A stretch of DNA of 64,000 bases from NCBI RefSeq assembly GCF_024713945.1, contig NC_134684.1:1655001-1719000 (forward strand). The letters run 5' to 3'. This DNA comes from Dermatophagoides farinae (lineage: Eukaryota > Arthropoda > Arachnida > Sarcoptiformes > Pyroglyphidae). The notes under the pieces are model-generated. The model was not told the origin of the DNA and made no database searches. It saw only the letters and a program-made list of their open reading frames with translations. Within the stretch, counting starts at the first letter, position 1, and each line of letters begins with the position of its first letter. Positions 1 to 64,000 of the stretch are shown piece by piece. A program made the translations under genes and the position numbers.

Positions 1-1708
1 GGAAATGTCAAATCAATATTGGCTTCGATAAATTATTGTTGATCATTTATTATTATTATTGAATATATAAAACGATCAGCATCAAATTGTTCACTATATA
101 TAGTGATCACCACTGTTGCTTTTCTGAGTTAGAAATAATAAGAAGAAGAATTAAAACATAGTTTGATTTGATTTGATTTGATGTTTATCATCATCATTGT
201 GTCAAAATTACAAACAACAACAACAAAATAGCTTTTTTTTCTTTTTGTTCGAGCTTGTATACAGTGGAATAGTTGTACACACTATAACATAATATGGTTT
301 TTCTTTGACGTTGTAATTTTTAAGATATGAAATTCAACAAACAAAAAAACCTAACCCTTCATGATGTTAGATTTTCTTATATTTTTATAAATGATGAATG
401 AATGATGATTATGATGATAATTTACATGGATGGATTTTTATATATTTTTTTCCCATAAACACATCACGTAACGTTCTATATGGATATGATGTTTCGAATT
501 TGAGTTTGTTTGTTTGTTGATGCGGCCCAATTTTTTTTTAAATCCATGGATTTTTATCATGTGTGTGTGTGTGTTTGTTCAATTATTAAATTAACACATG
601 TCATCAAATCATTCATCAATTGGCCTGTCATTTATTGATTGATTTTTTAACAAAAAACAACGAAAAAAAAATCAATTTTAAATTGATCAACTTTGTGAAT
701 TAAAAAAAAAGAGGTAGAGATATATTGAAGTTGTATAAAAATCTAGGATGCTAGCAGTAGCAAAAGCTAAAAAAAAATAGCTCACACACACACAAATATC
801 CGTCGTCTAACCAGATATAGTAGTAGTAGCATATATAGATGCAAATAACGGGATTGTCCGAAAAGAAACAAAAAAAAAACAAACAAACACAATACGCCCG
901 TATACAAGTAAATGCTGCAGCATTTGTAAAAATTCTGGATGAAAAAAAAAATTATTATTCTACCATCGAAACGCATCTTTTTATCATCATCAACAACAAC
1001 AACAATATCAATATATCAAAAATACACATACATGTAACGTAAGTTTTAATTCGGTCACCAGAATTCATTTTTTTTTCTGGTTTCAAGAGTCGGCGTATCA
1101 TTCTCATTGCAGCTGAAAACAGCTTATTATATTTATCAAGATTTATCCAACATTCGTGTTATTTTTGTTGGTTTTTTTTAAAAAAAAATTTTTTTTTTTC
1201 GTTTTAGTTTCAATCATTAGTGTAGGAAAAAAAAAATCCTTCATCTCATCGTTTTCGTTTTTTTTTCAATTATCACGTATATGAACCAACAAATGGTAAG
1301 ATATATATATTCCATTGGATTCTTAATGATTTTTTTTTCTTCTCCTGAAGAATAGGTTACAATTAAATCATGATAAATATTGCCACAAGTTTTCAAGAAT
1401 GAAAATGATATATTAGATGTATAGAAATATCTAATCAGTTTACATTTTGTCTATCTTTGTGTGTGTGTGTGTGTGTATAACGAAGATGACGCCTTATTTT
1501 GATAGTCTGCTTTTGTTTGTTTTTTTCTTTTTTTGAACTGATACAATAATCTGATTTCTGATAATTTTTTTCCCCCATTATTAATTAATATATTTGAATT
1601 TCTAACTTTAATTGTAAATCTTTTTTTTTCTCAGTGATTTAGAAAAGAAAATTCTGAAATGATCATCGGATTATTTTCACTATCGTCGTTATTATTATTA
1701 AAATCATC
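1..1708. other. 5' flank of the MINDY gene, no gene seen
   Basis: This is AT-rich sequence with homopolymer runs and a TG repeat near 1459-1477. No convincing coding exon was found. A pyrimidine tract ending in CAG at about 1634 could be the acceptor of a 5' UTR intron of the next gene. An upstream ATG at 1659 opens a 45-codon reading frame in another frame, which ends at 1796 and overlaps the MINDY start at 1709. Confidence 0.5.
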
Positions 1709-4394
1709 ATGTCTTTGCCAACAAAAAAAATTTCTACTATCACCAATGATGATGATCATAAGATTGATGATAATATTGATCAACAGAAACAATTAATAGA
1801 AATTGTAAACAAGAATGAAAACGAAAAGGAATCTGTGATAGAAACCGTAAACACTTCCATTGATAAAACTTTATTGCCGGATAATGATGAATCGTTGTGT
1901 ACGGACACTGTGGCTTCCAACAATCCAACAACAGCATTTAATATAATTGATGATTTGGAAACTTCATTAGTCAACAATTTTACGGTGGCTGATGTACCTA
2001 AAACAGCCTCAACTTCTGAAATTTCATCCACTAATAATAATAACAACAACAACAACAATAATAATAATCCTGTCGATTCCAATGATTCGAATTCTATTTC
2101 AACACAGGTAAAAATGAAAAAAAAATCAATGAATCATGATTCAAATTAATTAAATTTTCGTTTTGAAAAAAAGGAATCGAATATTGAATCATCTGATCCT
2201 AATGAAGATCATTTAAAACCAGAATTGTCGACAAGTACTACTGGACTGGATCCTATTGCCAACGAGTCAACAATTTCAACAACACAAACTAATTCTGTCA
2301 GCAATCTAAGTTCACAAGAATATCATCTTAAATGGATTAAATGGAAAGTAGGAAACAGTGGTTCTAATGGAAGTAACAATAATAATAATAATAATAATAA
2401 TGGAAATGGAAATGGAAATAATAGTCAACCACAACAGCAACCCCAAAAAGTGCCAATTGTAACACAAAATTCCAATGGTTCATGTCCATTATTGGCCATA
2501 ATCAATGTATTGTTATTGAGAAAAAATATAACATTTCCACCAATCATCGAAATTGTTACAGCATCGCAATTAATGGATTATCTTTGTGATTGTATACTAA
2601 CCTATGTTCCTAAGGTATTTTTTTTTATCATCCATGAATTTTCAATATTCAAATTTTTCTGTTTTCATCTATTTATTTTTTGTTTTTTTTCCAAAGAATC
2701 TACCTGAACAAGACAAATTAAATTATGAACAAAATCTTCAAGATGCAATGTCTATTATGCCAAGATTACAAACTGGTTTGGATGTAAACGTTAAATTTAC
2801 CGGGTAATTTTTGAATCCATTTTTAATCCATTCCGTTGATAATGTGTGTGTGTGTGTATGTGTATTTTCTCGATGAATTTTAGGATAATGGATTTTGAAT
2901 ATACACCTGAATGTATAATATTTGATTTGTTACGCATTCCATTATATCATGGTTGGCTAGTCGATCCTCAACAGCGTGAAATAAGTCGTGTAATCAATAA
3001 TCAATCCTATAATCAATTAGTTGATCGAATAATCGGTTCAAAAACAACCAATTCAAATGATAATGAAAGTGAGTAATGTATAAATAATTCATATGAATTT
3101 CTTATAAATTTTCAATTTTAAAATTAGTGTTTTTAGCCGAAGAATTTCTTAATCAAACAGCATCGCAATTGACCAATTATGGCCTTTCTCAGTTAATACG
3201 ACACATAAAAGATGAGGAAATATCAATTTTATTTCGCAATAATCATTTTATTACTATGTATAGACATAAGGTTTGAATTTTTTTTTGGCTTTCTATTGAT
3301 AAATCTCATTTTAATAGCAATGTATATACTAGGGTAAACTTTATCAATTGGTAACCGATCAAGGATTTTTGACTGAACCAAATGTTGTTTGGGAATCATT
3401 GAATAATATTGAAGGTGATGATTATTTTGTTGATGCTGATTTTCAGTTAGTGCCACCTAAACCATTGACAATACCCATGCCTTTGTCATCTTCATCAACA
3501 ATGACAACTCAGCTGCCAAATTTAAACATACAGCAACAGATTGATCAGGAGTAAGTTCAAAAAAAATTATCATTTCTCATAGATTTATATTCATTTGTCT
3601 AATCCATAGCTATCTGATTGCATTGAGCTTGGAACAAGAACAAAATTTCGAGGATCAACAACAACAACAACGAAACGTAAAATCACGAAATTTTGCAGAC
3701 AATAATAATTTGAATAAAACATCAATTATTGACGATAATCAAAAAACATTGTTGAGCGATGAAGAATTGGCTAGGAAATTACAAGCAGAAGAAGACCAGT
3801 ACTATGAACAACAACAATTACGTCAACAGCCCAAAAAATTGCCAACGACCCACGAAAACAAAACCTATGCATCTGTTGTTTCATCATCACAACAACAACA
3901 ACAACAGCATACAATGAAGACTACGAAAGATTCGAAAAGTGGTAATTGTCTACCTAATCATTATCAAATTTCTAGCAGTAGCGACATAGCTACTTGTAAT
4001 ACGAATGCCATAACCACTTCATCATGCCATCATCCACAGTCATCAACAACAAAATCGTCATCTACAATACCATTATCTGGACATTATCAACAACAACATC
4101 CACGAACTTCAACATCATCTTCGTCAACTTCCAGTCATCATCACCAACATAAACAACAACAACAACAGCATACAAATCCATCACATTATCAACGTTCAAC
4201 ATCAACGGAGCAGAGTGCGTCCACACCGGTCACACCTACAACAACCACAAGTAGAACCATACCGGATGATCGTCATAGTGTATCATCAAGGCGTTCACAG
4301 AATAAAAATGTATGATTTTTAAATGAATTTAGTATAAAAATTATGAAAAATTTATTTATTTTATCTTTATTTTTTTTAGTGCACGATATCATAG
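1709..4394 (+). CDS. MINDY-1/2 (FAM63) family Lys48-specific deubiquitinase
   Basis: Cysteine protease that trims Lys48-linked ubiquitin chains. I read eight exons: 1709-2107, 2174-2614, 2697-2803, 2884-3068, 3128-3270, 3333-3550, 3610-4309 and 4380-4394, giving 735 residues with consistent phases. The catalytic cysteine is in QNSNGSCPLLAIINVLLLR and the catalytic histidine in FFRNNHF-like FRNNHFITM. DFEYTPECIIFDLL and PLYHGWLVDPQ are family signatures. A ubiquitin-binding MIU-type helix follows (DEELARKLQAEEDQYYEQQ), after YLIALSLEQEQ. The first 200 residues and the tail are low-complexity Asn/Gln/Ser/His. The last exon encodes only CTIS and a stop, a CAAX box like that reported for the vertebrate proteins. 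If the last intron is retained, the protein ends NKNV. An upstream ORF overlaps the start. Confidence in the family is very high; exact ends of the low-complexity exons are less sure. Confidence 0.93.
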
Positions 4395-5502
4395 TCACCA
4401 ATCATCGTTTACATGAGCCATTATAAGTTTGTTTGTTCGCCCAATGAGTGCCTCCTCCTGAGTCGTGGTTTTATTTTTTTTTTCTTGTTGCTCATGTTAT
4501 CATCATCATGTTCCATATATAGCTTCTTCTTCAATCTTTGATCATATTCTGTGAGATTCATTTTTATTATGCTGGAATTTTCATTGAAAACCATGGAACA
4601 TTTTATAATGCAGTCAAACGCGTGTGGAAATCAAAAGCGAAAATGTGATTTTTTTTTTGTTTCTTCCTTCATTGTCTTCAACATTGATCCAATTTTCCTG
4701 GTAAACTTTCATCTATTCATACATTTTTTTTTTTGATTCTAAGATTTTTTTCTTTCTTCAGAATCTATGTTTTTTAATAATATACAAATGTCAAAATCTT
4801 ATGTAGACACTTACACACATACACAAACACACACACACACACACAAAATTGTTACAACAAATCATGAGAATATTTTCAACGGACAGATGGAAAATGGTTG
4901 GCCATTAGATGGCCTGTTTTGGTTGGCATATTTCGTTACTTTAATAATTTTTTTTTCTTCATCTTCATCTTAATTCATTTTTTTCACATTTATAACGTGT
5001 ATCTTTAAAAGATTGATTCGTTGAATTATTTTTTGTTTGTTTGTTTGTTTGCTTGTTTGTTTGTCATCAACAACTTTTTGTCGTATTGTTTTTTTTCACT
5101 TTATTTATCTTGTGAATTATAAAAATTAGATGTATGTTGGTGAATGATGAATTCCAATTATTATCATTATAAAATTGGAATTGTTATCTCTAAAACAAAT
5201 GTCATCATTTTATTATGATTAAAAATATCGAATCAATTTGAAATTTTATTTTTTTTTCATTCGACCACTTTAAGTCATTATAGTTGTTTTGTTTGAGTGT
5301 AAATAGCTGATAGTCGATGAATGTATCAACAATTTTTTATAGAATTGTTGTTGTTGTTGTTGTTGTAAATGATTATAATTGATGCATCATTTTAGCTGTG
5401 ATTTATTCGAATCATATTTTGTACATTGTTTTTTCAGGAAAATATTTATTTAAAATTGTGATAAATATATTTAATTTTCCAATTATTATATAGTGTGAAA
5501 AA
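4395..5502. other. Intergenic: MINDY 3' UTR and V-ATPase e 5' flank
   Basis: No gene is visible. It holds a CA-type microsatellite at about 4810-4846, GTTT repeats at about 5030-5062 and a TTG run near 5345-5367. It is probably 3' UTR at the left and 5' UTR/promoter at the right. Confidence 0.5.
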
Positions 5503-6734
5503 ATGAACGCATTAATCGTACCAGCAGCCATTAGTGGATTCTGGTTCATTATCGGTTTCATTGTACCGTTATTCATTCCACGTGGTCCAAACAAAGGGTA
5601 TGACTATCGATAATCATTATCAATTATCATTGACTAATTTAATTTTTAAATAAATTAAAATTCATTCAATATGCTGATTTACATGATGAAAAACAAAAAT
5701 GGGCGTTTTCACAATTTTTCATCGATTTTGGATGGCTATAAAAAAAATCTTATGTTTACCGTTTTCAGTATAACTATCACATGCTTGATGATAACTGCCG
5801 TCTGTTGCTGGGTTCTGTAAGTATCATTTTCGAACCAACCAAAAAAAAAAAAAAAAAAATTCACTTAAAAATTCTCTTCAAATTAAACATTCATTTGCTC
5901 GACACTAAAAATTCATTCCATTTTTCATTCATTCATGTCACGCCTAAAATCTGATCATTTTATGTAGTCAAGTCAAGACAAAAAAAAAATCCGATGCTTA
6001 TTTCAATGGTTGCCCATTTTTTTTTCTTCGGAATATAAATTATCAAGTCTTTGTGACGAAAATTGCCGAAAAAAAACTTATTCATTCCAATTTTTCATTC
6101 AAAAAAAAAAAAAAAAATGGGTTCGACCATTTCATTTCATTTTGCATGAGCATAGTATTTGTCACACTCTATAAATCTCGGCTATAGCTATATATCGGAT
6201 TTGTTTTTTTTATTATTTCATTTCATTTTAATTAAATTATTGAATCAGCAAAAGGGTTGGTAGGGAGAAAATGACCCAGTTTTCTTTCTTTTTATTTAAG
6301 TTGATATTATCCCAGGGATTTAAATCATCCAAGAATGAATTCATTTAGATTTATCCACTCAAATTCAATTTTCATTTTAAATTTCGATTTTTGGATTGAT
6401 TCGTTTATAACGAAAAAAAAAAATTTTTTTTCACTCGTTGAATGAAATTCATGGTGAAGTTTACAACAATTAGTATCGATTTTTTTTTGCATATATTCCC
6501 ACCAATGACTAGTTTGACATTTCCCCCTCCTCCCCCAAAAAAAAAAATTTTTTCATTTTCATTCGACTAAAACGAAAAAACAAAAATTCTTTTTTTTTTT
6601 TGCTTCTCTTTTTTATTCATTTGTTTTTTCCTTTTTACAGATGGATAACGACCTATATCGCTCAACTGAATCCATTATTTGGTCCACAGGTTAAAAGTAC
6701 TACATTAACTTTGATGCGTGAATGGGGATTCTGA
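5503..6734 (+). CDS. VhaM9.7: V-type proton ATPase subunit e (Vo sector)
   Basis: Small two-helix membrane subunit of the proton-translocating Vo part of the vacuolar ATPase, needed for assembly and acidification of endomembrane compartments. Three exons, 5503-5597, 5769-5816 and 6641-6734, join in phase to give 78 residues, close to the usual 80 or so. Helix 1 (IVPAAISGFWFIIGFIVPLF) is followed by the conserved FIPRGPNKG turn. Helix 2 carries TCLMITAVCCWVL and is followed by the signature IAQLNPLFGPQ. The second intron, about 0.8 kb, is long for this window and rich in A/T runs. Confidence 0.94.
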
Positions 6735-9700
6735 TCATCATCATTATTATCATCAAAAATCAGTCATATATCATCAAATAGAAATATGAATATGTTGAAG
6801 AAGAAGAAAAGAAAATTTCATTATCATCACCCTCATTTCATTGTTACCGCTCAACCATTCATTTATTCTGTTTCCAATCATCATCATCACCACCACCATT
6901 TACTTTAATCTAATCAAGAGAATTTTCGTTTTCGTTTTTTTTTCTTTACATTAGAATCGAATAAATTTTGATAAATTCATTCATTGTAATGATTTTTTTA
7001 TTATTATTATTATTCCAGAAAATCTTTTTTTTTTGTTTTTTTTTATTATTCACACGATATTCAGTCGAGAATAAAATTTATTCTGCTTTTAGTTTTTTTT
7101 AGCGACAAACAAATTGGTGATTCTGTTGAATTTTGCTTTCTTTTTCAATTCTGAATTTTCCATATTTTCCAAGTTTCGAAAAAAATTATAATTTATTCGG
7201 ACACGGTCCAATAAGAATCGGTGTATTCCAACAGTTCTTGTGTTCCAAATTGACACTTTTTTTTTGGTTTATCATTTCGTCATATTCCATCTATACAAAA
7301 TTTTTTTTCCAAAAAAAAAAAAATTAGAAAATTGTTGAAAAAAACATGGTGTTTTTCTCCTCCCATTCACTGACTATTCTTCCCAGCAACACCCACACAC
7401 ACAAGAATATTTTAATATTCACCTGAATTCTTTAGATATCGGCCTAAAGGCTAGCTTTGTTTGCTTCCCGGTGAATTTATTTTCTCTTTTTTTTCCATTT
7501 TGATTCCATTCTGGCCAGCTAAATTTCAAAGGCATATAATAATAGGTTCAACACATTTAAATATACCTCGATTCTAAATGATTCTGTAATTATCAAAAAA
7601 AAGGTAATGATTACATTTCGATTGTCTATGATGATGATGACGATTTATTTTTCCCATTGAAATACAATACATTACAACAACAACAAAACATAGGTTCAAT
7701 GTAATGAAAGTTCTTTTTCCACTTTTTTTATAAAAAAAAGAAGTCCTGTAATGTTGCATAAATGACATTCCATGTCAACCCAGAATCAGAATATCTTCAT
7801 GACATTCACACAAACATTCATAAACAAGAGAAAAATTATTTAAATGAAAGAATTCATTAATTAAAAGTTTTTTTTCGGTTAATTAATAATATAAAGCCAA
7901 ATTCCTCTATAGAATAGCACAGGTTAAGGTTAAAATTATGACTCTAATAGCCATAATTTTGTCGTTGTTGTTGTTGTTGATGATGATGATGATGATGACC
8001 ACATTGTGGACATGTCAATTTAATAATAATTCCAACGTAGACACGTTTTTCTTCAAAATTCGAAATAGATCGATTCGATTAATTCCAGTATATACGTGAA
8101 TGTGCATGATGACCACCACCACCACAATGATCAATCTCTATAAATTCATTGGGTATAATTGTATTCTGTGACCACTGTGTATATAATGTGTAGGTAATCA
8201 TCTTTCTTCATTATTATATATACGATGAATCATCAAGTTTTTTTTCTCGTTTTGCTAATCAATTCTCAATTCAAATTAGAGAAAGATAGAAATTATCGAA
8301 TGAGAATGTAGAAAAAAAAATCCAATTATATCCGGTCTTGTGATAAAATGGTTTCGTTGTTTTCTCTCTCTCTCGATTCATCATTAATGATCGATGATAA
8401 TGATGAATAGGTTTTATCGCATTATACCGTTATTTTTTTAGACCTAGGAAAATCTAGTCCTGTTCCTGTAGTCTGCAGGTATTATATCGATATCCGATAT
8501 GATGATGAGGATGAAGAAATCCAGAAACTCATCCGTAGCAGCACTTGAATTTTTTTGTTTGTTTACGTTAATATTTGATTATATATGACCGCAAATATGA
8601 AAATTGAATGTAAAAAAAACTCATTATTCAAAAAAAGAAAAAAACCTCGCCATCGTTTCCACAGAATATGAAACTATTTCAGTTGTTGTTGTTGAATAAA
8701 AAAAAATCCAAATAAATAGTGATCAATAATAATTTCCAACGATCCATTTCGATGTGTGTGTGCGTGTGTGTGTCTGTGTGTAAAGGTTATGTGCAATATA
8801 GAATAATAATAAAAGTGTTCCAATTGGAACAATCAGAACAAACACAATATGGAATTGTCAGTGATGATGATGATGATGATGATAATAGGTTTCGTTTTTT
8901 TTTGTTTTTTTGTTTGCTTGTCTGTCTGCTGTGTATATTCGAGTAGTTTTTGTTTTGTTTATATAAATCTCAATCTCAATTTCTATTTTATTTTTCTCCA
9001 TTTGAATTTATTTCAATTTAATTTCACCATCTCTTCATTGTATGTTGTGTGTGTGTGCTCGTTTATTTGAGGATTTAACATCCACATATAACCATTGGTT
9101 TCTCATTCGAATAATTTTTCCTGGATACATGTCTTCATAATAAAAACGATGATGATTAGGAAAATGAGTTGGTGAACAAAAAAAAATTCATTTTCAATTT
9201 TCAAATCATACAACGTATATCATAATCATTATGGAGAAAAAATTTCATTTTTTTATTTTAAATATCATTTTCGGTCGTTCACATCCATGTCGATCCATCC
9301 ATCATTGTTGTAGGTTAATTCGACCGAAAACAAACAAAAACAGTTACGGTCAAATCGTTTGCATATATACACACACATAAATTTCTGGTCATGTCATTCT
9401 GGAATTTATATTCGATCCATTGATACAAAACCGATTAAAAGACAACATGCAAAAATGTACAACGTCGGCAAATCATAAGAGCAAAAAAAAACACGAATCG
9501 AACCAAGGAACCAAAGTGATGAACTTACCAAAAAAAAAAAAAAATAAAAACTAAAATTCGAATCAAAAATCGATAATATCGAACTATTTTTTTCCCGTCT
9601 TGTTTATATATTTGTTCGATTTTTCTTCTTTCCTTCCTGTGTGTTTAGTGTGAGTGGCATGTTTTATAAATGTGGCTCAATTGAAAAAGTTGAAGATTTT

Positions 9701-11730
9701 TTTTTTTGAAAAAAAATTACTGTCCCCTTCTTTTTTTTCTTAGTGGGGAAAACAATTGTTAAGTAAATAATGTTTAAATTACATATGAATGAATGAATGA
9801 ATACACGAATTTCTGCAATTGAAATTTGTTTTCTTACTAAATAATAATAATGATGATGATGATGATAATGTTGATGACTATGATGGCCTAATGATAAAAA
9901 TTAAACAAAATATATATAATCGACCAATATATACAGCATGTAGTGCATAAAAAAAAAGTTTAATCGAATTTCATGTTCTTTCTCTTATCATCACCATCAT
10001 CATCATCATCATCAACATGGCCAGGTTTTTATTATTGCTGTCCATTTTTATACAAATAAAAAAAATTTTGAAAAATTGAAATTTACGATGATTACGATAA
10101 CGACGACAACGACAACGAGAAAGAACCAGCAGCTTTTTTTTCTCTCTCTTATTCAAACGGTGAATACAGAAAACACTCTTTTGTTGATATTTTAGATTTT
10201 TTCTTTGAATTGAATTTAATATATTTAAGTTATCATCATATCATAACTAAAAGACTGGAGAAGAAAAAAAAATCGTGACTATAGTTGATGATGATAACAA
10301 GAAAACAAAAAAGATCTTAGTCAATTGACCAAAATGTGTTGGAACCGAACTGAATCATCGAATCTTTCATCCATAAACACAAGATTTGACCCCTTCGATT
10401 TAAAATATATTAGTACTGGCTTTAGTGTGTTAATAGTAGTGGCATAAAAAAAATGAAACCATAACTTTAATTTTTTACCTGTGAACTACTACCCCATGGA
10501 ACCTGTTTTTTAACATTTTTTGATGCTACTACTACTCATATTTATTCATTACATATACCACTATTGAATTCGATAAAAAAAATGAATTCATTTCAATATA
10601 AAATTGTATTACCATGGGTTATCCATGAAAGTTGTGACGATGAATTAATTTTGGATGGCGGGTGTCAATTTGATAGTGTATGTTCTATAGAATGAAAATA
10701 GAGAGCAAAAGAGAGAAAGATTTGATCCATAGATTGTTGATGATGAGCGGACTGGCCAACTTTCGATGAAGACGACGACGACGACGAAAGCGTTTATGTT
10801 TTGACTCGACTCATTTATTATATGAAAAAAAATTCAATGAAATCTTTGATATTTCGTGCACAAAACACACGACGCCCAGACTCTTGATTCTTTTAGATTG
10901 GTTTGATAGATATCCATTCAAATCTATACTGGGTTCTTTGGCATCCAGATTAGTAAGAATAATAATATTTCATTCTGATCTTTGCATCTATGTGTTTGTG
11001 TGTTGAAAATAAAATATATAAAAAAAATTGTGTAACTTGATATACAGAAAGATTTTTTTTTTCTTTCACATCGTGGTCATTGCCCAAGGTTCAATCTTCA
11101 TCCATTTTATTTTTTTGGAAAATATTTGTCATCGGTGATTTATTCATTGCCAAATTCATGAAATTCAACAACATGAACAAAAAAACGTCATTTTTTCAAG
11201 ATATTTGATTTGATCTTCATCATCATCTATGTGTGTGTGTGTGTTCGAATGTTACAATTATTTGTCAAACATAATCTCATCCATGGTTTATTTACACACA
11301 CACACACAACGATATTTAGATGATAAGAACGTTCATTGACATTTTTTTCATCATGATGATTGTGATTGATAATTTTGAACGTTGTAGCCGTTCTATTTTT
11401 TTTTGTTTGTTTGATTGACCAAAATTATTTGTTTACCTATGAAGATCGAGTGTGTATTTTTGTGTTTATGATGTGATAACATGACCATAGTAACCAATGA
11501 ATGAATAAAAAAAAATTGATGGCTGTATATGATCATCATCACCATTGCCATCGCCTTTTTTATCCACTCCAGAAATGGAATTGCAGCTTCCTATTATTGT
11601 TGCTTTTGTTAACGGAATTTGATTTGAAAAAAATTATAACAATGTGTGTGTGTCAGTGATATAAATTTTTTTTTTTTTGTATCAACAGATCATCCTTTTC
11701 AAATATCATTGCAATAAATGTGTCTGTATC
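6735..11730. other. 5-kb gene-poor region with microsatellites
   Basis: I find no credible coding exon on either strand. Open frames here are simple-sequence translations (poly-Asp, poly-Met, poly-His). The left few hundred bases are probably the V-ATPase e 3' UTR, with AATAAA-type signals near 6960 and 7072. The rest carries TG runs (about 8753-8781, 9045-9058, 11230-11243), ATG/ATC trinucleotide runs (about 7978-7998, 8861-8883, 9850-9868) and many poly-A/T tracts. The acceptor-like run before 11690 suggests the next gene has an untranslated first exon somewhere in this stretch. Confidence 0.5.
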
Positions 11731-14700
11731 ATGAAATCATCCTTATCAATGAAAATAATGTCATTATTTAAGGATAATGTTTATAATTATCATCGCGATG
11801 ATGGCCATGATCATCGAATTATAATTCCATCATTATCATCATCATTAGATAATAATCATAAAAATTCATCAATAACCACAGACGAAATGAATTGCAGACA
11901 TCAATCTACGATATGGTCTCAATATTTGACCTTATTAATCGATTCATTTATGAATCGACATCCACTATCATATAAACGGACTAAACATTGTCATCGATCA
12001 ATGATAGTGGATAATTTTTGTAGACAATCATTACATTTATCCATAATTTTTGCTACGATAATCATTTGTTTGTTATCAACGTTTGTTCGAGTGTCGTACA
12101 TTACCGATGCTGCAAGAACCAGTGAAGAATGTCGATTTCCTGAACATTGGTGGGGTAGTTGGTTCCAGAAAGGTGTCTCTGGAACGATAACAATAACAAT
12201 GAATAACATTTCACATAAAGGTTTTTGTCGAAAAAATCATGGTGATAAATATATTATCGAAAATAAGTAAGTTGACAATTTTATTTTTTCAATAGATAAT
12301 ATAATAGATATTTTCATTAATTAATTGAAATTTTTTTTTTCATTCAAAAAATTTCTTAGAACTGATCGATGTGTTCGATGTTTGGTTATTAGCGAAAGAC
12401 ATGCCAATATTTTACAATATAAAGAAAGTATGTTAATAGAATAAAAATATTCGTTGATCGTTCAATTTTTTTTCCAAAATATTAATTCGACAATTTTTCC
12501 CCATTATTATCATCTATTCTTCCTCATCTCTCTTTCTTTCTCTATTCAATAGCGAGTTATTGTTATCCATTATCGGAATATTCAAATGAAATTTGTTTCG
12601 AAATTAACGGTGATGCTCCATTGTATTCATTGTTCCGAGGTTTGTCATTGTATTATAATCAAATTTTATTGAATCAAATTGTATGTCAATGTAACGACAA
12701 CAAATCCATTATCATTGCTGTTTTTTCGCCATCTTCATCAAAATCAATGACGATGCTGACAGCAACATGATGATGATTTGTTTCATTATCTACGCAAATA
12801 CCACATTACTTATTGCTATTGTGTGTGTGTTTTGAATGATTGGCTTGTTTTTTAAAACTTCATTTAAAAAAAAATTTGTTCCGTTATAGTTGTCATTCGA
12901 TTGTTCGATTAGTCTATCGTACAAACAGACCTAATCGACCGATCAATCAATCAATCAATCGATTCAATCAATTCGTTTGTTGTTAGACAATTATAATATC
13001 ATTGCATCTAACTAAAACTTTGTCTAATTCGTTATCTATTTTGTTTTTTTTATTATTATCTACGGTTATTAACAGTAAATACATCTCCCATCAAGTGTCC
13101 TTTCAGTGGTCCATTCACGTTTTCCTATTCGAAAGGTATTATGAATGAATGTCGAGATCCACCATCAACAATTGATGAATGTACTGATGACCGACATTTG
13201 TTGTTCAAATTTCGAGCTTGTATCGACGTTAAAGGCTCTGAAAGTAAAGGTATGACATGATAAAATTTTAATCATTGTCATTGTATTCATCATCATCTTT
13301 GAATCGAATGTTTCAATCTACTAATAAATCTTTTTTTTTATCATATCAATAAATAGTGGAAGAACTTGAATGTTTGGCCGATTGGAAAGAAGGATCATAT
13401 CGATATCTAGTAGGAAAACTATATCATCAACTTGCCACAACCGATGAAGATCGTTTTCGATGTTTCGTATTTGAACGTAACAATTCTGATTATGTTGAAA
13501 GCTACAATATTGGCCAATCTGGTGATGCTAGCTGTGAAGGCCTATTCTCACCACGTGATGGTTCCCGTACATTTAAATTGCGTAAATCTAATTCCATTCA
13601 ATCTAGTTGTGAATTTCCTCCTTGGATTACTGAAGTGAAACTTTGGACCACTTTGGATAATCGTCATGTCCACGATTTTACTGCCTTAAATCAATTTACT
13701 GTCGTTGACATGAAACAAACGGTGTTTCAGCTAGCCAAATGCATTCGAGCTGATGATGTTTCATTTCAATATCGCTTTAATACTAGCCGATTTATCATAC
13801 ATACAACAGTGCAATGGTATGTAGATTTTTCTCTTTTTTTCATGCTAGATATTCATCTAATTTGTTACTTTCCAACAGTTCAAGTGGTTATGCCTGTATG
13901 AATGCCTATCAACGAGAAGATCGTATTACCGAATTACAAATTGGAAACATTGTTTCTGATATAAATGAAGCTTGTTCGCCAAATAATTTTAATCTTCGTC
14001 CAACGAATTTCATTACATTGACAAGTATGTTATCAAGACATTTTCTTGGCATAGCGAATAATGATTGTTTTATTTTTTTTCCATAATTCAGCCATGGATC
14101 AGGAAACTCGTCCTTGTGAACTAAGTGGAATCTTTTCAATTCGTACACGAATGCCATACAGTTATAATCAAAAAGTTATGGCCAATTATAGCCGACTAGT
14201 ATCGTTACTAGATTCACGATTCATGTGCCAAGAAAAGGCTTTAAAATTACGTTCAAATTGTGAAGAACCGGAATTGTTTCAATTTATCTGTACTACAGAT
14301 AATCGAGTTAAAAGTAAGCTAATCAATTGCTACTTTACAAATTTTATCTAACCATTTTCTAAAATCTTAGATTTTTATTGCCGCGGTGGTTGGAAAGAGA
14401 ATAATACCCAATACTTTCTTGTATCATTGATTGATAAATTCAATTATGAATATTGTATATCTTACAATATCGATAATCAAGAAATTCGTTTAATTCGTAA
14501 TAGTCATTTTTGCTATCGCAATGATCAAATCTTCCAAAACTATGACAATACACAAAATCCTTCAAGATCATTCCGTCCATCGGTGGTCATCGGTGATCAA
14601 TATCCAACCAACAAATATGCCTCAACCAAATATGATGATAGCATTTCTTTCACTCTGATCAATGAAGGTTCCTGTCAGCGTTCGAGTTCGGTTTCAATCA

Positions 14701-14780
14701 TCAAACATAGCTGTCAAAAACAATTTATTTTCTCATGGTTATTCATTACCATTGTGGTCAGCTTTCGTTTAAAATTATGA
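11731..14780 (+). CDS. Secreted/membrane Cys-rich arthropod protein (DUF7042-7045 type)
   Basis: An uncharacterised arthropod extracellular protein of unknown function. Eight exons (11731-12266, 12360-12427, 12553-12639, 13076-13249, 13357-13816, 13879-14024, 14092-14313, 14371-14780) join to 700 residues. After a hydrophobic segment (LHLSIIFATIIICLLSTF) comes a first Cys-rich module opening ECRFPEHWWGSWFQKGV. Repeated modules follow with CPFSGPFTFSY, ECLADWKEGSYRYLVGK, PCELSGIFSIRTRMPYSY and CRGGWKENNTQYFLV. This order matches the insect family given DUF7044/7042/7043/7045 names; that match is from memory. The C-terminus is a short hydrophobic stretch that could be a GPI signal or membrane anchor. 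The start is uncertain: ATG 11731 leaves 90 hydrophilic residues before the hydrophobic segment, while ATG 12001 makes that segment a normal signal peptide. The donor at 13249 could instead lie at 13243, in the same phase. Confidence 0.82.
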
Positions 14781-15709
14781 TAACGATGCTCAAACAATCA
14801 ATCATTCAATCTGTCTTTGTCTTTCCAATTCAATTCAAATTTTTCATCGAATCATTGATTCAATGGAATGCTTGGCCAAATTCATGCTGGACCAAATAAT
14901 TGTTTTTTTTTATTTTATTTCATCGTATCAATTCCTGTGGTTGTGATATTTTACTAAGACAAATGTATTTGTATATCTGGTTGCTGCCTATTTTTTTTTT
15001 GTCTATGGATATGCCATAAATTCATTCATAGCCGATATATATAAATATGAAATCTCATCAATTGTAGCGAGCAAAAAAAAAATCAATATGAGATTTTTTT
15101 TTACCTTTTTTTCTATTAGAAACATTTTTGTAAATATTATTTTTGCAATTTTATCTTTTGTAGATAATCAGCCTAAATTTTTATAGAATTTATCTTTATC
15201 ACACACATACACATATTTACGTAAATCGCCTCTGCCGGCAATTCACTAGTCCAATTTTTGTATTTTTTTATGTATCCATATAGTAAACATTGCGAATGTG
15301 TGTGTGTGTGTGTGTGATGGTATTTATATCAAGATCAAGATCAATCGATTTAAATAATGTGTGATTCGAATGCTTTTAAAAGTATTCTCTGTATATCATT
15401 ATCAGATCATCATGTATGTTTTGTAAATTTTTTTCAATAACATCAGGCCATACATCAAACTAAACCATAGGCCTTGTTTTTCATGATAAATAAACAAAAA
15501 AAAAAAATAAATAAATCATTTTTTAAAAGGATAAAGATCTTTATTGAAAAAGAATTTTTAAAATAGAATTATACAAAAGTGTCTTGTATGTCTTCTTCCT
15601 ATGCCGAATGGTGTATGGTTTCATATATTCAAATCATCACAACTACCAAAACAGAATTTTTCATCGGTTAACATTCGTTTTTTTATATGTAAACGTAACT
15701 CAAAATTAT
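14781..15709. other. Convergent 3' flanks (Cys-rich protein and TER94)
   Basis: No gene is seen. AATAAA-like signals lie near 15488-15513, and there is a TG repeat at about 15298-15316. It probably contains the two 3' UTRs. Confidence 0.5.
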
Positions 15710-19273
<3,564 letters not shown>

Positions 19274-19997
19274 TTACAACAATCCACTTGATTCATCATG
19301 AGTGAATGAAAAGAAAAATCCAAGAATAGTTAGAAAGACGACAGTGTTGCCCAACAATACAAGAACACAAGCACCGGGTACTATCTATTGATGGAAATTT
19401 TTCATGAAAAAAAGGCAAAATTTTTTTTTTTTAGAATAAAGATTTCAAACAAAAAACCATATTGACTAACCGTAGGATTTTCAGGAGGTGCTCGTGCCAA
19501 TACAATTGGTAAACCATATGCTGAGATGACAATAATGGCCGTAAAAAATAGGGCCACATCTTTGGCAGCTGTAGAATAGGTGCTATTATTTTCCATATAA
19601 CGATTCGCAACCAATACAGGTAATGGTGATAATATGTAGAATATAACGACAAAGAATGGCCACCAAACACTAAAAAAGAGAATCAGAATTAGATTATGGC
19701 AAAAGATGAAAATAAATAATCACTTACGCTCCAAATGTTGGTGATGCACAGCTAAGAATGACCAATGTCATTCCAACCGAACCAAGAAAAGCCAAAACGA
19801 CAAGTCTATTTGCATGAAATGAAGAACATTGTTAATTGAAATAATCCTGAATTCTATACACAGAAAAAAAATTCTTACTCTAATCATTTAATGGGTGGAC
19901 CATTGAATCGTCATATGGTGAGAGAAAAAAGGGAAAATTACAAGGGAAAATATTCAAACAAACAAAATCCAATGACAATACCTTTAAGTCCAGCCAT
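19274..19997 (-). CDS. Vps55/LEPROT family endosomal membrane protein
   Basis: Four-helix membrane protein of the Vps55/OB-RGRP family, which in yeast works with Vps68 in late-endosome trafficking and in mammals limits surface levels of receptors. Exons are 19982-19997 (MAGLK plus one base), probably a single base at 19879, then 19728-19805, 19471-19669 and 19274-19384, giving 134 residues against about 131 in humans. Recognisable parts are LVVLAFLGSVGMTLVILSC, the conserved YILSPLP, the middle helix AISAYGLPIVLARAP-type (VISAYGLPIVLARAP) and GNTVVFLTILGFFF. Joining the first long exon directly to 19805 breaks the frame by one base; a one-nucleotide exon with proper splice sites restores it exactly. 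A non-canonical splice site or an assembly error could also explain this. Confidence 0.9.
19879..19879 (-). other. Candidate one-nucleotide exon of the Vps55 gene
   Basis: On the minus strand this single A is preceded by an ATTAG acceptor and followed by a GTAAGA donor. The flanking introns would be 102 nt (19880-19981) and 73 nt (19806-19878), normal sizes here. From the first donor to this acceptor there is no other AG. Including the base gives MAGLK-E-LVVLAF, the right length against the fly and human proteins. Confidence 0.45.
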
Positions 19998-20251
19998 ATT
20001 GTATTTGAAATTAAATTAAAAATTTTATCCAATAAAAATGTAGAGCATTAACGAGAAAACGAAATTCAATTTTATTAAACTTTTGGTTAATAAATATTCG
20101 GTCAAAACACAATAATTGAATACACACACACACAGCTGTTGATGACAGATATGTTTTGTGTATTTCCATAAAAGACGTTTCACTTATATAAATGACATGT
20201 GACTTTTGGATTTTAGCAAAAAAAAAAAAAATTTTTTTTACGAATAAATAC
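19998..20251. promoter_or_regulatory. Short head-to-head intergenic region (Vps55 / PYROXD1)
   Basis: The two start codons are 254 bp apart on opposite strands, so both promoters must fit here, in one shared or two overlapping units. There is a CA repeat near 20120-20133 but no clear TATA box or other element that I can name. Confidence 0.45.
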
Positions 20252-21736
20252 ATGGATCCATTGATTGTTATCGGTGGTGGTATTGCCGGTGTTACTTGTG
20301 CTAAAACATTTTCAATAGATCGACCAAATCATCGTGTAATTCTTGTTTCAGCATCGGCTGTAGTGAAAACGATTGCAAATCTTAAAACATTAGGACGATC
20401 CATCGATATGTTCGATGTAATTGAACAGAATGCTAATTCATTGAAATCATCCAATTTACAAGTGTTGATGAACAAAAAAGTCATTCGATTAGATTCCAAT
20501 GGACATAGAATTCAATTGGATGATGGACAATGGTTGAAATATAGTAAACTATGTATCTGTACTGGAGCTAAACCTCGAACGATTAAAGTCGATGATCAAG
20601 ATGCTCGACAATTCATCAGATATATCCGTGATACACAGACAGCGAAATATTTTACAAAACTTTTAGCTGGATCTCGTCGTATCATTGTAGCGGGTAATGG
20701 TGGTATTGCCACTGAAGTTGTCTATGCTGTTGAAAATGTTGAAATTATTTGGGCCATTCGTGAAACAACAATTGGTGCCGTATTTTTCGATGCAGGTGCT
20801 GCGAAATTTTTCACCGAATTTTTAAACGACCATGGAACCACCACCAAACAAGAAACAACCGGTAAACCAATAAAACGTGCCCGTTTTGGTCAAATTGATA
20901 TCGACGACAATTTATTCAAAAATGAATTTGGTATTTCACTAGGACCGGATTGGTCACAAGGATTAAATTTAAAAGGACGTGAATCACGAAAAAAGGTGAT
21001 GATTGAAACTAAAGTTGAAATAGTTAATGTTTATCGTACAATCGAATCGATACCAGATATTATTTCGAATAAAATGGATCTCGATAAAAATGGACCCTGG
21101 AATATTTATGTTGAACTTACGAATGGAAAAATATTTGGCTGTGATATGATAATCGTTGCAATCGGAGTCACGCCAAATAGTGATGTTTTTGTTGATGATA
21201 AAAATTATTTAAGTTTACAATTAGCCACCGATAAAGGCATTCTAATTGATCGAGAAATGCGTACAAATCTAAATGATATATATGCAGCCGGTGATGTTTG
21301 TACGGTAAATTGGCCACAATCATCTCATTGGTTTCAGATGCGTTTATGGACTCAAGCACGTCAAATGGGTTTCTATGCTGCCAAATGTATTCAATGGCAT
21401 ATGAATCTGATAAATAGTGATAATCCAAATCTTTACTTTAATTTCGATGTATTTGCACATGTGACACAATTTTTTGGATTCCGGACCATATTACTTGGAC
21501 TGTATGATGGACAAAAAATGAATACCGATGATTATAAGATTTTATGTCGAGTAATACCACGAGAAGTATATATTAAAGTCATACTTAAAAATGGACAAAT
21601 GAAAGGTGCCATTTTAATTGGTGATAATAATCTTGAAGAGACTTTTGAATTTTTAATCTATAATCAAATTGATTTAACACGTTTCGGTGATCACCTGCTT
21701 GATGATCATTTAGATGTTGAAGATTTTTTTGATTAA
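20252..21736 (+). CDS. Pyroxd1: PYROXD1-like pyridine nucleotide-disulfide oxidoreductase
   Basis: FAD/NAD(P)H-dependent oxidoreductase of the PYROXD1 family. The human enzyme protects the catalytic RTCB subunit of the tRNA ligase from oxidation. It is a single-exon gene of 494 residues, near the human 500. The N-terminal FAD-binding Rossmann motif is PLIVIGGGIAGVTCAKTF. A second dinucleotide fold has RRIIVAGNGGIATEVVYAVE followed by WAIRETTIGAVFFDAGAA, a PYROXD1 signature. The FAD-closing motif is NDIYAAGDVCTVNW. As in PYROXD1, no redox-active CxxxxC pair is apparent in the Rossmann region. ATG 20252 directly precedes the FAD motif and an upstream in-frame extension would be poly-Lys/Phe, so this start is preferred. 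It lies 186 bp upstream of TIM21. Confidence 0.93.
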   Translation: MDPLIVIGGGIAGVTCAKTFSIDRPNHRVILVSASAVVKTIANLKTLGRSIDMFDVIEQNANSLKSSNLQVLMNKKVIRLDSNGHRIQLDDGQWLKYSKLCICTGAKPRTIKVDDQDARQFIRYIRDTQTAKYFTKLLAGSRRIIVAGNGGIATEVVYAVENVEIIWAIRETTIGAVFFDAGAAKFFTEFLNDHGTTTKQETTGKPIKRARFGQIDIDDNLFKNEFGISLGPDWSQGLNLKGRESRKKVMIETKVEIVNVYRTIESIPDIISNKMDLDKNGPWNIYVELTNGKIFGCDMIIVAIGVTPNSDVFVDDKNYLSLQLATDKGILIDREMRTNLNDIYAAGDVCTVNWPQSSHWFQMRLWTQARQMGFYAAKCIQWHMNLINSDNPNLYFNFDVFAHVTQFFGFRTILLGLYDGQKMNTDDYKILCRVIPREVYIKVILKNGQMKGAILIGDNNLEETFEFLIYNQIDLTRFGDHLLDDHLDVEDFFD

Positions 21737-21922
21737 AATTATGATTTGAAAAAAAAAATTTTTTTAATCCACAAATCTGACCTTTTTTCCAACTGTAGAT
21801 GGCGTTGATTGTTTCGTGAAAACATATGAGATTTACAATTTCATGGAATCGATAATCAAATCAAAAAAAATATTACAACAATTCTTGATTCAATATTGAA
21901 AACAATCAAAACACATGTGACA

Positions 21923-22600
21923 ATGATAATACCATGTCGTAAACATGTAAGCTATTTGCTTACTAGATTTATTGAAAATCATCATCATTCTTCATCAACA
22001 AAATTAATCAATGCGAATAACCGAATCATTTGGTATTCGATCTGTGATCATTTTTCATCATCATCATCATCAACAAATGATTCAAAATCTCGTATTACAA
22101 CAATCAATTCGAAACGACAAAATGAACTGTCTAAGGAAGTTAAAATGACGGAAAAAATAAAACAGACCACTAAAGATGGTATGAACATTACGGTCGTTGT
22201 ATTGGGTGTCGGTATATTTAGTTTTGTCATCTATTCAATATTCAAGGAATTTTTCTCATCCAAATCACCAACATCAATATTTGCTTGTGCATTGAAAAAA
22301 TGTAAAAATGATCCAAGAATAACGGAATTGCTTGGCGAACCAATCAAAGGTCATGGAGAGATGACAGCTCGTCGCCGTGCTCGTCATGTTACATCAGTAG
22401 AATATGAAAAAAATGGTCGAACATTTATACGTGTAAGATTTTATCTAAAAGGTAGCCGTAATACTGCAACTGTTGAATGTGAAACGTTAAAAGATTCGCC
22501 ACGATCACATTTTCGTTATTTATTTGTACAAACAGATTCATATCCACCCGAAATGATAGTCATTGAAGATAATCGATTGTTAGATGATCATCAATTATAA
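21923..22600 (+). CDS. Timm21: Mitochondrial TIM23-complex subunit Tim21
   Basis: Inner-membrane protein of the presequence translocase that links TIM23 to the TOM complex and to respiratory chain assembly. Intronless, 225 residues. An N-terminal Arg/His/Ser-rich stretch of about 80 residues looks like a mitochondrial presequence. One membrane span follows (ITVVVLGVGIFSFVIYSIF), then KEFFSSKSPTSIFACALKKC and GEPIKGHGEMTARRRARHV, which are the Tim21 signature blocks. The intermembrane-space domain ends YLFVQTDSYPPEMIVIEDNR. ATG 21923 is the first methionine with a presequence-like continuation. The 3' end converges with the coiled-coil gene 158 bp away. Confidence 0.92.
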   Translation: MIIPCRKHVSYLLTRFIENHHHSSSTKLINANNRIIWYSICDHFSSSSSSTNDSKSRITTINSKRQNELSKEVKMTEKIKQTTKDGMNITVVVLGVGIFSFVIYSIFKEFFSSKSPTSIFACALKKCKNDPRITELLGEPIKGHGEMTARRRARHVTSVEYEKNGRTFIRVRFYLKGSRNTATVECETLKDSPRSHFRYLFVQTDSYPPEMIVIEDNRLLDDHQL

Positions 22601-22758
22601 TTGATTTTTTTTTTAATTTTGCATGAATCAAATAAAAAAATATAATAAATTAGTTTATGATTTATGAATTATTATCAAATGAGCTATAACAAATTTAACG
22701 AATACAAATCATTTTATACATGAATAAAATGTTCAATTACATTTTATCAATAAAGTAA

Positions 22759-24833
22759 TCATATTAGATCAAAGTTAAAGGGCCCATGTCCATTAGAATT
22801 TGATTTTCTAATTGGTTTTTCGGGTAGATCCTCAAAATGTGTATGATGACGATGATGATGATGATGATGATTTTGATGTTGTTTTTTATCATCCATTAAT
22901 TCCTGGATAATTTTGGCAAATTTATTTTTTAGTAAATTTAAATCTTGATCATGACGATCTTTCAATGAATGAATATGTTGTCGATATTTGTTTGTTTTCA
23001 CCCTATACTGAACCGTTTCCTCTTCTTTATTAAGTAATTGAATTCGAAGTAAATCAAGTTCGGATTCAAATTGATCACGAATATCTTTCATTTCTTTTTC
23101 ATATTTTAATCGTAAATTGGTCATTATTTTGGCTTTTTCTTCGGGCAGCATTACGTTGTTTTCATTGAATTCTTTCAGATCTAGTAACGCCGGTAATGGT
23201 TTCTTTTTGTTATTTGTAACCAAAGACGGGGATGATTTTGAATGTACCGGGATGTCCATCATATGTCCATTGTTGTTGTCCATTTCGATTAGATCACTTC
23301 GGCTTGATGTACTTGAAATACTTGAATTACGCATTCGAGATTCAATGATGGCCTTCTCCAATTGTCGTTTAGCATCATCCATACGATCAATCTGTGTTTG
23401 TATATGTTGTTCACGATTAATTGAGAACGATTTCAGTGAACGATATAAATCAATCAATTTCTCAAATCGAACATCAAATTTCGGTGATGAAGATTCGATC
23501 AATTATTTTCTTCGTCGTCATTGTTTTCAAAAAAATTGACAATTTTATCAATATCTTCTTGTAGTTTATGTTCCCATTCACTTTTTAGTTTTCGCATAGA
23601 ATCATCGAATTCTTTCAACATATTCGATTCGGTACGTTCTTTGGCACTTTGAATTTCTTGTTGTAACTTTGATTTGAAATCGGTTTCTAATTTTTTTAGT
23701 TTTTCCTGAAAATAATTAGCTTCTTGTTTATATTTAAGTAGAATATTACAATTTTCAATCAGTTCATCATCTTTTGCTTGTATTGTTTTGGTTAATTTTT
23801 CAATTCTAGTTTCATAATCAGTACGAATATTATTCATTTCTTTATGATGTCTGATTTTAAGCGTCTCAAACCATTTCATCTGTTCATCACTATTAAGATT
23901 TCGATTGTCGCCTTTTTGTAATTCATTCAGTTGATATTCAAGTGAACTAACTTTTGATTCAAACATTGACGCTAGCCGTCGTTCACTTTCACGTCCATCA
24001 CGTTCTTCTTTTAATTGTTTTTCAAGTTTTTGAATTTTTACACATTGTGAATTGATTAAGCCAGCATTTTCTTCATTTAGTTGATAAAGTTTATGATATT
24101 TAGCCTGTAATAATCGATAATTTGTATTTATCTGTGCAAATTCTTGTTTTAACATGCAAAGATCTTTAATATGTACATCATTTAGTGAAAGATCCTGATT
24201 ATTGTGAAGTAAAAATTTGGGTGATTGTTGTAAAATATTTTCTTCATCATCATCATGATTATTGTTGAAATTATGATCAGTCGAAAGGGATAAATTATCA
24301 CTGTGGCTACCGCCATCATCGTTATCAAGACTTTCAACATCTTGAATTGTACATTCTTCTTCTTCGACAATATTTTTGAAATTATTTTTATAATTGTATC
24401 TATTTAATAGACCATTAACCATTGTTTGTTGATTTCGGTTAATCAGTGGTGTCGATGTATTTACATGAACATTCGATTCATTATTGAGTATTGATGATGA
24501 TGGTTTTTTATCAAAACTATTTTGTTTGTAATTTAGTTTACTAATGAAAAATGTATTATTATCATCATAATCGCTCGTTTGTCGTATATCGGTTATATCA
24601 TCGAAAGCAGTGGATAATATACCTTCAATCTGTAAACGGTTAGAAGGCATTTAAATTAATTATTATATTCAATTAAAATTATCATTTAGACATGCCTCTT
24701 TTTGTTGGTTGAAAAATTCATCCGGATCCAAATGGTTAACATTATCATTTTTTGTCACAAGATTATCAAGTATGGCATCGATACTAAATGATGATGATGA
24801 TGATGGTAGTCTTTCATGAAGATATTGGTCCAT
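22759..24833 (-). CDS. Unrecognised long coiled-coil protein, with a frame break
   Basis: I do not recognise the family. The style (low-complexity N-terminus, long heptad-rich body) resembles centrosomal or cytoskeletal coiled-coil proteins. Exon 1 is 24696-24833 (MDQYLHERLP..., 46 codons). A 66-nt intron with a GC donor (GCATGT) and an AG acceptor joins it in phase to 24629, giving NQQKE-IEGILSTAF. A GT choice nearby would run into a stop. The frame then runs to a TGA at 23499-23501. The coiled coil resumes one frame over (IESSSPKFDVRFEKLIDLYR...) and continues to 22759, ending GPFNFDLI after a His-rich run. No intron of sensible size can link the two halves, so this is a -1-type break, an assembly error or two overlapping genes. 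The second half has no ATG at its start, which argues for one gene. Confidence 0.7.
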
Positions 24834-25668
24834 AATGTTGAAAATTTTGATTTTGACATTTGTTATTTGTTATTTATTATGAATTACATTACATTGAAAA
24901 AAAAATGAGAACCACACACTGCCGCTACAATTTTTTAATGGTGGCCATGGTGAAAAACAATAAACAGTGACAATGAAATAGCACAAGGTTCGTTTTTTTT
25001 TTACGCGCTCATTTATAAATGAACCCACACAGACACACACACACACATATTGCAATAACAACAAGTGATTGAGAATGCGCGCGGTATTCAATTCTATTGT
25101 AACTTTCAATGGTCCACACCAACAACAACATCAATGCTTGCTACTTCTTCCATTGTATCGATTGAAATGGTTTCACAAATAAGAGGGGTGGTGGGGGTAT
25201 TATTACCCATTAATGATCTTGGCCTATAATTTTAAACATTAAAAAAAAATCTGGTCATCATATGTTATCCAGATGTTAGAACAAACATATAGAGATTATA
25301 TTACATTTTATTGGTTTGGATGAGATTGAATTCTCTGGTTTTATTCATTTTTTAAAAATGGATATATTATTTTGATTTAATGCTGAGAGCATATAAAAAT
25401 TATCCAGTTCTATTCTGTGTGATTTACCCATGATTTTTTTCTCAACATCTTTTTCTCTTATTCGCATCATTCATGTATCACTGCTCATGGTAAACACAGT
25501 TTTGCCCTCTATCGTCTGTTATTAGCAAAATTATCATGTTCGGTTATAATACGGGTACATCATCATCATCATATTGAAGATTTGTTTTTGTGTACTTTCG
25601 ATTCAAACAATTTTTAAATTTTTTCCTGTTCACATCGAAAATCTTTTCAAAAAATAAAATAAATCATC
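24834..25668. promoter_or_regulatory. Divergent intergenic region (coiled-coil gene / thiolase)
   Basis: Both neighbours start outward from this 835-bp gap. It has a CA repeat (about 25029-25048), the 10-mer ACGCGCTCAT at 25003-25012 followed by TTATAAAT, and a CGCGC word near 25077. No coding exon was found. Confidence 0.4.
25003..25012 (-). promoter_or_regulatory. Shared CG-rich 10-mer upstream of the coiled-coil gene
   Basis: This is the same ACGCGCTCAT word as at 18748-18757, here 170 bp upstream of the minus-strand start at 24833 and beside a TATA-like TTTATAAAT. Its function is inferred, not shown. Confidence 0.3.
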
Positions 25669-27064
25669 ATGTCATCACTTGTTCGAGGTAAAATCATCAT
25701 CATTTATTTAAATCTATTAGAATTATCTCACCTGTGTTTATTTTTTTTTTATAAAGGTGTTTTCATTGTTGGAGCCAAGCGGACACCTTTCGGTACATTT
25801 GGTGGTAAAATCAAAGATGTTGGCTCAGTTGATTTAGCAAAAATCTCAGCACAAGCAGCCATTGCACAATCGAAAATCGATCCGAAATCAATTGAATCCG
25901 TTAATGTTGGTAATATTATTCAAGGATCACAAACAAATGGTCCATACATTTCTCGACATGTTGCTCTGGGTGTTGGTTGCGGTATCGAAGTTCCTTGTTT
26001 GACCGTCAATCGTCTTTGTGGTTCTGGATTTCAGGCCGTAGTTAACTGTGCACAAGATATCGTGATGAGAGATGCCGAAATTTCATTGGCAGTCGGCACA
26101 GAAAGTATGAGCCAGGCTCCATTTGTCGTAAGTTGAAAAAAACAAATGTGACATTGGATCACTTGTTGACTTTACCACGTTATTAGTTACGAGAATCTAG
26201 ATTCGGCGTCAAATTCAGTCAAGCTCCAGTAATTGAATGTGCTCTGTGGTCATCATTGACTGATTCATATGTTAAAATGCCTATGGCTATCACAGCAGAA
26301 AATCTTGCCGCTAAATATAATATTACCCGTGAAGATTGTGATAAATTTTCATTGACCACACAACAACGTTGGGCTGAAGCTCATAAAGCCGGTAAATTCA
26401 ATGATGAAATTGTTGGTGTCCCCATCAAAGTAAAAGGCAAAGATGCATTGTTCGATATGGATGAACATCCACGACCTGATGCCACCATGGAACAATTAGC
26501 TAAATTGAAACCTGTATTTAAAAAAGATGGTGTGGTCACTGCAGGCAATGCTTCTGGTGTTAATGATGGTGCCGGTGCATTGGTTTTAGCCAGTGAAGAT
26601 GCCGTCAAAAAACATTCATTAGCACCAATGGCTCGTGTTGTCGGTTATGCAAGTGTTGGTGTTGATCCAACAATCATGGGAATAGGTCCAGCACCGTCCA
26701 TCCGAAAAGTGTTACAAAACAATAATCTAACATTGGAACAGATTGATGTCATCGAAGTGAATGAAGCTTTTGCTGCACAATTTTTGGCCGTAGCTAAAGA
26801 TTTGGGATTGGATCTGAACAAAACAAATGTTAATGGTGGTGCCGTTGCTATTGGTCATCGTAAGTTTTTTTTTTTTTTGATTCATAATTTCGTTTGTGCG
26901 TTTAAAAAAAATATTCCCATTTTATAGCATTGGCTGCATCTGGTGCCCGTATTTTGGCCAATCTTATTTACGAATTAAAACGACGTAATGGTAAATATGC
27001 TATCGGATCGGCTTGTATTGGTGGTGGTCAAGGTATTGCCGTTCTCATCGAAAACATTAATTGA
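25669..27064 (+). CDS. Mitochondrial 3-ketoacyl-CoA thiolase (ACAA2 type)
   Basis: Catalyses the last step of fatty acid beta-oxidation, thiolytic cleavage of 3-ketoacyl-CoA to acetyl-CoA. Four exons (25669-25687, 25757-26127, 26187-26859, 26928-27064) give 399 residues, against 397 in human ACAA2. The acylated cysteine is in NRLCGSGFQ. The catalytic histidine is in [13 protein letters not shown], built across the last intron, and the second catalytic cysteine is in CIGGGQG. The N-terminus [19 protein letters not shown] matches the mammalian MALLRGVFVVAAKRTPFG, where the targeting signal is not cleaved. [24 protein letters not shown] places it with ACAA2 rather than ACAT1 or the peroxisomal ACAA1. 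It converges with vinculin, with 296 bp between stops. Confidence 0.95.
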
Positions 27065-27360
27065 ACATTTTATCAATGGAAAAAATGAATAAATATAAGA
27101 TGCTTTTTTGTGTTTTATCATTATTTTTCTGTTTTTTAAAATTCATAAATAATATATAATAATCGTGTTGAAACAATTAAAATTGGCACAAAACTTTCCA
27201 AACAAAAATCAATCAATTTCAATCAATCATTCACTCAATAATATAATAATAATAATAATAAAATTTACAATAATCAATCAATAATGTGAATTCATTTTTT
27301 TTTTTGTTGTTGCATTTTTTTTTTTTGGTCATGTTTTGTGTGCGAGTTTTGTTTTTTTTT

Positions 27361-30300
27361 TCATTGGTACCATGGTTGTTTTCGTACCCATACCATTCGA
27401 ACACCACTATCGGTACGAATTTTAATCGATGCTGCTTCACAGGCACGAACCGTTTCTTTTACTGATTGCATTAGATTCTGTGCATTTCCAACCAACATTT
27501 CTGTGGCTTCTTGATCTTCTTGTGATCCTAGTGTGAAAATACAGATTTATTTTATTTTCATTTAGATTTATCATTTAATAAGAATAGTAACGGTAAAAAG
27601 AGAAGAGAAAACCAACCTTGAGCTCCGAGCAATGTAGCTTTTACTGTTGACAATATTCTTAATTGTGTACCTATGGTAGGTATTCTTTCACAAACTTGAA
27701 GAATATTCTATTTGAAATAAAAAATAAAATCATATTCATATCTTACAAGGGAAACAATTCTCATAATATAAATTACCGTTCTCATTCGTTTATCAGTACA
27801 AAGCTTAGCCTGATCTTTGGCTAATCGTGTAACTTCTTCGGACATTTCGGCAATTTGTTTGGCACAAGCAATTAAATCTTTTTTAGTACCCTGTCCACCA
27901 CACAATGTACTCAATCGAGCCATATGGATGGCCATCTTTTTAGCTGCTGCAATAATCTCATTTTCTTTGCTTGACCATTGTCGTACCTCCTGATGAAGAT
28001 CATGTGCAGCCATCTGAAAAGAATCGTTTTGTTTTAGTTTGAATAAGTATTGAAATACAATGATTTACCATAATCGGCTGATTAGGTTGTAAAGTAGGGA
28101 ACCTATCATCATATTCATCATCCGTTTCGATAACTGGAGGCGGTCGAGGTGGTGCAATATTGTTCACCTGTGGTGGTGGTGGTCTTGGTGGAGCATGTGG
28201 ATCTGGTGGAAATAAAAAAAAAATAGATTAGATCATACGAATCGAAAAGATTTTAAAAAGAATGATGATTAGCAAGAGGAAACAGAAATTTGAAATAATA
28301 AGGAATAAATAAGTATCATTGTGTCATAATCTTGAAGCAGATGCATAGATTTGGTAACAATCTACCTGAACGAGAACCAGGAACATAATTTGTATAATGA
28401 TGATGTTGATGATGATCAATTATCTGTGGTGATGGTTGATGAACTGGTGTTGGATGTATTTGAGGCGGTGGTGCCGTTTGTACCGGAACCATTCGAGGTA
28501 CTACAGGCTGCCTCGTTTCATCCGGTATAAAACCATCCAATGAAGAGAAAATATCTTTAAATTCATCATCGGAAATTGGTTTTGTCGATTTTATTGTATC
28601 GTCAAATTTGTTAAATTGTTCATCTGTTTGCCATTATGTGAGTGTGTGGGTGTGTGTGTGTAGGTGTGTGAATGTTAGCAATCGACAAACAGACAGACAG
28701 AAAAAGAAACATGGAAAGAATGAAAAAAATACAGAATGAAAAGAAAAAAGAATTTAAATATAGAAAAAGTTAGCAAAAAAGATTAGAGAAAGTATTTTTT
28801 AAAAAAAACATAGAAATCTTCTATCGTTGGAATACGTAAAAAACGAAACGAATACATTACCATCGATTGATAATTGACTCATCTGATCCGAAGTCATGTC
28901 TGGTGTTAATGAATGTTTCACATCAGATACACAGTTGATCAACTAATAGGGGAGAAAAAATTTGAACCAGAGGAATAAATTTTGAATAAAAGTCATCTTA
29001 CATGTTTGTTGGATTCTCTCCATCTACTGGCAGTAGGTGTATCATGAATATTCAAGGCAACATTTTTAGCATCCTGTACCATAGTGGTAATGGCTAGAAA
29101 ATGATTTTTGGATTTCATATAAATAAATGGATATTTGCAAAATTATTAAATGACTACTTACATCGTTGTAAATTATCAGCCGAACGATTTACATTCGATA
29201 TAAAGTTTGGATCTTCTGAATTATCGGCTTCTTGTTTAGCGACGCCAAGAACACGATTGGCCAAACGTGCAATGTTCGATGTATTTTCTACCATACCTTG
29301 TGGCTGTCGATTAGCGATTGAATTTTCACATAATGTTATATATTTTAATATTGCATCCTCTAAATCAGATGAAATAGACAAAAAAAAAATAAAATGATAA
29401 TTCCAAAATGAATGGCAAACATAGTAACGTACCTGAGGCATTGACAAAACTAACACTGTCAACCGCTTCATCCACCATATTTCTAAGTCGTTCTAAATTT
29501 TCCTGATATTGTGATTTAAGATTTTCAAAATGTTCATCCGCTGATTTATTATCCGGATGCGTGAAACGAATTCGACCAGCACTGATCAATTGTGGTGTAA
29601 GACTTTCGATTTGATTCGAATAATTCATCAGACCTTCAGCTAGTCGTTTATTTTTGGCCAAACCAGCACCAACATTTCGTGCAGTGTTTGCAACTCGTTG
29701 CGAAAATTGACTTAGATTATTAGCCTTTTCCTGGAAATTATTTTCTCGATTCGGTGTTCCTTCAGCCATATGAACAGCATCAGTGAATTGTTTCAATGGT
29801 GTTACAATATCGATAAAATCATCAACCACACGTGTAATCAATGCTTGTTCAATCATTTTGTTCAATTCACGAAGTTTTAGCTTAAGTTTGCGTGCTAATT
29901 CTTGAGCTTGTGGTGTATGGCCAAGTCCACGTCGACAAAGATCTTCCAATTGTTTTTGAAGCATTTCTACCTGATTACAAAGATTATAAAGATCTTCACG
30001 TTGAGCCGGATTACAACTTTGACCAATTTTGCGACCATCTTGCACTAAAGCTTTGATTGCCTGTGATCCGATGCCTTTATCATCGAAACTCAAATTGGAA
30101 AGCCATTTAGAGGCCTGATCAACGCGACCAGAAACCGTGTGTGCTGGACCTTGAATTCCGCTTCGTTCTAAATTTTGTATGGCTCTATTGACAAGATTGC
30201 TTAGATTTTTCAACTGATTATTAATACTATGGCCAAGTGATTGCGCTTGAGGAGTGGCAATTTTACCCTCATCTCTAAGTTCACATAACGCATTAGTCAT

Positions 30301-31912
30301 TGATTCAATATCGTTGGCAGATTTTCGAATTGGATCCTTATCCTCCGGCAACACCAGATCGGAAATTCGTCGTGCATTCTCTATAATTGATCGTACAGAT
30401 TTCTCACCCACACCACCAGTCATCGCGGTCGGATCTTCTAGCCAATCATGTGCGGGAGCTAATTTGCTCAAAATAGCATTGTAAGCTTTCTTCAAACGAG
30501 TAAGATCATCAGCCTCCCACTCATCTTCATCATAAGTGGTAAGCTGTAAAACTCGTATAATTTCATTGATTTCATCTGTCATTCGATGTACGAGATAATT
30601 ACGATTTTCTGCCGCTTCATGTTCGGTTTTTCCTTGCGCAACTAATTGCACATAAATTTTCATTGCACAAATCAATACCGGCGCCAACGTTTTGATTGAT
30701 TCTAATGAACGGCTAAGCATTTCACGATGTACTTGATGTGTTAATTCTTTTTCACGATAATCAACATCACGTGATACTTTAGTTAAACATGGACTTAGAT
30801 CTTTAACAAATTGTACAAGATCTTCCATCGAATCAATTACTTCGGCAACGGCTAAATAATCAAGAACTTTTTTACATTCTCGAATAATTTTACGAACTTC
30901 GGATTCATCGAAACATGTCAGAAGCAATGAAGTTCCCTGTAGAATACCTCTTGAACCTTCGATCAATTTTTTTCTAGCTGGTTGTGAATATGGATCAATT
31001 TTTAACATTGCAGATGCTTCTTCCAATAAATGTGATGCACGTTCAACACGTTGTAATGATGCAGGCATATCTTGTCGTAGTATCTGATCATTGCTTGAAT
31101 TGATTGTATCTCGTCCTACCTAAATCGATTAATACAAACAGACAAGCCAACGCATGTTTTATATGAATAATAAAATGAATGATGATTATGTAAATTAATT
31201 GAATATATACCTTAACCAGATTTGCCACTGCTTTGCTAACACCTTGAACTGGTCGTTCCAGATCTGGCATTGCATTTCCATCTTCAGCTTCTTCATGTAG
31301 TATGACTAAACGTGAAACCTTTGAAAAAAAAATATAGAAAATATATAAATTCAGTGTTAAATTAGCCGTGAATCAGATTCTTTTTTTTCAACAACAATAA
31401 CAAACATTTTCAGTTTGTTTTGTTTGAACAAAATTTATGAATTTTTTTTTTGTTTAAAAAATTCATTCATGTCATTTTAAACAAAATTTATTCTGATTTG
31501 AATGTTTTTTAGGTGAATTTTTAGGTTTATGGCTGCCAAAATTCTAAAACATCATCCATCTTTTTTTTACTATGAAAGAATGACTTTCTTTTTGTGTATA
31601 TGAGTGAATTCTTGTGTTGTGTATGTGAGAGAGAGAGAGAATAAAAATAGAATCATGCTTGTGGTGTGGAATTTTTTTTTTCGTGTCAAACACAAACAAA
31701 ATTGTGCATATCAAAAGATTTGAATTAAATAGAAAAAAAAATAATGTTCACACACATACTACAATAATATAAATAGGAAGATTTGTGTAAAATTTTTGTA
31801 TTTTTTTTTAAAAAAAAAAAAAAAAAAAAACACGAAGCTCCTCATGAATACATACCTGTTGTGCTACTGGTTCCAAAATACCAGCAATTGTTTTGGTATG
31901 AAATGTTGGCAT
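27361..31912 (-). CDS. Vinc: Vinculin
   Basis: Actin-binding adaptor of focal adhesions and adherens junctions that binds talin or alpha-catenin by its head and F-actin by its tail. Eleven exons (31856-31912, 31211-31318, 29433-31119, 29162-29359, 29002-29093, 28861-28942, 28366-28623, 28069-28202, 27777-28013, 27617-27707, 27361-27527) join to 1036 residues, near the human 1066. The N-terminus [19 protein letters not shown] matches the talin-binding D1 domain. Repeated head helical bundles follow. The Pro-rich hinge ([19 protein letters not shown]) is preceded by an extra acidic/His-rich segment with [16 protein letters not shown]. The tail has [18 protein letters not shown] and [19 protein letters not shown], and ends [10 protein letters not shown], as in vertebrates. 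The hinge exons 28366-28623 and 28861-28942 are the most divergent part and may be alternatively spliced. Confidence 0.96.
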
Positions 31913-34192
31913 TGTTGATTGGATGTAGGAATTTTTGAAACAAAAAAAAACAAACAAAATTAATGATGACAATTGTTGATGCCGAACTTTGTTGTTGTTG
32001 TTGTTGTTGATTAGTGATGAATTTATTTCAAAAAAAAAAAAATTTTCACACATTAAACATCATCATCATTGATCGTTGAAGTTATCGGATTCAAATTCAA
32101 ATTTGAAATTTTTTTTCTGGATGATGGAAAAATTAAAAGTATTATTATTGATGAATGAATAGCAGACACATGTAAAACATTCGAATCTATTTTGTTGATC
32201 ACTGCTCAATGTCTTGATTGCTACTCAAACACACATTATGATGAGGATTATTCATCACTAATAATAATAATAATAAATACCCAAAACAAACACACAAACT
32301 AAACCAAAAAAAAAAAAAACTTTATTCCTTCAACCCAAAAGAGACACCACGATGATGATCATTCGGTGTTTTTTGGAGAAATGAACAATTCACACATAAA
32401 CACACACAGGCACACATATACACATTAACTTACTAACTTCTGACTGACTTGACTGATACTTTCACTCTCTCTTTCTCTCCGTGCTAGCTATTTTTTTTTT
32501 TTTGTTTGCCCAATTCTTTTGATGCAATACACATTCACACTAGTTGGATTGTGTGGTCGCTATATGAGTCGTCGTTGTTGCTCATCATCATCATCATCAT
32601 CAAATGGTGATGATAAACTGGTGAATGCAATTTTTCAAACATCTTTGAATAATAATAAATGAATGGATGGATTATATTCTATAGTAATATACTTCGTATA
32701 TATGCCATCGATGTCGCCGGCCCGTATGTCGTTGCCGTTGCCGTTGTCGTTGTCAATGGCGTCATTAAATGTAAATATATAAAGTGGATATATAGAAAAT
32801 GATAACTGTATTATTATTATTATTATTATCGAATCTTTGAATATCACATACATCTGTCGTCTGTAAAAACTTTGTCGAACAGACACGCCTGTGATCATCA
32901 TCATCATCATCATCATCATCATTTTTTTTTGTAAATTGGCAATATTTATTTTTTTGTTTCAATACAATTTAAATCAATCTATTTTAGTCAATTTAATAAG
33001 CAATTTATCAATTGTTCATTGTTAAAGGTCAATGTTGTCATTGTCATATATAAAAATAATTGTATTTCCGTTTCCGGTTGGTTTTGGTGAAAAAAACCAA
33101 CAACAACAACAACAAATTAATTCGGATTATTACAAAATTCAATGTGGAAATGTTTACAAACATCAGAACATTGAAAACATTAGAGAATCAAATACCGAAT
33201 GTGCGTGTGTGTGTGTGTGTGTTTTCGGGCTATTTAATTCACGTCTATGTTAGTCAACATATCTTCTGGCAACAGGCCATCGGTATGAAAAAAAAAAAAA
33301 AATAAATTTCCATCAATCTCTCTTTCTCTCTCTCTAGTTTTTTTTTAAATTCTCATCATCAAGATCATCTTTTACCCAAAAATAAGCTAAATGGAAAAAC
33401 ATACACTTATGGTAGTGAACAAAATTTTCCCAACTTGGAAATTATTGTACAACACACAGTATTAATACCAGAATTTGGTTCGAAAAAAACAACAACAACA
33501 ACAACGATGATGATGATGAAAAACAAAAACATTGCAGCTTTAATGGTAGTTATTAAAATAGTGATATGAACAGCATTCACATTCGAATTTCAAAACATTT
33601 TAGTGTTATTTGATTCTGTCTATGCGTGTGTGTGTGTATTCTTTTTTTTCTGTTGACTAAAAATATCTTTACACATATATATATTCACCATATGCAAAGT
33701 TACCTCGAATCAACCATTTTGGATGATCATCACGATTTCTCCATACAAGCTTGTGTCTGTGTGTGTGTGTTTTCTGGTTAAACGTAGGCGTCATACAAAC
33801 ACATCAACAAATGAATCAAATTGAATGAATGAATGAATGAAAATTGTCATTATCTTTTGGTTCCGGTGCCAAAAAAAAGACACTATAGTCAAGTGAAAAA
33901 AAATAATCCAATGTCCTTGTTGTTTTCTATGTTTTATTAATATGAAAAAAAAATTTCAAAAAAAAAAAAAGATTGGGTGATAAAAAAAATCATGAAAATG
34001 ATAAAACGAACGTCTGTTCAACGAAGATATCGAAAAATTGATCTGAGGTAAAAATACAATTAATCATAAGTAATGAAAAAAAGTTTTTGTGTGTGTGTGT
34101 GTGTGTGTAATTAGAAAAGACAATTCACAGTAAAAAAAAAACAATTGCAGAAGGAAAAAAAATAATAAACATTCATTATGATAATATATATG
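31913..34192. other. Vinculin 5' flank and nompA 3' flank
   Basis: No credible gene is seen in 2.3 kb. It is full of simple repeats: poly-A/T runs, CA repeats (about 32395-32420), ATC runs (32582-32602 and 32896-32921), AAT runs (about 32810-32829) and TG runs (33204-33221, 33757-33769, 34087-34108). The left end probably holds the vinculin promoter and 5' UTR, and the right end the nompA 3' UTR. Confidence 0.5.
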
Positions 34193-37100
34193 TTAATCAT
34201 AATTAACAGCAATGGTTGTCTTATTAATCTGATCTTTGTTAACCATTAAACTTTGTAAACTTCGTGATCGTTCTATATTTGATATATGACCATTACAAGT
34301 GGTGTTTAGATTGTTATAGATTTGATCATCATTTATATATGAAACCGATGGTGATGATAATGGAGTAGATGTATGATAAGTTCGTTGCAATTGATGATGG
34401 CCATATAGACCATTTAATAATGAAGGTTTCATCGGTGGTGATGTAATAGAAAATGGCCTACAATGATGATGTTGCTTTCTAAATAATGATGACATTCGTT
34501 GCCATCCATTAGACATCCATCCAGTAACGCCATCATTTTCTACAATGATTCGTTTATTATTCTAAACATTAATGGAAAAAAAAAGACAACAATATTATTT
34601 TTAGGATTATAGTGGGTTTATTATTGCTTGCCTTTTCATTTTCATCTTCATATTTAAATTTCATCCATTTGGCCAACATACAATATGGTAGTATGATTAT
34701 GAATAGAATGAAAAACATTACTGTGAATATAAACAGGATATAGTAGGCAGTTTTATCGATGCACATTTTATCAATAGCAATGGCATTGGACGAGATAGTT
34801 GACTGTTCCGTTAATGATGGTCGTCGTAACATTTCAGGTTCTGGTACATCTTCCGGTGATAGATACACACGTAATAGCTCATGAACTTCTTCCTCATCTT
34901 GATTCGTTTGTTGTTGTTGTTGGTAATTCTTGTTTGAAGAATTTTTTTGTTTCAAACGTTTGTTTGGTTGTTCAACAGTCACATTTGAAATCGATCTTCG
35001 TTTACGTCCCCATGATGGAAAATCCATATAAGAATTTGAAACTGCACCACCTTTAACTGAACTAGATCCTCCTCCTCCACCACCTCGATTTCTTTCCTTA
35101 CAAATGACCGGTTCACATGGTCCTTTACATGTACGAACAGTGGCCTGGAATACAAGGAAATTCGAATCCGGTATTTTAAAGGCATAAAATTCCGCTTCTA
35201 AAGCTCCATCCGGTGTTTTATGTAATTCTGGAAATACGTACAGATCAACTGGACAACTATCGAAAACAATCAAAATCAAAATTAGTTTTTAGAGAATAAA
35301 AAAAACACATACCCTCTTGAATCAATAAGTAAAACTTGTCGCCCGGTATATGGATCTTTGGCAATGACATTAGTAGCAAAAATATCATTATAATAACCAT
35401 TGAAACGATCTATAAATAGGAATTGTTAATTGATCAATTAATATTAAAATATTGAAAACTAGACTCACATTGATTACGAGCTTCCAATCGGAATGTTAAT
35501 AAATCTCCAACAACGATAGTATTGGTTGGTGTTCCTCGATAAAGTATTCGTAAAACAATGTTTGATGTTAATACATTTTGTGCTGGTAAATGTTCAATTT
35601 GCATCGGATGTCGTCCATCAGTTTTTGTATCCAGATAATTTGATGTGACTACAGCTTCTCCCGGTCCGGAAATATAACAGGTTAAATTGTATTTTTTATC
35701 ACGGCTTGTTTGAACATAATCATTAAATTGTACAACAACAATATTGGTCATTGCATCTGGATTGATTTGTTGTGTACCGCAACGTGGAAAGCCATTTGGT
35801 TTGCTTATTTTCAATACACTGGTTGTGCCACCATTACCGTCGAAAAAACATGAATCATAAAATCCATATGTATAGATACGGCCATAGAAACCATCAGGTG
35901 TTTTTAGTTTCAGTTCCATACCATCAGGTGAACAAGTTTGTAACACTTCGAAACAATCCATACCATTACCAACGACTGCATTAGGCTGATGACTTTCATC
36001 TCGTTCATAATAATCAAATTGTGTATTATGTTCAAAATGATTTGTATCTTCCAATTTAAATTTTTTCGTATCCACGCTGCTCAATTCACAATTGTCCGGA
36101 AAAAATGGCCGAAAATTAAATGATTTACAAATGAAATCTTTTGTTTCTACACAATAACGTTCACATTCTTCAAGACGTTCTGCACGGGCTACCTTATAAA
36201 TGTGTTTACTTTTTAGACGAGAACTTAAACCCATTTTTCGAAATGATACCATTGTTATTTCGGTATTAGTACAACCAGGACTAGTGATACTATTCTGGCC
36301 GGACATTGATCCTTTTGTTGAGCCAGGTAACAAATGTCCATAGCGATCATAAGAAATCTGTTGTTGCTGTTGTGCTGGAAACATATAATGCTCGCGATTA
36401 GGGCTTGAAGGAATAGATGCTGTCGAAGTAATCTGATGTTGATGTATTCCTGCAAACGGTGCTTGAATGTATGGACTACGACCAGTATAAGGCATGTAAG
36501 AGGTATAATTAGTGTAAGTGTTTCCAATAGGATGACCACCAGATATGATGCCATTATTTTGAATTCGAGGCATCGAATATCCACCTCCTTTTGTTCGAAA
36601 TGTTTGTCCTGGATAATGCATGGATATACGTTGTTTAAACTCATTGGGAGCCATGATAATTGATTGATTGGAACCACCAGCTCTATTAATAGTTGGATGA
36701 TTATTTTTTAAGTTCGAAGCTGATTGTTGGTGCGATCGTGATGATGGCGTTGGTGAAGTTCTCAAACCAGTGCCATTTGGATGCGATAGTCGCTGCTGTT
36801 GAATTGTATAGATCTGAGTATCGGGATTACTCGGTACTGGATAGATTTGAGATTGAATTGATTGCACATCATGTGAAATGTCATCTGCTGGTTGTCTTCG
36901 TTGTTCTACATGATATGTATAGGTTGGTGATGGATATGCGATCTGATTCCGATACATATCTGTCGAAGATTGAACATCATATCCTGGTTGTGATGATTGA
37001 ATACCACTGCCATAAGTTGACAAAACTCGATAGCTTGATGCACCATTTGATTGAATTGGCATTTGAGATCTGTAACCTATCTGATTTAATGTGGGAGTTC

Positions 37101-40004
37101 TATAATGACTACTATGAGATTGCTGATAAACGTAAGTAGACGGAGGATATATCCCATTATAAATAGATGGTTGAATGACATTACCGATGTTATGATGATT
37201 TGGCATCGGTTGATTAGGCAATGATCGAGGATCAAATTGAATTGCATTATCGTTGTTATTATGTTTTGGATTGTATGTGGTAAATTCTGATTCTTGTTGC
37301 TGAGGAACATTGAATATTGATGGGTTACCATCCGGTTTTGGAGTACCGGGATAAATTTGATTATTTTGATCACCATTCGATGATGTTCGACTATCCACAA
37401 ATGTTCGTGAATCTGGCTGAGCCTGAGTATGATGATGAATTTCATAATTGGGATCTAATTGAAATTTATTAATTAGATTTATTTGTATTGTTATAGATGG
37501 CTCACCATAATTGATTGTTGAAAATCTTTGATTCGATTTCATTCGATCGAATCCTGGTTTCGAAGGTTGTGACATTGGATAAATTTCATTCACACGATCA
37601 TATCCATCAATTTCTGGTTGCTGTTTTTGTTCAATATGGAACGTATACGCAGGAGTCGGATGTATCTGACTATTTGGTTGCTGTGGCGATGTTGATGACG
37701 ATGATGATGATGATGATGATGATGGCCGAACATTATTGGTATTATAGGCGAATCCACCACGATGATGATTACGATCTCGAGCACGATCAACAGGTAGAAT
37801 GAAATTTTTATAATTACCTGGTTGTGAATAGCTTGTTTCGATTGAATCCTGAACACCATTAGATCCGTTATGTGATTGATTGTGTGGTTCATCATCTATG
37901 CAACAGAGGAAAAAAAAACACAAAATGAATATATGAAAAAAATGAATTTCAAAATCAAACATGCAGCAAATAACAAAAAAAGAGATGAAAGTATGATAAA
38001 AACCATAATAATACACGATGCAATTCATTCATTAAATAAATCATCATTCTGTTGAACAACTAATCAATGACTAATGCACTTACTCCACATGAATTGATAA
38101 TAATCGAATAATTCATCATCAATGAGTGCATCATTATCAGCAGGTGAGATAGGTCCAACTACTGACCGAGTACTAAAACGACAGATTTGTTGTACATGTG
38201 AATATTCGATTGAACGACAATTGTGGCCAAATTTTTTCAAACAATCCGTTAGACAATCATAAAAATTTCTTGTATACGTTTCCATTTGATGTCGTCCACG
38301 TAATCTTTTATGTCGATAACATTCGAGTGTTTTGTTATCTAATTCTTTATCTGATGAACAATTTATACAATATATATGGATCGAATAGATTCATCGTGAT
38401 ACATTGAAAGAAAAGATTTCATTATAATTTTATTAATTACCTTTATCATCGGTTGAACAGAGTACACGATAAAGATTTCCATTAGAAGTAATGAAATTCA
38501 TTTCGGTTTCAGTTGAATTACCGACCAGATTTGTTGGATCTTCATCATAAAGAATACATTGTTCGCTTGGTTCATCGAACATGAATGAACGGCAAACAAA
38601 ACCATATTTATCTAAACTTTCCAAACAAGAAGTTGAACAATTATTCATCGATGATGTGACTATTGAATGTTTTTCATATTTTGAATCCAATTGTTTTTGA
38701 TTTTCGCTGATCAATATGTTCCATTTACACATTTCATTATCTGCACATTTGATTCGATTAAATAAATTGTTTGATGATTAAAAGCTATTATTAGATAGAT
38801 ATATTGACACTTACTTTTCAGACACATATTCTCCAAATATTCATATTGAACATCTGATTTAAATTCCGATGGTGCAACATGTCGATTCGATGGGCTAAGA
38901 TGACATTTATTCGTCATGGACATGAAACTAGCCGATCTACAAGTGAAATCTCGTTCAATCAGACATTTATTTTCACATTCATTTTTATTCTGTACGGTAA
39001 ATTCTTTTCCATGTTTATCATCAATTAATTTGTATGAAGGTATTTTCTCAAATACAAACGGTCGATTAGGACAATTTTTATTTATGTGTTGAGCTAGAAA
39101 TTGTTTTAATTTTGAAAATATTTCATATTCAACAACAACAACAACAGAAAAAAATATTTACCCGAAAGACAAATTTTGTCAAATTGCCAAACAGAACCAT
39201 GATTATCGGAAATATCATCCCAATTGATTGTTCCATTTGCCTTATTGTACAATACACAGCTAGATTGATCATATTGAGCCAGAAATCTGCCTTTTATTTC
39301 ACCAACATTTTTTGGTGTTCGTTTCTATTGATTTAATCGACAAAAAATACGGTAAATCTCAAATCTCAAACAACAACAACAACAAAAATCAACACATACA
39401 CGAACATTCGATTGTCTATCATCTGTACGTTTGCCTGGAAGAAAATCAAAACGGCTACAAGTGCCAATCTTGTTTACACGATCTTCCAGACAATGATGGA
39501 AACATTCTTCTAAAACTTTTAATGGCGGTACGTTTTTACGTGTAATCTATATAAATATTGATTTTTTTAATGATAAATATAAATTTCAATCATAGATCAT
39601 TGCAAATATGATAATCTTACAATTTCATATTGAGAATCATTCGAAAATAATTCGCCCGTTACTGGGGACTGAAATGAATTCACTGAAACCTTTTCAAACA
39701 CTATTTTACCTTCACCATTATTACAGATTTGGGCTTTTAATTATTTTTTTTGATTTTTAATAATCGATGTTGATGATGGAAAGACACAAACAAGAAAGAA
39801 AGAAATAGAAACAAAAAAAAACCAATCAAATTGATGTATTAATGGCACAGAAAATTTTATCAATCATATACCTTCGGTCAGAATTCGTAATGCAGCTAAA
39901 AATGAAACTAATGGAACCATTATTGTCGTTGTTTTTATTCTATAATTCACTGATAATGATGATAATGATGATGATGATGTTAATTTTGAATCATTTAAAA
40001 ACAT
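34193..40004 (-). CDS. nompA: NompA-like PAN and zona pellucida domain transmembrane protein
   Basis: In flies NompA forms the extracellular cap that ties sensory dendrites to cuticle. Eleven exons (39872-40004, 39621-39733, 39400-39546, 39162-39324, 38815-39093, 38441-38740, 38084-38350, 35469-37895, 35313-35409, 34632-35256, 34193-34561) give 1639 residues. A signal peptide (IMVPLVSFLAALRIL) leads to four Cys-rich PAN/apple modules, with CFHHCLE, CENKCLIERDFTCRSA, CSTSCLESLDKYGFVCRS and CLTDCLKKFGHNCRS. A Gln/Pro/Ser/Tyr-rich linker of about 550 residues follows, then a fifth PAN (CERYCVETKDFICKSFNF) and a ZP domain starting MDCFEVLQTCSPDGMELKL. A furin-type GRKRRS site and a membrane span (YYILFIFTVMFFILFIIILP) complete the ZP-protein plan. 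The last intron uses a GC donor (GCAAGC). Five PAN plus ZP fits NompA better than other fly ZP proteins, which usually have two. Orthology is likely but not proven. Confidence 0.87.
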
Positions 40005-41690
40005 TTTATTATCAACCAAAAATGATCGATTAATGTTGCCGATGATGATGTTGGAATCTTCAATGGATCATTCATAATGATGGAATATATCAACTGTTAG
40101 ACAACGAAATAAATTCATCAACAAAAAAAAAACAAACGAACAAATCAGCGATGATGATGATGGATAAGTAATGGCAGTGAAAAAAAATCAAACAAACAAA
40201 CAACAACAACAAGTGTTTGCGAAGGTGATATTCAAATTATAATTTATGGAAAGAATTATAGAATGTCCCAAAACTGCAAATATGTAATTGTGAATCAAAA
40301 ATTATTTATGAAAGTGATGACCATCATTCACATTCACCATAATCTACTAAATGAATCAGTTAGTCGTTGTTGTTGTTGTTGTTGTTTGAATCCTCCTCCC
40401 TTGTTTGAATTTATTTATTTTTCTCTGGTAAATTCTGGTAGCCATTTTTGGACATTTTTTTTCTGAAAAAAATTCTCTTTTTTTTATATTTTATCTCAAT
40501 TAGCATAAATTGGTGGCCATGTTTTTTGTTGTTGTATTATAATGAATGGATTGGTCATCCATGCATATATCTTTTGTTCGTTTAATGTATATCGAGATCA
40601 TCTGTGAGACGTTTTTTTTCAAATAGAAATTGAATTGAATGAATACAAAATAACCTAAATGGTTTTTTTTTGGAATAAACACAATGATGATGATAAACTA
40701 ACAACAACAACAACAACAACAACAAATCTGTCGAATAACCTTAACCAAATGAAAATAACGGCATACAAATATATTTTTGTCATTTATGATGCTACTATAG
40801 TATTATCATCATAATATATGCGGCTTTTGTTGTAATCAGTTCCGGTTTTATTATTCATTCATTCATTCATTCATTGTCCAGACACATCCTTGGATGCGCC
40901 CAAAATGTTTTTTTATTTCCATATGACATTTCAACATTTTATTTATGTGTATGTATAATGTGAATAATGAGCAAATGATCAGCCAACCGATCAGTATTGG
41001 CCAGCCAAAGTTAGCCATTAGATCGAATAAATGAATAACCGAATTTGACAACATTTTTTGGCTGACACTGATTTTTTTGTTTTGTTTTGATGGTTCTATG
41101 TTTTCAAATCTGATTATAAATACATGGCCATGCATCCGATATATTCATCATCATCACCATGGACATTAAAGATCTATTATCCCCCTTTGAGCACACAATG
41201 GCATTCGTTTTTTTATTTGTTTGTGTGTGTTGGTAGTAAAAGGTGATAAAACGAAATGTTTTTTTTTCGATTTAAAAAAAAGGAGGTTACTAATAATATA
41301 ATAATGACAAATAATTCAAACAGACAAGAAAATGATAATCGAACCGAAAAAAAAATTTGGTCATTTTTTATAACAACAACAAAAAACATCAAATCATTCG
41401 AATAATGATGAATTGATACCGGAAATAAATCAAACGCACACATACACACAATGATGGGTTTTCAATATACATCACATACGCTTTTGACATTGAACGCGAA
41501 AAAAAACAAATTGAGGAAATGAAAAAAAAAATTCTGTAACTAAAAAATGAAAAAAATGACCAATTCACTACGCTTTATCTCACGCTATATCTACATCACG
41601 CACATACATCAATAGACAAGGTCAAATTAGATTTAAAATTTTTTTTTTTAATTATTCAAATCATCATCATCATCATCATTAATTCATAAT
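40005..41690. other. nompA 5' flank and SNX14 3' flank
   Basis: Mostly AT-rich with simple repeats: GTT run 40364-40385, CAA run 40704-40724, CATT run 40854-40875. One minus-strand frame at 40863-41135 (90 codons) stands out from pure simple sequence because it encodes a single hydrophobic span (FGWPILIGWLIICSLFTLYI) with a basic tail. I cannot support it as a gene. Confidence 0.4.
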
Positions 41691-44634
41691 TTATTGTTCT
41701 GATGATGATGATGATGATGATTGTTCGATTTTTTCAAGTAAATTTTTTGGATACAATTCATTCAACAATAAATCAATGATCAAATATAATAATTGTTTGT
41801 TCAATAAACGATATTGTAATGATGAAAATAAAATAAATACAATTTCTTCATGTTTTTCATAATCAACAAATAATTCTAATAATGATTTTGGTAATAAATT
41901 TTTCAATAATTTCATTACCAATTTAGATCGTTGATTTTTCGTCATATTCATTGGAAAATTAATTTTTCCATTTTCTTGTTGCTGTTGTTGTTGTTGTCCA
42001 TTATTTCTATTATCAGATTCATCATGTTTTAATGATTGTTCAAGATAATCAATCATTGTCATCATATTGATCGTTGTGAATGTTTGTTTTAATTTTTTTC
42101 GCAAATGATAATGACAAAAACCTTGTAATGTTTGGCGAAATATTGGCCGAACAAGTATGAATAGATATTTTAATCTATTTGATAATGAATAAAAACGTAT
42201 CAATATTGCCAGAATATAATCATATAGAAATTTGAATGAAATTTGTTGATTTCTATTACCAGTTTGATTATGATTTCCATCATCATTATCGGTCAATATG
42301 ATTTCTGGCCACCATTGAACAATGAAACTTTTTCGTCTTTTATTATTTATTTGATTGTTGTTGCTGCTGTTGTTGTTGTTTGAATTTTTTATTTGTTGTT
42401 TTTTTGGACTTTGTTGTTGTTGGCCACTTGTTGTTGTTGTTGTTGTTGCTGTTGTGATTGGATCCTTTTCACATGAAGTAATAAAATTCTTTAAAAATGA
42501 ATATAAATGTTGTCCCTTTTTCTTTTGAAAATTTTGATGGTACATTACGAATCATTTTGGTTATATTGAAATTTCCTTCAAATGTATCATTGGGTGAATT
42601 TAGAAAATTATAAAACAAACGGCTACGTTTCATCGATGCATTTGATAATAGTTGTTGTAGAAATTTTTCAAATTTTTCTCTATGTGTTTCCAACAATTGT
42701 CTGGTTATACGAACAAATGTTCGACGCGATGGTAAACTAATAGCGTCAATTTCTTCACCATGAAATTCTTTCAATTTCGATTCTAATGTATAGAATTCAT
42801 TGAATTGTCTTTCATTGATCATCAATGTACAAGATTCATCAACATCATCTGGTGAATGAAGTTTTTGTACATGAATTTCAAAATAATAATTTTCACGATT
42901 TGTTATATCATCGATACGGGCAGAAATATGCGGTATGGTTACACGCCAATTAGTTAAATCTTCATTAAATGATGCTGTATCATCATCATTGTCTATCACA
43001 TCAATTTGTTCATAATTATTGCCACGATGATGTTGTATGTTTTGATTAATATCAATCGAAATCGTTGGTTGCATTATTGAATCAACATTAAGTTTTTCAT
43101 TTTCCAATGATTCCTTATATTCGTTATTATTGTTAAAATGTCCACAAATCAATTCTAAATAAGATTCTGTTTGAAAAAATTGTTGTGCATAATTCTCTAA
43201 AACATTATTGACAAATTCATTGGCTTCATACAATGATTTACAATTACGAAATTGATCCACATTTTCATATGTATCTTCAATTACTGTACGAAATCCATTT
43301 TGAATTGTTTCATCATCAAAATCAATAAAATCACGACTTTCACGAATAAAATATAGATCATAAATTGATTTAAGATTTGAATGTAATTTTTTTAATTGAT
43401 CTGAACGTAGTTCCGGATTGATGATTAAATTTAAAAATGAATCCATATGCATTGAAAATTGTAGATAATTGAGAAAATTTTCTTCACGTGCAAATTTTGT
43501 GAATAAAAATAGTAAATGTTCATCATGAAAAATCTGTTTCAATTGAACACCGAAACGATTCTTTAGCATTACTTCTTTATCATCATTAGAATTATCGATT
43601 TGAATTTCATAATCACAATCATTATGGAAACGATTTAGGAAATAAATTTTAGAGTTGACTGTACAAACATTGGCAATATCATTATTGACATCAATATCAT
43701 GATGATGATCAAATTTATTTCTATCATCATCCAGTAAATAGATGAGAATAATGTTGATTTTATCCGGATCACTCAATATATCAACTAGTGGATTTATAAT
43801 ACAACATGCAATAAATTCATTCAAAAATGATTTTGATATATCACATTGGATATATTTTGGTGGTAAAGTTGTATGCATAATTATATTGGCTATTGATTTG
43901 AAATATTTGAGCTCATTTTCACCATTCATTACGGCCGGATGAACAAGTGAACCATATTGTTTGAGAACACATTCTTCAAGAAAATGAGCCGAACGTGCAT
44001 TTCGTTTTCCATGGATATACATTTCCAAATGCTGTATTAAATGTCCAGGTAATTTGTCCATTATGAATTCATCAATATTAATTTGATTTTTCATCCGTAT
44101 TATCAATGCAGCGGTGACCAAACGAATTAATTGCTTAAATTTAATCAAAATCGAACGTGGATTGTACGATATATTCATCAACCATGGTGATGTATATTTT
44201 TCCAATAAAAATTCAAATAAATTTTCCAGTTTTGTATTCAAATTTTCATCGATCAACAAATGTTTCCATGGCTGTTCATATATAAACAATTCATGGTCAT
44301 GTTGATTACAATTTTGTTCCTGACATTCAGAACATATTTTCATTTCATCATTGGCTATACTTTTGACAAAATGTTTTTCATCAAGCCAATTTTCACAAAG
44401 ATTATCAGCACAAGGTCGTTGCCAAATATTGATTATTTCATTGTCAGTATTAGTTAATAATTTTATCAAAACAAACGCAACAATAATGACTAGAATATAG
44501 ATGGCCAATGACCAGATACCAAGCAATGTTTGACTTAAATTTATCATCAATAATAGAATGAATAAATGGATCAAAATGAAATCCGAGATGATCATGATTA
44601 TGTTATGTAGATGGAGAACGAAAACATTAAACAA
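41691..44634 (-). CDS. Snx14: Sorting nexin 14 (PXA-RGS-PX-nexin C), with a one-base frame break
   Basis: ER-anchored sorting nexin that acts at ER-lipid droplet and endolysosome contacts. The N-terminus has two membrane spans (about residues 10-60), then a Cys-rich CSECQEQNCNQHDHELF like vertebrate SNX14. A PXA domain follows (about 130-310), with SAHFLEECVLKQYGSLVHPA and TLPPKYIQCD. An RGS domain (about 360-520) and a PX domain (about 575-695: FYTLESKLKEFHGEEIDAISLPSR) come next. The frame holds through NVPSKFSKEKG, then must shift one base in an AAAAAGGG run (42514-42521) to resume QHLYSFLKNFITSCE. Vertebrate SNX14 reads VPGKLMKEKGQHLEPF at this point, so the shift is pinpointed by homology. 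The nexin C part runs to 41691. Low-complexity Gln/Asn/Thr runs interrupt it. The break is an assembly error, a polymorphism or a real lesion. Confidence 0.9.
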
Positions 44635-44952
44635 TAATTGAATATGAAAACATTTTTTTATTTACAATTGAAATGCTGAAAATTTCGATGATAATAATAA
44701 TAATAAACAAGTTATAATATATAACTGTTGTTTAGAAGATCCATAGCTAAATTGTCATTTTTAACAATTAACAGTTAATTGATATGTATAGAATTTCGAT
44801 TACATTCTTGATGAATGGCTCTTAATTCTGAGTTTGGTGTGCATTGATTTTTCAACTGGTATTTTGTGTCAATTTTATTCGATTTGCATAGATATATATT
44901 GTTAATTTTTCTAGTTTGTATCATTTATCTATCAATTCTATGAATTTTAAAA
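44635..44952. promoter_or_regulatory. Head-to-head promoter region (SNX14 / SF3A1)
   Basis: The two genes start outward from a 318-bp gap, so both promoters and 5' UTRs must be compressed here. It is AT-rich with an AAT run at about 44690-44705. I recognise no specific motif. Confidence 0.45.
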
Positions 44953-47272
44953 ATGAGCGGCAAAATCAGCATCATATATCCGCCACCAGAAATTCGAAGT
45001 AAGTATCGGTTCAGGTTTAATTTGGTTAAATTAAATTAATAATTAATAATTATTTCGTTTTGCTTCCAAAGATATTGTAGACAAAACTGCCAGCTTTGTC
45101 GCTCGTAATGGACCAGAATTTGAGACTCGTATTCAACAAAATGAGCCTAATAATAGAAAATTCAATTTTCTCAAGCCAGGTGATCCGTACAATGCATATT
45201 ATCAGTTTAAAGTGAAAGAATTTCGTGAAACCGCTTCAAATAATGCCAGTGAAAATCAGGATATTGAACAACAGGAGTCAAAACAACAAGAAGATACTGA
45301 TACGACATCATTAACAACTGAATCGGTTACGAATTGTAATCAAAATGGTCATTCGATTACAAAAGCCTCATCAGTTCCCGTTAGCGGATCTGTAACACCG
45401 AAAACAACTGATTCTAAAAAATTAGAAAACATAATGATTCAACCGATCATACCGCGTGGTCCACCACCATCGTTTGAATTTTCTGATGATGCACCATCTA
45501 TTTCTGCTTATGAGCTTGATATTGTAAAATTAACCGCTCAATTTGTTGCAATTCATGGTCGTTCATTTCTTAATACCTTGATGAACAAAGAAAGTCGAAA
45601 TTATCAGTTTGATTTTCTACGCCCACAACACGGGCTATTTACTTATTTTACTCAATTGATTGAACAGTATAGTAAAGTGTTGATGCCGTCGAAACAATTT
45701 CTAAATTCATTGGAAAAAGAATTCGAAGATCCAAAATTAATTATAGAAAAGGTTCGATATCGAACCGAATGGACAAAGATAATCGAAGCAGAGAAACGTA
45801 AAGAAGAAGAAGAAGCAGAAAAGGAACGTATTCAATATGCACAGATTGATTGGCATGATTTTGTCATTGTAGAAACAGTAGATTATCAACCAAATGAATC
45901 GGGTAATTTTCCACCGCCTACAACACCGGAACAAGTCGGTACTCGATTACTAATGCAACAAAGAATTGAAGCAAACGGTACTGAAACAGTAGAAATGGAT
46001 GTCGATTCTGATGAAGAAAAGAATGATGGTAAAGAAGATAAAAATAATGAACCATTACCACCGTTACCACCATCTTTGGATAATGTTCTCATACGTAAAG
46101 ATTATAATCCAAAAACAAACAAAACACAACCGACACAAGCTGTTTCAACGAAGAAATTGCCCGACAATTATGTCATTTCACCAATTACTGGTGAAAAAAT
46201 TCCGGCTGATAAATTACAAGAACATATGCGCTATAGTTTGTTGGATCCAAGATGGGTTGCTGAACGGGATCGTACCATACAGGAAAAAATTCAACAAGAA
46301 GAGGTTTATGCTGCTGGATCTGCCATTGAAAGTTCTTTAAAACATTTGGCCGAACGTCGTACGGATATTTTTGGTTCAGGTGATGAGGAAACATTAATTG
46401 GTCGTAAGATCGGTGAAGAAGAGCAACGAAAACAAGAAAAGGTTACATGGGATGGTCATATGAATAGTATGGAAGCAACATCACGTGCAGCTCGTGCAAA
46501 TATTTCCATTGAAGAACAAATTCAACATATTCATAAAGTCAAAGGATTATTACCGGACGATGATAAAGATAAAATTGGGCCAAGTATGCCCACCACATCG
46601 GCATCGACCAATCCGAACATGGTGGTAAATACCGTTCCGAATATGCCACCACCACAACCGATTCGTCATCCTGCTACAGCTGGCTCACTTTTAATGACTC
46701 CAACTTCGACAACATCGATGATGCAACCAACACGTAGCGATTATGGATTGATTTCAGGCACTATACCTGGAACATTACCAATGTATTCAACACATACGAT
46801 GCCACCACCGATTGCTTCACATTTGGCGCCACAAATGTCAGCTGCAGGTATAATTCCACCACCAAATATTCCAGTACAACCACCACCACCACCACCAATC
46901 CCAAGTTTAGCAGAATCAATTGAACCAGTATACAAAAAACAACGGACAGAAGATAATTTAATTCCGGAACAAGAATTTTTAAAAACATGTTCATCTTCAA
47001 ACTTAACAATCAAAGTGCATGTACCACAATCATCGGAAAAAACAGAATGGAAATTGAATGGTCAAGTTATTAACTTGACATTGCCATATACTGATTCGCT
47101 TTCGGTGGTCAAAGCAAAAATACACGAATTGACCAATTTACCGCCTGGAAAACAAAAACTTCAAGCTGAAGGAATTTTTTTAAAAGATCAAAATTCATTG
47201 GCATTTTATAATCTACCTAATGGGGCATCAATTTTATTGGCATTGAAAGAACGTGGTGGACGTAAAAAATAA
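44953..47272 (+). CDS. Sf3a1: Splicing factor 3A subunit 1 (SF3A1/SF3a120)
   Basis: Core U2 snRNP protein needed for 17S U2 assembly and branch-site recognition. Two exons (44953-44998, 45072-47272) give 748 residues, near the human 793. The first SURP domain reads NIVDKTASFVARNGPEFETR, ending FLKPGDPYNAYYQFKV. The second reads VKLTAQFVAIHGRSFLNTLM, ending FLRPQHGLFTYF. A charged helix and WHDFVIVETVDYQ follow, then the Prp21-type region ISPITGEKIPADKLQEHMRY and RWVAERDRTIQEK. A Pro/Met-rich stretch leads to a C-terminal ubiquitin-like domain ending ALKERGGRKK, the basic tail that contacts U1 stem-loop 4 in humans. The converging COX6A gene ends 134 bp away. Confidence 0.97.
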
Positions 47273-47406
47273 ACCTGATGATTTTTGTATTTTATTTTAT
47301 ACATTCATTTATTCAATATTTCTTTTCATAATCAAACAAATAAATCTAATAAACAATTGATGATCGAGAGATAATTTTATTTCTGATTATCGATCATTCA
47401 TTCATT

Positions 47407-47742
47407 CTAATGTGAAATTTCATCTTCCCATCCTTCAGGAAGTGGATTGGTAGCAGGATTGTGGAACAATGAATGGTTACCATCACCCCATGGAAATCGA
47501 CGAGTACGGATACGAAGATGTTCATATGGAATAAATTCTGGACGATGATAATGATGATAATGTTCCATTTCGGTTAAATAGGTGTTGACTGCTGCCAAAA
47601 CTATAGCGGGACACGAAACGAAAAAGAAAACCTTTTTCCAGAAATCTGGATTCGGTTTATGGGTATGTTCGGCGTGTGTGGCCAAGTTTCGTACATGATT
47701 ACGGATAATCATTTGATTAGTACGAAGAATTCGGGAAAACAT
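47407..47742 (-). CDS. Cytochrome c oxidase subunit 6A, mitochondrial
   Basis: Nuclear-encoded small subunit of respiratory complex IV. Single exon, 111 residues. The first 25 or so residues (MFSRILRTNQMIIRNHVRNLA) form a basic, acid-free presequence. The mature part starts FWKKVFFFVSCPAIVLAAVN, the single membrane helix, followed by EFIPYEHLRIRTRRFPWGDG and SLFHNPATNPLPEGWE, the diagnostic COX6A blocks. ATG at 47742 is the first methionine of the presequence. Confidence 0.96.
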   Translation of the reverse strand: MFSRILRTNQMIIRNHVRNLATHAEHTHKPNPDFWKKVFFFVSCPAIVLAAVNTYLTEMEHYHHYHRPEFIPYEHLRIRTRRFPWGDGNHSLFHNPATNPLPEGWEDEISH

Positions 47743-48769
47743 TTTCAATTTGGATCAAATTTTTTTTTTCGCTTTTGTTTTAAAATGATAGCAAAAAAAA
47801 AAAAAATAAACTCAAACACAACAAATGAAACAAATATAAAACAACCAGGCTGACTTTCATTGACTTTTATATCTTTTTGCTCATTTATAGCATTATTCAT
47901 ATAGAACGTAAACGTAGTTGTATATTCTGTTTGATTTTATTAGTGAATTTTTCGTCAATTGATTTAAAGAAAAAAAAATTGCCATCACATTCTAGTACCA
48001 TTCAGGTTCTTTGAAATTATTCTTATAAGAAGAAATCCTTAGTGGGATTCTAAAATTTAACTTCTTTATTACAAACAAATAACCAAAAAAAAAAATGTAA
48101 TTTTGGCAAAAAAAAGAAAAATTTTTTATTGCACATGACCGCCATGATTCGAATAAAATGATCATACTATTAGCTGCTAAAAATTGATTTGAATCATCAT
48201 ATTATATATATATTGGCAACAAATTCCACAATATATTATTCTATTCTATATAAATATACGACCATTATCTCTTTCCACTATTTGGAATAATAGACGTCAT
48301 TTTTTTCAATGCATTGAATTGTGGATAGAGAGAGAGAGAGACCCTATAGGAAACGACAGTGTTTAATGTTTCAAATAGAAATGCATTTTTTTTGTTGTTT
48401 TGTTTTGGTATTCAATATGAACACAAATTATTGAAATTGGATTTTTTTTTTATCATGTTATAACATTCAGATAAATTATTATCAACATTAATATTTTGAA
48501 TGTCTTGCATTTTTTTTTTTTTTTTTTAATTTTTATATTTGTTTTTGGATATTTTGAGTTTAATCAAACAAACAAAAAAAATTGATTGATTTAGATATTC
48601 CAAGAAATAGTGGCCGAATACAATTTCTTATCAATAGTTGATTATTGATAGTTGTGTGTTATCGATTATATTGGAAATATTTTTTTTAGGTTAGCTTAAT
48701 ATGTATATAATATCATGCCATTTTTCTGTTATAATTATATTTTTATATCATCAATAAATAGAATTGAAT
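47743..48769. other. Divergent intergenic region (COX6A / ethanolamine kinase)
   Basis: About 1 kb without a visible gene. It has long A and T runs (e.g. 48511-48528), a GA run at about 48328-48341 and TA-rich stretches. It contains both promoters. A TAG at 48759-48761 could be an acceptor for a 5' UTR intron of the right-hand gene. Confidence 0.45.
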
Positions 48770-49932
48770 ATGGATGAAACTTTACCGAAATTTCATGTTC
48801 AAATTACCGAAGATAGACTACACGATGGTGCTCGTGAATTGATCTCGAAAATTCGTCCAGAATGGCCATTGAACAAATTATTATTCAAAATTTTCACTGA
48901 TGGCATTACAAATCGTTTAATTGGTGTTTATGTTGATCCACGAAACAAACATCATGATGATATGATTCTGATTCGAATATATGGCCAAAATACTGATCTA
49001 TTTATTGATCGAAATGTTGAATGTCGTAATATGAGGATCATGTATAAACATGGTCTATCGGCACCAATTTATGGCACATTTTTAAATGGAATTTGTTATG
49101 GATATTCACCAGGGAAGGTACTTGATGAAAATCTTGTTCGTGATCCAAATATTAGCCGATTGATTGCCGAAAAAATGGCACAAATGCATACGTTAAAACC
49201 ATTGAAAACAACAGCAATAAACAATATTCAACAATCACCTATACAAGCTTGTCTTTTTCGGGATTTGAGAAAATTTATCGCAATTGTTGACAGTGCCTTG
49301 CCATTGAAACTTCATCCAACCACCAGTAGAAGGTGAGATCCAAACGATTTCATAGTATTTTCTCTTTATTTTAATTATTTCTATCAAACAGATTAAAAAA
49401 CTATTGTGATATAGAAAATTTGAAAACCGAACTTGAATACTTGCAACAAATATTAACTCCTTTACATTCGCCCATTGTTTTTTGTCACAATGATCTATTG
49501 TTGAAGAATATCATATTCAATGAATCGACCAACAACGTTACATTTATTGATTTTGAATATTCCGATTACAATTATCAAGCCTTCGATATTGCCAATCATT
49601 TTTGTGAATTTTGTGGTGTAAATTCCTTTGATTATAATCTATATCCGAATCAAGAATTTCAATTTCGTTGGCTTAAAATTTATCTAAGAAAATTGTATTC
49701 ACTTACTAATGGTAATGTGGATGATAATCAATTAGATGATTCTATACTTGAACGAAATGTTGAAACATTATTCAATGCAGTGAACAAATTTACATTGGCA
49801 TCATGTCTTTATTGGGGCATATGGGCATTAGTTCAAATGTCAAATTCTTCCATCGATTTTGATTATAAATCATTCGCCTTTCAACGTTTAGATGAATATT
49901 ATAGACGAAAAAAACATCTATCATTTGTTTGA
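48770..49932 (+). CDS. eas: Ethanolamine kinase (easily-shocked type)
   Basis: Phosphorylates ethanolamine, the first step of the CDP-ethanolamine (Kennedy) route to phosphatidylethanolamine. Two exons (48770-49332, 49392-49932) give 367 residues. LFKIFTDGITNRLIGVYVD and MILIRIYGQNTDLFIDR cover the nucleotide-binding lobe. The Brenner motif reads FCHNDLLLKNIIF, with catalytic aspartate, and the metal-binding choline-kinase motif reads FIDFEYSDYNYQAFDIANHF. SCLYWGIWALVQ matches the ETNK C-terminal helix better than choline kinase. ATG 48770 begins MDETLPKFHVQITED; an upstream exon is possible but not needed. Confidence 0.93.
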
Positions 49933-50199
49933 TGAATACAATCGCCTTTAAAATACTGTTTTTTTTTTTTTTTGCTTATTACTTTACTTTTATCATCTTT
50001 CCATTTATCAAGACCATTTGGTCGATATTCCATTTTGTTAACATATCTCGAAAGTTGTAATTGATTAATTATTTCAATAAAAAAATTATTATTTTTATTC
50101 AAAATAAAAATAAAAATAAAATTGCCCTGTTTTTTTTTCATTGCGATACAATCGATACTTGAACCATTGAAACCGAATTCTGTGTGTTTACATTTGAAA

Positions 50200-50898
50200 A
50201 TGTTTTTCATCGGATTAACTGGTAATATTGGGACGGGTAAATCTACTGTTTCCAAATATCTTTCTAAACAAAATATTCCTGTGATTGATTCAGACCAAAT
50301 AGCACGAGATGTTGTTAAACCATATACGAAATGTTGGCATGCAATCCGTGAACATTTTGGTGAAGAAGCAATCAACGTAACTGATGGCCAAATTAATCGT
50401 AATTATTTGGCTCAAATAATTTTCAATAATCCTGATGAACGTCGAATATTGAATAAAATAACCCATCCAGAAATTCAAAAACAAACATTCATCAAAACAC
50501 TTTACTATTGGTTAACATTTCATACGTTTGTTGTATTCGACATTCCATTATTGTTTGAGGCAAAAATATATCAACCATTGATGAATTATATTATTGTGGT
50601 TAAATGTGATGAATCCGAACAAATTCGTCGAATCAAAGCTCGTAATGGTTATAATGATGAAGAGGCATCATCACGTATTGGATCACAAATGTCGTTGAAT
50701 GAAAAATGCAAATTGGCCAATTTTGTAATCGATAACAATGGAACCATTGAACAAACTTTACATCAAGTTGAAGAAATATTTCACCAAATGAAACGGCCAC
50801 CAACATTTTATGTTCTTCGCTTATTGCTCATTACCTTATATGGATTAACTTTATTTTCTTTGATAAAATTATCGAAATTCATATATTCCAAGCTCTGA
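50200..50898 (+). CDS. Dephospho-CoA kinase, membrane-anchored (DCAKD type)
   Basis: P-loop kinase of the CoaE family, predicted to phosphorylate dephospho-CoA to CoA. Intronless, 232 residues. It opens MFFIGLTGNIGTGKSTVSKY with an intact P-loop, then VIDSDQIARDVV, THPEIQK and VFDIPLLFE, all CoaE signatures, and RIKARNGYNDEEASSRI for the lid. A C-terminal hydrophobic helix (FYVLRLLLITLYGLTLFSLI) is shared with animal DCAKD and argues for an animal gene rather than a bacterial transfer. The bifunctional CoA synthase (COASY) is a different protein. ATG 50200 directly precedes the P-loop. It ends 286 bp from the converging xylulokinase. Confidence 0.92.
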   Translation: MFFIGLTGNIGTGKSTVSKYLSKQNIPVIDSDQIARDVVKPYTKCWHAIREHFGEEAINVTDGQINRNYLAQIIFNNPDERRILNKITHPEIQKQTFIKTLYYWLTFHTFVVFDIPLLFEAKIYQPLMNYIIVVKCDESEQIRRIKARNGYNDEEASSRIGSQMSLNEKCKLANFVIDNNGTIEQTLHQVEEIFHQMKRPPTFYVLRLLLITLYGLTLFSLIKLSKFIYSKL

Positions 50899-51184
50899 TC
50901 GAATCCAATTATTAATCAATAAATGAATACAGATACGGTAACCTACTCGTGACTATTATTCGGCCATTGAAAATTAATTATATTTTTTTTGGAAATTCAA
51001 AATTCTAGAACTAATTTATGATGGTTTTTTAGTTGTCAAATAAATTGATAAATTATAATAAATGATAAAATTGATTCAATCAGACATTAAAAATTCATTT
51101 TTTTTGTTTTGTTTTATTTTAATTCATATCAACGAATGGCACCATCCAGTTTTTTGGATAAATTTCTTGTGCCATTCATTACCA

Positions 51185-52874
51185 TTACATTGGTCTGGTC
51201 AATCGATCTTCGAGTTGACGATATTTTACAGCTAATGCACTATAGATATCATTTGCATCTAAAGAAGGTTTTGCAGCTATCTTAAATGTTGCACGTAATT
51301 TTTCCACCATTTCATCAAAAGACTTGATACTTTTTTCTTGAGAATATTTGGCCAATAATGCCGATCCCAATGCTCCTGAATTTGGCATCGAATCAGTAAA
51401 TACGGTAGCATTAAAAACATCGGCCAAAACTTTAATGATTGATGGATTCGTAGATGCACCACCTGTTGCTAGAATTCTAGTGCTTTTGTCTGTTTTGAAA
51501 CCTAAATTTTCAGTATGTATTTTTAATCTCAAGAATTGTCCCTCAACACAAGCACGAATTTCTATTTCTGGTGCAAAATTTAACACTTCATTGCCGTAGT
51601 AATTAAAACGAAAATCGCCAATTATCGTAGGCGATATTTCTTGAAAATCAAAATAGAATCCAATATTGCCGAAATTACCTCGTGGAACAGAATCTAATAA
51701 TTCATTGAATTTAGACCAATTGCTGTTAGCGCAATCATCTCGAATTCTTCTTCTAGTTCGAGAACCATTCTTAGAAACGATCATTCCCATATAAAGATTG
51801 TGATCTATAGGATTGCAGAGAATATGTCCCTCAATTGATGGTTTTGGCGATGAAAGGGTGAAGAAAATAGTATCGCTTGTACCCAATGATACAGCTATGT
51901 CATTTGAACCTAAGCACATTCCGGCTAATGAGGCAGAATTATCACCGGTAAATGCTGTTATGTAGCAATCTGGATCAAATCCATAACGTTGTACAAAATA
52001 ATCACTAATTGTTCCAATTAACTGTGTGGTTGGCACAACTTCGTGGCCAAGTTTTTTCATTAAATCATTTTCTTGATTCAAACTGACTGCACGAATACAA
52101 TCAAGAGACCATTGTTTTCGATTAATGTCGAGCAAATTCATTCCTGATCCATCACTCAAATCAATTGGGGCATATCGACCGATGAATAGTGATGCCAAAA
52201 ATGAACTGACTAACGAAATTCGTTCAGTTTGGCTATAAGCATCGTATCTGTGTTTGATAATTTTGGAAATTTGATTACCCGTAAATCGTTCATATGCACG
52301 TGAGCCGGTCAATTGAGCTAGACGATGAGCGCTACCGATTGATTTTTCCAATTCTTTACATTCAACTGATGTACTTGAATCTATCCATATAGGTGAATCT
52401 TTGATGGTGAAACATTGATTTAGTTGCTCATGCAAAAATCGAGTTGGATCTAAATTCATTAATATTCGTTCAGAGCCATGTTTCCAATAGACACTTCCGT
52501 GTTGCTGGCCACAGCCTGAAATGCCAATAACTTGTCCAAAATCAATAAGACCATTAAGACGAAGTCGATCTAATATTAAATCGATGGCTTTAATCCACAT
52601 TAAAACAGGTGCTGTAGCTGTATGAGCTTTTGCATCCGAATATATTCCACCATTTGTACGAAATTCTGGAAGATCATTGTCAAAATGTACAAATGCTTCA
52701 TAAACAATGATCAATTCCTCATTAATGGCTATTGATTTAAGCTAACAAAAAAGAAAATTTTTAAAAAAATTTAAGATAAAAGAATAAAAAAGAATATATA
52801 ACAACAAGAACCTGTTGAGTGCTCAGATCAAAGCCAAGCCATAATTTTTGATTCGATTGTTTTATTGATTCCAT
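51185..52874 (-). CDS. Xylb: Xylulose kinase (XYLB, FGGY family)
   Basis: Phosphorylates D-xylulose in the glucuronate-xylulose pathway that feeds the pentose phosphate pathway. Two exons (52812-52874, 51185-52741) give 539 residues, near the human 536. The start MESIKQSNQKLWLGFDLSTQ carries the first nucleotide-binding strand and STQQ turn. Other conserved blocks are VIGISGCGQQHGSVYW, TGSRAYERFTGNQISKI, SLVSSFLASLFIGRYAPIDL with DGSGMNL, AFTGDNSASLAGM, VSLGTSDTIFF and ILATGGASTNPSI. The catalytic aspartate of the GDN motif is present. I see no damage. No other sugar-pathway gene lies nearby. Confidence 0.96.
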
Positions 52875-53433
52875 ACAGTTGAGATAAATCAACGAGTGGT
52901 GTTGGTGAAAATTGTTAATTAGAAACTCATCTTGATAAACAAGAAAAATGTATGATCAGAAAATGTAAAGACCATATTAAGTGTGAAAAATCAATAAAAA
53001 AAAATTTATTATGCGAATAAAACGAGAAAAGATTTGTTGACAAAAAAAAATTTCTGGTGATAATGAGAATGTGACTATTTTCGAGATACGATATGTAGAA
53101 CAACAATTGATTGTAATGAGTTGATATGGTTTTTTTTTTTGTTGAAAGAAGAAATAAAAACAGGTTTCTCTTTTCTACATTTACATTTAGTCATCATGTA
53201 TGATTATGATTTATCGTTGTATTTTGCAATAATAATGTTCACATTCAACTTCTATAGTGTAAACAAAGAAACTGAATCAATATAATCGAATTTCCGATTT
53301 TTAAAAGTAGATTGTTATGACTGCAAAAATTAATATTCAAATTACAAAATCAATTAATCAAGACAATAGATTTTATATGAAATAAAAATCAGAATTCAGA
53401 AATCATAATTCTTAGTTCTGTTGACCGAAGTGA
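52875..53433. other. Xylb 5' flank and upstream region of copy A
   Basis: No gene is seen. From about 53288 to 53433 the sequence matches the DNA just upstream of copy B (about 56478-56681), including a near-identical 100-bp block before each start codon. The duplicated unit therefore carries its own proximal promoter and 5' UTR. Confidence 0.6.
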
Positions 53434-56358
53434 ATGAAAATGGCAAATCAATTTTCAATGTTTTCCGGTCTATTATTGAAATGTCTTCAAATGGTGATTA
53501 TGGTGAAAGCATTTCAAAAACAAGAAACTATGGATAATCAAATGCCGTTGGATCAAATGATGATGATACCATATAAAACTGTATATGGTATATCAGAAAA
53601 ATGTATCAAAACATCTGATGATCATCAATTGATTAAGAAAAATTATCAATCCTGTCAGATAGATGCATGGAAAAAATGGCATATCACTTTACATCAATTT
53701 GTAAGTTAAATACATGATTATTTGATCATTCAATGAATGACTTATGATTCAAATCCTTTAAATTTTTCCGAAAAACAGTACACCGAATCTGTAAATTTTT
53801 GTTGTTTCGTATATGAGGCATTGGAATGTGAAATGAGAATCCTATCTAAATGTGACATTGATTATTCGGATCACAATGAAAAAGAAACTCGACGATTGTT
53901 TGATAAATCATGCCAATCAATTATGAAAAATAATGCTTGCAACTTGAGTGATGATTCTGATTATCACATATATATTTATTATGGTCTAATCGTAATCGGG
54001 TCAATCGGTACAATCATGAGTGTGGCATATGGTGGCAAGAAAATTTATCGTTGGTTGACCACGAGTCGGGAAACGAGGTTGGAGATGAAAGCAGCTAAGT
54101 TATATAAGAAGGATAAATTCAATGAACGTTATGAAAGAGAATATATTCGAGCGGTTTATGAAGAACAAGTGGACGATATTGACGATGAATTATTCCAAAA
54201 TACATTCAATATACATGATAAAAAATCTGCCAATTTCAAAAACAAATCGACTCGGTCGTTTGCGAAAACAGAAAAAATATTAAAGAAAAAAATATGGTCC
54301 AATATTAACAAAGAATCGAAAAAAGACAATTCAGATTTCTGGGATGATTTTAATAAAAAATCAGAGAAATATTACAAAGAGTTATTAGATGTGGAAAAGA
54401 AGAAAAGCTGGAAATTTTGGTCATGGTCAAAAAAGGAGACTAAGAATGTGGAAAAAAACAAGAAAAGAGATGAATTCATCAAATCTAAAGCTCGTTTGCA
54501 ATATGAAGAGATCAAAAAAGATAATCAACTAAGATTGGACAAGAAATTAGAAGCAACACAAAACAAAATAAAAGATTCGAAATTAGATTTGACCGATGAT
54601 GGAATACAAATGGAAGAAAGAGAATTAGGGAAAAAGATAAGGCCACAAAAAATAGTTGCAGATAAAGACGTCGATCCACTTCTGGCAAAAACGATCAACA
54701 TTCTAAATCAGGAACAGGTTGACGTTCATCATGAAATGTTGCGAACAAAAAACTTTAAAGAAATCAAACAAATGAATCAACTGGAAACATGGTCGACGAA
54801 ATTGAAAGATACCCGAACAAGGATACGAGACAGCCGTAAAATGGAGGTTATGCTTGAAACATTAGAGCCAACAGATGTGAATAAAATCCCAGCCATTGAT
54901 GATACAAATTTGAAATCCGACAAACAAAAACCTCAAGAAGTAGATTCAAATTTGAAATCCACAAAACAAAAACCTCAAGAACTAGATTTGAATTTGAAAT
55001 CCACAAAACAAAAACCTCAAGAAGTAGATTTGAATTTGAAATCCACAAAACAAAAACCTCAAGAAGTAGATTCGAATTTGAAATCCACAAAACAAAAACC
55101 TCAAGAAGTAAATTCTGATTTGAATCAAGATAAAAATCAAACTGCTTCTAAAACTGGAAAAGAAATAACTAAAAATTCTGATTCCGGAATTTCGAACAAA
55201 GCGACAACAGAAAAACCTGCAATAATTACCAAAACCGATTCCAAAAATGCAAAAGAACCGAAAAAAGAAAAAAATGCTACATCGCCGTCAGAAACAAAGA
55301 ACAATATGACACCAGTCAAAGATGGTTCTAAAAAAGAAGAATCGGTGTCAAAACTACAAGATGAGCTTGAAAGACATAAGATGTTACACAATGAAGAAAT
55401 AAAAAAAGAACTGAAAAAGTTTGATAATGCTATAAAGGAAAGAAATCGGCATATTGATAAGATTTTTTCAATATTCAAACAATCAGAAGATAACATGTTT
55501 TCAACAGTAGATATAATTGAAGACAAAAGTAGAGATTTTTGGTTGCTGGAAATAGAAGAAAAGTTTAAATTTTATAGACTAGCTTTGAAAATGGCGCCTA
55601 ATGCAGACTCCTATTATAATGAATCAAATCCAGAAAATATGACCGCAAAGGATGTTATGAGAAAATTTTCACAATTAATGATAGAAACACAGATAAAACA
55701 GGAAAATCGTCTATGTGGTCCTATCATGGAATTGGTTATTGAAGAAATATTTGAAAACACTGATTACGTGAAATTATTCTATCCCTCTTCCAATGTGCTA
55801 AAAAAACAAGCAAAAGACACAAAGTCAAAATTTCATTCAATAAATGATCCTATATATGCAATAAAACCTGAAGATAGAAAACAGTTAATAAGAAAATTGA
55901 TGAGAGACGTGGAAATTAAGGAAAAATTTTTCGCAATGACAGAACATAGAGACGAATATCCTGGAATGAATGTAGAAAAATGTAGCAAAAGTGATGCTAT
56001 AAGTAAATTTTTAACTATCTTTAATCGAGAAATTAAAAATGATAAAATGAATTCCACTGAATTTGACAAAGACATTATAAAACAACTATCAAAAGATAAG
56101 TATTTATTACGATTTGCACTACCAAAAAATTTTAAAGATGTATCAAAAATAACAGCTAATGTTGTCCAAACAAAGACAATGAATATAGACGGAAATACAG
56201 CAAAGCCTCAACAACATCCATCATCATCATCATCATCATCACAATCCAATATGCAATCGACAACGAATCAAGCAGGAAAGTCATTAAAACAAACAATTAA
56301 AGAAATAGCAACACAATTGCCTCCTGATCCATTAACAGATATATTACATCAATCTTAG
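53434..56358 (+). CDS. Copy A: novel signal peptide, 8-Cys ectodomain, TM, coiled-coil tail protein
   Basis: I do not recognise this family. Exons 53434-53700 and 53779-56358 (phase-0 intron, 78 nt) give 948 residues. A signal peptide (MFSGLLLKCLQMVIMVKA) precedes an ectodomain with PYKTVYGISEKC, NYQSCQIDAWKKW, NFCCFVYEALEC and LFDKSCQSIMKNNAC. Cysteine spacing is C-x16-C-x22-CC-x7-C-x7-C-x19-C-x8-C. A membrane span (YYGLIVIGSIGTIMSVAYGG, about 160-182) is followed by a basic stop-transfer and a cytoplasmic tail of about 760 residues, very rich in Lys, Glu and Asp and probably coiled coil. The tail includes NQEQVDVHHEMLRTKNF, five 14-residue repeats, a Ser run and the end LPPDPLTDILHQS. The topology (type I) is inferred. 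The reading frame is clean. Confidence 0.85.
54910..55119 (+). repeat. Five in-frame 42-bp repeats in copy A
   Basis: Five direct 42-bp units encode variants of LKSTKQKPQEVDSN (units start at 54910, 54952, 54994, 55036, 55078). Copy B has only two (58182-58262), the second 3 bp shorter. This is a coding minisatellite that expanded or contracted after the duplication. Confidence 0.95.
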
Positions 56359-56681
56359 AATAAAAAATTCGCCAAATAAAATTCAGTTTTTCCATTGAAT
56401 TCATTTACAAGAAAGTGGTGTAATTTTTTTTATTATGAAAATTCATTAAATCAATGTGTAATTGAATAAATTTCCAATTTCCAATTTTAAAAACTAGATT
56501 GTTATGAAAGAAATCTTATAATAATAATACTGTGTTAGAGAATACATGGAATTTGCGAACAATAATTACTACAAAAATTAATGTTCAAATTACAAAATCA
56601 ATTAATGATGACAATAGATTTTATATGAAATAAAAATCAAAATTCAGAAATCATAATTCTTAGTTCTGTTGACCGAAGTGA

Positions 56682-59507
56682 ATGAAAATGGCAAATCAAT
56701 TTTCAATGTTTTCCGGTCTATTATTGAAATTTTTTCAAATGATGATTATGGTGAAAGCATTTCAAAAACAAGAAACTATGGATAATCAAATGCCGTTGGA
56801 TCAAATGATGATGATACCATATAAAACTGTATATGGTATTTCAGAAAAATGTATCAAAACATCTGATGATCATCAATTGGTTGAGAAAAATTATCAATCC
56901 TGTCAGATAGATGCATGGAAAAAATGGCATATCACTTTACATCAATTTGTAAGTTAAATATATGATTATTTGATCATTCAACGAATGACTTATGATTCAA
57001 ATCCTTTAAATTTTTCCGAAAAACAGTACACCGAATCTGTAAATTTTTGTTGTTTCGTATATGAGGCATTGGAATGTGAAATGAGAATCCTATCTGAATG
57101 TGACATTGATTATTCGGATCACAATGAAAAAGAAACTCGACGATTGTTTGATAAATCATGCCAATCAATTATGAAAAATAATGCTTGCAACTTGAGTGAT
57201 GATTCTGATTATCACAAATATATTTATTATGGTCTAATCGTAATCGGGTCAATCGGTACAATCACGAGTGTGGCATATGGTGGCAAGAAAATTTATCGTT
57301 GGTTGACCACGAGTCGGGAAACGAGGTTGGAGATGAAAGCAGCTAAGTTATATAAGAAGGATAAATTCAATGAACGTTATGAAAGAGAATATATTCGAGC
57401 GGTTTATGAAGAACAAGTGGACGATATTGACGATGAATTATTCCAAAATAAATTCAAACAAATAGCTGATGGAAAGTCGACATCCGTTCTCAAACAAGAT
57501 AAAAAATCTGCCAATTTCAAAAAGGAATCTGCCGGATCGTTTGCGAAATCAGAAAAAATATTAAAGAAAAAAATATGGTCCGATATTAACAAAGAATCGA
57601 AAAAAGACAATTCAGATTTCTGGGATGATTTCAATAAAAAATCAGAGAAATATTACAAAGAGTTATTAGATGTGGAAACGAAGAAAAGCTGGAAATTTTG
57701 GTCATGGTCAAAAAAGGAGACTAAGAATGTGGAAAAAAACAAGAAAAGAGATGAATTCATCAAATCTAAAGCTCGTTTGCAATATGAAGAGATCAAAAAA
57801 GATAATCAACTAAGATTGGACAAGAAATTAGAAGCAACACAAAACAAAATAAAAGATTCGAAATTAGATTTGACCGATGATGGAATTCAAATGATAGAAA
57901 GAGAATTAGGCAAAAAAATAAGGCCACAAAAAATAGTTGCAGACAAAGACATCGATCCACTTTTGGCAAAAACGATCAACATTCTAAATCAGGAACAGGT
58001 TGATGTTCATCATGAAATGTTGCGAACAAAAAATTTTGCCGAATTCAAAGAAATGAATCAGCTGGAAAAATGGTCGACGAAATTGAAAGATACCCGAACA
58101 AAGATACGAGACAGCCGTAAAATGGAGGATATACTTGAAACATTAGAACCAACAGATTCGAAAAAAATTGATGATACAGGTTTGAAATCCACAAAACAAA
58201 AACCCCAAGAAGTAGATTCGAATTTGAAAACCGACAAACAAAAGCCTCAAGTAGATTCAAATTTAAATCAAGATAAAAATCAAACTGCTTCTAAAACTGG
58301 AAAAGAAATGACTAAAAATTCTGATTCAGAAATTTCGAACAAAGCGACAACAGAAAAACCTGCAATAATTACCAAAACCGATTCCAAAAAAACACAAGAA
58401 CCAAAAAAAGAAAAAAATGCTACATCGCCGTCAGAAACAAAGAACAATATGACACCAGTCAAAGATGGTTCTAAAAAAGAAGAATCGGTGTCAAAACTAC
58501 AAGATGAGCAAGAAAGACAAAAAATGTTACTCTATGAAGAAATAAAAAATGCTGAAGCGTCAAAGAAAAAATTGGATATAAAGGAAAAAAATCGGCTTCT
58601 TGATAAGATTTTTTCAATATTCAAACAATCCGAAGATGATATTTTTTCAGAAGTAAAAATAATTGAAGAAGAAGATAGAAAATATTGGTTCGAGAATAGA
58701 AAACGCAAGTATAAATTTTGTAGAACCGCTCTGAGAATGGCGCCTAATACAGACTCCTATTATAATGAATCAAATCCAGAAAATATGACAGAATTGGATG
58801 TTATCAAAAAATTTCAAGAATTAATAATATTAGAAGAAAAGTTAGACCCGAGTTCATATAACTATGAAGTTGGCCTGATATTTTTAAACGAACGTGATTT
58901 CATAAAATTATTTTATCCCTCCTCCAATGTACTAAAATCACAAGCCAATTCGGACCCACAATTACGCAAAGGCACAAAATTAAAATATAAGAGTGATCCT
59001 ATCTATGGAATAAAGCCTGAACATAGAGAACAGTTAATAAGAAAATTGATGAGACAAGTAGAAATTGAGGAAAAATTTTTGGAAATGGCAGAACATAGAG
59101 AAAGATATCCAGGAATGAATGTAGAAAATTATAGCAAAAGTGATGCTATAAGTAAATTTTTAACTATCTTTAAGCAAGAAATTAAAAATGATAAAATGAA
59201 TTCTACTGAATTTGACAAAGACATTTTAAAAAACATACCCAAAGACAAGTTTTTATTACGATTTGCACTACCAAAAAATTTTAAAGATGTAACAAAAATA
59301 ACAGCTAATGTTGTACAAACAAATACGATGAATATAGACGGAAATTCGGCAAAGCCTCAACAACATACACCATCATCATCATCATCATCACAATCCAATA
59401 TGCAATCGACAACGAATCAAGCAACAAAGTCATTAAAACAAACAATTAAAGAAGTAGCAACACAATTGCCTCCTGATCCATTAACAGATATATTACATCA
59501 ATCTTAG
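56682..59507 (+). CDS. Copy B: tandem paralogue of copy A
   Basis: Same architecture as copy A. Exons 56682-56948 and 57027-59507 give 915 residues. The first exon differs from A at a handful of residues (LLLKFFQMMIM for LLLKCLQMVIM, so one signal-peptide cysteine is absent). All eight ectodomain cysteines and their spacing are kept. B has KQIADGKSTSVLKQ after FQNKF, which A lacks, and fewer 42-bp repeats. The C-terminal 300 residues differ widely (for example DRKYWFENRKRKYKFCRTAL against SRDFWLLEIEEKFKFYRLAL) but keep anchors such as FSIFKQSED, KLFYPSSNVLK and the final PPDPLTDILHQS. The frame is open throughout. Its function is unknown. Confidence 0.85.
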
Positions 59508-59712
59508 AAATAAAAAATTCACCAAATAAAATTCTCAGTTTTTCCATTGAATTCATTCACAGACCAGTGGTGTAATGTTTTTTTTTATTACGAAAATTAA
59601 TTAAATCAATGTATAATTGAATAAAAAAACAATGACCATTTTTATCCAATATAAACATACAAATACTGATAAAACTTGTGTTTTGTTTTTCATCAAATGA
59701 AAAAAAAACAGA

Positions 59713-62700
59713 ATGAATGAAACAGTTCGTTTTTTATGGCCATTTGTTTGTTTACAAATATTCATTGTAAATATTATGGCTCAAAATCCGGATGATATAT
59801 CAATGGTGATTCAAATGATGATACCATATAAAACTGTGTACGGTTTTCCAAAAAAATGTTCTAAAATTACTGAATATCAAACAATTACTGAAGCAGATCT
59901 TCGTGAAAATTATCGAACATGTCAAATGGAAGCATTGAAAAGATGGCGTATTACTTTCTATTCATATGTAAGTGGAACAAAAAAAAAATTTCTGTAAATC
60001 CTTAAATGATATATATTGATACACTGTATATTTGTAATTTTGACATACAATATATATGTAGTATACTGAAACTTCAAATTTTTGCTGTTTTGTATATGAT
60101 GTTTTACATTGTGAAAATAGAGCCCTATATGAATGTGATTCTGATTATGCGGATAATAATGAAAAAGAAACACGTCGTTTATTTGATAAATCATGTGAAT
60201 CGATTATGATGAATAATGGTTGCAATATGGATGGTGATGGAAATAATCATAAAATTCTTGTATATGTTACTACCGGTGTGGTTGTAATTGTTGCCATTGT
60301 ATCATTAACATATTTTGGTTGGAAAATGTATAGTCAATATTATGGCAAAAGTCAGGAATTGAAATTAGAAATTGAATGCAAAAAAAGCATTCAAGAAAGA
60401 AAAATTTGATAGATTATATGAAATTGAATCCATACATAAGGTTTATGATAATGAACTGGATAATATGGACAATGAATGGTTACAAAAAATGACCGAACTA
60501 ATGATGGAGAAAGAAAAATTGAAAAAAAATAAAGGATGGTTTAGTGCAATATTTGGAACGAAAAAAGAAAAAATTAAACAAAAAAATATTGAAAAGAAAA
60601 ATTTAATGGTCAATTTTAAAAACAATTTCAGAAAAAAATTCAAAGATCCTGAAAAACAAGCAGAAAAAATGATGAAGAAAAAAATCTGGTCAATAATCAA
60701 TGAAGATTCGGAAAACAATCCAAATTTTTGGAATGATTTTCATATAGAAAACTATTATCCAGAATCATCAAATGTAACAAATACCGGTTGGAAATTTTCT
60801 TTACGATCAAAAAAGAAAGTAAAGGATTTAGAAAAAAATCAGAAAAGAGATGAATTAATTAGAGCTGAAGTTCGTCTACAATATGAAGATATCCGCAAAG
60901 ATAATCGACGTAGATTGAATGAAGATCAATTATATTATCAAAAATTAGAGAAATTAGCAAAAAAAAAGAAAAAAAACAAACCAAAAAAATTTGGTGGATA
61001 TGATTTGACCGATGATGAAATGTCAGTGATAGAAAGAAAATTAGATAGAATGATAAGTCCGAGAAAAAAAATTGAAGATAAAGAAACTGATCAACTTTTG
61101 GCCAAAATGATCAGCATTCTAAATCAGGAACAGGTTGATGTTCATCATGAAATGTTGCGAACAAAAAATTTTGCCGAATTTAAGGAAATGAATCAACTGG
61201 AAACATGGTCAACAAAATTGAAAGATTCACGAACAAGAATACGAAATAGCCGTCAAGTGGAGGCTATACTTGAAGCATTACCACCGCCACCACGACCACC
61301 AAATGTGATTAAAATACCGGCATTGGTTGATAAAAATTTGGAAACAAAAATGACAAAAAAAGAAAATTGGATTCATAGGATTTTGCCGAAAAAATTCAAA
61401 AAACAAAAGCAGCAGCAGCCTTCAGAAGTAGATTTGAATCAAGAAACTGCTGCTAAAATTGCCAAAACGCAAGTCATCAATCGATATGAATCAATCTGAA
61501 CAACAACAAACATTAACTACCACCACTAAAAAAATATATTCAATTCAAGAACAACGTCAAAACATGGAAACATCGATAGAGGAAGCATATGAAAAATATT
61601 TTAAATTTCCATGGGTAATCAATCATGATAAATTGGAACAAGAAAGAAAATTATGGCAACAAAAAAAAGCTGATTATGAATCTAAAATATCAGAATTAGA
61701 ACAAATACAGCCGAAAGGTTTTTTAAAAAATTTATTCAGTACAGACAAATCAAAAAATGATAAACAACAACAATTAGACAAGAATCAACTTAAACAGATA
61801 CCTAAACAGTTGAAAAAATTGAAAGAAGAATTTAAAACAGAAGAATTAAAATGGAATCAAAGAGAAAAATATTTAATAAAAGTGATGAATAGTGCGGAAA
61901 AAGAAATGGATCGTATGGTGGATAAAATGAAAAAATCCATTGCTGCAAGTAAAGAGGAATTTCAGAAGAAAAAAGAAATGAAAAACATTTTTGATGTTTC
62001 AAAAACTTCGAAGACAAAAATTGAAAAATTAAAAGGTGCAATATCATTATTGACTGAGGAGGAGAAAAATTTGCTACAACAAGAAATCTTTATAAAACCA
62101 AAAGAACAAGGTAAACAAATATCCGATTATCGAAGACATGTTTATGAAGAAATGTTAGAATTTGAAAAATTAATTGCAAAAGATGAAAATAAAATCATAC
62201 AAGCAATACGGTGGCGTGATCAATATATAAAGCCATTATTAAGTGAACTACGAGATGAGCAAAAAAATATTTTATCCACTACTACTACTACTACTACTAC
62301 CAATATTCTTGATGATTCTGGAACAAAAATGAAACCAATTCTAACTGATAATGAAAGAAAATTTTTATACAATAAAATCTATGTAAAACCAAGAAAACAA
62401 GGCCAAAAAATATCAAAATATCGATCATATATTTTGAATGAAATTGAAAACTATGAACAAAAACCAATTAGTGAAAATGATCGTAAATATTTACGAAAAA
62501 CAATGGTCAATATTTTGATGCAAGAAATGCCCGAAAAAAAGGTAAAAGAAAAACGATTATTTTCAAAAATTTTTTCCAATTCTAATCATGATGCATCTGG
62601 AATGATGATCGATGAGCTAATAACAAGAGATGAAAAAGAATATTTATATTATGAAATTTTTGTCAAACCACGATTACAAGATAGACCGGTGGACACTTCA

Positions 62701-63111
62701 TTATGGTTTCATTATGAATTATTTAAAAGTCATACGACAGGAAAATTTTATGATCAATCACAATATCGTTATCATATTGATAGAGAAAGTGTTAGCAAAT
62801 ATTTGAAACAAAAATTACAACAATCAATCAATGATGATGGTGGTGGTGGTAAAGCATTTTCAATAATGAATATTAATAATAATAATAAAAATTTTTCCAA
62901 TAACGTAAAATCAATGGATATCAATGAAAATGTTGGCAAAACCATCACCACTTCTACCATAATACAATCATCAACAAATTCATCATCACAAATACAACAA
63001 ACAAAATCAACAATGGATCGTATAGGTGAATCGATGAAAAATGTACTTCTATCGCCAATAACATTAGGACAACAAATGCCTGCAGATCAAATTGGCAATT
63101 TAATTCCATAA
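59713..63111 (+). CDS. Copy C: older diverged paralogue with two frame breaks and a different tail
   Basis: Exon 1 (59713-59967, MNETVRFLWPFVCLQIFIVN...) and exon 2 from 60062 keep the signal peptide, the cysteine pattern (C-x20-C-x22-CC-x7-C-x7-C-x19-C-x8-C) and a membrane span (VYVTTGVVVIVAIVSLTYF). At an A7 run (about 60380-60386) the frame shifts by one base: one frame stops soon after, while the other continues KKAFKKEKFDRLYEIESIH, just as in A and B. The frame then runs to 61499. The downstream frame, open to 63111, is one base off again near 61440-61475. This second step could be one extra A in an AAAA run or, less likely, a 46-nt intron (GTAGAT...CAAG). The last 550 residues do not match A or B. 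They contain three repeats of an LTxxE...I(F/Y)(V/I)KP(R/K)..Q module. The gene may be intact with assembly errors, or a decaying copy. Confidence 0.65.
62050..62730 (+). repeat. Three divergent protein-level repeats in the copy C tail
   Basis: Units begin at 62050 (LTEEEKNLLQQEIFIKPKEQ), 62341 (LTDNERKFLYNKIYVKPRKQ) and 62620 (ITRDEKEYLYYEIFVKPRLQ). The first two continue into a Tyr/Arg-rich YRxxxxxE helix. DNA identity is low, so these are old. An ACT trinucleotide run (about 62277-62301, poly-Thr) lies between units 1 and 2. Confidence 0.7.
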
Positions 63112-63332
63112 AAAAATTTTTTTTTTTTATAGAAACAAAATAAATTTTACAAACAAAATAAAAACAATCATCATTTTTTTCCATTTTTCAATATGCAATT
63201 TGATTATCGAATTAATAGAATTCATCATAGTGGGCGTGGGTAGTAGTAATTCCGAATATATAAAATAAACAAAACATTCGAATTGAAATGAATCGATCTA
63301 AATGTGGTTGTTCGATCATCAATGATTATTGA

Positions 63333-64000
63333 ATGCTTTTTTCAATAATCTTGAACATTGTTCTGATCATTTTCATACTTAATGACCACCATCATATTAT
63401 TATCTATACTATTGCTGGCAATGACAATGATGATGACGATGATGATGATAATGATAATCGAATATTTGTACCATATAAACCGACATATGGTTTTCCGAAT
63501 CAATGCAATAAAATTGATTCCAATGAACAAATTGAACAATTACGAGAAAATTATCGACAATGTCAACTACAAACAATGAATGAATGGGCATTGAATTTAG
63601 AAAAATATGTAAGTATAACAAACAAACAAAAAATTTGCCAATCATTGAAAATAAATATTCTCTTTTTTGAACAAAACAAAACAAAAAAAGTATACTGAAA
63701 CGGAAAATTTTTGCTGCTTCGTAAAAAAAGTATTATTATGTGAACAGCCAATATTATCGGAATGTGATCAATCATATTCAGAATTGAATATGGAAAAAAC
63801 ATTATTATTATTCGATGCATCGTGTACACAATTTGATTGTGAAAAAATGTCCACCACCGATTGGATCGGTATCGTTGCTGCCATCATAGCGTTATTAGCA
63901 GCCATTGTTGGTGTAATTGGTGTATGTGTGAAAAAATTCAAACAAAAAAATAAAGATCCATTATTGGTGGCTAAAAAAAGATACAAAAAAGAAAAATATG
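63333..64000 (+). CDS. Copy D: fourth paralogue, cut off by the window edge
   Basis: Exon 1 (63333-63608) begins MLFSIILNIVLIIFILNDHH, a signal peptide followed by a poly-Asp run, then FVPYKPTYGFPNQCNKI and LRENYRQCQLQTMNEWALN. The intron (63609-63690) is phase 0 at the same place as in A-C. Exon 2 from 63691 reads YTETENFCCFVKKVLLCEQP and ASCTQFDC. Spacing is C-x18-C-x22-CC-x7-C-x7-C-x19-C-x4-C, the last loop shorter than in the others. A membrane span (WIGIVAAIIALLAAIVGVIGV) and a basic stretch VAKKRYKKEKY follow before the sequence ends. The frame is open to the edge. Confidence 0.8.

Follow-up and report, generated by a model that had tools for sequence, protein, structure and literature searches.

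The four neighbouring genes A to D, at the end of a window of 64,000 nucleotides from the mite Dermatophagoides farinae (NC_134684.1, positions 1,655,001 to 1,719,000), are members of a gene family with one cysteine signature, one gene structure and more than one class of tail, for which at least 27 loci were counted. The family is not recognised by the libraries that we searched, and on balance we favour, with moderate confidence, the explanation that A to D encode single-pass type I surface proteins for recognition or adhesion, in which a constant outer module is combined with differing cytosolic tails.

All four genes lie on the (+) strand and share one plan (Table 1), as the sequence-only reading had proposed: each has a hydrophobic N-terminal stretch, an ectodomain with eight cysteines and, judged by hydropathy, one hydrophobic span past the cysteine domain. 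The phase-0 intron that it had placed at an equal position of each ectodomain was found as well, and in all four genes it starts with GTAAGT and ends with AG. The very long tail described for A, B and C stands for A (948 residues without the stop) and B (915 residues) and falls for C, where the tail frame is discontinuous. Gene D had been described as cut off before its tail; the window does cut it, but the genome sequence gives an exon 2 of 417 residues, with about 337 of them past the span and mostly beyond the window end.

Table 1. Positions of the parts of genes A to D within the window
Feature	Position	Strand	Remarks
Gene A exon 1	53434..53700	+	hydrophobic N-terminus, PYK-x-x-YG motif, Cys 1-2; from gene model and hydropathy
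Gene A intron 1	53701..53778	+	78 bp, phase 0, GTAAGT...CAG
Gene A exon 2	53779..56358	+	FCCF block, Cys 3-8, membrane span, long Lys-rich tail, stop
Gene A tail tandem repeat, unit 42 nt (14 aa)	54907..55124 (limits approximate)	+	
Gene B exon 1	56682..56948	+	
Gene B intron 1	56949..57026	+	78 bp, phase 0
Gene B exon 2	57027..59507	+	Cys 3-8, membrane span, long tail, stop
Gene C exon 1	59713..59967	+	
Gene C intron 1	59968..60061	+	94 bp, phase 0
Gene C exon 2, first open piece	60062..60409	+	ectodomain, span; frame break after
Gene C second open piece	60369..61499	+	conserved tail block, different frame
Gene C third open piece	61438..63111	+	distal tail, third frame
Gene D exon 1	63333..63608	+	
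Gene D intron 1	63609..63690	+	82 bp, phase 0
Gene D exon 2	63691..64000 (exon cut by window end)	+	in the genome extends to C8:1719944, 417 codons and stop

Searches of the 62.4-Mb genome of D. farinae with three member queries recovered at least 27 loci of the family on three contigs (two queries found all 27 each, and the third 24, all within the same 27), with E-values from 1e-92 to 0.017 across the 27 loci for one member query. Many of these loci sit in arrays, and the tandem duplication proposed earlier is thus supported and is broader than A to D. Gene models were built for 24 of the loci. The family has the signature C-x(10-21)-C-x22-CC-x7-C-x7-C-x(19-24)-C-x(4-11)-C, with exactly eight cysteines ahead of the span in 21 of the modelled members; FCCF is invariant across the 20 aligned members, and the gap between cysteines 5 and 6 is seven residues in all 22 members examined. 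Two loci are partial misfits: C4:1.479M has an exon 2 of 43 codons with six cysteines and no span that could be found, and C4:1.506M has nine cysteines and lacks a span at the usual place. Between the second cysteine and the CC pair, 24 of 24 modelled members have exactly one GT(A/G)AG donor, which is always in phase 0, and their intron 1 is 50-102 bp long, and the three unmodelled loci have an exon-1 peptide and an in-frame donor at the equivalent place. A single frame-keeping acceptor, giving a gap of 22 residues, is found in 16 of the 24, and in eight (C6 copies) there is a second one, which would give a gap of 16 instead of 22.

The topology was judged from hydropathy and charge, with the best hydrophobic window taken for each protein. 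One span directly follows the cysteine domain in 22 of the 24 modelled members, and those of A and B reach only moderate hydrophobicity, with means of 1.77 and 1.49 over 19 residues on the Kyte-Doolittle scale. The net charge is more positive past the span in 18 of the 22 and not so in four, and lysine and arginine are commoner there in 14. Since basic residues follow the span in most members, the C-terminal part should be cytosolic, and the cysteine domain would then be the outer part.

That the ectodomain has no recognised family was borne out in the libraries that we searched. No ectodomain among the 20 members scanned came near a Pfam cut-off (four families, one member each, best E 0.09), and none of seven proteins or pieces of A to D and eight ORFs of relatives reached one; the best result there was PFF1_TM on exon 2 of D (E 8e-4, with 19.4 bits where the cut-off lies at 32.3), and as a positive control eight of eight neighbouring ORFs of the window were matched. 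A profile search of the ectodomain against 177,635 distinct PDB sequences gave no match at E<=10. The ectodomain model, for which the intron was read through as a device, is all-helical and of low confidence (pLDDT 52), and with this low-confidence model Foldseek gave 92 matches at E<=10, the best at 1.2 and none at or below 0.001. Pattern matches in viral contigs (283) and, to exact peptides of B, in prokaryote contigs (14) included none confirmed as a relative, which is expected for an animal gene and proves little, and a literature search found no paper whose listing describes the family. It is possible, if on the unlikely side, that we are looking at a known domain family diverged past sequence recognition, e.g. 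a further helical domain with eight cysteines from arthropods or nematodes. The ectodomain is short, its identity to B drops to 23-33% in 15 of the 19 other members compared, all from a single genome, and the fold comparison rested on a poor model; against this stand the lack of a Pfam match at cut-off in 20 members and of a profile match in PDB.

The earlier claim of a conserved secreted side with fast-changing tails is not supported in that form: the outer halves of A and B are nearly identical at silent sites too, and the tails do not change fast throughout. Of about 104 silent sites in the outer half, A and B differ at one, whereas in their tails they differ at about 54 of 397 (P 3e-5), and the bin that contains the intron has 98% identity. 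So few silent changes indicate that the outer sides are alike through recent copying or exchange; dN/dS for the pair is 0.74 over the whole gene and 0.80 in the ectodomain, the latter on one silent change. Comparisons of older pairs put the ectodomain under about the same constraint as the initial part of the long tail: dN/dS is 0.30 in the ectodomain and 0.40 in the tail block for B and C4:1.142M, and for B and C it is 0.35 in the exon-2 ectodomain with the span, 0.42 in the tail block and 0.80 in exon 1. Five C6 copies gave pooled values of 0.35 in the ectodomain and 0.16 in the span. Some other values are less low and weigh against the explanation that we prefer: they are 0.69 (C4:550k/551k), 0.62 (C6:4613k/4798k) and 0.56 (C6:4613k/4615k), and for B and D exon 1 gave 1.15 and exon 2 is saturated.

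By analogy with other membrane families of mites, the proteins might instead be male-germline or sperm-surface proteins with a reproductive role, on gamete or seminal-vesicle membranes, and we hold this to be possible, albeit rather doubtful. According to PMC12105342, a family of the sister species D. pteronyssinus that comprises at least 119 genes, and so is alike in general plan and in its many copies, is overexpressed in males, as are 16 of 23 tetraspanin-like genes. The outer domain here is however rich in cysteines and modelled, at low confidence, as helical, unlike a beta-propeller, and the pooled ectodomain dN/dS of 0.30-0.35 is without the positive selection often expected in gamete recognition, these values being pair averages among which one pair (C6:4613k/4618k) has 1.43 on two silent changes.

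Eight genes, A to D and four others, were labelled long-tailed, and in a tree of 24 members they fall on one side of one branch with a support of 90/90, which is below the 95/80 mark of the tool, and the tool flags long branches, D included. About 300 tail residues are common to A, B, C and C4:1.142M, with 37-48% identity apart from the A-B pair, and lysine makes up 13-18% of the tails of A to D and C4:1.142M. A profile of this tail block gave no match to the tail of D, the third piece of C or the tail of C8:920k; the tail of C8:922k had an E of 0.92, and two shuffled sequences did better, with 0.12 and 0.30 (four real and 200 shuffled sequences). A motif spotted by eye, FW..F, was on this result rejected as one shared by all long-tailed genes. 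In the C6 array, at least five of seven copies have related downstream tail sequence in an apparent third exon, which is proline-rich and in several copies repetitive. Modelling of the tail gave helices at low confidence (pLDDT 48). Tails that are long, charged, partly conserved and modelled in this way would suit intracellular membrane tethers, with the cysteine domain in the lumen of the secretory pathway and the Lys/Glu-rich helical tail linking membranes or cytoskeleton. We find such tethers quite improbable, as 16 of the 24 tree members are not long-tailed and housekeeping tethers do not usually expand in tandem.

The reading frame of gene C is interrupted twice, with exon 2 open to 60409 only, and the two frame shifts may come from assembly error or from decay. 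At the stated quality of the assembly, the chance of at least two errors in a gene of this size is 0.20. An intron as the cause of the first break seems unlikely, since the six frame-compatible GT-AG pairs all have poor donors and splicing there would delete codons with counterparts in the alignment to B. For the second break there are nine such pairs, three of them with one common near-consensus donor, and because of this donor an unrecognised intron is possible there. That the copies are largely decaying or neutral, without present function, would agree with the broken frame of C, with the looser regions (dN/dS of 0.84 in the C6 third exon, 0.77 in the distal tail of C and 0.86 at residues 640-830 of A/B) and with ectodomain pairs near 1 (0.97 for both C6:4612k/4613k and C6:4798k/4800k), but it is very improbable in view of exon-2 frames that stay open over 89-859 codons in 22 of the 24 members (the exceptions being C4:1.479M, with 43, and C4:4.952M, which could not be read through), splice signals intact in all 24, a core dN/dS of 0.16-0.42 in pooled or older comparisons, and the said probability of assembly errors.

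In the explanation that we prefer, surface proteins for recognition or adhesion, the outer part would be a small module, probably with four disulfides, built from two exons that meet at a single, conserved phase-0 junction and extending as far as one membrane span. This would be the constant part, most likely binding an extracellular partner or one on a neighbouring cell, and the cytosolic tail would be the variable part, with hundreds of residues in the long-tailed genes. The constrained block in the tails of A, B, C and C4:1.142M is probably helical and could serve as an anchor or scaffold, and tandem duplication together with exchange between neighbours would shift both gene number and sequence. 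What the analysis shows directly is how the genes are built, how large the family is, its cysteine signature, a constrained reading frame and the classes of tail; the disulfides, the topology, the place at the surface, the binding of a partner and the scaffold role are inferred from these. We also hypothesize, tentatively and as a rather unlikely case, that the outer module is a new disulfide-held fold of sarcoptiform mites only, and that the family consists of diversified recognition receptors, perhaps of gametes, in which the fixed two-exon module is joined to tails that are not alike in the long-tailed genes and in the C6 array and give different cytosolic outputs. Human allergens come in large part from house dust mites, a leading source, yet there are still gene families in mites that have neither name nor function. 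With the signature, the gene model and the census of 27 loci, this family can be searched for in other mites and in existing RNA-seq, and should it prove confined to mites and located on the cell surface, it would amount to a system of recognition or adhesion that we did not find in the literature, with an unusual split into a fixed outer module and differing tails.

Some known systems resemble the family in part. The eight-cysteine motif of plant nsLTP is a small helical disulfide-held module, and its eight cysteines, like those of the mite proteins, include an adjacent CC. It has C-X-C between cysteines 5 and 6, whereas the gap in the mite family is seven residues and not one, other spacings differ as well, and no Pfam match was obtained. 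Adjacent cysteines are also typical of the extracellular part of tetraspanins, which have a CCG motif in the large loop, in contrast to the FCCF of all 20 aligned members. The tetraspanins and tetraspanin-like (TspL) proteins of D. pteronyssinus, which PMC12105342 classes under cell adhesion, are likewise membrane proteins of mites; compared by description, they have four membrane spans, and the present family has one in 22 of 24 members by hydropathy, taking the best window per protein. The 4BetaP family of D. pteronyssinus, the one of at least 119 male-overexpressed genes mentioned above, is like the present one a multigene family of mites with an outer domain, a membrane helix and a C-terminal cytoplasmic tail of variable length, putatively disordered in 4BetaP (PMC12105342). 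By the description given there, the membrane helix of 4BetaP is N-terminal and the outer domain is a beta-propeller, while the proteins of the A to D family have an eight-cysteine domain, modelled at low confidence as helical.

Genes A to D belong to a real gene family, one that extends beyond these four copies and predates them. When 141 residues of B were searched against the whole assembly of the American house dust mite Dermatophagoides farinae, 28 matches were returned, which correspond to 27 loci because the two frames of C were counted twice. A query from the array on contig C6 found the identical set in the whole assembly, and the divergent member C4:1.506M (members are named by contig and position) found 24 of the 27 and missed D, C8:920k and C8:922k; the count of 27 is a lower bound. 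The assembly searched holds 62,435,336 bases in 22 contigs, with the window at C8:1655001-1719000, and the chromosome-level genome is given as 62.43 Mb in 21 scaffolds in the available text of PMC11074847. With the B and C6-array queries no more members were found downstream of D on C8, and the upstream flank of the array consists of ordinary genes.

Members of the family by contig, and features within the window
Feature	Position	n	Basis
Members on C8	A, B, C, D; 920k; 922k	6	
Members on C4	1.142M; 4.952M; 547-551k (five); 560k; 1.479M; 1.506M; 3.657M	11	
Members on C6	4.612-4.622M (seven); 4.798M; 4.800M; 3.232M	10	
Flanking kinase ORFs (dephospho-CoA kinase, FGGY carbohydrate kinase)	50065-50895 (+) and 51185-52741 (-)		Pfam
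Repeat in the tail of A	54907-55124		
Conserved tail block of C	60369-61499		
Distal tail of C	61438-63111		

The plan that the sequence-only reading had proposed for A to D was borne out. Exon 1 has 89 codons in A and B, 85 in C and 92 in D, and is followed by a phase-0 intron of 78-94 bp starting with GTAAGT and then by exon 2. A and B encode 948 and 915 residues without the stop, and D, with an exon 2 of 417 codons, runs past the window end to C8:1719944. We modelled 24 members, namely A, B and C plus 21 fetched loci that include D, and in an all-phase scan each of them had one single GT(A/G)AG donor, in phase 0, between the second cysteine and the CC pair. In 16 of these a single intron keeps the frame, and it leaves 22 residues between the two; the eight others, all C6 copies, have an alternative acceptor 18 bases further downstream that would shorten the gap to 16, and the upstream acceptor was chosen by analogy. 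The three unmodelled loci, all in the C4:547-549k array, also have an in-frame donor (GTAAGT in two, GTATGT in one), preceded by the exon-1 peptide at equal spacing, and their acceptors were seen outside the all-phase scan.

Signature spacing was read from 22 models. C4:1.479M, with its short exon 2, and C4:1.506M, where no span lay in range, were omitted, and both of them also have the 22-residue gap. The gap between the second cysteine and the CC pair is 22 residues, and the next two are 7 and 7, in all 22; 19 members have 19 residues between the sixth and seventh cysteines and the remaining three have 20-24, and the first and last gaps vary more (10-21 and 4-11). One of these 22 models has a ninth cysteine. 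C35, W43, F57-F60 (FCCF), C67, E68 and C75 are invariant in a 20-member alignment, which leaves out three near-copies together with another C6 copy. A hydrophobic 19-residue span follows the cysteine domain in 22 of the 24 models, at a mean hydropathy of at least 1.4, a threshold set by us, and N-terminal hydrophobic cores were found, some of them weak (0.99 to 3.49); these are hydropathy readings and not predictor outputs. Beyond the span the net charge is more positive in 18/22 and K/R commoner in 14/22.

That the family matches nothing known also held in the libraries searched. Pfam gave no match at cut-off level for seven A-D proteins or pieces, 20 ectodomains and eight ORFs of relatives, the best being PFF1_TM on exon 2 of D (E 8e-4, 19.4 of the 32.3 bits demanded), and as a control it found families for 8/8 neighbouring ORFs in the window. 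A profile search of PDB with the ectodomain gave no match, viral and prokaryote contigs held no relative, and the literature searches listed no paper describing the family. For the suggested structural check of the ectodomain, AlphaFold2 was given B with its intron translated plus five further window rows (A likewise with the intron, C and D each split into exons); it gave a model of all helices, but at a mean pLDDT of 52, and with this low-confidence model Foldseek found nothing in PDB at E <= 0.001. The tail block was modelled at pLDDT 48.

A tree built from the ectodomains of all 24 models separates the eight genes that we label long-tailed (A-D, C8:920k, C8:922k, C4:1.142M and C4:4.952M) from the others by a branch supported at 90/90, which is below the 95/80 mark in a tree with long branches, and the position of D among the eight is weak (47/15). 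C was so labelled from separate pieces, and C4:4.952M, whose own tail is unreadable, from its near-identity to C4:1.142M. The latter two lie on opposite strands (+ and -, respectively) with 98% identity over 756 aligned comparable bases, and may be a recent inverted duplication or an assembly duplicate. Following the span, A, B, C and C4:1.142M have in common a block of some 300 residues, with 37-48% identity outside the A-B pair, which is 75% identical over the whole tail (BLAST). A profile search detected no relationship of the D, C8:920k and C8:922k tails to this block; the last two are related to each other. By eye, the tail of C8:922k has two related TWW-containing stretches. In the tail of A a unit of 14 residues (42 nt) is repeated more often than in B. 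The C6 array has an apparent second intron, with its donor after AA (by eye), and beyond it what looks like a third exon. Sequence downstream of C6:4615k recurs beside four other array copies and partly beside C6:4800k (BLAST), and the apparent exon holds repeats and a proline-rich stretch, with PPKPPRK in two copies. In three array loci (L034, L035 and L036) this apparent exon carries repeated HPDG-x-GP-x-TDS-x-x-VPKNIS-like units.

Copy C had been read as long-tailed, but its exon 2 frame stays open only up to 60409; the conserved block follows in a second frame and the distal tail in a third. The first break sits within conserved sequence, as aligned to B. At the consensus quality value of 36.1 stated in the available text of PMC11074847, and with errors taken as even, 0.83 errors are expected in the 3,399 bases of C and two or more have a probability of 0.20, so that assembly error and decay are indistinguishable. 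The breaks are one or the other, or, at the second place, also an unrecognised intron. The distal tail of C contains by eye about three related stretches of around 40 residues each, LTEEEKNLLQQEIFIKPKEQ and two alike.

A and B differ very unevenly. Their dS is 0.016 in the ectodomain and 0 across signal and span, but rises to 0.11 in the first part of the tail and to 0.30 at residues 640-830, with a whole-gene dN/dS of 0.74 (all dN/dS are NG86 pair estimates, and pairs inside a pool are non-independent). Along 53434-59507 the two are near-identical at ~53400-54200, intron included, 56-83% identical at ~55340-55850 and 88-97% to ~56450, a mosaic that points to exchange between neighbours. Because silent changes are scarce before the tail (1/~104 sites vs ~54/397 in the tail, Fisher P 3e-5) and the bin containing the intron is 98% identical, the outer likeness of A and B looks like a 5' half recently copied or exchanged rather than stronger constraint.

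The other comparisons, at the level of these estimates, show constraint. Ten pooled pairs of five C6 copies give a dN/dS of 0.35 in the ectodomain and 0.16 in the span, with 0.84 in exon 3 (six pairs, four copies); B vs C4:1.142M gives 0.30 in the ectodomain and 0.40 in the tail block, C8:920k/922k 0.42, and B vs C 0.35 in exon-2 ectodomain and span. Tail turnover, earlier taken as uniformly fast, is not so, since the tail block of B vs C is at 0.42 and the distal tail at 0.77. Counter to constraint are exon 1 of B-C (0.80) and B-D (1.15), B-D exon 2 being saturated, and single C6 and C4 pairs, which range from 0.21 to 1.43 with the top value on two silent changes.

An outer module and splice junction that stay constant, together with one span and tails that differ, suggest that a module at the surface would bind a partner outside and be wired to differing cytosolic parts. 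Among arthropods, expanded families of orphan membrane proteins are not uncommon. A reproductive role would be possible by analogy, if rather doubtful: its prior is raised by the male-overexpressed membrane families of D. pteronyssinus, as far as the available text of PMC12105342 describes them, namely a family of at least 119 genes with a beta-propeller outer domain, membrane helices and a cytoplasmic tail that varies, and a set of 23 tetraspanin-like proteins, 16 of them male-overexpressed. These two families are the closest printed precedent that we read, and their architecture differs from that of the A-D family.
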